Shown: one piece after another, positions 1-56,346 of the stretch | How the letters are laid out: each line of letters starts with the position of its first letter | Position numbering within the stretch: the first letter of the stretch is position 1 | From: Candidatus Hydrogenedentota bacterium | GTDB taxonomy: Bacteria; Hydrogenedentota; Hydrogenedentia; Hydrogenedentales; JAJRTN01 | Direction of reading: 5' to 3' | Assembly (NCBI GenBank): GCA_024278275.1 | Contig: JAJRTN010000174.1 | Coordinates: 1 to 56,346, forward strand | Length of the DNA stretch: 56,346 nt | Program-made: the position numbers and the translations under genes | Notes under the pieces: model-generated | Told to the model about the DNA's origin: nothing | The model's input: the letters and a program-made list of their open reading frames with translations, nothing else | Databases searched by the model: none

Positions 1-100
1 TCAACACTACATGAACCTGCCCGAAAAACTGCGCGACGAGGGCATTGAGCCAAGAATACCTTGGCTATACGGACTCGAACTGGATTTCCGATTCAAATAA
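1..100 (+). CDS. 3' end of an unidentified gene
   Basis: The first 100 bases hold an open frame starting before the window and ending at TAA (98-100). It encodes 32 C-terminal residues, ending in WLYGLELDFRFK. The aromatic, alternating tail would suit the last strand of an outer-membrane beta-barrel, but 32 residues are too few to name a family. It converges on pheS, 162 bases downstream on the other strand. I see no strong terminator in the gap. Confidence 0.4.
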   Translation, partial: QHYMNLPEKLRDEGIEPRIPWLYGLELDFRFK

Positions 101-262
101 TAATAACTGTAAAATCATTCGACCTGAAAAAATCTCTGCTTCGTCGGGACTGCCCCGGGCGCACGCGTATCCTGGGCCATCTCAAGGGCTTGTCTCGTTC
201 GGCAAACAAGACGTGAATCTGCACGTGCTCACGATGAAATTGGCAATGTCCGGGTTAAAGGG

Positions 263-1279
263 TTAAAACTGCTCCAGGAAGCGCAGATCGTTTTCAAAGA
301 GAAGGCCGATGCTGGGGATGGCGTGCTTGAGCATGGTGAGGCGGTCAATGCCCATGCCGAAGGCGAAGCCGGTGTATTTTTCGGTGTCGTAGTGGGCTGC
401 GGCGAGGACGTTGGGGTGAACCATGCCGCAGCCGAGCACTTCGAGCCAGCCGCTGTGTTTGCAGACGCGGCAACCTTGGCCGCCGCAAACGGTGCAGGAG
501 ATGTCCATCTCGGCGGAGGGCTCGGTGAAGGGGAAGAAGTGGGGACGGAAGCGGACTTGGGCGTCCTGGCCGAAAAAAGCGTGAACGAAGTGCATGAGGG
601 TGCCTTTGAGATCGGCAAAGGTGACCTTCTCGTCCACGAGGAGGCCTTCCAACTGGTGGAACATGGGGCTGTGGCTGGCGTCGTTGTCCACACGATAGGT
701 GCGGCCTGGCACAACCACGGCCACGGGAGGATCGGTGGCTTCCATAACGCGCATCTGCACGGGAGAGGTCTGGGTGCGCAGGACAATGCCGGGCTCGACG
801 AAGAAGGTGTCGTGGGAATCGCGGGCGGGGTGGTCCTTGGGGGTGTTGAGGCTGTCGAAGTTGTAGTATTCGGTCTCCACATCGGGGCCGGTGGCCACCT
901 TGAAGCCAAGGGCCTGGAAGATGTCGAGAAGTTCGTCGGTCACGCTGTTGACAGGGTGGACGTGTCCCCGGGGGGGGCGGCGTCCGGGCAGGGAGAGGTC
1001 GAGGGCCTCCCCATCGGCCCGGCGCTCCTCCGCGGCGGATTCGAGGGTGGCCTTGCGCGTGTCGATGGCCTCGGCGATGGCCTGCTTGGTCTCGTTGGCG
1101 GCCTGGCCAAGGGCCTTGCGCTCCCCGGGGGGCACATTGGCCAACCCCCGAAGGATCCCGGTGACCCTGCCCTTGCGTCCGAGAAAACACACACGGGCCT
1201 CTTCGAGCGCCTGGAGCGTCTCCGTGGCGGCAATGGTTTCGAGCGCCGCGTTGCGGAGTTCCTCGAGCCGTGCTTTCAT
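263..1279 (-). CDS. pheS: Phenylalanine--tRNA ligase alpha subunit
   Basis: Charges tRNA-Phe with phenylalanine as the catalytic alpha chain of the cytosolic alpha2beta2 enzyme. The 338-residue product is the usual length. It has an N-terminal coiled-coil arm (about residues 1-85) followed by the class II synthetase core: motif 2 around RTQTSPVQMRVM and motif 3 in GFAFGMGIDRLTML near the C-terminus. Translation starts at the ATG of MKARLEEL; stop is TAA. In many bacteria pheT follows pheS directly, but here the downstream sequence has only a convergent gene tail, so pheT must lie elsewhere. No T-box or Phe leader peptide was seen upstream. Confidence 0.97.
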   Translation of the reverse strand: MKARLEELRNAALETIAATETLQALEEARVCFLGRKGRVTGILRGLANVPPGERKALGQAANETKQAIAEAIDTRKATLESAAEERRADGEALDLSLPGRRPPRGHVHPVNSVTDELLDIFQALGFKVATGPDVETEYYNFDSLNTPKDHPARDSHDTFFVEPGIVLRTQTSPVQMRVMEATDPPVAVVVPGRTYRVDNDASHSPMFHQLEGLLVDEKVTFADLKGTLMHFVHAFFGQDAQVRFRPHFFPFTEPSAEMDISCTVCGGQGCRVCKHSGWLEVLGCGMVHPNVLAAAHYDTEKYTGFAFGMGIDRLTMLKHAIPSIGLLFENDLRFLEQF

Positions 1280-1838
1280 ATGCGATGTCCTTCCTCATGT
1301 CGGCGGGTTCTCCGCCGGTCCTGTGCGTTGAAGCGCACCCCATGAACCAGGGGCCTCTCCCCCACGCTGCCAGAATGGGTTCGGGGATTATAGTACATTC
1401 GTGGCACGTGGTTCTCTCGACCCGTCGAGGCTGGACGAGGCCTTTGCGTACGCGGAAATCTTTTCGTGTGCCCCCGTCGAACCGCGCCGGGCCCCGTGTC
1501 TTGCATGTCGCGGCCAAGATAGCCACCCCCCACAAGATCATGGGGCGGTCTCGCTGTAAACCGCCTTTTCGCGGGATAACCTGGCAAATAGCATTTGAAA
1601 CACCATGGTATTTTGCGCTATACAAAGGGTGGGAGGGGTGTTTCGGTGGTTTCGGATTGCGGGTGAAGTGGGTTCTGGTGTATGCTCACCCTCACGCACG
1701 GAGGCTTCTCCGCCGCCCCATGCCATCAAGACTTCGTCTCAGTCAGCGGTCGTTGTAAGGTTGGTGGGATTCCATCTGACCGGTGAATATCTTGTTCTGG
1801 CACAAACAACAATTTCTAACCGAATGTAGGGAACTGCC
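1280..1838. other. Intergenic region between divergent pheS and pntAA
   Basis: This 559-base gap separates two divergent operons. Longer frames here are low-complexity Pro/Arg/Gly products without family resemblance. It must hold the pheS promoter on the minus strand and contains a good plus-strand promoter candidate at 1595-1624. That implies a leader of roughly 200 bases before pntAA. I see no riboswitch or repeat in it. Confidence 0.5.
1595..1624 (+). promoter_or_regulatory. Candidate sigma-70 promoter for the pnt operon
   Basis: TTGAAA (1595-1600) and TATACA (1619-1624) are separated by 18 bases, close to the housekeeping consensus. It points towards pntAA about 215 bases downstream. Assigned by eye; the long leader is a caveat. 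Confidence 0.4.
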
Positions 1839-2978
1839 ATGCTTATTTTTGCTCCCAAAGAATCCAAACCGGAGGAACGCCGCGCACCGCTGGTGCCCGA
1901 CATCGTCCGAAAGCTGACCAGGCTGGGCGCCGAGGTCGCCGTGGAAAGCGGTATCGGGGCCGGGCCGGGGCATGCGGACAGTGAGTATGCCGAGGCCGGT
2001 GCCACGGTCGTCGATGATCGCCATGACTACCTGGGGAAAGCCGACCTGGTGCTGCGCCTTGGCGCGCCGTCCGTGGATGAAATCGCCCTGCTTCGCCGTG
2101 GCGCCATCCATGCCAGCTATCTTGATCCCTTTAACCGGGGTGACCTGCTGGACGCCCTCGTGTCGCAGGGGGTCAGTGCCATTTGCATGGAAATGATTCC
2201 CCGCACGACGCTGGCGCAGAAGATGGACGCCCTCAGTTCCCAGGCGAACCTGGCCGGATACGTGGCGGTCATCATCGGCGCGGAGCGGCTTAACATGGTG
2301 CTTCCCATGATGATGACCCCTTCCGGCACGCTCAAGCCTTCGCGTGTTTTCATCATCGGCTGCGGCGTGGCGGGCCTCCAGGCCATCGCCACGGCCAAGC
2401 GCCTGGGCGCACGGGTCGAGGCCTTCGACACGCGGCCCGTGGTGGAAGAGCAGGTGCAGTCCCTGGGCGCGAAATTCGTCAAAGTTGATCTCGGCGAAAC
2501 CGGCCAGACCAAGGACGGTTACGCCCGTGCGCTGACGGAGGAGCAGATGTCGCTTCAGCGGGAGGCCATGGCCAAGGTCATTGCCCAATCGGATATTGTC
2601 ATCACCACGGCGCAGGTTTTTGGACGCAAGGCTCCCGTCATCGTGACGGAGGAGATGGTCCGCAGCATGCGCCCCGGAAGCGTTATCGTGGACTTGGCGG
2701 TTGAGACCGGCGGCAATGTCGAGGGTTCCCGCGTGGGCGAAGAGGTGGACGTGAACGGCGTGAACATCGTGGGGTTGGCCAATCTTCCCGGACGGGTGCC
2801 CACCCATGCGAGCCAGATGTACGCCGCCAACCTGGGCAATCTGATTGAGCACTTCTGGGACAAGGAAGAAAAGGTGCTCAAACTGGACACGGACGATGAG
2901 ATCATGGACGGCTGTCTGATTATTCACAACGGTGAGATTCGCAGCGAAATGATCCGTAAAGCGCGGGAGGAAGCGTAA
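1839..2978 (+). CDS. pntAA: NAD(P) transhydrogenase subunit alpha part 1
   Basis: Soluble NAD(H)-binding domain I of the proton-translocating transhydrogenase, which transfers hydride from NADH to NADP+ using the proton gradient. The 379-residue product begins MLIFAPKESKPEERR, matching the AlaDh/PNT N-terminal domain. It has the Rossmann region around VFIIGCGVAGLQAIATAKRLGA and the VDLAVETGGNVEGS segment typical of the family. An AGGGA ribosome site lies just before the ATG. pntAB follows after 3 bases and pntB overlaps it, giving the three-polypeptide form of the enzyme rather than the two-subunit E. coli form. TAA stop. Confidence 0.95.
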   Translation: MLIFAPKESKPEERRAPLVPDIVRKLTRLGAEVAVESGIGAGPGHADSEYAEAGATVVDDRHDYLGKADLVLRLGAPSVDEIALLRRGAIHASYLDPFNRGDLLDALVSQGVSAICMEMIPRTTLAQKMDALSSQANLAGYVAVIIGAERLNMVLPMMMTPSGTLKPSRVFIIGCGVAGLQAIATAKRLGARVEAFDTRPVVEEQVQSLGAKFVKVDLGETGQTKDGYARALTEEQMSLQREAMAKVIAQSDIVITTAQVFGRKAPVIVTEEMVRSMRPGSVIVDLAVETGGNVEGSRVGEEVDVNGVNIVGLANLPGRVPTHASQMYAANLGNLIEHFWDKEEKVLKLDTDDEIMDGCLIIHNGEIRSEMIRKAREEA

Positions 2979-2981
2979 CCC

Positions 2982-3275
2982 ATGGAAATGTTATTGCTGC
3001 TGTTTACCTTTGTTCTATCCATCTTTCTGGGGTTTGAACTGATCTCCAAGGTTCCGTCCCAGTTGCACACACCGCTCATGTCCGGCTCCAACGCCATTTC
3101 AGGGATATCCATTGTGGGCGCGTTGCTGGCCTCGGGGCTTGGAGAACCCAAGGATCCCATCGCCATCACGCTTGGGGTAATCGCCGTGGCCTGCGCGAGC
3201 ATCAACGTCTTCGGCGGTTACCTCGTCACCCACCGCATGCTTGAGATGTTCCGGCACAAGGAGGGGGGAAAATAA
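2982..3275 (+). CDS. pntAB: NAD(P) transhydrogenase subunit alpha part 2
   Basis: Small membrane subunit (97 residues) contributing part of the proton-conducting domain II. It has three to four hydrophobic helices and the family segment KVPSQLHTPLMSGSNAISGI, which is highly characteristic. It starts 3 bases after pntAA. Its TAA stop shares a base with the ATG of pntB in a TAATG junction, which suggests translational coupling and fixed subunit stoichiometry. Confidence 0.95.
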   Translation: MEMLLLLFTFVLSIFLGFELISKVPSQLHTPLMSGSNAISGISIVGALLASGLGEPKDPIAITLGVIAVACASINVFGGYLVTHRMLEMFRHKEGGK

Positions 3276-4711
3276 TGGATATCAATACCATCACGATCCT
3301 GGCTTACATGGTCTCCGCGGTACTCTTCATCTTCGGCCTCAAGATGTTGAGCAAGGCGACCACGGCGGTAAGAGGCAACCTGGTTTCCTCGCTCGGCATG
3401 CTAATCGCCATTGTCGCCACGCTGATCCACGCCGGAATGGACTACCAGTGGATCATCGTCGGCGTACTCATCGGCGGCATCGTGGGTACCGTGGCCGCCT
3501 TGCGCGTTCCCATGACTTCCATGCCCGAGTTCGTGGCGCTTTTCAACGGGACCGGTGGACTCGCCAGCATGCTGGTCGGCTGGTCCGAGTATTACCATTT
3601 CTATCACAAGATCGGCCCCTACACGGTGGGAACGGCCGGTATTGACGCGGGCGGCCCGAACGTGGTGAATATCATCGCCATTTATCTCGCCGTTCTGATC
3701 GGTGGCGTCACCTTCACCGGCAGTTGCATTGCCTATGCCAAGCTGGCGGGCAAAATGAACACCAAGCCCATCCTTTTTTCGGGACAGCAAGTGGTCAACG
3801 GGTTGATCCTTGTTGCCGTCATTGTTTGCGGTGCGGTCTTCATTTATGATCCCGAAGCCAGCCTTGCGCAGCTTCTCTTCTATGTGGCCGTGGTGGTTTC
3901 CCTCGTGCTGGGCGTCATGGTCACCATTCCCATCGGCGGGGCCGACATGCCGGTGGTCATTTCCCTTCTCAACAGCTACTCCGGCCTTGCCGCCTGTGCC
4001 GCGGGCTTTGTCATAGACAATACGGTGCTCATCGTGTCGGGTTCCCTGGTGGGCGCGAGCGGCATTGTTCTCACGACCATCATGTGCAAGGCCATGAACC
4101 GCTCCCTGGCGAACGTGCTCTTCAGCGGTTTCGGCTCCTCGGAAGGCGCCACGGGCGCCGGCGGTGGCGGACCGCAGGGCGAAGCCAAGGCGATTTCGGC
4201 CGAAGACGCCTATTATGTCCTTGAAGCCGCCAGTTCAGTGGTCTTCGTGCCCGGTTACGGCATGGCCGTGGCCCAGGCCCAGCACGTGGTGCGTGAGCTG
4301 GGCGAATTACTGGAAGAAAACGGCGCGGAAGTGAAGTACGCCGTCCACCCCGTGGCCGGCCGCATGCCGGGGCACATGAACGTTCTTCTCGCGGAGGCGA
4401 ACGTGCCCTATGAGCAACTGGTTGAAATGGATGACATCAATCCCGTCATCGAGTCCATCGACGTGGCCATCGTTATCGGCGCCAACGACGTGGTCAACCC
4501 GGCGGCGCGGGATGATCCGGACAGTGCCATCGCAGGGATGCCCATCATCAATGTGGACCATGCCCGCAGTTGCTTTGTTCTTAAGCGGTCCATGCGGTCC
4601 GGCTTTGCCGGCGTCGAGAATCCCCTGTTTTTCAAGGAGAACACCCGCATGCTTTTCGGCGACGCCAAGGAAAGCATCACGGCCATTGTGAACGAGTTCA
4701 AGGGCGCGTGA
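3275..4711 (+). CDS. pntB: NAD(P) transhydrogenase subunit beta
   Basis: Large membrane subunit of transhydrogenase, 478 residues. About eight or nine transmembrane helices in the N-terminal two thirds complete the proton channel. The C-terminal domain III binds NADP(H), with the recognisable GYGMAVAQAQH fingerprint and the later VIGANDVVNPAA and GMPIINVDHA segments. The enzyme supplies NADPH for biosynthesis. The start overlaps the pntAB stop by one base. A strong stem-loop follows the TGA stop, closing the operon. Confidence 0.96.
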   Translation: MDINTITILAYMVSAVLFIFGLKMLSKATTAVRGNLVSSLGMLIAIVATLIHAGMDYQWIIVGVLIGGIVGTVAALRVPMTSMPEFVALFNGTGGLASMLVGWSEYYHFYHKIGPYTVGTAGIDAGGPNVVNIIAIYLAVLIGGVTFTGSCIAYAKLAGKMNTKPILFSGQQVVNGLILVAVIVCGAVFIYDPEASLAQLLFYVAVVVSLVLGVMVTIPIGGADMPVVISLLNSYSGLAACAAGFVIDNTVLIVSGSLVGASGIVLTTIMCKAMNRSLANVLFSGFGSSEGATGAGGGGPQGEAKAISAEDAYYVLEAASSVVFVPGYGMAVAQAQHVVRELGELLEENGAEVKYAVHPVAGRMPGHMNVLLAEANVPYEQLVEMDDINPVIESIDVAIVIGANDVVNPAARDDPDSAIAGMPIINVDHARSCFVLKRSMRSGFAGVENPLFFKENTRMLFGDAKESITAIVNEFKGA

Positions 4712-4736
4712 TAGAATATCATTAATAAGGCTTTCG

Positions 4737-4768
4737 GCCACCGGCGGGGGAGGTCCCCCGCCGGTGGC
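4737..4768 (+). terminator. Stem-loop after pntB
   Basis: A perfect 15-base inverted repeat, GCCACCGGCGGGGGA (4737-4751) and its complement (4754-4768), lies 25 bases after the pntB stop. The central bases leave only a very short loop and the following T-run is weak, so it may be a transcript-end stabiliser rather than a classic intrinsic terminator. Confidence 0.55.
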
Positions 4769-4809
4769 AAGCTGTTTAAGGCCACGAACAACCCGGGAGA
4801 AAAGGGACC

Positions 4810-6348
4810 ATGCTTAATCTGGCGCATTTTCTCGACGCCACGGCCCGGGAGCATCCGGACACCACGGCGGCTATTCTCGATGATTTTCGCCTGTCCTACG
4901 CGGAATTGGCGTCCGCCGCGCGGCGCGTGGCCAATGTACTGCGGGCGAAAGGCATCGGCCATGGTGACAAAGTCGCCATGATGGTCCCCAACACCCCCCA
5001 TTTCCCCATCATTTACTACGGCATACTGCAAACCGGGGCGGCCGTCGTGCCGGTGAATGTGCTCCTGAGACGGCACGAAATCCAACATTATCTCAATGAC
5101 TCCGGCGCGGTGGCATTTATTGCGTTCCGCCTTTTTGAAGAAGACGCCCGGTTGGCCTTCCTCGATACACCGACCTGTCACCACCTCATCATCACCGGCG
5201 CCCCGGATGATGTGGAACCCCCTTCCCTCGGTGAAAACCTTGCGCATCTCACGGCGGCGGTGGACGACTTTTTTGATACGTACCAGACCATGCCCGACGA
5301 CACGGCGGTTATTCTCTATACGTCGGGCACCACCGGTGTCTCCAAGGGCGCGGAACTAACCCATTTCAACATGTTCTTCAACGCCCACTACACCTGGAAC
5401 AGCATCCTCGATCTGCACGCCGGGGACACGGTGCTGGTCGCTTTGCCGCTGTTTCATTCCTTCGGCCAGACCTGTCTCATGAATGCCTCCATCATCGGCG
5501 GCGCCACCATGTCCATGCTTTCACGCTTCGAAACCGGGAAGGCCATGGAAGTGATCCAGCGCGACCGGGTCGCCGCCATCGCACTTGTGCCCACCATGTA
5601 CTTTTTCCTGCTGAACCAGGAAGGGTGGGAAGCCTACGACCTTTCCAGTATCCGCGTGGCGGTTTCCGGGGGCGCCGCGCTTCCCGAGGAAATACACCGC
5701 CGTTTTAAGGAACGTTACGGGATCACCATTCTCGAGGGCTACGGGCTGTCCGAAACCAGCCCGGTGGCCTCCTTCACCCAACCCGGCGAAAAGGTCCGCG
5801 TCGGCTCCATCGGCAAGCCCATTTGGGGGGTCGAAATGCGTGTCATGTTTGATGACGGAACCTTCGCCGACCCGGGCGAGGTCGGGGAGATCGTCATTCG
5901 GGGCCACAACATCATGAAAGGCTACATCAATCGGCCCGAAGCCACCCGCGAGGCCATTGACGGCGGTTGGTTTCACACGGGCGACCTCGGACGCACCGAT
6001 GAGGACGGCTTTTTCTACATTGTGGACCGCAAGAAGGATCTCATCATCCGCGGCGGCATGAACATCTATCCCCGGGAAATAGAAGAAGTGCTCTATCAAC
6101 ATCCCAAGGTGCTCGAAGCCGCCGTGGTGGGCATCCCCGATTCGATTCGTGGCGAGGAAGTTAAGGCCTACATCAGTCCCCGGCACGGGGAAGAGATCAC
6201 CGCCGAGGAAATCCGCACCTATATCGAAGGCCGGCTGGCGAAATACAAATGGCCCAAGGAAATCGAGGTGCTCTCCGAACTCCCCAAAGGCCCCACGGGA
6301 AAGCTCCTGAAACGTGAACTGCGGCCCAAGGCGCCCAAAACAACCTGA
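4810..6348 (+). CDS. Long-chain fatty-acid--CoA ligase (AMP-binding)
   Basis: Predicted to activate a carboxylic acid, probably a fatty acid, through an acyl-adenylate to its CoA thioester. The 512-residue protein has the ANL-superfamily motifs in order: the P-loop YTSGTTGVSKGAE near residue 170, LVALPLFHSFGQ, the adenine-binding GYGLSETSP near 315, FHTGDLG near 390 and the hinge DRKKDLIIRGGMNIYPREIEE. The C-terminal lysine of the PKGPTGKLLKREL segment is the expected adenylation lysine. The gene stands alone 98 bases after pntB behind a stem-loop. Chain-length preference cannot be read from sequence. Confidence 0.9.
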   Translation: MLNLAHFLDATAREHPDTTAAILDDFRLSYAELASAARRVANVLRAKGIGHGDKVAMMVPNTPHFPIIYYGILQTGAAVVPVNVLLRRHEIQHYLNDSGAVAFIAFRLFEEDARLAFLDTPTCHHLIITGAPDDVEPPSLGENLAHLTAAVDDFFDTYQTMPDDTAVILYTSGTTGVSKGAELTHFNMFFNAHYTWNSILDLHAGDTVLVALPLFHSFGQTCLMNASIIGGATMSMLSRFETGKAMEVIQRDRVAAIALVPTMYFFLLNQEGWEAYDLSSIRVAVSGGAALPEEIHRRFKERYGITILEGYGLSETSPVASFTQPGEKVRVGSIGKPIWGVEMRVMFDDGTFADPGEVGEIVIRGHNIMKGYINRPEATREAIDGGWFHTGDLGRTDEDGFFYIVDRKKDLIIRGGMNIYPREIEEVLYQHPKVLEAAVVGIPDSIRGEEVKAYISPRHGEEITAEEIRTYIEGRLAKYKWPKEIEVLSELPKGPTGKLLKRELRPKAPKTT

Positions 6349-6762
6349 GCCTTCCCCTGCCACGCTCCCGTTGCACCACAATATGGGGGGAACCGTTCAC
6401 GGCCTGCCCGAAAAAAAGGGGTGGCCCGGGAGAATTGTCACGGTCGCTTAGGCCCCCTCCTCGCATTGACGGTCCTTGAAAGAGGTGAATGCTCCAGTTC
6501 ACCCCCGTGAACGGTGGCGGCGAACGGTGGGGGCGATTTGTTTTAGCGCCCTGAACATGTTAACATAGTATCAGAATTTTTGTTCAGCAAGGTAAACAAC
6601 GAAGGAGTTGCGAAATCGAGGTTTTCCGTACCGGGCAACCGTAGACCACGTTCAATTCCCATGATTCTACCGGTTGTGGGTGAGGGAACCGGAACACACC
6701 GGATCGTGTGGTAACCTCGCTGAGACTTTTTTTCGCAAATGGCCCACAAAAGGGTGCGCACG
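6349..6762. other. Intergenic region upstream of the iron operon
   Basis: This 414-base gap has no convincing gene. It has an AT-rich core near 6541-6600 with an inverted repeat CTGAACA (6551-6557) / TGTTCAG (6581-6587). It also has GTTCAC (6497-6502) / GTGAAC (6507-6512), a compact hairpin that could end the upstream transcript. The AT-rich palindromic stretch is a reasonable place for an operator bound by the downstream DtxR-type regulator, but it does not closely match a known iron box. Confidence 0.4.
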
Positions 6763-7326
6763 ATGGAAAAAGCTATCAATGATGCCACGTATTGGCGGGA
6801 ATTCGATAATAACGCGCTTTCCCATTCCATGGCGCACTACCTCATGGCTATCAACGCCTTGCGTGACGATTTGGGATATGCCCGGACCACGGATGTGGCG
6901 GAAATGCTTTCCGTCAGCCGCGGCGCGGCCAGCATGGCATTGAGCCAGTTGAAAAAACGGGGTTGGGTTGCGGAAGATCCGCATCGTTTCCTCCTGCTTA
7001 CGAACCACGGCAAACAGATCACCAACAGCATAGAGCACAATTACGTCATTCTCTCGAAGTTTTTCGAGCGGGTACTTCACGTGGATGAACCTACGGCCGC
7101 CGCCGATGCCTGCAAAATAGAGCATCTCATGAGCATGGAAACCGGCCAGCGCCTGCTGTGGCTCATGCGCTATCTCTTGAGCGACGAGGAACTCGCCGTG
7201 CGGGTACGGGAACGCATGAAGGGCTTTCGCGAGCGTTGCGATCCCATCCAGGGCAGTGTTTGTCCTATTTGCGGTGGTGAAGATGAGTGTCTGGCCTCGG
7301 AGTCCGAGGCGGGAAGGGAATCATGA
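6763..7326 (+). CDS. DtxR-family metal-dependent transcriptional regulator
   Basis: Predicted iron- or manganese-sensing repressor controlling the feo genes directly downstream. The 187-residue protein has an N-terminal winged helix (about residues 12-75) with the recognition segment TTDVAEMLSVSRGAASMALSQL. A helical metal-binding and dimerisation domain follows, with the conserved histidine-containing IEHLMS stretch. It ends with a cysteine cluster, CPICGGEDEC, unusual for classical DtxR or MntR. ATG at 6763 is preferred over the in-frame ATG at 6739 because AAAAGGG sits eight bases ahead of it. Its stop overlaps the feoA start by four bases. Confidence 0.88.
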   Translation: MEKAINDATYWREFDNNALSHSMAHYLMAINALRDDLGYARTTDVAEMLSVSRGAASMALSQLKKRGWVAEDPHRFLLLTNHGKQITNSIEHNYVILSKFFERVLHVDEPTAAADACKIEHLMSMETGQRLLWLMRYLLSDEELAVRVRERMKGFRERCDPIQGSVCPICGGEDECLASESEAGRES

Positions 7327-7577
7327 GGATGGCGCCAGCCAAGGCGATACCTATGCGGACATTGGATCAATTCAGGCCGCGAGAACGTGGCCGTGTCGCC
7401 CACTTGCATGGAAGCGGAGTCGTTCAACAACGGCTCCTCGAAATGGGTGTCTGTGACGGTGCCGACGTGGAAGTACTGCGTTTCGCCCCTTTGGGCGATC
7501 CCATGGAGATCTACGTTCGCGGTTTCCATCTCACCCTCCGGAAATCCGAAGCCGCCCTGGTTGGGATGGAAGACTGA
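7323..7577 (+). CDS. feoA: Ferrous iron transport protein A
   Basis: Small cytosolic SH3-like protein needed for full activity of the FeoB iron channel. The 84-residue product shows the FeoA pattern: a glycine-containing first strand (RGRVAHLHGSG), then the invariant-type QQRLLEMGV segment, then DPMEIYVRGFHLTLRKSEA. The chosen ATG overlaps the stop of the regulator (ATGA), and feoB begins one base after its TGA. The whole set is therefore translationally coupled. The first 15-20 residues are longer than minimal FeoA. Confidence 0.92.
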   Translation: MRMAPAKAIPMRTLDQFRPRERGRVAHLHGSGVVQQRLLEMGVCDGADVEVLRFAPLGDPMEIYVRGFHLTLRKSEAALVGMED

Positions 7578-7578
7578 C

Positions 7579-9780
7579 ATGCCCCGAACACTCGCCCTCG
7601 TGGGCAATCCCAACGTGGGCAAAACAGCCGTTTTCAATGCCCTTACGGGCCTTTCCCAGTCGACGGGCAATTATCCGGGCGTCACCGTGGACCGGAAATA
7701 CGGGCAATTGGTGTTAAACGGTCACCGGGCCACCCTCATCGACCTGCCGGGGGCGTACAGCCTTGCCGCACGTTCGCCCGACGAAGCCATCGTGGTCGAT
7801 GCGCTGTTGGATCAACAGGAAGGCGAGGCGCCCATCGACGGCTTGCTGGTGGTCCTCGATGCTTCCAACATCGAGCGCAATCTTTACATGCTGTCTCAGC
7901 TTCTCGAACTTGAGAAGCCCATCGTCGTGGCCCTGAACATGATGGACGTGGCGAAACGGCGTGGCATCAACATTGATGCCGGCAAACTGTCCGAGCGCCT
8001 CGGCGTACCCGTGGTGCCCCTTTGCGCGCACAAGGGCGTGGGCATGGAGGAGCTTCGCGCCGCCATGTCCCGCATGCTTGCGGGCGATCTCACGCCCGGC
8101 CGGGCGGCATGCGTTTTCAGCGCCTCCCAGGACGAGGCCGTGCGCAGCCTGCTCGCGGATCTCGAAGGGCGCAAGGATTCCCTGGGCCGGGAGGTGCTTC
8201 CCCTTGAAGTTTTCCGCGTCCTCATGGATGAGGGCGGCTATGCCGAGAAACGGCTTGTACGCGCCCTCGGCCCCGAGTTCGGCCGTTTCCTGAAACAATG
8301 CCGGCAAAATGCCCGGAACAATGGATCGTCCCTGGCCGCGCAGGAGGCCAAGGTACGCTACGCCTGGGTACACGAGGTAATGGATTACGCGGTGACCCGG
8401 CCGAAGGAACGGCCCCGCACCCGCAGTGACCTGATCGACAGTGTCCTGACTCACCGTGTCTTGGGGACCCTCTTTTTCCTGGGCCTCATGGTACTCGTTT
8501 TTCAATTCATCTATGCGTGGGCCGGCCCCCTCATGAACCTGGTTGACGGCACCTTCGCCCACTTGAGCGAGGCCGTGACCACCGTTGTTCCGGAAGGTGT
8601 GCTGCGAAGCATGCTGGTCGATGGCATTATCGCGGGAGTCGGGGGGGTGCTTATCTTCCTGCCCCAGATTGTCATCCTCAGCCTTTTTATCGCCCTTCTC
8701 GAGGATTGCGGTTACATGGCCCGCGCCGCCTTCCTGATGGATCGCCTGTTGGGGTGGTGCGGCCTCAGCGGCCAGGCCTTCATTCCCATGCTGTCGAGCT
8801 TCGCCTGTGGCATCCCCGGCATTCTCGCCACGCGAATCGTTCCCGACCGGCGTGACCGTTTCACCACCATCATGGTGGCGCCCCTCATGAGTTGTTCCGC
8901 GCGCCTGCCCGTCTACACCATCATGATCGCGGCCTTCATTCCAGGCAGGAGGGTTCTTGACGGCACGCTGAACGTGCAGGGCCTCACCCTCATGGCCATG
9001 TACGGCCTGGGCATCGCGGTGGCCGTGCCCGTTGCATGGACCTTGAAAAAAACGCTCTTCCGCGGCGAAAAGCCCCCTTTCATTCTTGAAATGCCTTCCT
9101 ACAAGGTGCCCCAGCCGGGCACGGTGGCCCGAAAAGTCTGGCGCGAGGGAAGCGCATTCGTCCGACGCGCCGGTACCCTGATTTTTGCCGTTACGATTAT
9201 CGTGTGGGCCCTGGCCTACTTCCCCCATGCCCAAACGATTACCGACCGCTTCGACAAGGAACGGTCTCAAGCCAGGGCCCTGATCGCCGAACCGGCACAA
9301 TTGAAGGCGGCTCTGGCCATTATCGACGGTCACGAGGCGGGAGCCCACCTGGAAAACAGTTTCCTGGGCCGGGCCGGGCACTTCGTTCAGCCCGTTTTTG
9401 CGCCGTTGGGCTGGGACTGGCGCATTGCCACCGCCGCCATGGCCAGCTTCCCCGCCCGCGAGGTGGTCGTGGCCACCTTGGGCACCCTTTTCAACCTGGG
9501 GGGCGAGGTGGACAGTGACTCGCCGGGCCTGCGCGAAACCCTGCGGAACGCTACCTGGGCCGATGACCCCACGCGGCCCCTGTTCACTATTCCCGTCGCC
9601 CTTTCCATCATGGTTTTCTTCGCACTATGCTGTCAATGCGCCGCCACCTTGCTGACCATACGCCGCGAAACCCGGCAATGGCGCTGGCCCCTGTTCACGT
9701 TTAGCTACATGACTGTTCTCGCCTACGTTGGTGCTTTGATAACCTACCAGGTGAGCACCAGGCTGGGCCTGGGAGGCTGA
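7579..9780 (+). CDS. feoB: Ferrous iron transport protein B
   Basis: Inner-membrane Fe(II) permease with an N-terminal G-protein domain. The start at MPRTLALVGNPNVGKT puts the G1 P-loop at residues 9-16; G3 is DLPGAYSL and G4 is NMMD. The family helical linker region follows. The C-terminal half carries the two Gate repeats and about eight to ten membrane helices, including the SFACGIPGI and MSCSARLPVY cysteine segments that line the iron path. At 733 residues it is a normal length. An upstream in-frame start at 7387 would give an N-terminal extension read inside feoA and is rejected. Confidence 0.96.
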   Translation: MPRTLALVGNPNVGKTAVFNALTGLSQSTGNYPGVTVDRKYGQLVLNGHRATLIDLPGAYSLAARSPDEAIVVDALLDQQEGEAPIDGLLVVLDASNIERNLYMLSQLLELEKPIVVALNMMDVAKRRGINIDAGKLSERLGVPVVPLCAHKGVGMEELRAAMSRMLAGDLTPGRAACVFSASQDEAVRSLLADLEGRKDSLGREVLPLEVFRVLMDEGGYAEKRLVRALGPEFGRFLKQCRQNARNNGSSLAAQEAKVRYAWVHEVMDYAVTRPKERPRTRSDLIDSVLTHRVLGTLFFLGLMVLVFQFIYAWAGPLMNLVDGTFAHLSEAVTTVVPEGVLRSMLVDGIIAGVGGVLIFLPQIVILSLFIALLEDCGYMARAAFLMDRLLGWCGLSGQAFIPMLSSFACGIPGILATRIVPDRRDRFTTIMVAPLMSCSARLPVYTIMIAAFIPGRRVLDGTLNVQGLTLMAMYGLGIAVAVPVAWTLKKTLFRGEKPPFILEMPSYKVPQPGTVARKVWREGSAFVRRAGTLIFAVTIIVWALAYFPHAQTITDRFDKERSQARALIAEPAQLKAALAIIDGHEAGAHLENSFLGRAGHFVQPVFAPLGWDWRIATAAMASFPAREVVVATLGTLFNLGGEVDSDSPGLRETLRNATWADDPTRPLFTIPVALSIMVFFALCCQCAATLLTIRRETRQWRWPLFTFSYMTVLAYVGALITYQVSTRLGLGG

Positions 9781-9783
9781 AAC

Positions 9784-9930
9784 ATGCAACTGATCCTCAC
9801 CGTGATCATTATTGCCGGCGCCGTGGCGTACGTGACCTACGCCGCCTTTCGCGTGCTTTCGGGACGATCCTCCGGTTGCGGGTGCGACCGGCAGGAGTGC
9901 CCCCGCCAAGGCAAGCGACCGTCGCCCTGA
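9784..9930 (+). CDS. FeoB-associated Cys-rich membrane protein
   Basis: A 48-residue protein beginning MQLILTVIIIAGAVAYVTYA, three bases after feoB. It has one N-terminal transmembrane helix followed by a short basic, cysteine-containing tail (SSGCGCDRQECPRQ). This is the layout of the small FeoB-associated proteins found immediately downstream of feoB in many anaerobes. The role is not established; attachment of iron-binding thiols next to the channel is an inference. It is too short for default gene callers. TGA stop. Confidence 0.8.
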   Translation: MQLILTVIIIAGAVAYVTYAAFRVLSGRSSGCGCDRQECPRQGKRPSP

Positions 9931-10129
9931 CAGCTATCCGCCCACGGCCCGCGGGCCTGGAATGGGCACAACGACAAATCCTCCCTCCCTTGGACAGGCG
10001 CTCCCTCACCAGTTCCGTAGGGACGATTGAAAGCCTTCCATGCGGTATGGAACCAGGCTCAGGCACAGGTTCAACCGTCCGGGACGAAGCGGCATGGCCT
10101 ACGGAACGGATGTGGGCTTGCCCCCCTTG

Positions 10130-10180
10130 AACCTAACCCGGCGCAGCCGGAACCATCTCCGCGGAGAACCGTGGTTCCGA
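10130..10180 (+). repeat. Dispersed hairpin repeat, family B, copy 1
   Basis: Starts AACCTAACCCGGC and ends GGAGAACCGTGGTTCCG, with the self-complementary CGGAACCA / TGGTTCCG ends forming a stem. Closely related copies lie at 21318-21376 and, inverted, at 40003-40063. Confidence 0.7.
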
Positions 10181-10279
10181 AGCAAGGGGGGGCCTTGGCC
10201 CACCCATGGCACTCTTCCAAGGGAGGCTGTTTTGTCGTCAAGGTTTCAGGCTTGGTGGGCCAAGGCCCACCCTTCGAAG

Positions 10280-10467
10280 CTTCTAATTCTGTGTATTTCG
10301 TGGTTGAACCTGGAAAGGGCCGTTGCGCCCTTGTCGCGGAGGATGCTACTCGTTCCATTTCACCATGGAGCAATGACTTATTTCGACCGTTCTCAACGGC
10401 GCGAGCGTTGAAATCCACTCCCCGAGAGGTGAATGCACCGACGCATGTAAAGCACTTCTCGGCAATG
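10280..10467 (+). repeat. Dispersed repeat, family A, copy 1
   Basis: About 188 bases that recur in inverted orientation at 47619-47818, roughly four fifths identical by eye. Shared blocks include GTGTATTTCGTGGTTGAACC, GGAAAGGGCCGTTGCGCCCT and GGTGAATGCACCGACGCATG. Both copies sit in gene-free DNA and have small indels that break any shared reading frame, so it is probably a noncoding repeat. Confidence 0.75.
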
Positions 10468-10665
10468 ATTACGATCAATCCCTCGATTGGACGGCCCTTT
10501 GCAGGATGAACGGTTTTCACTTCCCTTGGCTGCGGCCAAACGGTCGCGCTATGGGGTCACCATGGAACCTGTCACCATGGAACCTTGAGTTCACCCCATT
10601 GCTTGCGGGACTATAGCGGGGTCGTATGGACACGTAATGGGGCCGTCACGAAAAGGATCTTGGCG

Positions 10666-13600
10666 ATGTTCGGCGTAGGAGGAATTGTACTTATGATGGT
10701 ATCGACAGGTATGGCGGCGCCGGATGCACCGGTGGCGTTGCGGTGCGAGTACCTGGTGGATCCCCTGGCGGTGGATGCCACCACGCCTCGGTTGTCCTGG
10801 GAAATCGTCGACCCCGGGCGGGGCGCGGTGCAGTCGGCCTATCACATCGAAGTGGCCTCTTCGGAGGACCGGTTACTGGCCGGGGCCGCGGACCGGTGGG
10901 ACTCGGGAAAGGTCGAGAGCCGGACCACGACCCATGTGCCTTATGGCGGCGTGGCCTTGTCAAGTATGCAACGGTGCTACTGGCGGGTGAGGACGTGGAA
11001 CGGGGACGGCGAGGTGTCGCCGTGGAGCGATACGGCCCAATGGGGCATGGGACTGCTTGCCCCGTCGGACTGGCGGGGGGAATGGATCACCGAAGCCACG
11101 CCCGCGCCTTCGGACCGTCCGGCCCACAATGGCTTTCACAGCGGCTTCGCCCCCCAAGCCGATACGGAGAAGTGGGTGACCGTCGACCTTGGCACGGCGA
11201 AGCGCATGGATCGCGTGGTGCTCTATCCCGCGCGGCCTTTCGACTGGAAGGAGGAAGCGCCGGGTTTCCTCTTCCCCCTGCGCTATCGCGTTGAGCTTTC
11301 GGATAGGGAAGACTTCGCCCATCCCCGTGTCGTGGTGGACCGGACGGCGGCGGACGTGCCGAATCCCGCCATGGAGCCACAGGTCCACGCATTCTCGCCG
11401 CAAACAGCCCGGTATGTACGGCTCTACGTGACCCGCCTTCGTGACCGTGACGAGGGCAACTTCGCTTTTGCCCTGGCGGAATTAGCGGTGCGTTTGGGCG
11501 AGGAGGAACTTGCTCTCGGCGCGTCGGTCACCGCGCGTGATATAACCGCGTCGGGCGCGTGGTCGGCGGACCGGCTGGTGGATGGCGAGGTGCTGGCCCA
11601 TCCCGGCGGACAGTCGGAGACCCAACCCGTGGCCCTGCTTGCCAGGGACTTCACCCTCGACCGTCCCGTCCGGCGTGCCACGGCCTACGCCACGGCGCTG
11701 GGGGTCTATGAACTCCATCTCAACGGCGAACGCGTGGGTGACCGGGTACTGGCCCCGGAGTGGACCGATTACAACGACCGCGTCCAGTACCAGGCCTACG
11801 ACGTGACCGCCCTGCTGCAGCAAGGCGCGAATCGCGTGGGCCTTCTCCTGGGGGACGGCTGGTGCGTGGGCCGCGTGGGCATGTCGCAGATGCTGATCGG
11901 AAAGTTGCGGCGGGTTTACCGCGACAAGCCCGCCTTCCTCATGCGCCTCCATGTCGAGTTCAAGGACGGCGAGAGCCGGGACGTGGTCACCGACGGTTCC
12001 TGGACGGCCACCCTCGACGGTCCCATCCGGGCGAGCGACATTCTGGACGGGGAACACTACGACGCGCGCAGGGAGATCCCGGGCTGGGATAGGCCGGGAC
12101 GGGACCTGGCCTGGCCGCCCGTGATTCCCGTCGAGGCCCCCGCCGCGAAAATCGTGGCCCAGCCCAACGAAGCCCTGCGCGTCATGGAGACCTTGTCGCC
12201 CGTGACCCTGACCGAGCCCCGGCCGGGCGTCCATGTCTTCGACCTGGGGCAGAACATGGTGGGCCGGGTTCGGCTGCATGTGAAGGGCGCCGCCGGCACG
12301 GTGATTACCTTGCGCCACGCGGAAATGCTCAACGGGGACGGCACGGTTTACGTGAAGAACCTGCGCGGCGCGGCACAGGTGGACCGCTACGTCTTGCGGG
12401 GCGCGCCCGGGGGGGAAGTGTTCGAACCGCACTTTACCTATCACGGCTTCCGCTATGTCGAGGTGACGGGGCTGTCAGAAGCGCCCTCTAAAGACGACCT
12501 CGCGGGCCGCGTCGTCTATTCGAGCGCGCCCCAAACCGGGACATTTTCCTGCTCGAATCCCATGTTCAACCAGCTTTGGAAAAACATCCTCTGGACCCAG
12601 CGCGCGAATTGTTTCAGCGTGCCCACCGACTGTCCCCAACGCGATGAGCGCTTGGGATGGCAGGGCGATATCCAGGCCTTCGCTCAAACCGCCATCTACA
12701 ACATGGACCTGGCCGCCTTTCTCGCCAAGTGCGTCACGGATCAACGGGACGGACAGACCGCCGACGGGCGCTTTGCGGACTTCGTGCCCCATTTCGCGGC
12801 GAAAGAAGGCTCGTTCACCGGAGCGCCCGCCTGGGGCGACGCGGGGGTCTTTGTCCCCTGGACGAGCTACGTGAATTATGGCGATGTCCAACTGCTCGAA
12901 GACCACTATGGCGCGGCCAAACGGTGGGTGGACTTCATACATGGGGCGAACCCCGATCTCCTGTGGCGCAACAGCCGGGGCAACGACTACAACGACTGGC
13001 TCAACAGCGACACCTTTGAGAACCTGGACCTGCCGAAAAGGGGCGGCGCGGTGCCCAAGGAGGTCTTTGCCACGGCCTTCTTCGCCCGATCCACGGAGCT
13101 GCTGTCCCGCATGGCCGGCGTGCTGGGCAATAGGGATGACGCGCAGCGCTACGCGGAGCTGGCAGCGGCCATTCGCAGGGCCTTCATGGCGGCCTTCGTG
13201 GATGACACGGGCCGCATCGACGGCGACACGCAGGCGGGCTACGCCCTGGCCCTGAACTTTGATCTCGTTCCGGAGAATATGCGTCCCGCGCTGGTGAACC
13301 ATCTCAGGGCGGCCTTCGAGCGTTTCGGCGGGCGGCTCTCCACGGGCATCCAGACCACCCACCGGCTTATGCTCGAACTGGGCCGGAACGGCCTCATGGA
13401 GGAAGCCTACGCCCTGGCGAATCGCCGTGACATCCCCTCGTGGGGCTTCATGGTCGAGCAGGACGCCACCACCATCTGGGAACGTTGGGACGGTTACGTC
13501 CCGGGCCGGGGCTTTCAGAATCCCGGTATGAACAGCTTCAATCATTGGGCCTTCGGCGCGGTGGGCGAATGGCTGCACGCCTTCGTCCTGGGCCTGGCGC

Positions 13601-13911
13601 CCGACCCCGAACGCCCCGGCTATGAACACTTCTTCGTGCGGCCCCAACCGGGTGGCGGTCTCACCCACGCGGAAGGCCGGTACCATTCGATTCGCGGCGA
13701 GATCGCCATTGCCTGGAAACAGGAAGCGGGCCGCTTCGCCCTCGACCTGACCGTGCCGCCCAACACCACCGCCACGGTCGTGGCACCCATCGCGGAGGCC
13801 GGGACGGACCTGCGCGAGACCACCGGTATTTCCGGCGTAACCCCGGTGGACGGCGGAATCCGTTTTGAAGCCGCCGCGGGAAGCTACAACCTTGAAGGAC
13901 CGGCGCGGTAG
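10666..13911 (+). CDS. Alpha-L-rhamnosidase, GH78, secreted
   Basis: Predicted to release terminal alpha-L-rhamnose from plant or algal polysaccharides or glycosides. ATG 10666 follows AAAAGGA with about nine bases' spacing and yields MFGVGGIVLMMVSTGMAAP, a short signal peptide. The 1081-residue protein has the N-terminal immunoglobulin-like rhamnosidase module and a discoidin-like insertion around residues 150-305 (WVTVDLGTAKRMDRVVLYPA). The beta-sandwich domains follow, then the (alpha/alpha)6 catalytic domain. The family signature DCPQRDERLGWQGD places D655, E661 and D668 in the active site. Stop is TAG, at the expected C-terminal domain end. Confidence 0.93.
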   Translation: MFGVGGIVLMMVSTGMAAPDAPVALRCEYLVDPLAVDATTPRLSWEIVDPGRGAVQSAYHIEVASSEDRLLAGAADRWDSGKVESRTTTHVPYGGVALSSMQRCYWRVRTWNGDGEVSPWSDTAQWGMGLLAPSDWRGEWITEATPAPSDRPAHNGFHSGFAPQADTEKWVTVDLGTAKRMDRVVLYPARPFDWKEEAPGFLFPLRYRVELSDREDFAHPRVVVDRTAADVPNPAMEPQVHAFSPQTARYVRLYVTRLRDRDEGNFAFALAELAVRLGEEELALGASVTARDITASGAWSADRLVDGEVLAHPGGQSETQPVALLARDFTLDRPVRRATAYATALGVYELHLNGERVGDRVLAPEWTDYNDRVQYQAYDVTALLQQGANRVGLLLGDGWCVGRVGMSQMLIGKLRRVYRDKPAFLMRLHVEFKDGESRDVVTDGSWTATLDGPIRASDILDGEHYDARREIPGWDRPGRDLAWPPVIPVEAPAAKIVAQPNEALRVMETLSPVTLTEPRPGVHVFDLGQNMVGRVRLHVKGAAGTVITLRHAEMLNGDGTVYVKNLRGAAQVDRYVLRGAPGGEVFEPHFTYHGFRYVEVTGLSEAPSKDDLAGRVVYSSAPQTGTFSCSNPMFNQLWKNILWTQRANCFSVPTDCPQRDERLGWQGDIQAFAQTAIYNMDLAAFLAKCVTDQRDGQTADGRFADFVPHFAAKEGSFTGAPAWGDAGVFVPWTSYVNYGDVQLLEDHYGAAKRWVDFIHGANPDLLWRNSRGNDYNDWLNSDTFENLDLPKRGGAVPKEVFATAFFARSTELLSRMAGVLGNRDDAQRYAELAAAIRRAFMAAFVDDTGRIDGDTQAGYALALNFDLVPENMRPALVNHLRAAFERFGGRLSTGIQTTHRLMLELGRNGLMEEAYALANRRDIPSWGFMVEQDATTIWERWDGYVPGRGFQNPGMNSFNHWAFGAVGEWLHAFVLGLAPDPERPGYEHFFVRPQPGGGLTHAEGRYHSIRGEIAIAWKQEAGRFALDLTVPPNTTATVVAPIAEAGTDLRETTGISGVTPVDGGIRFEAAAGSYNLEGPAR

Positions 13912-13977
13912 TGGAGTCACGACGGTTTGCGCAGCAAATACACGAGCACTGAGCGAATAGGAACAGGTGGCTCTTCC

Positions 13978-14060
13978 GTCATTTCCGCGAAGGGGGGAAT
14001 CCACGGGAGAGGTCAAGGGTTTGCCCCGTATCACGGACCCCTGATTTCGCGGGGTTGACG
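13978..14060 (+). repeat. Dispersed long-stem repeat, family D, degenerate copy
   Basis: Aligns over its full length of about 83 bases with the repeat at 20103-20184. It begins TCATTTCCGCGAAGG, shares ATCCACGGG and GGTCAAGG in the loop, and ends TTTCGCGGGGTTGAC. The stem is imperfect here, suggesting decay. Confidence 0.65.
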
Positions 14061-14073
14061 GTGACGTGGAAGC

Positions 14074-14105
14074 GGCTTCCAGCCGCTTTGAAGAGGCTGG
14101 AAGCC
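14074..14105 (+). repeat. Hairpin repeat, family C, copy 1
   Basis: GGCTTCCAGCC (14074-14084) and GGCTGGAAGCC (14095-14105) form a perfect 11-base stem with a ten-base loop, followed by TCTTCTACTTT. A near-identical copy lies at 39958-39989, and a half copy near 47552. The following T-rich stretch might also terminate the rhamnosidase transcript. Confidence 0.7.
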
Positions 14106-14197
14106 TCTTCTACTTTTCTTTGAGACCCCGTTCCCCCGCTCTGCATGAAAATGCTAAAGTTTCCCCTGCGATTTTCAATGCAAAAGGAAAGACAGCC

Positions 14198-15313
14198 ATG
14201 ACAACCTGGATACCCTGGACCATGATGACCGCCTGCCTGGGTTGTTCCGTCTCCATGGCGCAACCGGCTTTGCCGGAAGTGATGCGCCTGGAGGACGGCA
14301 CGCCCGTGACCACGCCCGAAAACTGGGCCCGTCGACGAGCCGAAATGAAATCCATTCTCCTGCAATACGAATACGGCCACATGCCCCCCCTATCCTCGGT
14401 GCGCGTGGAGGACCTCGTTACGGAACAGGTCACGGTGGAGGGGCTTGACGGTAAGGCGACACGAATAGAAGCGACACTGGTCCTCGGTCCGAAAGACGCG
14501 ATCCGGATGAAGGTGGGCTGCTGGTTGCCGCCGAAGGTCACGAAGCCCGTGCCCGTGCTGATGGCTGTCGAGCCGGTGTGGTGGCCCGATCCTTTCCTGC
14601 GGCGCGGTATCATAAAGCGCATCCTCGCACGGGGCTACGGCTTTGCCGGTTTCGATCACAACGCCTTGGCCAGCTACGAAGAACCCGAGAAACGCGCCGC
14701 CCAAGACGCCTACCCCGAATACGACTGGGGCGTGGTGGCGGTGGCGGCCTGGGGTTGTTCGGTCACCCTGAACTGGCTGGAAACGCTGCCCCAAGTGAAT
14801 CCCAAACAGGTCGCCCTGTGGAGCCACTCCCGCCGGGGAAAATCCGTTCTGCTGGCGGGCGCGATGGATACGCGCTTCGCGGCGGTGCTGCCCCACATGT
14901 CCGGCATGGCGGGCAGCGCCCTCTACCGCGTGCGCGGCCCCGGCGCGCAGGAACTCGAACAACTCCTGGAACGCTACTGGCTCATCCCGAAGATCTTCGA
15001 GTACATCGACCGCGAAGACGACCTCCCCTTTGATCAACACTGGCTGTTGGCCCTGGTGGCGCCGCGCCCACTCTACCTCCATGTCGGCCTGGGCGACCGG
15101 TGGGGCAACCCGAAAGGCGAACGCGCCGCTTTCGAGGCCGCCAAGCCCGTCTATGCCTGGCTCGGCCACCCCGGGCGACTGGGGATTTATTTCGTCGACG
15201 AGGAGCATGTGGACCCCAACGGCCCCCACGGCGGCGAATCGTGGGAAACCGCGCTGGATTTCCTGGACGCGCAGCTACGGCACAGGCCCATCACACGCGA
15301 CTTCGGCGGCTGA
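14198..15313 (+). CDS. CE15-like alpha/beta hydrolase (candidate glucuronoyl esterase)
   Basis: Exported alpha/beta hydrolase of 371 residues whose nucleophile region, ALWSHSRRGKSVLLAGA, resembles the GxSRxGK elbow of carbohydrate esterase family 15. The candidate nucleophile is Ser211. Family members cleave esters between 4-O-methyl-glucuronate and lignin alcohols. The sequence PHMSGMAGSALYRVRGPGAQ and the late VAPRPLYLHVG strand with DEEHVDPNG support the fold. The start MTTWIPWTMM gives a signal peptide ending near SMAQP; AAAGGAAAG precedes it. It lies 286 bases after the GH78 gene on the same strand. The motif has His where CE15 usually has Gly-Cys, so substrate is uncertain. Confidence 0.75.
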   Translation: MTTWIPWTMMTACLGCSVSMAQPALPEVMRLEDGTPVTTPENWARRRAEMKSILLQYEYGHMPPLSSVRVEDLVTEQVTVEGLDGKATRIEATLVLGPKDAIRMKVGCWLPPKVTKPVPVLMAVEPVWWPDPFLRRGIIKRILARGYGFAGFDHNALASYEEPEKRAAQDAYPEYDWGVVAVAAWGCSVTLNWLETLPQVNPKQVALWSHSRRGKSVLLAGAMDTRFAAVLPHMSGMAGSALYRVRGPGAQELEQLLERYWLIPKIFEYIDREDDLPFDQHWLLALVAPRPLYLHVGLGDRWGNPKGERAAFEAAKPVYAWLGHPGRLGIYFVDEEHVDPNGPHGGESWETALDFLDAQLRHRPITRDFGG

Positions 15314-15687
15314 TTCACACGATCCAGGTGCGCCCAGGCCCCTCGGCAAAGGGTTGCTTCAGGCTGCGTTGCCAACACGGATTCCAGCCGGGCATACGTT
15401 TCGGAATGACCGGGCGGGAAATCCCGGCCATCCGTGCGGATACCTGTCCTGTCTGTTTGAAGAAACCCCGTGAACGCTTGCGGCAAAAGTACTTCAAGTG
15501 TTCTTGAATCGATGGGGATCTCCCCTGGCAGCCCGAACTTGCATCACCGCCGGAAATCCGTATAATGTCGAAAGCCGTGCTCCCCCGCGGAAACAGCGCG
15601 GCATACCTCCTTTGTCGTGCTGTACCACCAGGATATACCAATGCAGAACCGGTGCCTGTTCGCGTGCCGGAGAACCAGGAGTGCGCC
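15314..15687. other. Intergenic region upstream of amtB
   Basis: A 374-base gap without a credible gene. It contains the promoter candidate at 15539-15566. No sigma-54 type GG-N10-GC element could be assigned with confidence, although ammonium operons are often nitrogen-regulated. Confidence 0.45.
15539..15566 (+). promoter_or_regulatory. Candidate sigma-70 promoter for amtB-glnK
   Basis: TTGCAT (15539-15544) and a perfect TATAAT (15561-15566) with a 16-base spacer, 121 bases before the amtB start. It is the best-looking promoter in the window. Confidence 0.55.
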
Positions 15688-17022
15688 ATGTCCTTTACCT
15701 TGTTTTCATACCGTTCTTCCCGGGTCGGGGTAGTGACCGCGGGAACACTCCTGGGGCTGCCGGCCCTGGCCAACGCCCAGGAAACCGTCAGCAGCGGGGA
15801 CACCGCCTGGATCACGGTGGCTTCCGCGTTGGTCCTGTTCATGATGATCCCCGGGCTGGCCATGTTCTACGCCGGTCTCGTGCGGACCAAGAACGTGCTG
15901 TCCCTTTTTATGCAATGTTTCGTCATCACGGCCATCGTGACGCTTATCTGGGTCATCTACGGGTATACCCTTTCTTTCGACGCGGAAGGCATGGTGGCCG
16001 GGGGGCATGGATTGCACGCCTTCATCGGCGGGTTCGAGAACATCTTCATGAGGGGTATGACCCCGGACTCGGTGCATGGCACGATTCCCGAGGCGCTGTT
16101 TTTCGTGTTCCAAATGACTTTTGCCATCATCACGCCGGGCCTGTTTATCGGCGCTTTCGCCGAGCGCATGCGTTTCTCGGCGGTGGTTCTTTTCACCGTT
16201 CTCTGGGTGTCCCTTGTCTATCTGCCGGTTTGCCACATGGTGTGGGGCGGCGAAGGATCGTTTTTCGGCGACATGGGTGTCATCGATTTCGCGGGCGGAA
16301 TCGTGGTTCATCTCACGGCGGGCACGACGGCCCTCGTGGCCGCCATCATGGTGGGACCGCGCAAGGGCTACGGAAAGGTTCCCATGCCGCCCCACAACCT
16401 GGTGATGACCCTCACGGGTACGGCCATGCTGTGGGTCGGGTGGTTCGGGTTCAACGGCGGCAGCGCGTTGGCCGCCAACGGGAAGGCCGCCATGGCCATC
16501 GTGGTCACCCAGATCTCGCCTTGTGTCGCCGGGCTGACGTGGGCCGTAATTGAACGTATTCGCATCGGAAAACCGAGCGCCCTTGGTTTCGCCACGGGCG
16601 CCATCGCGGGGCTCGCCGCCATCACGCCCGCATCGGGTTCCGTCGGTCCCCTGGGCGCGGTCGTCATCGGCCTGGTGTCCGGGGTCTTCTGCTACTGGGC
16701 CGCCACCAGCCTCAAGATGAAACTGGGCTACGATGATGCCCTGGACGTGGTGGGCGTACACGGCGGCGGCGGTCTCGTGGGTACGCTGCTGGTGGCCGTC
16801 TTCGGCGCGGGCGTGCTGGGTGGCTGGGAAAAGAACCTGGACATACTCCACCAGTTGGGGGTCCAGGGGCTTGCCATCGCCTTTACGCTGGTATATTGTG
16901 GTGTGCTGTCGGTGGTGCTGCTCAAGGCCGTCGATGGGCTGGTCGGGCTGCGGGTGACCGCGGAAACCGAGGAAGAAGGACTGGACCTCGGCGACCACGG
17001 CGAGGTGGGATACGACTTCTAG
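15688..17022 (+). CDS. amtB: Ammonium transporter
   Basis: Inner-membrane ammonium channel of the Amt/Rh family, 444 residues. The ATG at 15688 follows CCAGGAG. It gives an N-terminal signal-like helix ending in ANAQETV, then eleven membrane helices. Recognisable segments include MIPGLAMFYAGLVRTKN, the NGGSALAANG stretch and the C-terminal regulatory tail EEGLDLGDHGEVGYDF, which binds PII. glnK follows after 35 bases, the usual pairing. The TAG stop falls at the normal end of the family. Reading on would add 12 residues and stop at a TGA that overlaps the glnK start. Confidence 0.96.
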   Translation: MSFTLFSYRSSRVGVVTAGTLLGLPALANAQETVSSGDTAWITVASALVLFMMIPGLAMFYAGLVRTKNVLSLFMQCFVITAIVTLIWVIYGYTLSFDAEGMVAGGHGLHAFIGGFENIFMRGMTPDSVHGTIPEALFFVFQMTFAIITPGLFIGAFAERMRFSAVVLFTVLWVSLVYLPVCHMVWGGEGSFFGDMGVIDFAGGIVVHLTAGTTALVAAIMVGPRKGYGKVPMPPHNLVMTLTGTAMLWVGWFGFNGGSALAANGKAAMAIVVTQISPCVAGLTWAVIERIRIGKPSALGFATGAIAGLAAITPASGSVGPLGAVVIGLVSGVFCYWAATSLKMKLGYDDALDVVGVHGGGGLVGTLLVAVFGAGVLGGWEKNLDILHQLGVQGLAIAFTLVYCGVLSVVLLKAVDGLVGLRVTAETEEEGLDLGDHGEVGYDF

Positions 17023-17057
17023 GACGGAACCCGGCGTAACGCCGCAGTGAGGAACGC

Positions 17058-17396
17058 ATGAAAAAGATTGAAGCCATCATCAGGCCTTCCAAGCTCAACG
17101 ACGTGAAGGAGGCGCTGACCGCGACCGGATGCCAGGGAATGACCTCCATCGAAGTCAAGGGTTTTGGCCGCCAGAAAGGCCACACGGAGGTCTACCGCGG
17201 CGCGGAGTACGTGGTCGAGTTCCAGCCGAAGGTAAAGGTCGAAGCCGTCGTGCCCGATGATCACGCCCAGGCGGCGGTCGAAGCGATCCTCAAGGCGGCC
17301 GCCACCGGCAGTATCGGCGACGGGAAGATTTTCGTGTCCACCATCGACGAGGCCTTCCGAATCCGCACGGGCGAATCGGGCGAGGACACGCTGTAA
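17058..17396 (+). CDS. glnK: Nitrogen regulatory protein P-II
   Basis: Trimeric signal protein that senses ATP/ADP and 2-oxoglutarate and plugs AmtB when nitrogen is plentiful. The 112 residues match the family exactly. The T-loop [15 protein letters not shown] places the uridylylatable tyrosine at Y51. The C-terminal [23 protein letters not shown] signature is intact. Being next to amtB argues for the GlnK role, although GlnB cannot be excluded from sequence alone. The sulfatase gene begins 22 bases after its TAA, so they may share a transcript. Confidence 0.96.
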
Positions 17397-17418
17397 CAGC
17401 CACAACGGGGTTACACCG

Positions 17419-18780
17419 ATGAAACGCCGTTCATTCTTAAAGGTATCCGCCATGACCGCCACGACGACTCTTCTTTCGAAGCAAGGCCAGGGCGCGCCCG
17501 CCGGGCGTCCCAACGTAGTAATTATTCTCGTGGATGATCTGGGCTATGGCGACCTCGCCTGCATGGGCGCGGAAGACATACGGTCCCCGCACATCGACGC
17601 GCTGGCGGCACGGGGCATGCGTTTCGACCAGTTCTATGCGAACTGTCCCGTGTGCTCGCCCACGCGGGCGTCGCTGCTTTCGGGCTGCTTCCCCGACAAG
17701 GTGGGCGTGCCCGGTGTCATCCGCACGCACCGCGACAACAGTTGGGGCCGCCTTTCGCCGGAAGCCACGCTGCTGCCGGCGGTGCTGGGGACCGCCGGTT
17801 ACCACACGGCCATCGTGGGCAAGTGGCACCTGGGGCTGACGGAACCGGACATGCCCAACGACCGGGGTTTCGACTTTTTCCACGGTTTCCTGGGCGACAT
17901 GATGGAGGACTACCGCCACCACCGCCGCCATAATATCAATTACATGCGGCGCAACCGGGAAACCATCGATCCCGAGGGCCACGCTACGGAGGTTTTCACC
18001 CAGTGGGCCATCGACTATGTTCACGAACGGTCGGCGGAGAAAGAGCCTTTCTTCCTCTACCTCGCCTACAACGCGCCCCACGATCCCATCCAGCCCCCGG
18101 CGGAATACGTGCGGCGGGTCAAGGAACGCGAGCACGGCATCACGGACACGCGGGCCGAAATAGTGGCCTTCGTGGAACACTTGGATGACAACATCGGCAA
18201 GTTCCTGGATGGCCTGCGCGACGCGGGCGTGGCGGAGAACACGCTGGTTGTTTTCGTATCGGACAACGGTGGATCGCTCCGTTTTGGCGCCAACAACGGG
18301 GGGCTTAACGGGGGCAAGGAAGACATGTTCGAGGGCGGTATCCGGGTGCCGGCCTGCGTGGCGTGGCCGGGCCATATTCCGGGAGGCGTGGTGAGCAACA
18401 CACCGCTTATGACCATGGACCTCTTCCCCACGATTTGTGAAGCCTGTGGCGTGACCACCCCCGGAGGACTGGATGCGCAAAGCTTCCTGCCCGAGTTGCT
18501 GGGCGGGAAGGCGGATCCGTCCGACCGCATCTTCATCTGGGTGCGGCGCGAAGGGGGCCGCTACGGCGGTCGCGCCTATTACGCCATCCGCCAGGGCGAC
18601 TGGAAGCTGTTGCAGAACGACCCCTTCTCCCCCCTGGAACTCTACAACCTGCGCGAAGATCCGCTTGAAGAACACCCCCTCGGCACCGCGAACAAACATC
18701 ACCTGAAGCTGTTCACCCGCCTGCGGGAGCACATCAACGAAGCGGGCGAAATCCCCTGGCAACGTCCCGCGGACGCCTGA
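17419..18780 (+). CDS. Tat-exported type I sulfatase
   Basis: Arylsulfatase-superfamily enzyme, 453 residues, predicted to remove sulfate esters from polysaccharides outside the cytoplasm. The N-terminus MKRRSFLKVSAMTATTTLLS is a twin-arginine signal. The metal-binding NVVIILVDDLGYGD follows at residues 32-45. The catalytic signature C79-S-P-T-R83 marks the cysteine that a formylglycine-generating enzyme would oxidise. Later metal-site segments GKWHLGL, YNAPHDP and VFVSDNGG are all present. Location behind glnK may be incidental. The natural substrate cannot be inferred, but sulfated algal or host glycans fit the other carbohydrate enzymes here. Confidence 0.93.
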   Translation: MKRRSFLKVSAMTATTTLLSKQGQGAPAGRPNVVIILVDDLGYGDLACMGAEDIRSPHIDALAARGMRFDQFYANCPVCSPTRASLLSGCFPDKVGVPGVIRTHRDNSWGRLSPEATLLPAVLGTAGYHTAIVGKWHLGLTEPDMPNDRGFDFFHGFLGDMMEDYRHHRRHNINYMRRNRETIDPEGHATEVFTQWAIDYVHERSAEKEPFFLYLAYNAPHDPIQPPAEYVRRVKEREHGITDTRAEIVAFVEHLDDNIGKFLDGLRDAGVAENTLVVFVSDNGGSLRFGANNGGLNGGKEDMFEGGIRVPACVAWPGHIPGGVVSNTPLMTMDLFPTICEACGVTTPGGLDAQSFLPELLGGKADPSDRIFIWVRREGGRYGGRAYYAIRQGDWKLLQNDPFSPLELYNLREDPLEEHPLGTANKHHLKLFTRLREHINEAGEIPWQRPADA

Positions 18781-18831
18781 CAACGCCTGTGGAGGTGACA
18801 TTCCGCCGCTTTCAAGAGGGGCGGCAGCGCT

Positions 18832-19908
18832 TCAGGCCTTAGCCAGGACCGGCGTGTGGTTATGCACGGTCTCCACCATGGCAAGAACGTTCTCGACGGG
18901 GGTGCCGGCCTGGATGTTGTGGCAGGAACAGACGATGTAGCCTTCGCCGCCGCCCCCCAGGGTGTCAAGACAGTTCCGGGTTTCGGCGGCCACGTCGTCC
19001 GGCGTGCCGAAGGGCAGTACGTCCTGGTTTTCGATGCCACCGTGGAAAACAACACGCTTGCCGAAATCGGCCTTGAGCCGCTCCACCTCCATGCCCGGGC
19101 AGGCATGCTGGATGGGGTTGAGCACGTCGATTCCCGCGTCGATGAGGCGGGGGATGATATCGCCGGCCGCGCCATCGGTGTGGTAGAAAACCTTCATGCC
19201 CCGCCCATGGATCATGTCACACCACCGGGTCAGGCGGGCCTTGAGGAAGGTGTCCCAGGTCTCCACGGAAAAGAGCAGGTTGTCCTGCCCCGCCATGTCG
19301 TCGCTGATGAAGACCAGGTCGATGTTTTCTCCACAGTGGTCGAACATGTTCTCCATCATGCGCGTTTGAATCGCCTCCACCCGGTCGAGGACGGCGTGGA
19401 CCAGGTCGGGATAAACCAGCACGTCCATCATGGCGTTCTGCAACCCCCGTAGCTGACAATACACCTCGAACAGGGAAACCCAGGGGCCCAGGGTGACAAA
19501 TTCCCCATGTACCTCCCGCGCGAGCGCCGCCGCAGGGGCGTAATCGATGGCGTCGGGATCGGGCCAATGGGGATAATCGTCCAGCGATTCCGGCGTATCG
19601 TAGCCCTGGAGCGGCGGGGCGAGGCATTCATAATAGGTGGCCGCGCCCGCTTCCTGGGCACGCATCTCGACCCCCCACACGTTGCGTTGAATGGCGGCGT
19701 CCTTTTCGCTTGGATAGAGTTCGAAAAAAGCGTTGTTCACCCACACCATCTTGTCGATTCCCATGATCCGGTAGAGATCCATTTCCGTCTCCGCACCATG
19801 GTAATCCATGAGACTCTTGAGCACCTCGGGAGTAAGCCACAAGTCAACGGGAAAACGGTCCAGCGGTTTCCGGTTCAATACGGCCCATACCCGTTCACGC
19901 GCATTCAT
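18832..19908 (-). CDS. Uroporphyrinogen decarboxylase (URO-D) family protein
   Basis: A 358-residue URO-D fold TIM-barrel starting MNARERVWAVLNRKPLDRFPVD, the usual opening of the non-haem branch of the family, which includes corrinoid methyltransferase-related proteins. Supporting segments are FYHTDGAAGDIIPRLIDAGIDVLNPIQ, the GTPDDVAAETR helix and GGGEGYIVCSCHNIQAGTPVENV near the C-terminus, whose Cys and His residues could bind a metal. It lacks features needed to call it HemE. It is transcribed alone, convergent with the sulfatase 51 bases away. Substrate unknown. Confidence 0.85.
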   Translation of the reverse strand: MNARERVWAVLNRKPLDRFPVDLWLTPEVLKSLMDYHGAETEMDLYRIMGIDKMVWVNNAFFELYPSEKDAAIQRNVWGVEMRAQEAGAATYYECLAPPLQGYDTPESLDDYPHWPDPDAIDYAPAAALAREVHGEFVTLGPWVSLFEVYCQLRGLQNAMMDVLVYPDLVHAVLDRVEAIQTRMMENMFDHCGENIDLVFISDDMAGQDNLLFSVETWDTFLKARLTRWCDMIHGRGMKVFYHTDGAAGDIIPRLIDAGIDVLNPIQHACPGMEVERLKADFGKRVVFHGGIENQDVLPFGTPDDVAAETRNCLDTLGGGGEGYIVCSCHNIQAGTPVENVLAMVETVHNHTPVLAKA

Positions 19909-20313
19909 GATGGCAACCTCCCATTATCTGTCAAATCCGCCCAACCCTCAAACACGTCCAGCCGCAGGGGGCTATGTGTAGTGTACCCCTTCACGACCCG
20001 GACAACCAATAGAATCATAGGGTCATGTTTCTTCGCCGGTCCGGGATAAAACGGCTACCCCGGCATGCGGTTTTGACGCCCAGCGGTCATACGCCCTGCC
20101 CATCATTCCCGCGAAGGCGGGCATCCACGGGGAACGGTCAAGGCGTTGTCCCCGACTCATGGGGCCCCGCCTTCGCGGGAATGACCTCCCTCCTCCCCTG
20201 GCGTCGGGAAGCTTATGCCGTGGAAGGTTGTTTCGTCATCATGCTATTGTTGGCACATGTGTCCACGTTGATGACCTTGAGATGACCCCGCTTCGCGGGC
20301 ACGGGAGATTTCC
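19909..20313. other. Intergenic region with a long-stem repeat
   Basis: A 405-base gap between divergent genes. Its centre is the 82-base repeat at 20103-20184. Flanking sequence should hold promoters for the URO-D gene and the aldo/keto reductase, but no clear pair of boxes stands out. No gene is supported. Confidence 0.5.
20103..20184 (+). repeat. Dispersed long-stem repeat, family D, intact copy
   Basis: TCATTCCCGCGAAGGCGGG (20103-20121) is perfectly complementary to 20166-20184, a 19-base stem around a 44-base loop. A degenerate full-length copy is at 13978-14060 and a half copy near 39918-39942. The terminal sequence resembles widespread REP-type palindromes mobilised by RAYT enzymes, but none is encoded here. 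Confidence 0.8.
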
Positions 20314-21279
20314 ATGAAACCGCTTGGCCGTCGTGATTTTCTGCGTTTGAGTGCCGTGGCGTCGGCTTTGGCCGGCTTGGGCGCAACGCCTTCTTTGGCG
20401 GGCGAACGCAACGGCATGCCCTACCGCATATTGGGTGAAACGGGGGAAAAGGTTTCCATCATCGGCGTAGGAGGCTATCATCTGGGTTTCCCGAAGGTTT
20501 CCGACGGGGAAGCCATCCGAATTATGCGCACGGCGGTGGACGAAGGCGTGAATTTCTTCGACAATGCTTACATCTACCAGAAAGGCCGAAGCGAACGTCT
20601 CATGGGGGATGCCCTGCGTGACGGGTACCGGGACAAGGTCTTTCTTATGACGAAGTTCTACACCGACGAGCGCGACGTGGCCGGTGCCAGGAAACAGCTT
20701 GAGGAGAGCCTTCGGCGGCTGAAGACCGATGTGATTGACCTTTGGCAGGTCCACCAGATTCACCGGGCCGAGCATCCGCGCCGGGTGTATGAAAACGAGT
20801 TGCCGGCAATGCTCGTCAAGGCCAAGGAGGAAGGAAAGATCCGGCACTTCGGCTTCACGGGCCACACGCGGCCCGAATACCTTCAGGAGATGATTGACCG
20901 GGGCTTTGCCTGGGAAACGGTGCAGATGCCGGTGAATCCCCTGGACCACCATTTCACGAGTTTCCAGAACAGCGTCATGCGGTCGGCCATTGAGAAGAAG
21001 ATCGCCGTCATCGCCATGAAGACCCTTGGCGGATCGCCCGGCCAATTCGTCAACCGCGGCAAGTTTCTCACCGTGAAAGACTGTCTCCATTACACCTTGA
21101 ATCTGCCCGTGGCGACGGTGGTGAGCGGCATGGACTCGGTGGAGAAGCTCCGGGAAAACCTCGCCATTGCCAGGGCCTTCAAGCCGCTCGACCGGGAAGC
21201 GGTGGTGGAGATTCTCGCCAAGTGTGAAGAAGAGGCGAAAACGGGCCAATTCGAGCCGTACAAACAGGCCCAGGTGTAG
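20314..21279 (+). CDS. Tat-exported aldo/keto reductase
   Basis: NAD(P)H-type oxidoreductase TIM barrel of 321 residues. The N-terminus MKPLGRRDFLRLSAVASALAG is a twin-arginine signal ending near SLAGERNG, so the folded cofactor-loaded enzyme should be exported. The catalytic tetrad can be read as D83, Y88 (or Y86), K114 in FLMTKF and H147 in LWQVHQIH. The C-terminal VATVVSGMDSVEKLRENLAIA segment is also typical. Substrate unknown; a sugar-derived carbonyl would suit the neighbourhood. TAG stop. Confidence 0.9.
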   Translation: MKPLGRRDFLRLSAVASALAGLGATPSLAGERNGMPYRILGETGEKVSIIGVGGYHLGFPKVSDGEAIRIMRTAVDEGVNFFDNAYIYQKGRSERLMGDALRDGYRDKVFLMTKFYTDERDVAGARKQLEESLRRLKTDVIDLWQVHQIHRAEHPRRVYENELPAMLVKAKEEGKIRHFGFTGHTRPEYLQEMIDRGFAWETVQMPVNPLDHHFTSFQNSVMRSAIEKKIAVIAMKTLGGSPGQFVNRGKFLTVKDCLHYTLNLPVATVVSGMDSVEKLRENLAIARAFKPLDREAVVEILAKCEEEAKTGQFEPYKQAQV

Positions 21280-21317
21280 ACGCGGCATTGGCAGAATGGG
21301 GATCTTCCGTAACAATT

Positions 21318-21376
21318 CAGAACCCTAACCCGGCGACGAAGATGCGTCTTCCACGGAGGACCGTGGTTCCGGAGAA
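21318..21376 (+). repeat. Dispersed hairpin repeat, family B, copy 2
   Basis: Begins AACCCTAACCCGGCG and ends CCACGGAGGACCGTGGTTCCG, matching the copy at 10130-10180. CCACGG and CCGTGG form the central stem. A fragment resembling family C (GGCTGGAAGC) follows at about 21390. Confidence 0.65.
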
Positions 21377-21508
21377 AAGCAGAAACGGCTGGAAGCTGCT
21401 TCTGCGTTATCGTCGCTTTCGTGGGGAGGATGGTTTTGGGGGCAGGGCCGGTTTGGCGGCAAGCCGCCGGCAGTGAAAGCGGCAGCAGGCTGCCACACGC
21501 CAAAAGGT

Positions 21509-22741
21509 TCAGCCAAGAACGCGAACCCGGATGGTTTCGGGCATGGCGCCGATGCGGGCCACCATCTCCGGATCGACCACGTGGTTGATATCCACGATGA
21601 GGTAGCCCACCTCGCCGTGGTTACGCAGGGTCTGGGCGGCGATGTTGATGTTCGCTTCGGCAAAAATGGCGTTTACCTGTTGCAGTACCCCCGGAACGTT
21701 CTGGTGAACGTGGAGGATGCGATGGTGTCCGCGCAGATCGGCAAGCACCTCGTTCGGAAAATTGACGGCACCCTCGGTGGAGCCGAGATTGGTGAAGCGG
21801 ATGAGCTTGCCCGCCACTTCGAGGCCGATGTTGCGCTGGGCTTCCTGGGTCGCGCCGCCGATGTGGGGCGTGAGGATCACGTTGGGGAGATTCTGGATGG
21901 GGGTGATGAAGGGGTCTTCCTTGGATTTGGGCTCCTCGGGGAAGACATCCACGGCCGCGCCGGCAAGTTTGCCGGAGGTGAGGGCCTCTCTGAGGGCCTC
22001 CATGTCCACCACCGAACCGCGGCTGGCGTTGATGAAGTGGGCGCCGTCGCGCATGTAGCCGAACTCGCGCCGCCCCATCATGCCTTCCGTGTCGCGGGTT
22101 CCCGGCACGTGGAGGGTCACCAGGTCTGATTGCTCCAGCAGATCACGCAGTTCCATGACAGGGGTGGCGTTTCCCATGCTGAGGCGGTCGATAATGTCGT
22201 AATAAAGCACCCGCATCCCCAGGGCCTCGGCCAGCACGGAGACCTGCCGCCCGATGTGACCGTAGCCCACGATGCCGAGGGTTTTGTTCCGCACTTCCTC
22301 GCTGCCCTGGGCGGACTTCTTCCACCGGCCCCCGTGGGCCTGGCGGATCTTGTCGAAGAGACCGCGGAAGAGCATGATGATTTCGGCGATGACCAGTTCG
22401 GCCACGGAACGGGTGTTGGAATAGGGGGCGTTAAAAACCGGAACGGCCCGCTCGCAGGCGGCGTCGATGTCGACCTGGTTGGTGCCGATGCAGAAAGCAC
22501 CCACGGCGAGGAGGTTTTCCGCCCGTTCGAGTATTTTCTCGGTGATCAAGGTCTTGGAGCGAATGCCCAGGACGTGGACGTTGGGGATTGCTTCCAACAG
22601 TTCTTCCTCGTCGAAGGCTCGGTTGTGGGCCTCCACCACGTAGCCTTCTTCCGTCATCCGGTCGATGGCAAGGGGGTGCAACCCCTCCAACAAGAGGACT
22701 TTGATCCGGTTTTTCTCCAGGGAAGGAAAGGTCTTGGTCAT
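21509..22741 (-). CDS. serA: D-3-phosphoglycerate dehydrogenase
   Basis: First enzyme of phosphorylated serine biosynthesis, oxidising 3-phosphoglycerate with NAD+. The 410 residues match the E. coli-type form. The NAD fold is GYGHIGRQVSVLAEALG and the active-site segment INASRGSVVDMEAL. TPHIGGATQEAQRNIG carries the catalytic histidine. A C-terminal ACT domain (NINIAAQTLRNHGEVGYLIVDIN) is the usual serine-feedback site. It lies 89 bases after trpA on the same strand and may be the last gene of the trp operon. That makes sense because TrpB consumes serine. Confidence 0.95.
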   Translation of the reverse strand: MTKTFPSLEKNRIKVLLLEGLHPLAIDRMTEEGYVVEAHNRAFDEEELLEAIPNVHVLGIRSKTLITEKILERAENLLAVGAFCIGTNQVDIDAACERAVPVFNAPYSNTRSVAELVIAEIIMLFRGLFDKIRQAHGGRWKKSAQGSEEVRNKTLGIVGYGHIGRQVSVLAEALGMRVLYYDIIDRLSMGNATPVMELRDLLEQSDLVTLHVPGTRDTEGMMGRREFGYMRDGAHFINASRGSVVDMEALREALTSGKLAGAAVDVFPEEPKSKEDPFITPIQNLPNVILTPHIGGATQEAQRNIGLEVAGKLIRFTNLGSTEGAVNFPNEVLADLRGHHRILHVHQNVPGVLQQVNAIFAEANINIAAQTLRNHGEVGYLIVDINHVVDPEMVARIGAMPETIRVRVLG

Positions 22742-22830
22742 GGGATTCCTTGTCCGGCGAAAACGGGGACAGACACGTCTCCGCTTTCGCGAAATGGTAA
22801 TTCTGCTTTCGCGCGGCGGCTCGTTCCCCG

Positions 22831-23655
22831 CTACGCTTGTGTCAGTCCCTGTTTTTGCTTGGCGGCATCGGCGAGGGACTTTACGAAGGCACCCACCTTG
22901 GAGGCCGTCTCGTCACTGTCGCCCAGATCGGCGATCATGCGGACGATGGCGCTGCCCACCACGACCCCCTCGGTCATGGCGCCCACCTTCCGGGCCTGGT
23001 CGGGCGTGGAAATGCCAAAGCCCACGGCCACCGGTTTGTCGGTGTGGCGTTTCACGCGGGCCACGGCTTCCTGGAGGTCGGCGGACAGGGCCGCCTGCTC
23101 GCCCGTCACGCCCAGGCGGGAGACATAGTAGACGAAACCGGTCGATTGCTTCGCGATCCGTTCAATCCGTTCGTCGGTGCTGGTGGGGGCGAGAAGGAAG
23201 ACCGTGCGCAGGCCGTGGGCATCCAAAGCGGCGCGGTAATCATCGGCTTCTTCCGGGGGCAGGTCCACGCAGAGCACGCCGTCAGCCCCGGCCTCCCGGG
23301 CATCCTTCGCGAAGGCCTCGCAACCGTAGACCAGCACCGGGTTGTAGTAGGTAAAGAGCAAAATGGAAATCTGCGATTTAACGCGGATGCGGGCGATAAG
23401 CGCAAAGATATCACGGAGGTTCACGCCCTGGGCGAGGGCGCGCTGGGCGGCCTCCTGGTTCACCGTGCCGTCGCCGATGGGATCGGAGAAGGGCACGCCA
23501 AACTCGATGATGTCCGCGCCCGCTTCTTCCAAAGCATACACGATTTCCTCGGTCCGTCCGAGGTTGGGATCACCCGCGGTGATGTAGGGGATGAAGGCGG
23601 TTTCGCCCCGTTCCCGGAGTTGGGCGAAACGGATGTCGATACGGTTCTTACTCAT
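22831..23655 (-). CDS. trpA: Tryptophan synthase alpha chain
   Basis: Cleaves indole-3-glycerol phosphate to indole, which is channelled to TrpB. The 274-residue TIM barrel has the catalytic acids in [14 protein letters not shown]51 and D58, corresponding to Glu49 and Asp60 of the Salmonella enzyme. The phosphate-binding GFGISTPDQ segment is also present. Its ATG overlaps the trpB TGA by four bases. The stop is TAG with no family residues beyond it. Confidence 0.96.
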
Positions 23656-24902
23656 GCCTTGGCTCCCCCGCTCCAGTCTTCATCGGGCAAAATAAAACGC
23701 GCGGCCTGTTGTACGTCCTTGTCACCGCGGCCGGACATGTTGACGATAACAATCCGATCCTTGTTCATGGCGGGCACCACCTTCATGGCGTGGGCGATGG
23801 CATGGGCGCTTTCGAGGGCGGGAATGATACCCTCCAATTCGCTGCACCGCTGGAATCCATCCAGGGCTTCGTCATCGCTCACATGGGTATATTCAACGCG
23901 GCCGGAATCATGGAAGTAGGCGTGCTCCGGCCCCACGCTGGCATAGTCCAGCCCGGCGGACACGCTGTGGGTGCTGCCAATCTGGCCGTACTCGTCCTGC
24001 AACACGTAACTGATGGCGCCGTGCAACATGCCGTAGGCGCCGCCGTCGAAGCGCGCCGCGTGTTCTCCGGGTTTGATGGCGGTGCCACCGGCCTCGACGC
24101 CAATCATGCGTACCGACTCATCGCCAATAAACTCATAGAAAAGTCCCACGGCATTGCTGCCGCCGCCCACGCAGGCGATGAGCGTATCGGGCAGCCGCCC
24201 TTCCTTCTCGAAGATCTGCTTCCGCGCTTCCCGGCCAATGACGCTTTGGAAGTCGCGGCAGATCATGGGGAAAGGGTGCGGACCGTGGACAGTGCCCAGC
24301 ACGTAGTGGGTGTCCTCCACATGAGCCACCCAGTCGCGGAGGGCTTCGTTGATGGCATCCTTCAGGGTCTTGCTGCCTGATTCCACGGTGACGACCTCGG
24401 AACCCAGCAGCCGCATGCGGAAGACGTTCAACTTTTGCCGTTCTATGTCCTCCGCACCCATGTAGACCACACACTTGAGGCCCAGCAGCGCGCTCGCCGT
24501 GGCCGTGGCGACGCCGTGCTGGCCCGCGCCGGTTTCGGCGATGATGCGGGTTTTTCCCATGCGCTTGGCCAGCAGGCACTGGCCGAGGGCGTTGTTGATC
24601 TTGTGCGCGCCCGTGTGGGCCAGGTCTTCCCGCTTGAAATAGACCTTCGCCCCGCCGAGGGCTTCCGTGAAACGCGCGGCGAAGTAGAGCGGGGTGGGGC
24701 GGCCCACGTAGTCCTGTCGGTAGGTGTGGAGCGTCTCCTGGAAGGCGGCATCTTCCCGGGCGCTTTCATAGGCGCGCTCCAGCTCGTCCAGGGCGTACAT
24801 GAGCGTCTCGGGGACGAAGCGTCCGCCGAAGGCGCCGTAGCGGCCGCGCGCGTCAGGCCAGGGATGTTTTTGCGTTGTGGATGAAGGCGCGAATTCGGTC
24901 AT
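23652..24902 (-). CDS. trpB: Tryptophan synthase beta chain
   Basis: PLP enzyme joining indole and L-serine to make tryptophan. The 416-residue product has the PLP lysine K101 in [13 protein letters not shown], the substrate loop [13 protein letters not shown] and the phosphate-binding GGGSNAVG. It is the TrpB1 type that pairs with TrpA. Its start overlaps the end of trpF by 50 bases, a long overlap, but [21 protein letters not shown] leads directly into conserved sequence with no later start available. Its stop overlaps the trpA start. Confidence 0.96.
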
Positions 24903-25473
24903 GGTCCTTCTTTCCCGGCGTGCTTTCCACGCCGCTTGAGGTATCCACCGCGAAGGGCCGCACCTCGCGGACGGCCCCCGCCACGTTTTCCGGGGTCAGC
25001 CCGCCCGCCAGCACGATGGGCCTGCCCGTGGCCACGGCCTCGCGGGCCACGGCCCAGTCGCAGGTTTGTCCCGTGCCGCCGTGCTCGCCCTGCACCGAAG
25101 CGTCGAGCACATAGCCCCGGGCCTCGTAATAGAGCATACGCTGCACCTCGAAGTCCGGCCCGACACGAAAGGCCTTAAGGGTGACCTGCGCGGGCGGAAG
25201 ATCCGAGGGGGACTCACTGCCGCAGCACTGGACGCAATCGAAATAAGTCAGGTAATAGGCCAATTGCTGGACGCTTTCATCCACGCACACGGCCACGGTG
25301 GTGATGAACGGCGGCAACTGGGCGATGATTTCAAAAGCGGCCTCGGGCTCGATGTAGCGATTGCGCTTTTTGGCCTCCGGCGCCAGGACAAAGCCCAGCG
25401 CGTCCGCCCCGGCCTCGGAAGCGGCCAGGGCGTCTTCCAGGGAGGTGATCCCGCAAATCTTAACCCTCGTCAT
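24853..25473 (-). CDS. trpF: Phosphoribosylanthranilate isomerase
   Basis: Third-step isomerase of tryptophan synthesis, an Amadori rearrangement. From the ATG at 25473 ([18 protein letters not shown]) the 206 residues match the family. The catalytic cysteine is C7 and the catalytic aspartate lies in [17 protein letters not shown]. The start overlaps the trpC stop by 14 bases and the end overlaps the trpB start by 50, consistent with tight coupling. An upstream in-frame start inside trpC is rejected because its translation is unrelated to the family. Confidence 0.95.
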
Positions 25474-26248
25474 CGTTTTCACCCAGCAGTTCCCGGATCG
25501 TGGCCTGAATGTCGCGGCTGGTGAGGAGGGACTCTCCCACGAGAATGGCGTCCACGCCGCCTTGCTCCAGCTTCCGCACCTGGTCGCGCGTGTAGATGCC
25601 GCTTTCACTGACCAGGGTCAGGCCGCCGGGTACGCGATGCTTAAGACGGAGGGTCGTTTCCACGTCCACGTCGAGCGTATCCAGGTCGCGGTTGTTAATC
25701 CCCACAATATGCGCACCCGCGTCAATGGCGCGCTTGATCTCTTCCTCCGTGTGGGTCTCCACCAGGACCGCCAGGCCCAATTCGGAGGCCAGACCGTGGA
25801 AGGCCTTCAACTCGGCGTCGGAGAGAATCCGCACGATGAGGAGAATGGCGTCCGCCTCCGCCGCGCGGGCCTCGTGGATCTGGTAGGGATCGATGATGAA
25901 CTCCTTGCGGAGACAGGGCTTGTTCAGGTTGCGATGGACAGTGGTCAGGTCCTCCAGGGCACCTTTGAAAAAGTGCTGGTCCGTCAGAATGGAGATGGCG
26001 CGTGCGCCGGCCTGATCGTAGACGGCGGCCAGTTCCACCGCGTTCACTTCCGGCATGATATCACCCTTCGAGGGCTACGCACGCTTTATCTCGGCGATGA
26101 GGCTGATGCCTTCGGCCCGCAGGGCGGCACGAAAATCCCGCGCCGGGGCCACGGAAGCGATCTTCTCTTCCAGCGCGGCCAACGGGACGGCCCCCTTGCG
26201 CTCCGCCACCTCTTTGCGCTTGTACGCAACAATCTCGTCAAGGATCAT
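25460..26248 (-). pseudogene. trpC: Indole-3-glycerol phosphate synthase, interrupted by in-frame TAG
   Basis: Encodes a full 262-codon synthase apart from one TAG at 26075-26077 (codon 58). The N-terminal part MILDEIVAYKRKEVAERK...ISLIAEIKRA contains the family's E53 and K55. The same frame resumes immediately with PSKGDI and runs through FFKGALEDL, CLRKEFIID, GINNRDL and LVSESGI to the normal end. Nearly all family members read KRASPSKG here, so TAG stands exactly at a conserved Ser; TCG to TAG is one base change. No other disruption is seen. The fragments alone should be inactive. If decoded as Ser by suppression, the enzyme would be complete. Confidence 0.9.
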
Positions 26249-26252
26249 ACCG

Positions 26253-27278
26253 CTATTCTTCCGCCTGTTGGGAAAGCCTGACCAGATGGCCCAGGCAGGC
26301 CCGGGCCGCGCCGGTGTCGATGGATTCACGCGCCTTTTCGATGCCCTCGGCCAGGTCCCCGGCGCCCTCGCCCGCCACAATGGCGGGGGCCGCGTTCAAG
26401 AGGGTGATATCCCGCCGGGGGCCGGTTTCGCCTTCCAGGACGGCCTTGAGAATGGCCGCGTTCTCCGCGGGGCCTTCGCCCTCCTTCAGATCCTCGAGAC
26501 GGCAGGTCTTCAACCCGAACTGATCAGGCTAGACCTCGTAGGTCACCACCACGTCGGGCCGCGCTTCCGAGATCATCGACGGCCCGGTCAGGGTAAGCTC
26601 ATCCAGTCCGTCCAGCCCGGCCACCACGAAGGAATGGCGTGTTCCCAGCCCCCGCAGCACCAAGGCCAATTGTTCGGTCAGCTCGGCGTCGAACACGCCC
26701 ATCACCTGGCCGCTCGCCCCGGCCGGATTGGTCAGGGGGCCGAGCACGTTAAAGACCGTGCGCATGGCCAGCTCGCTCCGCACCGGCCCCACGTGTTTCA
26801 TCGCGCCATGAAAAGACCGGGCGAAAAGAAAACCGATTCCCGCCTCGTCGATGCAGCGGGCCACCTGCCCGGGAGAACAATCGATGCGAACCCCCAGGGC
26901 CTCCAGCACATCGGCGCTGCCGCATTTGCTCGACGCGCTGCGGTTGCCATGCTTGGCCACGGCCACGCCGGCCCCGGCCACCACGAAGGCGGCGGTGGTG
27001 GAGATATTGAAGGTGCCCGACCGGTCTCCACCCGTGCCACACGTATCCACCAGCGGCGTGCGCGACGCATGGACCGGCGTTGCCAAGGCACGCATGGTCT
27101 CGGCGAAGCCGGTGATTTCCTCGACCGTCTCGCCCCGCATTCGAAGGGCGGTGAGAAAGGCGGCCACCTGGGCGGGCGTGGCCTCCCCGGACATAAGGAT
27201 TTTCATGGCGGCGCCAGCCTGTTCACGGGTGAGGGTGTCACCCGAAACAAGGTGCGTGATGGTCTCTTGAATGGTCAT
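26253..27278 (-). pseudogene. trpD: Anthranilate phosphoribosyltransferase, interrupted by in-frame TAG
   Basis: Encodes a 341-codon enzyme of normal length except for one TAG at 26529-26531 (codon 250). Before it lie the family motifs DTCGTGGDRSGTFNIST, KHGNRSASSKCGSADVLE and VFNVLGPLTNP. After it the same frame continues PDQFGLKTCRLEDLKEG and GPAENAAILKAVLEG, the conserved C-terminal domain. The residue before PDQFG is usually Ser or Thr in relatives, so TCG to TAG is plausible. The ATG at 27278 follows AGGAT. The final stop is also TAG, five bases before trpC. No trpE or trpG is present in the window. Confidence 0.9.
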
Positions 27279-27667
27279 GGGGTTATCCTGATGGGGAGCG
27301 CCCGGTGGGGGGAATTGGCCCGAAATCAAGGCGCTAACTTTAGCAACGGCTTGCCCCGCAAGTCAAGGAAATGGCGACTTTTAACGGGGTTTACACTCAA
27401 TACTTAAGCCATCTCACGTGGAGATATCCCGAAAGGGCACGTTCTCGCGAGGGCGGTAATGGAACCCTGCGGATTCCACTGCCGGGGCGACCGGGCCACG
27501 TTAGAGAGAATCCGTGGGCTGCGACGCACCCCGCGGCCCTGGTATGTTGAAACCATGCCACGGGCGCTTCCCGGATGCCGCCCGGATGCCGCCCGCTTGT
27601 ATCCTGGCGTTTCCATAGGCAGAATAGCTGCTCGTATCTGGAAATTCGTGGAGAACCGTGGGGATTC
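27279..27667. other. Intergenic region between divergent trpD and PilZ gene
   Basis: This 389-base gap contains the trp promoter candidate at 27337-27366 on the minus strand. I see no trp leader peptide with clustered Trp codons and no obvious attenuator. Candidate frames in the remainder are Arg/Pro-rich and unsupported. Confidence 0.45.
27337..27366 (-). promoter_or_regulatory. Candidate promoter of the trp operon
   Basis: On the minus strand TTGACT (27366-27361) and TAAAGT (27342-27337) are separated by 18 bases, about 60 bases before the trpD start. The -35 box is strong and the -10 box moderate. Confidence 0.4.
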
Positions 27668-28150
27668 ATGATCATGGCAATGCAGGAACGGCGAAAAATG
27701 GTGCGGCGGCAGGCGGACCGGGACCTTCTCGCCCGGTTACAACTTGCGCAGGGAGAAAAGGACCCGGGAAAGGAAACACGGCGCAAGCAGCGCCGGGCCA
27801 TCCGTCACAATTGTGAAGTGCGTATCGCGCTGCGCTTGAGCCATGCCGCGGGGGGAAGTGACATTTGGGAAGCCACCGAGCATCCAATCAAGGGCCGTAT
27901 CCTGGATTTGAGCATTGAGGGTTGCCAGCTATTCGTGGGCCAGCCCCTGGAGATCGGCCAGGAACTCAGCCTGGTGATCGCGTTGCGAACGGGACACAGG
28001 GTGGAAACCCCGGGGGTAATCCGATGGACCAAGGCGGTCCCCCAAAAAAACGGCTTCGCCTGCGGTGTGCAGTTCTCCCCGCTCAAGCCCAAGGACGAAA
28101 AACACATCATGGCTTTCCTGAAGGAACTGGACGCCACCATCGGGATGTAG
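27668..28150 (+). CDS. PilZ-domain protein
   Basis: Predicted cyclic-di-GMP receptor of 160 residues. After a charged N-terminal segment, the PilZ domain begins with the arginine motif in KQRRAIRHNCEVRIAL. It continues with the second half-site ILDLSIEGCQL (DxSxxG), the two ligand-contact elements. The C-terminal VIRWTKAVPQKNGFACGVQF strand pair is also typical. No catalytic domain is attached, so it probably acts by protein contact. Starts at 27668, 27674 and 27680 are all possible. The TAG stop is followed, in the same frame and without another stop, by the next gene. Confidence 0.85.
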   Translation: MIMAMQERRKMVRRQADRDLLARLQLAQGEKDPGKETRRKQRRAIRHNCEVRIALRLSHAAGGSDIWEATEHPIKGRILDLSIEGCQLFVGQPLEIGQELSLVIALRTGHRVETPGVIRWTKAVPQKNGFACGVQFSPLKPKDEKHIMAFLKELDATIGM

Positions 28151-28207
28151 CGCACCCCATGGGGTATAATTCCTTCGCGGTTCGTGGCGTCGTGGAAAGG
28201 AAGCGGT

Positions 28208-28513
28208 ATGCGTGATATTTACCTGGTGACTATGTGGACGGGCGGTGGATTCGCCAAGAAGTGGAAATCCTACGAAGAGCCCACCGTGTTGCCCCAGGGG
28301 ACGGGTGTCGAATTCGTGTGCCTGGAGACGAAGCTCAAGGTTCGCGTAATCGGAAACATATCGGTCGAGCAGTTTGAATCGGGCAAGGAAGATATCGAGT
28401 TCGCCCGAAGCCACGGCATGGATGGTCTTGAACCCACCATCTTCCCCAAACAAAGGGACAAGGAGGGGAAGGAAGCGCCCGAGTCCGGCGGAGGCAATGT
28501 CTTTGAGTTGTAG
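28208..28513 (+). CDS. Conserved-looking hypothetical protein
   Basis: A 101-residue soluble protein beginning MRDIYLVTMWTGGGFAKKW, with AAGGAAGCGGT before the ATG. It is acidic and lysine-rich towards the C-terminus (ending GGGNVFEL), with no membrane helix, signal peptide or known motif. The upstream PilZ gene is in the same frame 57 bases away. A good ribosome site and codon use like its neighbours support a real gene; function unknown. Confidence 0.65.
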   Translation: MRDIYLVTMWTGGGFAKKWKSYEEPTVLPQGTGVEFVCLETKLKVRVIGNISVEQFESGKEDIEFARSHGMDGLEPTIFPKQRDKEGKEAPESGGGNVFEL

Positions 28514-28532
28514 GGGGCGCTTCAGCGCACCT

Positions 28533-29342
28533 TTACTTGACTGGGGCGGGACAGCCACACCGGGTGAAGAAATCCTCCCCGTCCAGCTCTTTTCGGATGC
28601 CCAGCCGGGTCAGGGCGAAATCGTAGCGCACGGTGTCTTCCGGGCAGATCACGCGAAAGGCCGCCGTCGTTTCCAGGGCCGCTTTGGCATCGGCGGTCTT
28701 GCGGCTGGTGAAACCCAGGCGCAAGGCGATTCGGTGCATGTGGGTGTCCATGGGCACGATCAGTTGCGACGGCGACACACCCCGCCAGCACCCCAAATCA
28801 ACCGTGTCCTTTCGAACCATCCAGCGCAGGTAAAGCATCCAGCGTTTGCAGGCGCTGCCCCGCGCGGGATCGGGAAGAAGGTAGTTCTTCTCCCCGCCGT
28901 GGAGCAGCGCGGCAAAGCGGGTGAGGGCGGGAAACACGTTGGTCTCGTCGGGCCGTAGCTGCGCCGCGAAGGCCGCGCCAAGACTCCCATACGCCGCGCG
29001 AACACGCCGCATCCCCAGCAACAGGGCCACCACTTCCCTGCCGGTCACGTAGCGATGACGGAAAGCGGCGAAGGTTTCGCGCAGTTGCCCCGCGTCAGCC
29101 TCACGCAACGCCTTTTCGGGCGGCCCCAGGGTGTCGAGCACGGAACGAATGCTGCCGAGAATCTGCTTCACCGTGCCAAAAGCAAGGGCCGAAGCGATGA
29201 GCGCGGCGATCTCCTGGTCCGCGGTATTTTCGAAAGGATACACCGCGGCCAGCGGGTCGGGCTCGACGAAACGTCGGTGGTTGTACCGGTGGTAAAGCGT
29301 ATCGAGGTGGGAACGCAACAGGGTCGGGCGGGGTGGAATCAT
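28533..29342 (-). CDS. TIGR02757-family protein (DUF2400)
   Basis: A 269-residue protein matching the TIGR02757 pattern. The helical opening LRSHLDTLYHRYNHRRFVEPDPLA is followed by ADQEIAALIASALAFGTVKQIL. The core KNYLLPDPARGSACKRWMLYLRWMVRKDTVDLG comes next, then LIVPMDTHMHRIALRLGF. The fold resembles helix-hairpin-helix DNA glycosylases and the last segment resembles their substrate-pocket region, but the activity is unassigned. It ends with a CGCP cysteine pair. Start MIPPRPTLL abuts the divergent frame. Confidence 0.8.
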   Translation of the reverse strand: MIPPRPTLLRSHLDTLYHRYNHRRFVEPDPLAAVYPFENTADQEIAALIASALAFGTVKQILGSIRSVLDTLGPPEKALREADAGQLRETFAAFRHRYVTGREVVALLLGMRRVRAAYGSLGAAFAAQLRPDETNVFPALTRFAALLHGGEKNYLLPDPARGSACKRWMLYLRWMVRKDTVDLGCWRGVSPSQLIVPMDTHMHRIALRLGFTSRKTADAKAALETTAAFRVICPEDTVRYDFALTRLGIRKELDGEDFFTRCGCPAPVK

Positions 29343-29496
29343 GGGGGATTCTACCACGTCCGCCCAATGGCTTGCTTTGGTATACTGGGCCGGAACCGGG
29401 AGCGGGTCCCGGACTTTCATCATCCGTCCGCCCCCCAACCGAAAGGAACGTCCATGCCTGAACGTATTGTGGATCGGCAGGGTGCGGGGGCCCGCT

Positions 29497-30297
29497 TTGA
29501 CCGGTAGCGAAAGCAGGAGAGCGCGGCCCGGTATATTCGCCTGGTTCGGCATTCCCATTCCCTTCCCGGACCGTGTGCGGCTGATTCGGGACGCGGGCTT
29601 TGAAGTCACCTCCCTCTGGTGGGAAGAAAGACACCCGGAGGCGCGGCGTTTGCGCCATCGGGCGCCGGACCTGGCGCGGGAAGCGGGGCTTGAGGTGGAC
29701 CACATCCACGTGCCTTACCGGGGCTGCAACGACCTGTGGAGCGCCCATGACGGGGACCGGGCCGAGGCCGTGGCCCGCCATGTCCGATGGATCGGGGATT
29801 GCGCGCGCCATGCCATACCGGTGATGGTCATGCACGCGGTCTCGGGCCGGGGCAACCAGGTCCGGCACGCCCACGGCCTCGACAGCATGTCCCGCATTCT
29901 GGAGGCGGCGGCGCACCACGGGGTCACGGTGGCCCTGGAGAACACGCGCCGGAACGACCTGTTGGATCTTATGTTGGATCACTTCCCCGTACCCCATCTG
30001 GGGCTTTGCTATGACAACGCCCATGACGCATTGCACGACGCGACTCCCCTGGCGTTGTTGCTGCGCCGGCGCGAACGGCTGACGACCACCCATATCTCGG
30101 ACTGTGACCGGAAGCGTGATCAGCACTGGATTCCCGGCGAGGGCGTGCTGGATTTTGACGTGCTCCAGGAGGCCCTCGGGACCTACCGGGGCACCCGCCT
30201 TCTGGAGGTGGTACCCAAAGACCGGGCGGAAGCGCCGGAACCCTTTCTGCGCCGGGCTTACGCCGCAGCCCTAGGGCAGGTGGAAGCCCTTTTATGA
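29497..30297 (+). CDS. Xylose-isomerase-like TIM-barrel protein
   Basis: Sugar phosphate isomerase/epimerase or AP-endonuclease-2 type barrel. Conserved stretches are GIFAWFGIPIPFPDRVRLIRDAGFEVTSLWWEE, VDHIHVPYRGCNDLW, VTVALENTRRND, LGLCYDNAHDALHD and TTTHISDCDRKRDQHWIPGEGVLDF. These carry the Glu/Asp/His metal ligands of the fold. The start is uncertain. No ATG lies near the conserved N-terminus in this frame, so TTG 29497 is taken and GTG 29482 is possible. An ATG with a good ribosome site at 29454 is in another frame and stops after 17 codons. A one-base change in the G-run at 29490 would join it to this gene. The end overlaps the next gene. Confidence 0.75.
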   Translation: MTGSESRRARPGIFAWFGIPIPFPDRVRLIRDAGFEVTSLWWEERHPEARRLRHRAPDLAREAGLEVDHIHVPYRGCNDLWSAHDGDRAEAVARHVRWIGDCARHAIPVMVMHAVSGRGNQVRHAHGLDSMSRILEAAAHHGVTVALENTRRNDLLDLMLDHFPVPHLGLCYDNAHDALHDATPLALLLRRRERLTTTHISDCDRKRDQHWIPGEGVLDFDVLQEALGTYRGTRLLEVVPKDRAEAPEPFLRRAYAAALGQVEALL

Positions 30298-32096
30298 ACA
30301 CGCCACCGTGGTATGAACGCCTCGCCCGACGCCACGGGATGCGACTGGCTTTCGTGGCGGCCCTGCTGGTGTCGTTGCCCACGCTGGGGATGGGCTTCTT
30401 CATCGACGACTATTATCACCTGCACACCATCGAAGGCGGGGTGTCGCCCGCCACGCCCTTCGACAGTTTCATCTTCGCCACGGGCGATCCCACGCAAAAG
30501 CGGGACTTCGCCGGAAGGGGGCTGATGACCTGGTTCACCCTGCCGGAGTTGAAGGCGGCTTTCTTCCGTCCCCTCGCCTCGGCCACCATGGTGCTGGACG
30601 ACGCCCTCTTCGGCCACGACGCGGTTCTCTACCACCTGCATAGCATCCTGTGGTACATGGCGCTCATGGGCGCGGTGGCGCTCCTGTACCGCCGTTCCCT
30701 TCCCCCCGGCCTTTGCCTTCTGGCGCTGCTCCTTTTCGCCGTGGACGAGGGCCACGTGTTCGCCGCCGGTTGGTGGTCGAATCGGAATGCCCTGGTGGCG
30801 GCGGCGCCCGCTTTTTTCGGGCTGGCCGCGCATCTTCGCTGGCGCGAAGCGGGCTGGCGCATGGGGCTGCCCCTCTCCCTGGCGGGCTACGCGCTGGGCT
30901 TTCTCGGCGGAGAGACCGCCCTCGGCGTGATGGGCTATCTCGGGGCCTATGAGCTGGTGGGGCGCGGCGATCACATCTCGAAACGCCTGGCCGCCCTCAC
31001 CCCGGCGGCGGCCCTTTCCGTGGCCTACCTGGTGGGCTACCAGCTCGCCGGACGCGGCGCCTATGGCCTGGGCATCTATTACGACCCCTTCAGCGAAACG
31101 GGCGTCTTCCTGGCCGGGCTGCCCCTGCGCTTCTGCAAGCTCGTAGCCGTGCAGTTCTTCATGCTTCCGGTCGAAGCCCCCCTGGTGGCCCCCGCCCTTG
31201 CGTCCGCGGTGGCCGTGGCGGCGGTGGCGGCCATGGTCGTGGTGGCTTGGCTGCTGTGGCATGGTTTGCGGCTCCTTCCTCCCCATGAAAGACGCGGGGC
31301 GGGATGGCTAATCGCCGGGGCCGCCCTGTCCTGCGGTCCCCTCATGGCCACCTACCCTTCCGTGCGCAACATGCTCGTGCCGTCCCTGGGTGGCGCGGTG
31401 GCCATTGCCCTGGTCATTCGGGGCGCGTCACGCGCCGTAACCGGCATGCGGCCCCCACGCCGGCTGCGGGCATGCGCGGGGCTGCTGGTGGCGCTGCACC
31501 TCGTCCTCGCACCCCTGATCTGGCCGGGCCTGACCCTCGGCATACGGCTGGCTTCGCGCATCGTCCTGCCGCCCATTCTGGAGGACTTCCCCTTGGGCAA
31601 CGGGGCGGTCGAGGGCAAAACCATGTACGCGGTTCACGTGCCCGAACCCTTTGCCGCCTGGTACCCCATGGTGGTGCGACCTTTTTATGGCTACACGGCC
31701 CCCGAGGCGTGGCATCTCCTCTGCATGGCGCCCGGCGATGTCCGCATGACACGGGAATCCGCCTCTACCTTCGTGCTTGAACCCATTCGGGGCGCGTTCC
31801 TGACCACCGCGCCCGAAACCCTTCTGCGAAGCGACCGTCACCCCATGGCGACCGGCGACACGGTGCTATTGCCCGGCGTGACCGCCACGGTGCTCAGCCT
31901 GGAAGGAACCCATCCCAAACGGGTGCGCTTCGACCTGGGCAGACCGTTGGAAGACGAGAGCGTGGTGCTGTTGGTCTACGAGGGCCTGGGACTGCGCGTA
32001 CTCACCCCGCCGCCCGTGGGGCGGTCGGTGCTACTCTCGACGGGGTGGGATAAGCTGACCGTGGCGGACGTGTTGTCCCGGGCCGCAGGGCATTGA
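30294..32096 (+). CDS. Polytopic membrane protein, GT-C-like
   Basis: A 600-residue integral membrane protein with about ten hydrophobic helices, followed by a soluble C-terminal domain of about 170 residues. Near the N-terminus, after the first helix, it has FFIDDYYHLHT, an acidic DD pair in the first external loop. That position and the topology resemble lipid-linked-sugar GT-C glycosyltransferases. Other family motifs are not clear, so the assignment is tentative. ATG overlaps the stop of the TIM-barrel gene (ATGA), suggesting co-expression. Confidence 0.55.
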   Translation: MNTPPWYERLARRHGMRLAFVAALLVSLPTLGMGFFIDDYYHLHTIEGGVSPATPFDSFIFATGDPTQKRDFAGRGLMTWFTLPELKAAFFRPLASATMVLDDALFGHDAVLYHLHSILWYMALMGAVALLYRRSLPPGLCLLALLLFAVDEGHVFAAGWWSNRNALVAAAPAFFGLAAHLRWREAGWRMGLPLSLAGYALGFLGGETALGVMGYLGAYELVGRGDHISKRLAALTPAAALSVAYLVGYQLAGRGAYGLGIYYDPFSETGVFLAGLPLRFCKLVAVQFFMLPVEAPLVAPALASAVAVAAVAAMVVVAWLLWHGLRLLPPHERRGAGWLIAGAALSCGPLMATYPSVRNMLVPSLGGAVAIALVIRGASRAVTGMRPPRRLRACAGLLVALHLVLAPLIWPGLTLGIRLASRIVLPPILEDFPLGNGAVEGKTMYAVHVPEPFAAWYPMVVRPFYGYTAPEAWHLLCMAPGDVRMTRESASTFVLEPIRGAFLTTAPETLLRSDRHPMATGDTVLLPGVTATVLSLEGTHPKRVRFDLGRPLEDESVVLLVYEGLGLRVLTPPPVGRSVLLSTGWDKLTVADVLSRAAGH

Positions 32097-32173
32097 CCCG
32101 GGCATTTGGGAAGAGGCTGCCGGCAGGTGCGCGTTTCCAAAACTTGACAAAGGGAGCAAGCGCCGGGCAAAAT

Positions 32174-32193
32174 ATAACTGACTGGTCAGTTAT
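32174..32193. promoter_or_regulatory. Candidate TetR operator
   Basis: ATAACTGACTGGTCAGTTAT is a near-perfect palindrome (nine-base arms around TG) lying 12 bases before the tetR start. It follows a TTGACA -35 box at 32144-32149. The form matches operators of TetR efflux regulators, so autoregulation of the whole exporter operon is likely. Confidence 0.75.
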
Positions 32194-32205
32194 TAAGAGG
32201 TTCCC

Positions 32206-32832
32206 GTGGCGAATCATGCACCCAAATGGACCCGCCAGCCGGACAAGCGGCCGGATCAGATCATGGAAGCGGCCTTGGAAGCCTTTTCCAGGAAAGGTTT
32301 TCGGGGCGCGACCATGGACGAGGTGGCGCGAAGCGCGGGGGTGACCAAAGGCACGATTTACCTCTATTTTTCAAGCAAGGAAGCGGTATTCCTGGCCAGT
32401 GTACGGCGTGAGGTGGATATGCTGCTGACACTGGTGCCGGAAGTCCGCCTTGACGCGGACAGTGGCGTCGAGGGCCTGGCGAAAACCGTGGCGCGCTCGC
32501 TGATCGGCATGCTCATGTCACCCCGTATGACCCGTCTCATCCCATTGGTGGTGGCGGAGGTAAATCACCTGCCGGCACTGAAACAGCTCTATCACGACGA
32601 ATTGCTTCCCAAGGCGAACCTTGAACTAGCGGAGATCCTGCGCGCGGCCATGGGACTGGGTATTCTCCGTGCGCTGGATCCGGTCATCGCGGCGCGGGCG
32701 CTGTTGGGCATGTTTTTCACCTTCGCCTTGACCCAGGAGGTCTTTGGGGCGAAGGAAGTCACCCCGATGGATGAAGAGGCCATCGCGGACACCATTGTGA
32801 GCATCTTTCTCCGGGGCGTGCTCGCGGCATGA
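32206..32832 (+). CDS. TetR/AcrR-family transcriptional regulator
   Basis: Repressor of 208 residues. The N-terminal helix-turn-helix (IMEAALEAFSRKGFRGATMDEVARSAGVTKGTIYLYFSSKEAVF) is a textbook TetR domain. The C-terminal ligand-binding half is divergent, as usual. Start is GTG 32206 after AAGAGG. It is first in a four-gene exporter operon; its stop overlaps the adaptor start (ATGATG). A 20-base palindrome just upstream is the likely binding site. Confidence 0.92.
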   Translation: MANHAPKWTRQPDKRPDQIMEAALEAFSRKGFRGATMDEVARSAGVTKGTIYLYFSSKEAVFLASVRREVDMLLTLVPEVRLDADSGVEGLAKTVARSLIGMLMSPRMTRLIPLVVAEVNHLPALKQLYHDELLPKANLELAEILRAAMGLGILRALDPVIAARALLGMFFTFALTQEVFGAKEVTPMDEEAIADTIVSIFLRGVLAA

Positions 32833-33983
32833 TGGGAGTGCAACCGTTGAAAAAAACGACATACACGCGGCTTGCGACGGCGCTACTGGCGGTATTACTG
32901 CTTGCCGGCTGTCCCGGGACCGATGATGGCATCCTGCGGGTATCGGGACAGATCGAAGGAAACGCGGTGACGGCGGGTACCCGCGTGGGCGGCCGGGTGG
33001 CCGAAGTGCTTGCCGAGGAAGGCCGATGGGTTGAAGCGGGGGCTTTGCTGGTGCGCCTGGAGGACGACGAGGCCCGGGCCATGGTGTCGGCGGCCGAGGC
33101 GGGGATCGCCCGGGCGGAATCGTTGCTGGCAAAGCTCGAAGCGGGCGCGACGGCGGAGCAGAGGGCCCAGGCGGAGGCGGCGGCACGGGCGGCGAAGGAG
33201 CAGTATCTCATGGCCCGGCGGGGTGCGCGGGCCGAGGAAATCGGCGCGGCGGAGGCCCGTGTGGCGGCGGCGCGGGCACAACGTGATTCCGCACAAACCG
33301 AGTTCGACCGGGCCAGGCGATTGCTGCGCGAGGGTGCCATTTCGAGACAGCAGTACGACCGGGCCGAGACCATGCTGCGCACCGCGGAGGCGCAACTGGA
33401 CGGCGCCCGGTAGGCCTTCAGCATGTCGAAGGAAGGCACGCGAAGCGAGCAAATCGCCATGGCAAAGGCGAATTACGAACGGGCCGAGGCGGTGGTGGCG
33501 GAATTACGCGAGGGCGCGCGGCAGGAGGACCTGGCGGCGGCCCGCGCCACTGTCGATGCCGCGAAGGCCGACCGGGACCGGGCGCGGGCGGCGTTGCGCG
33601 AGACACGCATCACGGCGCCCATCAAGGGCCTGGTGGAAGCGTTGGACGTCTCCCCCGGTGATCTCATCAAGCCGGGGCCGGTGGTGCGCCTGGTGGATCC
33701 GGACGATCTGGAATTGACCGTCTACGTGAGCGCCGGATACCTTGGGCAGGTGCGCGTGGGCCAGCAGGTGCGCTTCACCACCGACGCGTTTGGGGAAGAA
33801 ACCTTCGAGGCCACCATCGTCCACATCGCCACGCAGGGCGAATTCACGCCGCGCAACCTGCAAACCGAGGAGGAGCGGATTCAACAGGCCTTTGCCGTGA
33901 AACTCGACCTCGATTCCGCCGGTGGAAAGCTGCGGTCGGGCATGACGGCAACCGTGTCCCTGAAAGCACCGGACACGCCATGA
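32829..33983 (+). pseudogene. HlyD-family adaptor lipoprotein, interrupted by in-frame TAG
   Basis: Periplasmic adaptor linking the ABC transporter to an outer-membrane channel. It is 384 codons long with one TAG at 33411-33413 (codon 195). The N-terminus has a lipobox LAGC, with C28 as the lipidated cysteine. Next come the lipoyl-like half (GTRVGGRVAEVLAEEGRWVEAG) and a long alanine/arginine-rich coiled-coil hairpin. After the TAG the same frame continues AFSMSKEGTRSEQIAMAK through the second hairpin arm, TAPIKGLVEALDVSPGDLI and the beta-barrel to the normal end. The break is at the coiled-coil turn. Loss would leave the ATPase and permease without an adaptor. Confidence 0.85.
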
Positions 33984-34927
33984 GCACGGTCATTGAAACC
34001 CGGGATTTGACCCGGAAGTTCGGTCGCTACACGGCGGTGGACCGGGTCAACATTTCCATCGAGAAAGGCGACATCTTCGGTTTTCTCGGCCCGAACGGGT
34101 CGGGGAAAACCACGCTGATTCGCATGCTGTGCGGACTGCTGCGGCCCAGTGGCGGCGGTGCCACCGTGCTGGGCCATGACGTGGCGCGGGAAAGCGAAGC
34201 CCTCAAGCGCAAAATCGGCTACATGTCCCAACAGTTCAGCCTCTATCCCGACCTGACCGTGATGGAGAATCTTCGATTTTACGCGGGGATTTACGGCATC
34301 CCCCGGCGCAAGCGCACCGCCCGCATTGAAGAAGTTATCGAGATCGTCGGCATCGGCGATTTCCGCCGGCACCTGGCGGCCCGGCTCTCGGGCGGCTGGA
34401 AGCAGCGGCTGGCCCTCGCCTGCGCCCTGGTGCATGAGCCACGGCTCATGTTCCTCGACGAGCCCACCGCGGGGATCGACCCGGTGGCGCGACGCGACCT
34501 GTGGAATCTCCTTTTCGACCTCTCCGGGCAGGGCGTCACCTTCTTTGTCACCACCCACTACATGGACGAAGCGGAACGGTGCAGCCACGTGAGCTACATC
34601 TACTATGCGAAACTCATCATCTACGGTACGCCCCAGGATCTGAAGCGCACGCCCGACGTGACGCCCGAGGGCACGGTCCGCCTGGAACTGCGGGTGCCCC
34701 GCGTGGCTGCGGCCATGACCCGGATCAACGCGTTTTCCTATGTAAAGGATGCGACCATTTTCGCCGACGCGCTCCATGTCCTCGCCGAAGCGGGCACGGA
34801 ATCACGGCTCATCACCGACCTGGAAGCGGCGGGCTTCCCCGGCGCGGAGAGCCGCACCATACCGGCCACGCTGGAGGATGTGTTTGTCACCCTGACGCGC
34901 AAGCAGGCGGGAGAACGTCATGTTTAG
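33980..34927 (+). CDS. ABC transporter ATP-binding protein
   Basis: ATPase of an ABC-2 exporter, 315 residues. The Walker A GPNGSGKT spans residues 37-44. The Q-loop is YMSQQFSLYPDLT, the signature LSGGWKQRLALA and the Walker B LMFLDEPTAGID. The switch histidine is in VTTHYMDEAERC. The C-terminal extension of about 90 residues is typical of the YbhF/DrrA type. Start overlaps the adaptor stop (ATGA) and the TAG stop lies inside the permease start region. Confidence 0.94.
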   Translation: MSTVIETRDLTRKFGRYTAVDRVNISIEKGDIFGFLGPNGSGKTTLIRMLCGLLRPSGGGATVLGHDVARESEALKRKIGYMSQQFSLYPDLTVMENLRFYAGIYGIPRRKRTARIEEVIEIVGIGDFRRHLAARLSGGWKQRLALACALVHEPRLMFLDEPTAGIDPVARRDLWNLLFDLSGQGVTFFVTTHYMDEAERCSHVSYIYYAKLIIYGTPQDLKRTPDVTPEGTVRLELRVPRVAAAMTRINAFSYVKDATIFADALHVLAEAGTESRLITDLEAAGFPGAESRTIPATLEDVFVTLTRKQAGERHV

Positions 34928-36035
34928 GGGCATGCTGGCCATCATCTACAAGGAAACGCGCCACATTCTGCGCGACCCGCGCACCCTCTTCCTCATGCTG
35001 CTCCTGCCGGGCGCGCAATTGACGGTCTTCGGCTTCGCCGTGGACATGGACGTGAAACACATCCCTACCGTGGTGTACAACCTCGACCGGCGCGAACCCA
35101 GTCGCGAACTCCTCGACGCCTTTGTCAATACGGGCTATTTCGACATCCTTTCCGAAGCCGCCACCGACGGGGAAGTGACAGAGGCCATCGTCCGGGGCGA
35201 CGCGAAGGTAGGCATCAAGATCCCGCCGGATTACAGCGAAACCCTGCTCACGGGAAGACCCACCACCGTGCAGGTACTCATCGACGGCAGCGACTCCACC
35301 GTAGCCATGCAGGCCCTCAACGTGACCAACGCCATCGCCATGCGCGCGTCGGTCAAGATTCTTTCCCACACCTTCGGCGGGGGAGACACCATGCCCCTCG
35401 ACGCACGCACCCGCGTATTATTCAACCCCGACATGCGCACCACCAACTTCATGGTGCCGGGACTGATGGGGATCATCCTCCAAATCATCACCATGCTGCT
35501 CACGGCCTTCGCCATCGTGCGGGAGAAGGAGAACGGCACGCTTGAACAGCTCATGGTAACCCCCGTGTCACGCCTGGGTCTCATGATCGGAAAACTGGCG
35601 CCCTACTTTGCCGTGGGCCTTTTCGAGGCCGTTTCCGTATTGCTGCTCATGTGTTTCCTCTTTCGTGTTCCCATCGCGGGCAACGTGTTTCTCCTTTTCG
35701 GGTTCACCCTCATCTTCCTCGTGTCCGCCCTGGGGCTGGGACTCCTCATCTCCACCTTCGCCGACAATCAAATCCAGGCGCTCCAGATGGCCTTCGTGGT
35801 GATTCTTCCCTCCGTGTTGCTCTCGGGCTTCATTTTTCCCCAGGAGTCCATGCCGTGGATCATCGCGGCCGTCGGCAAGATGGTGCCCGTCACCTACTAT
35901 ATCCGCGTCCTCCGCGGCATCGTCCTGCGCGACGCCGCCTTCGCCGATCTCTGGCACAACGGGGTCATCCTCGCGGGAATGGCCGTTATCGTGCTTGCCG
36001 CCGCCAGCCTGCGCTTTTCCAAGACGCTGGCGTAA
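34920..36035 (+). CDS. ABC-2 type transporter permease
   Basis: Membrane permease of 371 residues. One N-terminal helix is followed by a large extracytoplasmic domain (about residues 45-180) and five more helices. Family segments include FNPDMRTTNFMVPGLMGIILQ, REKENGTLEQLMVTP and SGFIFPQESMPWIIAAVGKMVP. It overlaps the ATPase gene by eight bases. Only one permease is encoded, whereas the E. coli ybhGFSR system has two. A homodimer is likely unless a partner lies elsewhere. Confidence 0.93.
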   Translation: MFRGMLAIIYKETRHILRDPRTLFLMLLLPGAQLTVFGFAVDMDVKHIPTVVYNLDRREPSRELLDAFVNTGYFDILSEAATDGEVTEAIVRGDAKVGIKIPPDYSETLLTGRPTTVQVLIDGSDSTVAMQALNVTNAIAMRASVKILSHTFGGGDTMPLDARTRVLFNPDMRTTNFMVPGLMGIILQIITMLLTAFAIVREKENGTLEQLMVTPVSRLGLMIGKLAPYFAVGLFEAVSVLLLMCFLFRVPIAGNVFLLFGFTLIFLVSALGLGLLISTFADNQIQALQMAFVVILPSVLLSGFIFPQESMPWIIAAVGKMVPVTYYIRVLRGIVLRDAAFADLWHNGVILAGMAVIVLAAASLRFSKTLA

Positions 36036-36313
36036 GGGACTGACGTGGGCTTTGCCCACGGGACGAATCCGTGTTCTGCCGCGCGTTCCCACCTAACCCG
36101 TTCATGGCGATTATTGAATGTGGCACCGCCGCCCCCGGCCCGTGTGCTGGTGCCGTTTCCCGTTCAGTTTGAAAGGCGGAAGGATTCCGGGTACCATGCG
36201 ATCCGGCCGTTGGTTAGCGACACGTGTCGCTTGCCGTGCTTGCCCGGGCCGCGTCCGGCAAGCCGACATGGAACGGACGACTGAAACATTGGGAAAAGCG
36301 GAGGGAACATAAC

Positions 36314-37588
36314 ATGGAATACAATCATCGGCTACTGTTCGTGGCCAGTTGCGTCGCACTGATTGCAACCGCCATGTCATTCGCCATTCGGGGCGACATC
36401 ATGGGGGATTTCGAAAAAGAGTTCGTTCTGCCGGCAGCCGGTGCAACGGATAATGCGCAGGAAGTCACCGCCGAGCAGCAGGAACTCGTAAAAACCAAGC
36501 TCGGCGTAATCGCCGGTGTGGCGTTTTTTTACTTCGGACTGGCCATTTTTTTCGGCGGGCCATTGGTCGATCTTCTTGGGATGGGTGCACTCTTGCGTCT
36601 GGCCGCCGTCTGCCATATCGGCGGCACGCTGCTGACCATTTTCGCGCCCAGCTACTACGTGGTGGTGGTGGCCACCCTGATCGTGGGAGCGGGAAACGGC
36701 ATCGTCGAAGCGGTGTGCAACCCGCTCATTGCCACCATATTCCCCGATGACAAGACGCACAAGCTCACCCTGTTTCATGCGTGGTTCCCGGGCGGCATTG
36801 TCATTGGCGGATTGCTGGCCTACGGGTTCACCCAGATCGGGTGGGGCTGGCAACTCAAAATGGCGCTCTTGCTCATTCCTTCGGTCATTTACTTCGTGAT
36901 GATCATGGGACAGAAGTTTCCGCCCACCGAACGCGTGGCGGCCGGCCTGTCCTTCGGCGGCATGTTTATCGAAGCCATCCGCCGCCCCATTTTCTGGATC
37001 ATCTTCCTCATGATGTGGCTTACCGCGGCCACGGAGTTGGGCACGGGCCAGTGGATTTCCAACATCTATAACGACATCATGGCCGATAAGGAAGGGCTTT
37101 TCGCGAAAGGCGGTATCCTGGCCCTGGTCTGGGGCAGTATTCTGATGTACGTGCTGCGTCAGTTTTTCAGCCGTCCCGTCCACAAACTGCCACCCACACT
37201 GCTTCTCGCGGTTACCGCGCCCTTCGCGGCCGCCGGACTCTTCCTTTTCTACTACGCCAGTACACCGGCCATGTTCTTTGTCGCGGCCACCCTGGTCTAT
37301 TTCGGCGTGTGTTTCTGGTGGCCCACCATGCTGGGAATCACCTCGGAACGCTGTCCGAAGACGGGCGCCCTCGGCCTGGCCATCATCGGCGGCACGGGAA
37401 GTTTTGCCACCTCCGGCGCGGGTCCGGCCATTGGCCGTTTGAACGACGCTTTTGGCCCCGCCCGGTGCCTGCAGATTTGGGCGCTGCTCCCCGTGGTGAT
37501 CTGCATCGTCTTTCTGCTGGTGTACCTTACGGACAAGGCCCGCGGGGGCTACAAAGTGGAGAAAATTGCCGAGGGGCCGCAGGAATAA
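36314..37588 (+). CDS. MFS transporter
   Basis: Major facilitator superfamily permease of 424 residues with about twelve predicted helices. It begins MEYNHRLLFVASCVALIATAMSFAIRGDIMGDF. The segment GAGNGIVEAVCNPLIATIFPDDKTHKLTLFHAWFPGG resembles the sugar/FucP-like branch, so a sugar or small organic acid is a fair guess. GGAGGGAA precedes the ATG. A strong terminator follows at 37613-37646. The next gene, a URO-D protein on the same strand, therefore probably has its own promoter. Confidence 0.88.
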   Translation: MEYNHRLLFVASCVALIATAMSFAIRGDIMGDFEKEFVLPAAGATDNAQEVTAEQQELVKTKLGVIAGVAFFYFGLAIFFGGPLVDLLGMGALLRLAAVCHIGGTLLTIFAPSYYVVVVATLIVGAGNGIVEAVCNPLIATIFPDDKTHKLTLFHAWFPGGIVIGGLLAYGFTQIGWGWQLKMALLLIPSVIYFVMIMGQKFPPTERVAAGLSFGGMFIEAIRRPIFWIIFLMMWLTAATELGTGQWISNIYNDIMADKEGLFAKGGILALVWGSILMYVLRQFFSRPVHKLPPTLLLAVTAPFAAAGLFLFYYASTPAMFFVAATLVYFGVCFWWPTMLGITSERCPKTGALGLAIIGGTGSFATSGAGPAIGRLNDAFGPARCLQIWALLPVVICIVFLLVYLTDKARGGYKVEKIAEGPQE

Positions 37589-37612
37589 CGGGTTCAAGTA
37601 CATGTGTTTCAC

Positions 37613-37646
37613 CGGTCCCGCGCTTCGACGCGGGGCCGTTTTTTTT
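37613..37646 (+). terminator. Intrinsic terminator after the MFS gene
   Basis: CGGTCCCGCG (37613-37622), loop CTTCGA, CGCGGGGCCG (37629-37638) form a ten-base stem with one G-U pair, followed by eight T residues. It is the clearest rho-independent terminator in the window. Confidence 0.9.
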
Positions 37647-37816
37647 GCATCCCCTTTTACTGCCGGCGGCACCTCTGCAAACATACAGGATGGTCTGAAA
37701 AAGAAGCCCCAGTGCCGCAAATGCCCGAAAAAATGGGGGCTGCATTCCCGGCGGGGAGACGCTATACTGTTTGACATCAGAAAACGCCTGTGACGAAACA
37801 CCCGGGGAGTGGCCTC

Positions 37817-39232
37817 ATGGCGGACGCAATGGAACGGCGGTACCAGGAACGGCTCAGCCGGTATACCACGGCCATGGGGAATGGCACGCCGGACCGGGTG
37901 CCCATTCGTCCTTTCGTGGCAGAGTTTGTCGGCACCTATGCGGGGAACACCTGCCAGGAACTGGCCCACGACTATAACATCGCCTTTGAAGCGACCCGAA
38001 CGTGCGCGGCGGCTTTTGAATGGGACGCGGTGGTGGCCAACATGGTCTACGTGTGGACCGGGCTCACCCAGGCCATCGGGCTGAAATACGTGGGCGTGCC
38101 GGGCATCGACGTTCCCCCGGAAACGGGTTTCCAGTATCGCGAGCCTGCCCAGCAGGATGCCTGGATGAAGCCCGATGAGTACGATGCGCTCATCGACGAT
38201 CCGACGGCGTTTCTGTACAACACCTGGCTGCCCCGCGTCACCCACGACGTGGCCGGGCCGGGTGTGTCCGCGAGTTACCACGGCAACCTGGCACTGGTGC
38301 GGGGCGGCATGGCCATGCTGAGCTATTTCAGCGCCTTCCCCGGACAGATAGACCGCCTGCGCACCGAGTCCGGAACGGTCTCGGCGATCGCGGGCATACT
38401 CAAGGCGCCGCTGGATATTATCGGCGACAAGCTGCGGGGCTACGAGGGGCTGCTCGAAGATCTGCTCATCCAGCCGAAAAAGGTGCTGGCGGCCTGCGAG
38501 GCCCTCGCGCCCCACCTGGCGCACGTGGCCACCACCACGGCCGACCCGGACAAAAACGTACCGGTGGGCTTTTGGATGCACCGCGGCTGCGTGCCCTTCG
38601 TCACGCGGGAGCAGTTCGACTCCATCTACTGGCCCACGCTTAAGCCCATCATCGAGACCCTCTGGGGAAACGGCAACCAGACCCTGTTCTACGCCGAGGG
38701 AAACTGGGACGCCCACCTGGACGCCTTCGCGGAGTTGCCTGATCAAAGCATCATCTATCACGTGGACCAGGGCGACATCTTCCGTGTCCACCGGGCGCTG
38801 GGCCACAAGTTCTGTCTCAGCGGCGGCGTGCCCAACACCCTGCTGAGCTATGGCACGCCCGAGGAAGTGCGGGAGCGATGCCGGAAGATTATCGAAGGGG
38901 TCGCGGGCGATGGCGGATACATCATGGACGCCAGCGCCATCATCCAGAACGACGCCCGGGTGGAAAACATGCGGGCCATGACAGAGGCCACACTGGAATA
39001 CGGCGTTTACAGCCGGGGACACAGTGCATCGGCACCAGACGCACTCCCGGCCAAAACGCCGCCCCCCTTTGCGCGGGAATCCAGGACGCCCCCGGGTCTT
39101 TGCGTACCCTGGGAAGAACAGAAGAAAACCTTGCCGCCCATCCGCGCGCGGGAGGATTTGGTCAAACGTATTTGGGAAGGCAACGACGCCTTGGCCAATA
39201 TGTTTATCTGGCAGTGCCTGTTGTCGTTTTAG
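37817..39232 (+). CDS. Uroporphyrinogen decarboxylase (URO-D) family protein, long form
   Basis: A 471-residue divergent URO-D barrel, longer than HemE (about 350). It has the opening AMGNGTPDRVPIRPFVAEFVGTYAG, the central PVGFWMHRGCVPFVTREQFDSIYWP and HVDQGDIFRVHRALGHKF. The C-terminal family segment YGTPEEVRERCRKIIEGVAGDGGYIMDAS is followed by a non-family tail of about 80 residues. HRGC could contribute metal ligands as in corrinoid methyltransferase relatives. ATG 37817 has GGGGAG upstream; GTG 37790 is possible. It follows the MFS gene across a terminator. Substrate unknown. TAG stop. Confidence 0.8.
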   Translation: MADAMERRYQERLSRYTTAMGNGTPDRVPIRPFVAEFVGTYAGNTCQELAHDYNIAFEATRTCAAAFEWDAVVANMVYVWTGLTQAIGLKYVGVPGIDVPPETGFQYREPAQQDAWMKPDEYDALIDDPTAFLYNTWLPRVTHDVAGPGVSASYHGNLALVRGGMAMLSYFSAFPGQIDRLRTESGTVSAIAGILKAPLDIIGDKLRGYEGLLEDLLIQPKKVLAACEALAPHLAHVATTTADPDKNVPVGFWMHRGCVPFVTREQFDSIYWPTLKPIIETLWGNGNQTLFYAEGNWDAHLDAFAELPDQSIIYHVDQGDIFRVHRALGHKFCLSGGVPNTLLSYGTPEEVRERCRKIIEGVAGDGGYIMDASAIIQNDARVENMRAMTEATLEYGVYSRGHSASAPDALPAKTPPPFARESRTPPGLCVPWEEQKKTLPPIRAREDLVKRIWEGNDALANMFIWQCLLSF

Positions 39233-39442
39233 CCTTCCGGGTTGCGTATTTCGGAACGACACCTTCCCGGAAAGCAGCGCGACACGGGAAGGGTGCGCCA
39301 CCTCTCCTGTTTCCCACGCTCCGCATGGGAACAAGTCACGGAAAAGATAAAGCACGGATTCCGTCACCTTTTCGGGACTACTCATGTATACGAATGTCTT
39401 CCGTGGGCTCGCTTCGGCACATCCGCGCTTCCCCGTGGTCCG
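39233..39442. other. Gap downstream of the URO-D gene
   Basis: 210 bases without a supported gene between convergent genes. TTCCGGG / CCCGGAA at about 39236 and 39266 form an inverted repeat that may act as a transcript end. Confidence 0.3.
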
Positions 39443-39700
39443 TCAAACCACCCCAAGCACAAAGACCCCCGCGACAAAAACGAGCCACCAGGCGGCGCCT
39501 TCGGATCGGTTCAACAAGAGAAACATCAGCGAGGCCAGTCCAAACTCAATGAGTGCCGTGAAGACGGATTGCCCCAGGCCACAGCCCATCATGGTATAAA
39601 AGACGAACGAACAGAGGCCGAAGAGTGAGGCGCAAAGAATCGGTTTCTCGAAGGTAATGAGAAACCTTACCAACAACACCAGCAAGAAAATCCTGAGCAT
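39443..39700 (-). CDS. Small hypothetical membrane protein
   Basis: An 85-residue protein starting MLRIFLLVLLVRFLITF, with AGGGAG six bases ahead of the ATG. It has three hydrophobic helices (about residues 2-15, 18-55 broken by a glycine-rich turn, and 68-85) and ends in VFVLGVV. Nothing identifies a family. The membrane-protein composition and good ribosome site make it likely real. It lies alone on the minus strand next to repeat-rich DNA. Confidence 0.6.
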   Translation of the reverse strand: MLRIFLLVLLVRFLITFEKPILCASLFGLCSFVFYTMMGCGLGQSVFTALIEFGLASLMFLLLNRSEGAAWWLVFVAGVFVLGVV

Positions 39701-39917
39701 GGCCATCTCCCTGTCGCGTTCGGGTTCCGCGTGTTTGCCGAACCTCCTTTCCATGCCTACACTTTGGGAGTGCCGCCTATTCGATATCGAGGGACTTTCT
39801 ATCACGGTACCCCAATGTTGCATAAAGGTACCGGCCAGCCGTTGGCGTCCCCAAAAAAACCTGCGTGGGAACGGGAGAATCTGCGTTCATCTGCACAATC
39901 TGCGGATACATTATCAT

Positions 39918-40063
39918 GGAGCCCCGCCTTCGCGGGGGATGAGGGTAAGGTAGAAACGGTTTCCAGCCGCTTTGAAGAGGCTGGAAGCCTCTTCTACTTT
40001 ACCGCGGAACCATGGTTCTCCGTGGAGACGATACTTGGTTCCGGCCAAGTCGGGTTAGGTTTA
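39918..40063. repeat. Composite repeat block (families D, C and B)
   Basis: Three repeat types lie end to end. A half copy of family D (CCCCGCCTTCGCGGG, from about 39921) comes first. Family C follows: GGTTTCCAGCC 39958-39968 with GGCTGGAAGCC 39979-39989, one G-T pair. An inverted copy of family B (40003-40063, ending CGGGTTAGGTTT) is last. The remaining gap 39701-40164 shows no gene. Confidence 0.7.
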
Positions 40064-40164
40064 TGCAACAAGAGTGGTAATGCGGGCGACCGCGCCAGGT
40101 ATCTCCATGATCTCCCGTGGGAACGAGCAAGAAACAATCGAGGGGATTGATGTTTCCGGGATGC

Positions 40165-42657
40165 CTACTCCCAAGGGGTCAACCAGTGGTCGAGGCGCAG
40201 GCCCTTGGGATCGAAAGGGGTCTTCGCGGTGATGGTGACGCGCTTCACCGCGCCGGGAACCATGTCGAAGAAGTTGTCGGACATATAGGTATTCATGTCC
40301 TCGGCGGTGCCCAGGTTCACGAAGCGCGCGAAGTTTTCGGTCTTGAGGGTCACGGTGCAGGTGTATTCGCCACCTTTCTTGCGCAGGGGGGTAACGCGCA
40401 TGGTCAAGCCCGGGTCGGGCCAGGCGATATCGTGCCAAAGATGGTGGAAGAAGATGGTCTCCGCCGGGGTGTCGCCGAAGTCATATACGGCGTGGAGATA
40501 GCCGTTGGCCAGACCTTCGAGGTCTTTTTCCGCCACGTGCAGGACGCGGGCGCTGCCGCCGGGAGCGACACGGAGCTTCTTGCGCCGGGTGAAGCCCCGC
40601 CGGCCTTCCACGTCCATCTCCGTGACGCGGAGCGTACCTTCCAGCGGCCGTTGCAGATCGCTGACGACATGGAGGTCATAGCCGCCTTCCATCTGGCGGA
40701 AGGAAAGCAGCACGGGCGCGGAGGCGCGTCGGAGCCGGTGGTAGACCGGCTTGGGCACGCCGTAGTAATCGATGATGGACCAGCTCGCGGCGGGCCACAC
40801 GTCGTTGAACATCCACACCATGGCGCCGGCGTTCTCGGGCTTGCGGCGGCGGTGATGCTCGAACTCTTCCCCCAGGTGTTCGGCGTGAAAAGCGCCGGCC
40901 ACCTTGACGAAGTCCGCGGCGCTTTCCGGCTCGTGAAACAGCGTGGTGGCACACTTCTCCTGCACCTGTACGAAGGTCTCTTCCAGGTCGTTGTAGGGGT
41001 TGTCGTGGATATGCTCTTCCCACACTTCGTTGAGGGGCCACAACTTGTCCTCGGGGATGAACTTCTTGAGCGAACGCAGGCAGCATGGTCCGAAAAGACC
41101 GAACTCGGACATGAACACCGCTTTCTTTTCCTCGAATCGCGACCGGAAACCGCGTATTCCCGCGACGAAAGACGCCTCGTACATACTGCCGTGGGTATCA
41201 CCGGAGTCGCCCTGGTTCCCGTTGTCCATGAGGCTGAAGGGGCTGGAATAGGTGTAGGCCGCGTCGGGCATGAGGTGCTGCACCACACCGCGTCCCAGGT
41301 AGTGGGTGATGGTGTCGCCATGGCCCTTTTGCAGGCCCACCGCGCCGGTTTTCTCGTTGCCGCCGCACCAGTGAGCGATACAGGGATGGTTGCGCAGGCG
41401 GCGCACCTGGTACTCGAACTCGGGCACCACGGACAGGGTAAAGTCGGGGTCGTCGTCGGGAATGTCGGAGCAGGCGAACATGAGATCCTGCCAGATCATG
41501 ATGCCGTATTCGTCGCAGTAGTCGTAGAAGGCGTCCTGTTCGTAGATGCCGCCGCCCCAGACGCGGAGCATGTTGAAGTGGGCCTCTTTCGCCAGGCGCA
41601 CGAGGTGTTCGTAGCGTGGGGCGTCCACGGTACCCGTGAAGCAGTCCGCGGGAACCCAGTTCGCGCCCAGGGCGAATACGTCCACGCCATTCACCCGGAA
41701 CCGGAAGGTCTGCCGTTGGACACCGTCACTTTCCTGGAGAAGTTCCACCTCGCGCAGGCCAAAACGGCCGGTTTGCTCATCGAGCACCTTTCCGTTGCGC
41801 AGCAGGGTGACGCGGTAGGTGTAGAGGTGGGGCGCGCCGTAGCCGTTGGGCCACCACAGCCTGGGCCGGGAAATCCGCAGGTTGAGGAAGGTCTGACGTT
41901 GATCCGCGGCCACGTCTTGCGCCGCCACCACGGTGTCGCCGTCGAGGAACTCCACCCGGAGCAGGCCCTCCGCGGCGCGGCGGGATTTCGCCGGTGGGTC
42001 AAGCATGACCTGCACGTGAATCGCGCCGCTGATCCTGGTGCGGATGCAGACGTCCTCGATGCGGCCCGAACTGATCGCTTCGATGCGCACCCCCCGCCAG
42101 ATACCCAGGCCGGGCAGCTTGGGCGCCCAGTCCCACGAGAACTGGCACTGGGCCTTCCGCGCGAAGATGCGGGGCGTGTAGAAGCAGGCGAAATACTTCG
42201 ACACGTCCCGCACCTCGATAATCTCCAGGGTCGCTTTTACACGGATGAGTACCGTGTTCGTCTCCCCGGGGCGCAGATGGGGGGTAATGTCGAAGCGGTA
42301 CTGGCGGAACATGTTGGCCGTCTCGCCCACCTCCACGCCATTGACATATACCGTGGCGTAGGTATCGACGCCATCGAGGACGATGTCGTAGCGGCTACCC
42401 CTGAAACCCCTGGGGACCTTGAAGGCCCGCCGATGCCACCAGTCCCGCCGCCCGGTCCATTCACATTCCTCGCAGTTCAAGCTCCAGAAAGGATCGGGAA
42501 TGCGCCCCGCCGCCTGCAGCGCAGGATGAATATCGCCCGGCACGGCCACGGGCAGCCAGTCGCCGTCACCCCTATCGAGCTTCAGGGGATCGCCCCCACC
42601 GTGGGGGGTATCAAGCAGTTGCCAACATCCGTTGAGATCCAATGTTCTTGCGGGCAT
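40165..42657 (-). CDS. Beta-mannosidase, GH2
   Basis: Exo-acting glycosidase of 830 residues, predicted to remove beta-1,4-linked mannose from mannan or N-glycan fragments. The N-terminal sugar-binding domain begins LDLNGCWQLLD and contains DWWHRRAFKVP and VNGVEVGETANMFRQYRFD. Two beta-sandwich regions and the catalytic barrel follow. The acid/base is E435 in WCGGNEKTG and the nucleophile is E518 in FMSEFGLFG, both in beta-mannosidase-type contexts. No signal peptide is present, so it is probably cytosolic and acts on imported oligosaccharides. TAG stop. Confidence 0.92.
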   Translation of the reverse strand: MPARTLDLNGCWQLLDTPHGGGDPLKLDRGDGDWLPVAVPGDIHPALQAAGRIPDPFWSLNCEECEWTGRRDWWHRRAFKVPRGFRGSRYDIVLDGVDTYATVYVNGVEVGETANMFRQYRFDITPHLRPGETNTVLIRVKATLEIIEVRDVSKYFACFYTPRIFARKAQCQFSWDWAPKLPGLGIWRGVRIEAISSGRIEDVCIRTRISGAIHVQVMLDPPAKSRRAAEGLLRVEFLDGDTVVAAQDVAADQRQTFLNLRISRPRLWWPNGYGAPHLYTYRVTLLRNGKVLDEQTGRFGLREVELLQESDGVQRQTFRFRVNGVDVFALGANWVPADCFTGTVDAPRYEHLVRLAKEAHFNMLRVWGGGIYEQDAFYDYCDEYGIMIWQDLMFACSDIPDDDPDFTLSVVPEFEYQVRRLRNHPCIAHWCGGNEKTGAVGLQKGHGDTITHYLGRGVVQHLMPDAAYTYSSPFSLMDNGNQGDSGDTHGSMYEASFVAGIRGFRSRFEEKKAVFMSEFGLFGPCCLRSLKKFIPEDKLWPLNEVWEEHIHDNPYNDLEETFVQVQEKCATTLFHEPESAADFVKVAGAFHAEHLGEEFEHHRRRKPENAGAMVWMFNDVWPAASWSIIDYYGVPKPVYHRLRRASAPVLLSFRQMEGGYDLHVVSDLQRPLEGTLRVTEMDVEGRRGFTRRKKLRVAPGGSARVLHVAEKDLEGLANGYLHAVYDFGDTPAETIFFHHLWHDIAWPDPGLTMRVTPLRKKGGEYTCTVTLKTENFARFVNLGTAEDMNTYMSDNFFDMVPGAVKRVTITAKTPFDPKGLRLDHWLTPWE

Positions 42658-42975
42658 GACATTCGTGGCTCCATGGAGTTAGTGACCTGGCCGAAGGATG
42701 TATGACAGGATTGAAAACATATCGCGATAACCGTTTTGCACCTGGGAAAGGCTCCCTCAGCCGATCTTTTCCCCTCCCCCTCCTCCATCCCGCGTCGTCG
42801 GCCCGGATTCTTCACCCGCCTCCTGTTGCGCGGGCGTTTCTCGGGCCACCTCAAGGGTTTGTTCCGCCCGGCGAACTCGACATGTATCTGCACGCCGCCG
42901 TCCGCCTCGCTTCGCCAAGCCCCTGGCTTGACCTCATTTTCACATGCCCGCGATGAAGGGAGTGAAATGTCCGGG
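42658..42975. other. Gap upstream of the beta-mannosidase
   Basis: 318 bases with no supported gene. It should contain the beta-mannosidase promoter on the minus strand, but no convincing box pair was found. Confidence 0.35.
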
Positions 42976-43293
42976 CTAGTCTTTCCCGGTCTTCCGGCTT
43001 TTTCCACGGGGGGTACATTTCCCCCGTACGAAAAGAACGGCGAAAAGGGGAATAAACTCAAGATAGACAGCGACCTTCAGGTAACCACCGGGCAGGTCGA
43101 TGGGACACGCCTTCATGGCCGCGATGGCGGAGAGAAGCGCCACGAAAGGCCAGTAGCGGGGGATGACCGGGGACAGGCGAAAGTAGGCCCACAGGGTACG
43201 CGCATAGAGCAGCAACGCATAGCAGAAAAGGGCCAGAAAAGCCCAGGTGGCGGTCCAGCGAAAGGCATATTCCATACTGCTCGAATCAAACAT
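42976..43293 (-). CDS. Small hypothetical membrane protein
   Basis: A 105-residue protein with about three hydrophobic helices (residues 10-38, 45-62 and 72-92) and a strongly basic tail, CTPRGKSRKTGKD. The basic end should stay in the cytoplasm. No family is recognised. It starts at MFDSSSMEYAF; MEYAF six codons later is an alternative. It diverges from the GH2 gene at 43533. The 239 bases between them contain no obvious repeat. Confidence 0.6.
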   Translation of the reverse strand: MFDSSSMEYAFRWTATWAFLALFCYALLLYARTLWAYFRLSPVIPRYWPFVALLSAIAAMKACPIDLPGGYLKVAVYLEFIPLFAVLFVRGKCTPRGKSRKTGKD

Positions 43294-43532
43294 GGTGCGA
43301 TATCCCGCGGTAAGGGTGTGGAGGGAAGTATAGCAGATGGGTTCGCAGGGCGTTTATTTTTTCACAGGTTCCTTGGTGGTCCCGTTGAACAATTGCCTTC
43401 CGGCCATGGAAATTCGCCTGCTTGCTTTCATCCGGCCCCAAACGGTAAGATCCGTGTATTCGTTCCGGCCCTCACTCCCCCATGTATCCCCCGGCGAGGC
43501 GTTTCATGTCCGCCCAACGAACGAGAAATTGA

Positions 43533-46500
43533 ATGACCATGCTGCGCACCCGTATCCCGTTGGATGGTGATTGGACCCTGGTACCAGATCCCGATGACGC
43601 GGGACTGGGTGAACGCTGGTTCGACACGGCGCCAAAGGATGACGCCATGACCGTGATGGTCCCGGGCACATGGGAGTGGTGGATGCCGGACTATGATGGC
43701 GTGGCATGGTATTTCAGAACCTTCCCGGCGGATGAAGGTTTGTCGGCGAAGCATGTTGATCTGTGCTTCGAGGCGGTGGCCTGTCGGGCGGAAGTCTGGC
43801 TGAACGGGATTCGCCTGGGCGAACACGAGGGTGGGGAAACCCCTTTTTCTTTCTCCGTGGCGGCGCATCTTCTCACGGGTGAAAACCGCCTGGCCATACG
43901 TGTAACAGGGTCTGAAAGTGTCGGTACGGAGTCGCTTTCGGATGCCTTCAGGGTGACGCGTTTTCCCCGATCCGGCATTTGGGGCGGGGTCCATATCGAG
44001 GCGAAAGCCCGATTCCACCTCGAAGATGTTTTTGTTCAACCCGACATTCGCCGTAAGCGTGTCACGGTCGATGTGGAAGCGCCTGATTCCTGCCGCGTCC
44101 GGCTTCGGATCGTCGATACGCCATACGCCGTGGAAGGCAGTCCCGGTCGGCTGCACCTCGATTTCCCGGAATTCGACCCCTGGTCCCCCAGGAATCCCGT
44201 TCTTTACACGCTCCTGGCCGAGTTGTTGGACGGCGAAACCGTGACCGATGCCTGGTCCGTCCGTTTCGGGATGCGGGAGTTCACGGTGAAGGACGGTCGT
44301 TTCTACCTCAACAACCGCCCCTTGTACCTCAAGGCAGTGCTCCATGAGCCGGACTACCCAACGGCTCCGTCCGCGTCGGCGTTCGAATCCATGGTGCGCG
44401 CGGAGCTTCTCCAGGCAAAAGAGGCCGGCTTCAACATGATTCGTTTCCATGGCGGGATTCCGTCGCCCTTGACACTCGACCTGGCTGATGAACTGGGTAT
44501 CCTGGTCTGCGAGGGACCGGCCGCGGCCTGTGCCGGGGCGTCGTCCGACGCACGTGATCGGTGCGAAAACGAGGTACGCGAGATGATTCTCCGCGACCGC
44601 AATCACCCGTCGGTGGTGGCGTGGGGCGTTCCCGGTGAATCGGACGGCGAGGATGAGGGCGAAGAGGGAGGCTTGTGCCGCCGGGCACGTTCCCTGGATT
44701 GGAGCCGTCTCATTCTGGACGGTGATGAAGGAGCGGACATTGCCCGGTCATCTTCCAGGATGATGCGCCCCTACCGGGAAACATTCGACCTCTACGACGG
44801 TTTGCGTGTCCGCCAGCGTGCGCCGGTCGATTTCGATATCGAAAGCTACTACCGGCACCATGGAAATAAGAACCGCTTGTATTTACTGGCCGAGTTCGGC
44901 TTTGGCGGGCCGGAAGACCTGGCCGGGGTGCTGGCGCTGTACGGCGAAAACGCCAGGCACTGTGAGGAGGTCCGTTTCCTTCAAACCATTCATGACGCGG
45001 CGTTACGCGGCTTTGAAGAACGGGCGCTGGGGCGGGTTTTCGGCGATTTTTCGTCTTTCCTGGCGGCCGGGCGGCAGTTGCAATGCGACGCGGCCCGGTT
45101 CCAGATAGATGCTATTCGGGCCAATGCCAACTGCGTGGGCTACTGCTATGCCCGGTTGACCAGCGCGGGGCGTGATTATTGTGGGGGCATGCTCGACCGC
45201 TGGCGCCGGAAGAAAGCGGTGTTCAAGACGCTGCGGGAAGCGCAACAGCCCGTGCGCCCCATTATCCAGTTCAAGAATTCGAGCCTGGTGCCCCGAGCGG
45301 AATCGCAGGTGACCATTCTATTGGCCAACGAAAGCCGTATCGAGGGACGGGCCGACCTGTCACTCCAGGTGGTGAGTCCGACCAACCAGGTTTTATGGAA
45401 GAAAAAGCGGAGCGTCAAGATTCCGCGACACGGCAGGGAAATCTGGTCCGGCACCGTGGCCGCGTCGGGTTCGCCGGGAACGCACCGGTTCGTGGTGCGC
45501 GTGATGCAAGGCATGAAACGGATCGCGGAGAACAGCATGGCCTTCTACGTCCACAAGCCCGTCAAGGCGAGCAGCGTGGAGATCCATGTGCTTGATCCGG
45601 CCAACAGGTGGACTCGGCGGCTGTCGAAACTGGCCACGCCCCGGAATCTGCTGGCCCCGATCCACATCGTGCCGCCCCTGGCGAACACCATTCGCGGCTA
45701 CCCCGACAACGATCTCATGCAGGTGCTGGCACAGGTTCATGGCGGTGCCGTGGCCATTTTCTTTGAACCGCCCGGCGACTGGAACGATCTTGCGGAGGTG
45801 TTGGCGCCGTCGCTGCGCGCCACCTCGAAAGACACGGCTTGCGGCACACTCATGACGGCGCATTACGTGAAGATGCACCCGGTCTTCGCCGATCTTCCGT
45901 CGCGTTGCCTCATGGGGCAGCCCTACCGCAACGTGGTTCCGGCCCGGACCTTCGTTGAAACGGGGGACGAGGACATTTGCGGTTCTTTCAACGCCACACC
46001 CTTGGCGGCGAAACAGCCCGATGATACCGCCGCGCCGTGGTGGGGAAGTGACATCCTGGTGCGGCGCCATGGCAGTGGCCTTGTCGTATGGACCCACCTT
46101 CGCGTACTGGAAAACATAGGCCAGGATCCCGTGGCCGACCAGTTGTTCGTCAACCTGCTGAATCACTTCGTGCGCCGATCCGTGCCATCCGACGCACCCT
46201 TGGGCCTTCACAGGCCCTCGGTGGAGTGGCTTCGAAAAGGGCGCACCGAGGAAGCAAGGCGCTGGATGGTGATTGGCGAGTTCCCCAATTGGAACGGGAG
46301 TGGCCACCGGGCCGTCTATCCGCCCGAAGAAGAACGGAACTTCGACGCCACCTATCCGGGCTGGTACAGGGCGATTAACTGGAAGCCCTGGTATTCCCTC
46401 GCCTCGTCGGACCATCGCCTGGATCTGCAGGAGGCGTTCTCGCCGGTCTACCAAAACTATCCCCGTCAGGATTATGGCACGGGTTATGCCTACGCCGAGT

Positions 46501-46763
46501 TCACCAGTGACACGCGACGCGCGATCCTGTTGCGCCTGCGTACCGGGAACGCCATTAAGGTCTGGCTCAACGGAAAACCGGTCCACGAGGGTGACGTGCA
46601 ACACGCCCCCAACCCGCAAGAGCGGGCTTATGCCGACGGCTACCTCAAGCAGGGCCGAAACACATTGCTGGTAAAGTGTTCGAAATCTCCCGGCCCCTTT
46701 GAATTCTCCCTGGCCATCGAGAATGATCGCGGTGAAGCCGTACCCGTGAAGTGGTGGAAATAA
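43533..46763 (+). CDS. GH2-family protein with long C-terminal extension
   Basis: A 1076-residue protein related to beta-galactosidases and beta-glucuronidases. The sugar-binding domain spans about 1-165 (LDGDWTLVPDPDD, GVAWYFRTFP, RSGIWGGVHIEA). The beta-sandwich lies near 170-250 and the barrel runs from about 255 (GRFYLNNRPLYLKAVLHEPDYP). The clan usually has Asn-Glu at the acid/base; here the motif reads NHPSVVAWGVPGE, so E369 follows Gly. The nucleophile candidate is E454 in LLAEFGFGG. The last 500 residues include a flavodoxin-like region and a terminal beta-sandwich with IKVWLNGKPVHEGD. No signal peptide. Activity is uncertain. Confidence 0.8.
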   Translation: MTMLRTRIPLDGDWTLVPDPDDAGLGERWFDTAPKDDAMTVMVPGTWEWWMPDYDGVAWYFRTFPADEGLSAKHVDLCFEAVACRAEVWLNGIRLGEHEGGETPFSFSVAAHLLTGENRLAIRVTGSESVGTESLSDAFRVTRFPRSGIWGGVHIEAKARFHLEDVFVQPDIRRKRVTVDVEAPDSCRVRLRIVDTPYAVEGSPGRLHLDFPEFDPWSPRNPVLYTLLAELLDGETVTDAWSVRFGMREFTVKDGRFYLNNRPLYLKAVLHEPDYPTAPSASAFESMVRAELLQAKEAGFNMIRFHGGIPSPLTLDLADELGILVCEGPAAACAGASSDARDRCENEVREMILRDRNHPSVVAWGVPGESDGEDEGEEGGLCRRARSLDWSRLILDGDEGADIARSSSRMMRPYRETFDLYDGLRVRQRAPVDFDIESYYRHHGNKNRLYLLAEFGFGGPEDLAGVLALYGENARHCEEVRFLQTIHDAALRGFEERALGRVFGDFSSFLAAGRQLQCDAARFQIDAIRANANCVGYCYARLTSAGRDYCGGMLDRWRRKKAVFKTLREAQQPVRPIIQFKNSSLVPRAESQVTILLANESRIEGRADLSLQVVSPTNQVLWKKKRSVKIPRHGREIWSGTVAASGSPGTHRFVVRVMQGMKRIAENSMAFYVHKPVKASSVEIHVLDPANRWTRRLSKLATPRNLLAPIHIVPPLANTIRGYPDNDLMQVLAQVHGGAVAIFFEPPGDWNDLAEVLAPSLRATSKDTACGTLMTAHYVKMHPVFADLPSRCLMGQPYRNVVPARTFVETGDEDICGSFNATPLAAKQPDDTAAPWWGSDILVRRHGSGLVVWTHLRVLENIGQDPVADQLFVNLLNHFVRRSVPSDAPLGLHRPSVEWLRKGRTEEARRWMVIGEFPNWNGSGHRAVYPPEEERNFDATYPGWYRAINWKPWYSLASSDHRLDLQEAFSPVYQNYPRQDYGTGYAYAEFTSDTRRAILLRLRTGNAIKVWLNGKPVHEGDVQHAPNPQERAYADGYLKQGRNTLLVKCSKSPGPFEFSLAIENDRGEAVPVKWWK

Positions 46764-46859
46764 CGGTCGGGCCAAGGGCGGAGCGACCGAATGTCCATGG
46801 GGGCGGAAGGCCCGCGGCAGGCATGTCCGCGGAGGACCGAGGAACGGGGAAACAGCGGT

Positions 46860-47516
46860 TCAGGCGAAACGGATCTTGCCAAAAAACGCGGGCTGGTGAA
46901 AACTCAGCTTGCCCGTGACAGGGGACCACATACCCCAGTGGGGGTGGGACGTGTCGTCGGCGCACTTGTAAAAGTTCGCCCGCCAGGCATCCCCCGCCTG
47001 GGGCCGCACTTCGCCGACGTAGGGGGTAAAGAGTGAGAAAGGCGCGAAGTACGCCACCTGCCAGTCCGTGGGTTCTCCCCGTTCGGGTTCAATTTGATCG
47101 GGCAGGCTGTGAAAAATACGTACCGCTTCGCACGCGGAACGGGACAAGGGCGTGCGGTCAATGGTGTCGCCGCGTTCCACGTTGTAATGGAGCAGAAGGT
47201 GACCGCCGCAACTCACCTCGAAGTTGAAATACCCTTTCCCCGCCACGGGCTCCACGAAGAATTCGACGCATGAATCCCGGCAAACGGGCGCCTGGTATCC
47301 CTGCTGCACGCAGCGCACGTACCGGTCCTTCACATGCAAGGCGACGAACAGGCCCTCGTCCTGGTAGAGCAGTTTAGCGCGGGTTGCGGGACGGTGATCG
47401 CTGCCTTCTTCGTAAAAATGGGTGAGTTCCAACATCCCGGCGCCGGCCCACGGAGAACCGTCAAAGGGCGCGTTGAGGGCGGGTGCCTGTTCTGTTCGGC
47501 GTATGGTGTAGATCAT
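46860..47516 (-). CDS. CBM9-like carbohydrate-binding domain protein
   Basis: A 218-residue single-domain protein of the CBM9-like (DUF1083-type) beta-sandwich family. Characteristic parts are the opening NAPFDGSPWAGAG, TRAKLLYQDEGLFVALHVKDRYV, the CRDSCVEFFVEP segment and YFNFEVSCGGHLLLHY. The W-R-A-N-F-Y-K segment with SHPHWGMWSP follows near the end. No signal peptide or catalytic partner is fused to it. It converges on the GH2 gene 96 bases away and may bind a sugar released by that enzyme. Confidence 0.8.
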   Translation of the reverse strand: MIYTIRRTEQAPALNAPFDGSPWAGAGMLELTHFYEEGSDHRPATRAKLLYQDEGLFVALHVKDRYVRCVQQGYQAPVCRDSCVEFFVEPVAGKGYFNFEVSCGGHLLLHYNVERGDTIDRTPLSRSACEAVRIFHSLPDQIEPERGEPTDWQVAYFAPFSLFTPYVGEVRPQAGDAWRANFYKCADDTSHPHWGMWSPVTGKLSFHQPAFFGKIRFA

Positions 47517-48083
47517 GGTTATACCTTTTCGCGTAGCCGTTCACGGCCCAAAGTAAAAGCGGCTTCCAGCCACTTTGAACCTAAAAAAGGCGGTTAAATC
47601 GCAGGATTGGTCGTAAGTCATTGCCGAAAAGTGCTTTACATGCGTCGGTGCATTCACCTCTTGGGGGCGTGGATTTCAACGGCCGCGCCGTTGAGAACAG
47701 TCGATATACGTTAATGCCGCATGGCGAAATAGAACGGGTGGAAGCCCCCGCAATAAGGGCGCAACGGCCCTTTCCAGGTTCAACCACGAAATACACAAAA
47801 TACACGAAATTAGAAGATACATTCCGTGGGGTCGCTGCGTTCACCCACGGCTACGGACTGCCAGCCCTTCGGGCCTGAATGGAACACCACAAGAAAACAG
47901 ATTCCTACCCATGGGTAGGCACTCACGACTAAATCGACACACCCGCACGCGGGAATGGCGGTTGGTAAGGGCGTATCCACACACCCCGGAAGTTCTTGAG
48001 GCATTTGCTGAATTGGACGCCACCGGCAAGAGTCGAAACTGGTCTTTTTGTCGGGGGTGTTAAGAGCATCACGGGTTAAACAG
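47517..48083. other. Repeat-bearing intergenic region
   Basis: 567 bases with no supported gene. It holds a half copy of family C near 47552 (AAGCGGCTTCCAGCC) and the inverted copy of repeat family A (47619-47818). The remainder (47819-48083) shows only short unsupported frames. Confidence 0.5.
47619..47818 (-). repeat. Dispersed repeat, family A, copy 2
   Basis: About 200 bases matching 10280-10467 in the opposite orientation. It differs by small indels, including an extra direct duplication of about nine bases near the end (ATACACAAAATACACGAAAT), which breaks the common frame. The two copies are about 37 kb apart. Confidence 0.75.
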
Positions 48084-48743
48084 CTACTTTCTTTCCAGCA
48101 GAATGTATTGAAACAATCCCCGCCCCCGTCTGCCCGAGACAAGGCGATCCATGGCCTGCACCAGCCGGTCCGGCCCGGCGGGAAAGGCGAGGAAGGAACG
48201 GTGTTCAACCAGGGTGAAAGCGTCACCCACCAGCCCGGCCAGTTCGGCGGTTCGGAGAAAGCGGTGCGGCCCTTCCGGCAACTTGAGGTGAAGCCGTTCA
48301 AGCAAATCGAGCAGCCAGGTCACGTCGCCGTTGGGGGTCACGGCGAGAAACAGGCCTCCCGGTCCCAGAATCCGCGCCGATTCACGAAACATGGCGGCCG
48401 GATCGGGGACATGCTCCAGCACGTTGATCGAAAAGACGGCGTCAAAAGTGGCGTCCTCCAAGGGCAGGTGCTGTCCATCGGCGGCGACACGCCAAAACTT
48501 TCCGGGAATGGGAGACAACATAGGCACGCTCAGGTCGCAGGCGACTTTTGTTTTCGCGTCGAGTACGTTCATCAGCGGGCTGGAGCCCGCGCCCAGTTCC
48601 AGTACCCGTTCCGCGTCCGCGAGGGTTCGCGTGACCAATCGCGCGTAGGCGCGCTTGCAGGCCCGGTTGGCCCTGGTATCGTAGGAATTCGCCAACCGGG
48701 CGTAATGGGTTCGCACGTCCCGAATGTGGTGACGGTCCGTCAT
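48084..48743 (-). CDS. Class I SAM-dependent methyltransferase
   Basis: A 219-residue methyltransferase. The SAM-binding motif I is VLELGAGSSPLMNV, then acidic motif II near VACDLS, FDAVFSINVLEHVPDP (motif IV/post-I) and LGPGGLFLAVTP. Start MTDRHHIRDVRTHYARLANSYD overlaps the stop of the oxidoreductase gene by four bases (ATGA), so the two are probably made together and may act in one pathway, for instance on a lipid or glycan precursor. Substrate unknown. TAG stop. Confidence 0.87.
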   Translation of the reverse strand: MTDRHHIRDVRTHYARLANSYDTRANRACKRAYARLVTRTLADAERVLELGAGSSPLMNVLDAKTKVACDLSVPMLSPIPGKFWRVAADGQHLPLEDATFDAVFSINVLEHVPDPAAMFRESARILGPGGLFLAVTPNGDVTWLLDLLERLHLKLPEGPHRFLRTAELAGLVGDAFTLVEHRSFLAFPAGPDRLVQAMDRLVSGRRGRGLFQYILLERK

Positions 48744-50023
48744 GACCCGTCGCCCAACCTTTCGGCCAGGGCGTTCGCCTGGGTGATATGGCCCGATTGG
48801 GTTCGGTCTTCGGGGTAGAGGAAGATAGAGTCCAGAAGATGAAGACCCGCGACGGGTGCGGTCTGGTCCGGAATCATCTTGAGGAAGTCCACGGGGCAAA
48901 TGGCTTGGGCGAAGGGGGCGCGGGCCACGTGGTGCGCCACCAGGTCGTCATCCGTGAGATGGGGCGCGATGATCTTCATGGCCCGCCAGGACGTGTGGAA
49001 GATCTCGTCATCCGCCATGTGGTAAAGGGGATGTTTCGTGTCCACGTAGTAGGGCACATAGGCGATATGGCCGTCATCCCGGGTCAGCGGGTTCAGGTTG
49101 GTGTATTCGATGATACCGTTGAAAGGCACGCGGGGGTCGTGTACGTTGAGCCAGAAATTGCGGGACACGGGTTTCTTGAGCTTGAAAAGCAGGCAGACCA
49201 CACCGATGTAGTCTATGCGGCGAAGCCGGGCGGCGTAGGCACCCTCCGTCTCCGGCAGGAGGTCCGCCAGGACCTGCATGGGAACGGTGGACACCACCCG
49301 GTCGCAGGCGAAGTCTTCCGCCCCGTCGAAAGAAAGGCCCGTAACCCGCCCGCCATGGCACTGAATCCGCTTGACCGGCCGGGATGGATGAATGGTCACG
49401 CCCATGGCGTTCAGACGGTCCGTCAGGGTATCGAGGAGCAAGGCTGTTCCCCCTTCTAGGTAGCCCATCTTTCCCTTCGACCGGGCCACGCGGTGGAGAC
49501 GATGCCACACCCAGGCCGCGGAAATACGGTCGTGAAAGTCACCGAACTTGAGGGCCAGGAGGGGTTCCCAGATGACTTCATAGGCACGCTTTCCCAGGCG
49601 GTCGATGAGCCAGGGCTTGGCGGCCATCTCGTCGAGCTGCACCCATTCCTTCCGCCAGCGGGCTTCCAACGCGAAAACACCAAAGCGAACGCGCTGACTC
49701 GGGGGCAGGGGCGAAAAGCGCAGCAGGTCCAGGGGGGTGCTGAAGGGATAGGTCCGGCCGTCGTAATAGAAACCCGTGGGCGCGGGGGCGAAACGGATAC
49801 GGTCCGACAGCCCCAGTTCCCTGCACAAAGCGAAGTAGCCTTCGTCGGTGGCGCAGAGGAAGTGGTAGAAATGCTCGATACGGGTCCCCGCGAAATCAAA
49901 GGTGGCGATAAGGCCCCCGACGGTGTCTTCCCGCTGAAAAACCTCCACCGCATGGCCGCGCCTGGCGAGGGCCAGGGCCGCGCTCAGCCCGCTGATTCCG
50001 GCGCCGATAATACCTGTTTTCAT
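48740..50023 (-). CDS. NAD(P)/FAD-dependent oxidoreductase (amine-oxidase-like)
   Basis: Flavoprotein of 427 residues. The dinucleotide-binding GxGxxG is at residues 7-12 (IIGAGISGLSAALALARRGH). The protoporphyrinogen-oxidase/UDP-galactopyranose-mutase-like segments are VGGLIATFDFAGTRIEHFYHFLC, the YLEGGTALLLDTL region and CDRVVSTVPMQVLADLLP. The C-terminal FAD contact lies near LHLLDSIFLYPEDRTQSGHI. It resembles uncharacterised oxidoreductases of polysaccharide or lipid clusters. ATG 50023 is preferred to the upstream TTG 50044. It is translationally coupled to the methyltransferase and lies 38 bases after dnaE. Confidence 0.85.
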   Translation of the reverse strand: MKTGIIGAGISGLSAALALARRGHAVEVFQREDTVGGLIATFDFAGTRIEHFYHFLCATDEGYFALCRELGLSDRIRFAPAPTGFYYDGRTYPFSTPLDLLRFSPLPPSQRVRFGVFALEARWRKEWVQLDEMAAKPWLIDRLGKRAYEVIWEPLLALKFGDFHDRISAAWVWHRLHRVARSKGKMGYLEGGTALLLDTLTDRLNAMGVTIHPSRPVKRIQCHGGRVTGLSFDGAEDFACDRVVSTVPMQVLADLLPETEGAYAARLRRIDYIGVVCLLFKLKKPVSRNFWLNVHDPRVPFNGIIEYTNLNPLTRDDGHIAYVPYYVDTKHPLYHMADDEIFHTSWRAMKIIAPHLTDDDLVAHHVARAPFAQAICPVDFLKMIPDQTAPVAGLHLLDSIFLYPEDRTQSGHITQANALAERLGDGS

Positions 50024-50061
50024 GGTGTTTGTTCCGTTGCTCAAACGGTTGCCCTATGCGT

Positions 50062-53000
50062 TTACAGCGGCCTTGTGTTTTTTCCAGCGGGGTTGCTCGG
50101 GGGGGCTTCGCGGCGTGGGTGGTGCGTAGGAAGGTTGTGGCCGGCGCTGAAATACACTTCTTCCACCCAGGGCAAACGCTCGATGGCAGCGCGAAGGGCC
50201 GGGGTGGCGGCGGCGCGGCAGACACTGGTGGCGTGGATAAGGGCTTCTTTACCGGTGGACGTGGGCACGTGGAGGAAAACATCGCACGTGCCTTTGTTCT
50301 TATCGATTAAGGCGGCCAGTTCCTCGGCTTTCTCCCTGGCCAGGCCCTCCCGGCGGATACGCACATGCACGGCCCGGCTGAGATGCCTCTCGGTCTCCTC
50401 GATGGGATAGACATCGTTGACGAGAAGGCCGGGGGCGCCGTTGCGGTAGTTGACGCGGGCGTCGATCATGACGATCATGTCTTGCGCTAGGAGGCCGGAC
50501 TTCTGTTCGAAGATGTCGCTGAACGCGGTGATTTCACAGCTTCCTTCAAGGGTTTCCAGGGTGAGGAATGCCATTTTTTCATTCCTCGTGTTTACATGAA
50601 TCTTCACTTGACCGATCAATCCGCCAATGTTGACCCGCCGCCCCTCTTTCAGGTCGTCGAATTCCGCCAGGTCGAGCGTATTGTAGCGGCGCAGAATGGA
50701 CGCAAACTTCAGAAGAGGATGACCACTGACGTATAGGCCGAGCATTTCCTTTTCGTATTGCAGCAGCTCGTGGTCGGGCCATTCCAGGAGATCGGGCTTC
50801 ACGTGCATGGTCTCGACGGCATCGGCCATGCCTTCCATGTCGAAGAGGGAGGTCTGGCCCGCGTCACGATCGCGGCGCGCGGTCTGAGCTTCCGCCAGGG
50901 CCTGGTCGAGGACGTTCTCCACCTGGCGCCGGTTCCAGCCCGTGCTTTGGAAAGCACCGGCCCGGTTGAGGCTTTCGATACATCGCCTGTTCACCATGCG
51001 CGTGTCGAGGCGGGTGCAGAAGTCGAAGATGTCGGAGAAGGGACCGTTCGCGATTCGTTCGGCGACAATGGCCCGGGTGGCCTCCTCCCCCACGTTCTTG
51101 ATGGCGCTCATGCCGAAGCAAATGTCGTCTCCCACCACGGTGAAATCCGTTTCGCTCCGGTTTACATCGGGAGACAGCACCTTGATATTCAGGCGGCGGC
51201 ATTCCTCGACGTAGAGGGCGACCTTGTCGAGGTTCCCCGATTCGCTGGTGAGAAGGGCGCACATGAACTCCACGGGGAAGTTGGCCTTGAGGTAGGCCGT
51301 CTGGTAGGCCACGAAGGCGTAGGCCACGCTGTGGGACTTGTTGAAGCCGTATCCGGCGAAGGCGAAAATTTTGTCCCAGATCTTGAGGGCGAGTTCCTTC
51401 TCGATGTCCCGTTCGGCACAACCTTCGATAAACTTGACCTTCTGCTCTTCCAGGAGGTCGAGCTTTTTCTTGCCCATGGCACGGCGCACGATATCGGCCT
51501 GCCCCAGGCTGAAACCGCCGCAGGTCTGTACCATTTGCATGACCTGTTCCTGATAAACGGCGATTCCGTAGGTCTCTTTCAGAATGGGTTCTAGGAGGGG
51601 GTGATCGTAGGTGATCTTTTCCGGATGATATTTACTCTCCACGTAGCTGTCGATGAACTCCATGGGACCGGGCCGGTAGAGGGCGACGAGAGCACTCATC
51701 TCCTCCAGGCTTTCCAGGCCGATGCGCTTGGCCAACTCGCGCATTCCCGAGCTTTCCAACTGGAAGATCCCGGTGGTCCGCCCGGAACGGAGCAAGGCAT
51801 AGGTTTTCTCGTCATTCGGCTCCAGGGCGTCGATGTCAATGTCGATACCGCGGTTTTCCCTGATGAGACGCACCGCATCGTGAACCACGGTAAGGGTACG
51901 GAGGCCGAGGAAGTCCATTTTCAGGAGGCCCACTTCTTCCACGCATTTCATTTCGACCTGGGTGGCCACGGTCTCGGAGTTGCCCGCCTTGAAGAGGGCC
52001 ACGTGGTCGGTGAGATCATGGTCGCAGATGACCACCCCGGCGGCATGGGTACCGCAGTTGCTGATGGTGCCTTCGAGGCGGGTGGCCAACTCCCACAACT
52101 TGGCCACCCGGGAATCCCCGTTAATGAGCTGTTGAAGCTGAGGCTCTTTCTTCAGGGCGTCGGCCAGGGTAATCTTCAACTCGTCGGGCACCAGCTTGGC
52201 GATGCGGTCCACCTCGCCATAGTTCATGCCCAGGACGCGACCCACGTTACGGATAACGTTCTTGGCGAGCATGCGGCCGAAGGTAATGATCTGGCTGACG
52301 TTCTCGCGCCCGTATTTCTCGTAGGAATACTCGATCATCTCCTCGCGCCGGTTGTAGCAGAAGTCGATGTCGAAATCGGGCATGGAAACGCGCTCGGGAT
52401 TGAGGAAACGCTCGAAGAGCAACTGGTAGCGCATGGGGTCGATGTTGGTGATGTGAAGGGCGTAGGCCACGATGCTCCCCGCCCCCGAACCACGGCCGGG
52501 TCCCACGGGGATGCCCTCTTTCCGGGCGTGGTTGATGAGATCCCACACCACGAGAAAGTAGTCCACGAAACGCATGTGTTCGATAATGCCCAGTTCGTAC
52601 TCGGCCCGTTCCCTGTAGGCTTCGGGCACGGGATCGTAGCGTTCGGCCAGACCCTGCATCACCAGTTCACGCAGGAAGAGCTCGGGCGCCTTGTCGTCGG
52701 GCGTATCGTACTTGGGGATAAGGCTCTCCCCCAGGGGGATTTCGACGTTGCACCGTTCGGCGACTTTCACCGTGTTGGTGATGGCCTCCGGCCACTGGGT
52801 GAAGCCCGCAGCCATTTCCTCGGGGGACTTGAAATGGAATTCGCTGGTGGAAAAGCGAAAACGCCCTTCATCTTCAAGGGTGGTCTGGGTCTGGATGGCG
52901 AGCAGGGCCTCGTGGGCCTCCGCGTCCGCCTTGTCCAGGTAGTGACAGTCGTTGGTGGCGATGAGGGTCAGATCGTGCTTTCGGGCGAGTTCCACCAGGA

Positions 53001-53571
53001 CCGGGTTGACCTTGCCCTGATCGGGAATGCCGTGATCCATCAGCTCGACGAGAAAATGGTCTTTGCCGAAAATTTCGATGAAACGCAGCATCTCCGCTTC
53101 GGCCCGTTCCACATCGTCCTGAAGGATGGCCCGGGGGACGCGTCCCGCCAGGCAGGCCGTGGTGGCAATCAGACCGTGACGGTGCGCGAAAAGGATTTCC
53201 TCGTCGATACGGGGCTTGTAGTAGAAGCCTTCGAGATAGCCCTTGCTGCTCAGCTTGCAGAGGTTATGGTAGCCGGTCTCGTTCTCGCAGAGGAGGAGGC
53301 AATGGCTGTTGTGGCGGCCGAGGTATTTCGGCTCCTTGTCGAAACGGCTTTCGGGCGCGAGGTAAAGTTCCGCGCCAATGATGGGTTTGATTCCCCGCTT
53401 CTTCGCGGCCTGGTAGAACTCGACCGCACCAAAAAGGTTGCCGTGATCGGTGAGGGCGCAGGCCTCCATGCCGTACTGCTCGCACCGGTCCAGCAACTGC
53501 TTGACCTTGCAGGCGCCGTCCAGCACGCTGTAATCCGAATGAACATGAAGATGAACGAAATCCGACGCCAT
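50062..53571 (-). CDS. dnaE: DNA polymerase III subunit alpha
   Basis: Replicative polymerase catalytic subunit, 1169 residues. The N-terminal PHP domain opens with FVHLHVHSDYSVLDGA. The palm catalytic aspartates are in PDFDIDFCYNRREEMIEY (D399, D401, D403). The helix-hairpin-helix and OB domains follow (VNIGGLIGQVKIHVNTRNEKMAFLTLETLEG). This is the DnaE1 type. ATG 53571 shares its A with the cinA-type TAA stop (TAATG), so translation is coupled; the upstream start at 53583 lies inside that gene. TAA stop. Confidence 0.96.
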   Translation of the reverse strand: MASDFVHLHVHSDYSVLDGACKVKQLLDRCEQYGMEACALTDHGNLFGAVEFYQAAKKRGIKPIIGAELYLAPESRFDKEPKYLGRHNSHCLLLCENETGYHNLCKLSSKGYLEGFYYKPRIDEEILFAHRHGLIATTACLAGRVPRAILQDDVERAEAEMLRFIEIFGKDHFLVELMDHGIPDQGKVNPVLVELARKHDLTLIATNDCHYLDKADAEAHEALLAIQTQTTLEDEGRFRFSTSEFHFKSPEEMAAGFTQWPEAITNTVKVAERCNVEIPLGESLIPKYDTPDDKAPELFLRELVMQGLAERYDPVPEAYRERAEYELGIIEHMRFVDYFLVVWDLINHARKEGIPVGPGRGSGAGSIVAYALHITNIDPMRYQLLFERFLNPERVSMPDFDIDFCYNRREEMIEYSYEKYGRENVSQIITFGRMLAKNVIRNVGRVLGMNYGEVDRIAKLVPDELKITLADALKKEPQLQQLINGDSRVAKLWELATRLEGTISNCGTHAAGVVICDHDLTDHVALFKAGNSETVATQVEMKCVEEVGLLKMDFLGLRTLTVVHDAVRLIRENRGIDIDIDALEPNDEKTYALLRSGRTTGIFQLESSGMRELAKRIGLESLEEMSALVALYRPGPMEFIDSYVESKYHPEKITYDHPLLEPILKETYGIAVYQEQVMQMVQTCGGFSLGQADIVRRAMGKKKLDLLEEQKVKFIEGCAERDIEKELALKIWDKIFAFAGYGFNKSHSVAYAFVAYQTAYLKANFPVEFMCALLTSESGNLDKVALYVEECRRLNIKVLSPDVNRSETDFTVVGDDICFGMSAIKNVGEEATRAIVAERIANGPFSDIFDFCTRLDTRMVNRRCIESLNRAGAFQSTGWNRRQVENVLDQALAEAQTARRDRDAGQTSLFDMEGMADAVETMHVKPDLLEWPDHELLQYEKEMLGLYVSGHPLLKFASILRRYNTLDLAEFDDLKEGRRVNIGGLIGQVKIHVNTRNEKMAFLTLETLEGSCEITAFSDIFEQKSGLLAQDMIVMIDARVNYRNGAPGLLVNDVYPIEETERHLSRAVHVRIRREGLAREKAEELAALIDKNKGTCDVFLHVPTSTGKEALIHATSVCRAAATPALRAAIERLPWVEEVYFSAGHNLPTHHPRREAPPSNPAGKNTRPL

Positions 53572-54068
53572 TATTCCAGCCACTCCTTCAACATGGCCAA
53601 CGCGCGGTCGGCCGTTTGCATCTTTACTTCGCCCCGGTCACCGGAGAAGCGGTTTTGCGTGACCCGGCACGTATCCCACCGCGCCACGGCAATGTACACG
53701 AGCCCCACGGGTTTCTCCGGCGTGCCGCCCGTGGGACCGGCGATACCGGTCACCGCCACGGCCAGGTCGGCCTCCAGCAAGCGCCGCGCCCCCTCCGCCA
53801 TTTCCCGCGCGACCGCCTCACTGACGGCGCCAAACTCCGCCAGCGTGGCATGGGAAACCTCCAGGAGGGACTCCTTCAGGGCGTTACTGTAGGCCACCAC
53901 GCCCCCCCGGAAAAAGCCCGACGCCCCGGAGACCTCCGTGATGCGGTGTGCGATGAGTCCGCCCGTGCAGGATTCCGCCGTGGCCAGGGTAAGCTTGAGA
54001 TCGAGCAGGCGCCCGGCGATGAAGGCTTCAACCGAATTCCCTTTGCCAGAAGAAAACAGTGATGCCAC
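53571..54068 (-). CDS. pncC: CinA C-terminal domain protein (nicotinamide-nucleotide amidase)
   Basis: Predicted NMN deamidase of 165 residues, recycling nicotinamide mononucleotide. It has the CinA C-terminal signature TLATAESCTGGLIAHRITEVSGASGFFRGGVVAYSN, followed by VAVTGIAGPTGGTPEKPVGLVY. There is no N-terminal MoCF domain, so it is the stand-alone form. GTG 54068 is chosen because GGGAGG lies nine bases before it; an in-frame start at 54134 has no ribosome site. Its stop overlaps the dnaE start. Confidence 0.92.
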   Translation of the reverse strand: MASLFSSGKGNSVEAFIAGRLLDLKLTLATAESCTGGLIAHRITEVSGASGFFRGGVVAYSNALKESLLEVSHATLAEFGAVSEAVAREMAEGARRLLEADLAVAVTGIAGPTGGTPEKPVGLVYIAVARWDTCRVTQNRFSGDRGEVKMQTADRALAMLKEWLE

Positions 54069-54488
54069 GACCTTGCACCTCCCGGTTGATGGCGTAACGT
54101 AGCAAACCGCCAAAGGCAGCCGCAAATAGAGCATAATATGAATACTGCGTCATAACCGCATGTGCGCCGCGAAATACCCCCAAGGTTGCCAAAAACACGT
54201 AAGCATTCACGACTTTTCATACCCCCGTCCTGGCGGGGACCTGGTGAAATCGCGGCACCGTCTCATGAACCAGATGGCCACGCCGCCAGAGGCTCCCCCG
54301 CAATGACGGCCTCTGGGTTCCTGCCCGGCCAAATCAGAAAGGCCGTGAACGGTGTGCCATCCTTCCATCCTTTGACAGGTTTTCCAAATACCCCGTACAA
54401 TGATGCGTGGGCTGGTGTCGGGATAAGGGTGTGCTGAAGGACGCTCATGGGACTTTGCCAAAGTGGCACGGATGGGAAGGACCGGAAA
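54069..54488. other. Intergenic region with a degenerate palindromic repeat
   Basis: 420 bases between divergent operons. Around 54215-54306 lies a degenerate palindrome with CCCCGTCCTGGCGGGG and CCGCCAGAGGCTCCCCCGC, perhaps a decayed REP-type element. A 60-residue frame on the minus strand (54028-54210) overlaps the cinA start and is not supported. Confidence 0.4.
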
Positions 54489-54788
54489 ATGGCACTTCAG
54501 TTGGTCAACATATCGCAGTTGAAACCCGGACAAGTCGTGGCGTCGGCGGTGACGAACAACGGCGGTGCCGTACTCTGTCCCGTCGGGTTTAAGCTCACGG
54601 AGTCCGCCATCGAACGGTTGTCGAACGCAGGGGTTGAATCGGTCATTGTGGACGTGAACGAGCGGCAAAACGAGGAACTGGAGCAGCGGATTGCAGCCTT
54701 GGAAGAGCGGTTCCGCGGCCTTGATGACCCCATCATGCTTCAACTTAAAGCCACCATTGAACAGCGGCTGAGTTTTCTGAAGTTATAA
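54489..54788 (+). CDS. Small signalling-associated protein
   Basis: A 99-residue protein beginning MALQLVNISQLKPGQVVASAVTNNGGAVLCPVGFKLTESAIERLSNAGVESVIVDV. This resembles the small N-terminal domain often seen before HD-GYP phosphodiesterase domains. A coiled coil follows (about residues 58-80, NEELEQRIAALEERF). No catalytic domain is attached. It lies 58 bases before an HDOD protein and is probably its partner. GGAAA precedes the ATG. Family assignment is by eye. Confidence 0.65.
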   Translation: MALQLVNISQLKPGQVVASAVTNNGGAVLCPVGFKLTESAIERLSNAGVESVIVDVNERQNEELEQRIAALEERFRGLDDPIMLQLKATIEQRLSFLKL

Positions 54789-54846
54789 CCCCCTTGCCGG
54801 GCGTTATCTTATCCGTATCGCATGCCACGCATTAAAGGAGCAGGTA

Positions 54847-55692
54847 TTGGCCATTTCACCGGAACGACTACAACGCAAAGTAGAAGAATTGTCTAATCTG
54901 CCCACCTTACCGGGCGTGGTCCAGGTGGTGTGTACCATGGTGGAAGACCAGCAGACCAGCGCCAAGGACATTGGAGAACTCATCGCGAAAGACCAGGTGT
55001 TAAGCGCAAAGATTCTGCGGGTCGTCAATTCGCCCGTTTACGGTTTTCCCGGCCGCATTTCCTCGGTCACCCACGCCATCGTGCTGCTCGGTTTCAACGT
55101 GGTGAAAGGGCTCATCCTGTCCTCCGCCGTATTCGATGGACTGGCCGGCGGGATGCAGGGGCTTTGGGAGCACAGCCTGGGCGTGGCCCTGGTAAGCCGC
55201 CGCATGGCCAAGGAACTCAAGCGCACAGATGCGGAAGAGGTGATGGTAGCCGGCCTTCTTCACGACCTGGGTAAGGTGGTGATCTCTTATCTGCAACCGG
55301 ATGAATACGGCCGGGCGCTCACGGCGGCCCGGGAACGGCATGTCCACATTGCCGAGGCGGAAACCGAGGTTTTCGGCATTGACCACACGCGGGTCTCTCT
55401 CTGGTTGTCTTTACGCTGGCACTTGCCAAAACGGCTGAGTGATGCGTTGACATACCACCACCGTCCCGACCGGGCGAAAGAAGGCAAGGAACTCACCGCC
55501 ATTGTCCATGTGGCCGATATTCTGGCCCGCGGCATGGGCTATGGCAGTGGCGGCGACCCGAGCATGCCCCCCCTGCACCACGAAACTTACCATAACTTGG
55601 GCCTTTCCTTTCAGCAGATCGACGAGATCCTGGCGGACGCGGAACAGGAATATGCCGCGGGCACCGATCTCTTCAAGCCGAATGGGGAATAG
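54847..55692 (+). CDS. HDOD-domain signalling protein
   Basis: A 281-residue protein whose HDOD domain (about residues 10-205) includes LSNLPTLPGVVQVVCTMVEDQQTSAKDIGELIAKDQVLSAKILRVVNSPVYGF and the AGLLHDLGKVVI motif. HDOD proteins act in bacterial signal transduction, often with cyclic-di-GMP proteins. Start is TTG 54847, supported by AAGGAG at 54835-54840; no nearby in-frame ATG fits. It is followed after three bases by a receiver-GGDEF gene, suggesting a signalling operon. Confidence 0.88.
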   Translation: MAISPERLQRKVEELSNLPTLPGVVQVVCTMVEDQQTSAKDIGELIAKDQVLSAKILRVVNSPVYGFPGRISSVTHAIVLLGFNVVKGLILSSAVFDGLAGGMQGLWEHSLGVALVSRRMAKELKRTDAEEVMVAGLLHDLGKVVISYLQPDEYGRALTAARERHVHIAEAETEVFGIDHTRVSLWLSLRWHLPKRLSDALTYHHRPDRAKEGKELTAIVHVADILARGMGYGSGGDPSMPPLHHETYHNLGLSFQQIDEILADAEQEYAAGTDLFKPNGE

Positions 55693-55695
55693 TCC

Positions 55696-56235
55696 ATGAG
55701 CGATACGATTGCGTCCACCGTGCTGCTCATCCATCCCGACCCCACGACAAGAGCGGAGTTGACCGGCATGCTGCGCGCGGCCTCTTTTTCCGTGCGCGCG
55801 GCTCACGCCGGTACCGGTATTTTCGAGGCTGTCCACGAAGAACCTCCCCACTGTCTCATCCTCCCGGCGGGAATGACCTCGGGGGCCGGGAAAAGCCTGC
55901 TGAACGAAATGAAGGAGGACAGCCTCTTTGGTCATCTGCCCGCCATCGTGCTGGTCGAGCCGGACGAGCGGGACGGGATGGATTGGAGCCGGGTACATGC
56001 CGACGACTACGTGGTGCTTCCGGTCTCGGCTTCTGAATTGGCTGCACGGGTTCGGCTGAGCATCGCCCGCGCCCAGCGTGACATCAACGCCAATCCCCTG
56101 ACGGGTCTGCCGGGCAATATCACCATCATGCGCGAGGCCGAGCGGCGTCTCAGGGAAAAGCGCGACTTCGCCCTGGCCTACCTCGACGTGGATAATTTTA
56201 AGTCTTTTAGAGGGTGTTTGCAAAGTGTAGTTTAG
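55696..56235 (+). pseudogene. Receiver-like GGDEF protein truncated by an inserted element
   Basis: The N-terminus is a response-regulator receiver fold (TVLLIHPDPTTRAELTGMLRAASFSVRAAHAG). The phosphorylatable Asp position reads HCLILPAGM, with Pro instead of Asp, so it looks like a pseudo-receiver. A GGDEF domain begins with INANPLTGLPGNITI and reaches FALAYLDVDNFKSF at 56208. There the homology stops abruptly. The frame continues only RGCLQSVV before a TAG at 56233-56235. The GGEEF active site and most of the cyclase domain are missing, so the gene is broken or continues beyond an inserted element. Confidence 0.85.
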
Positions 56236-56275
56236 GCTAACCCTCTGCCGCAAGAGACTGCCACCCCTTTCATCT

Positions 56276-56300
56276 GCCCGGCTTTGCCGGGCTTTCTTCT
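56276..56300 (+). terminator. Terminator-like hairpin in the inserted element
   Basis: GCCCGGC (56276-56282), loop TTT, GCCGGGC (56286-56292), then TTTCTTCTT. It would shield the element from transcription entering from the broken gene. Confidence 0.6.
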
Positions 56301-56339
56301 TGACTTTTAAGTATAGCGTATATAACATATGCTATACTT
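56300..56339 (+). promoter_or_regulatory. Promoter with overlapping palindrome
   Basis: TTGACT (56300-56305) and TAACAT (56323-56328) are 17 bases apart. Overlapping them, AAGTATAGC (56309-56317) and GCTATACTT (56331-56339) form a perfect nine-base inverted repeat with a 13-base spacer, suitable as an operator. Confidence 0.45.
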
Positions 56340-56346
56340 AATGCGA

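What the first reader, a model, noticed from the sequence alone, without database searches (positions are those of the whole stretch)
26529..26531. Second in-frame TAG in the adjacent trpD
trpD reads VTYEV-(TAG)-PDQFGLKTC. Both sides are conserved and the total of 341 codons is normal. Relatives usually have Ser or Thr before P-(E/D)-x-(F)-G. Two neighbouring genes of one pathway carry the same single lesion and no other damage.
Basis: partly seen in the sequence, partly recalled or inferred. Interest (0 to 1): 0.65.

Follow-up and report, generated by a model that had tools for sequence, protein, structure and literature searches.

The report
Scattered false stops in draft genome
The trpD gene really carries an in-frame TAG in this assembly, but the same draft genome has single in-frame stops of all three kinds scattered through unrelated housekeeping genes, so it is most likely a base error in the assembly or an ordinary point mutation, not a recoded codon.

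Summary
trpD (26253-27278, minus strand) has one in-frame TAG at codon 250 (26529-26531), and neighbouring trpC has one at codon 58 (26075-26077). Both are the only copies in the genome and are otherwise conserved on either side. A pathway-specific or meaningful TAG is not supported. In the 37% of the genome I could read, about 15 further genes of unrelated function have one in-frame stop: priA (TGA), flgK, larE and an M3 peptidase (TAA), a xer-type recombinase, an htrA-like protease and a HlyD-like gene in this window (TAG), and others. The 17 stops are 8 TAG, 8 TAA and 1 TGA. About 210 orthologues of five of these genes in related genomes carry none. All three stops are ordinary terminators here; RF1 and an RF2-type factor are present, no CUA tRNA was found, and ancestral residues differ (Ser in trpC, acidic in flgK). 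Where the ancestral codon can be inferred, a single G:C to T:A change fits. The best reading is consensus base errors in a metagenome assembly; real recent nonsense mutations are the main rival. Reads were not available. Given this background, a pair of stops 454 bases apart is not very surprising (about 4-27% by chance).

The parts
26253..27278 (-). trpD (anthranilate phosphoribosyltransferase), 341 codons, one in-frame TAG
   Evidence: translation; Glycos_transf_3 and Glycos_trans_3N match it; single copy
26529..26531 (-). in-frame TAG, codon 250 of trpD
25460..26248 (-). trpC (indole-3-glycerol phosphate synthase), 262 codons, one in-frame TAG
   Evidence: IGPS E 6.3e-89 over residues 3-254; single copy
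26075..26077 (-). in-frame TAG, codon 58 of trpC, at a Ser invariant in 35 of 35 relatives
24853..25476 (-). trpF, open frame (start codon not determined)
   Evidence: translation, no stop inside; product named from sequence, no family scan run
23652..24902 (-). trpB, open frame
   Evidence: translation, no stop inside; product named from sequence
22831..23655 (-). trpA, open frame
   Evidence: translation, no stop inside; product named from sequence
33411..33413 (+). third in-frame TAG of the window, in a HlyD-like membrane fusion gene (frame about 32829-33980)
   Evidence: coding on both sides; HlyD_3 downstream and biotin/lipoyl-type match upstream in one frame

Best explanation
The TAG in trpD, like the one in trpC, is one of many isolated single-base substitutions that create in-frame stops across this draft genome, regardless of gene function or stop type. 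Most likely they are consensus base errors of the assembly, of the kind produced where few reads cover a site or DNA was oxidised (G read as T), and the living organism has intact trpC and trpD. Shown: genome-wide scatter, all three stop types, scarcity of frameshifts, absence from orthologues in related genomes. Inferred: that the cause is sequencing or assembly, and that reads would show a sense codon.
For: (1) A scan of 1.97 Mb of the genome found 17 in-frame stops that appear to lie inside single proteins, trpC and trpD included: 8 TAG, 8 TAA, 1 TGA. Domain or homologue matches cross the stop for Carbam_trans_N, FlgK_D1, Phage_integrase, He_PIG, Peptidase_M3, URO-D (weak), IGPS, Glycos_transf_3 and LarE. 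(2) For trpC, trpD, priA, flgK and xer, about 210 orthologues in related genomes have none, nor do 80 trpD and 66 trpC genes from other genomes. (3) The lesions hit core genes (priA, trpC, trpD, flgK), which selection would be expected to clear. (4) The stop-type mix fits random substitution in this codon usage (expected TAG 50, TAA 30, TGA 20%; for G:C to T:A alone 37, 43, 20%). (5) Inferable ancestors fit G:C to T:A: trpC TCG to TAG; flgK Glu/Asp column to TAA; priA closest motif Gly (GGA to TGA), with a private Ala to Ser (GCG to TCG) 10 codons upstream. C>A errors are tied to 8-oxoguanine in sequencing libraries (PMC5994075). (6) Substitutions dominate: junctions lacking a start codon gave 13 in-frame stops against 8 mostly unconvincing frameshift candidates. 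(7) With 20-60 such lesions in 5.35 Mb, a pair within 460 bp has a 4-27% chance.
Against: No reads or coverage could be examined. Contigs are fairly long (this one 56 kb) and the genome is 96% complete, which does not suggest very low coverage. The density (17 found in 1.97 Mb) implies a high error rate if nonsense is only about 3-6% of random substitutions. This contig has 3 of the 17 in 56 kb, more than its share. Some of the 17 rest on coding potential and motif reading, not a domain crossing the stop. Only three ancestral codons could be inferred.
Confidence: 0.62

Rival explanations
1. The stops are real, recent nonsense mutations in the sampled population: the strain has lost tryptophan synthesis and some other functions, perhaps with a G:C to T:A mutator background or in a bottlenecked enrichment.
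For: Single substitutions with otherwise intact conserved columns also fit very recent loss. Inferable changes share the G:C to T:A class.
Against: trpF, trpB, trpA and trpE are open. Losses would include priA, flgK and a xer-type recombinase in one genome. Frameshifts, a large share of real pseudogenes, are scarce. Three HhH-GPD glycosylase-family genes (the family of MutY) are present without stops; MutM and MutT were not checked.
Confidence: 0.31
2. UAG (or UAA and UAG) is read as an amino acid in these genes by a suppressor tRNA or a changed code.
For: Conserved protein on both sides of each stop; only 1 of 17 is TGA.
Against: TAG ends 270 and TAA 238 of 1020 long frames. RF1 and a second, RF2-type factor are present. 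41 tRNAs were found and none has a CTA anticodon. One TGA and eight TAA need other readers. Ancestral residues differ: Ser in trpC, acidic in flgK, Gly or Glu in priA. Pyrrolysine genes were not searched.
Confidence: 0.04
3. Programmed readthrough of UAG regulates trpC and trpD in response to tryptophan or translation state.
For: Two genes of one operon-like cluster both carry UAG followed by CC.
Against: No unusual RNA structure downstream (z -0.80 and +0.63). No shared context among the 17 stops. No relative has it. The trpC stop truncates the protein after 57 residues.
Confidence: 0.03

Closest known systems
Consensus base errors in draft metagenome assemblies, including 8-oxoguanine C>A/G>T artefacts
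   Same: Isolated substitutions, any gene, all stop types, few indels, G:C to T:A where inferable
   Different: Not demonstrated with reads here; contig length and completeness are good
Ordinary pseudogenes with one nonsense mutation
   Same: Single in-frame stop in an otherwise normal gene
   Different: Hits core genes; few frameshifts; rest of the trp pathway open; no visible decay
Stop-codon reassignment or amber suppression in bacteria
   Same: In-frame UAG in conserved genes
   Different: UAG and UAA still serve as normal stops; release factors present; no cognate tRNA found; ancestral residues not of one kind

Membership tests
Consensus base errors of a draft assembly | Lesions scattered over unrelated genes and absent from orthologues | tested here: met
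   17 genes; about 210 clean orthologues of five of them
Consensus base errors of a draft assembly | Reads disagree with the consensus at the site | not testable with these tools
   no reads held
Stop-codon reassignment | The codon is no longer a normal terminator | tested here: not met
   TAG ends 270 of 1020 long frames that end in a stop
Stop-codon reassignment | Cognate tRNA with CUA anticodon | tested here: not met
   41 tRNAs, none CTA; the assembly lacks a few tRNAs (Ile, Ala-TGC not seen), so absence is not proof
Stop-codon reassignment | One consistent ancestral residue at the codon | tested here: not met
   Ser in trpC, variable mostly Thr in trpD, acidic in flgK
Pyrrolysine decoding | pylS and pylBCD genes | not tested
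Programmed readthrough | Conserved stop in relatives | tested here: not met
   0 of 53 (trpD) and 0 of 54 (trpC) relatives with a match
Programmed readthrough | Downstream RNA structure or shared context | tested here: not met
Decaying pseudogene | Relaxed constraint or extra lesions | tested here: not met
   0 of 100 (trpC) and 4 of 120 (trpD) near-invariant columns changed, within the range of relatives; the trpD part after the TAG has 2 of 10 invariant columns changed

The most novel reading that the evidence does not exclude
A bacterium that tolerates UAG and UAA inside conserved genes, trpC and trpD among them, through general low-fidelity termination, while still using all three stops.
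Probability: 0.03. Interest if true: 0.8.

Novelty: not a real feature. Interest (0 to 1): 0.12.

Why it matters
Two in-frame TAGs in adjacent genes of one pathway look like recoding when seen alone. The genome-wide count shows how easily scattered substitutions in a draft assembly imitate it, and gives a simple check (other stop types, unrelated genes, ancestral residues) for such claims. It also warns against calling this organism a tryptophan auxotroph from this assembly.

Tried and rejected
A first codon-usage scan ranked the two trp TAGs as the top TAGs and suggested they were unique; with a better model and homology they proved two among many. A TAG-specific code change was rejected (TAG common as terminator, mixed stop types). 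Structure near the TAGs: none. PDB look-ups for the htrA-like and glycosyltransferase ancestors gave nothing usable. Literature searches for in-frame stops in metagenome assemblies found no paper with all terms.

Full report
The window is the whole of contig C145 of a 5.35 Mb, 200-contig genome, 96% complete, with no relative from the same family held. On the minus strand it carries trpD, trpC, trpF, trpB and trpA in that order; trpE lies on another contig and has no stop.

Observation. trpD reads 341 codons with a single TAG at codon 250, window 26529-26531. The Glycos_transf_3 model matches across it. trpC has a single TAG at codon 58, window 26075-26077, and the IGPS model matches across it. 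Each gene is the only copy. In 35 relatives the trpC position is always Ser, mostly TCG; in 39 relatives the trpD position is variable, with Thr commonest.

Constraint. In trpC none of 100 near-invariant columns is changed besides the stop. In trpD 4 of 120 are changed, within the range of relatives (0-13), though two of the ten strictly invariant columns after the TAG are changed (G266E, V292T). There is no sign of long decay. No relative has a stop in either gene, nor do 80 trpD and 66 trpC genes from other genomes.

Is TAG special here? Of 1020 long frames with a stop, 512 end in TGA, 270 in TAG and 238 in TAA. A full prfA and a second, RF2-type factor are present. 41 tRNAs were found, none with CTA, and a lax search added only three weak matches. 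Ile and Ala-TGC tRNAs were not seen, so the tRNA set is slightly incomplete.

Genome-wide background. I read 1.97 Mb of the genome and looked for stops with coding signal on both sides. Many hits are tandem genes, but 17 appear to lie inside one protein, trpC and trpD included: TAG in trpC, trpD, a HlyD-like gene of this window (33411-33413), a URO-D-like protein, a carbamoyltransferase, a xer-type recombinase, an htrA-like protease and a beta-helix-type protein; TAA in flgK, larE, a He_PIG protein, an Ig/beta-helix protein, a glycosyltransferase, a PQQ protein, a GH42 protein and an M3 peptidase; TGA in priA. Domain or homologue matches cross the stop in nine of them; the others rest on flanking domains or motif reading. 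For priA, flgK and xer as for trpC and trpD, no orthologue in related genomes has a stop, about 210 gene copies in all. So this genome, not the trp operon, is the outlier.

Nature of the changes. The stop mix (8 TAG, 8 TAA, 1 TGA) fits random single substitutions in this codon usage, and G:C to T:A in particular. Where an ancestor can be inferred, G:C to T:A fits: Ser TCG to TAG in trpC; an acidic column to TAA in flgK (GAA if Glu); probably Gly GGA to TGA in priA, judged from the closest motif since that column is variable, with a private Ala to Ser, GCG to TCG, ten codons upstream. This is the class tied to guanine oxidation, in cells or during library preparation (PMC5994075). Frameshift candidates without a nearby start were fewer and less convincing than in-frame stops.

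The pair. With 20-60 lesions in the genome, at least one pair within 460 bases arises in 4-27% of random placements. The adjacency of the two trp stops needs no special cause, although three lesions in this 56-kb contig is somewhat more than its share.

Verdict. The TAG is really in the sequence, but it is most likely an assembly base error (0.62) or a real recent point mutation (0.31). Recoding and programmed readthrough are disfavoured by the mixture of stops and of ancestral residues, normal termination at TAG, and lack of shared context or structure. Reads would decide, and none are held.

Noticed in passing
window 33411-33413 (+): In-frame TAG in a HlyD-like membrane fusion protein gene, third single in-frame stop of the window.
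   Followed up: partly
L107 18799-18801 (-), contig C196: In-frame TGA in priA, with a private Ala to Ser change (GCG to TCG) 10 codons upstream; 37 relatives with a match have no stop in priA.
   Followed up: yes
L285 11798-11800 (+), contig C57: In-frame TAA in flgK at a column that is mostly Glu or Asp in relatives.
   Followed up: yes
L143 3969-3971 (+); L071 5969-5971 (+); L119 19556-19558 (+): In-frame stops in larE (TAA), an M3 peptidase (TAA) and a xer-type recombinase (TAG).
   Followed up: partly
genome G000: No tRNA for Ile or Ala-TGC among 41 found, probably because rRNA operons are missing from the assembly.
   Followed up: no
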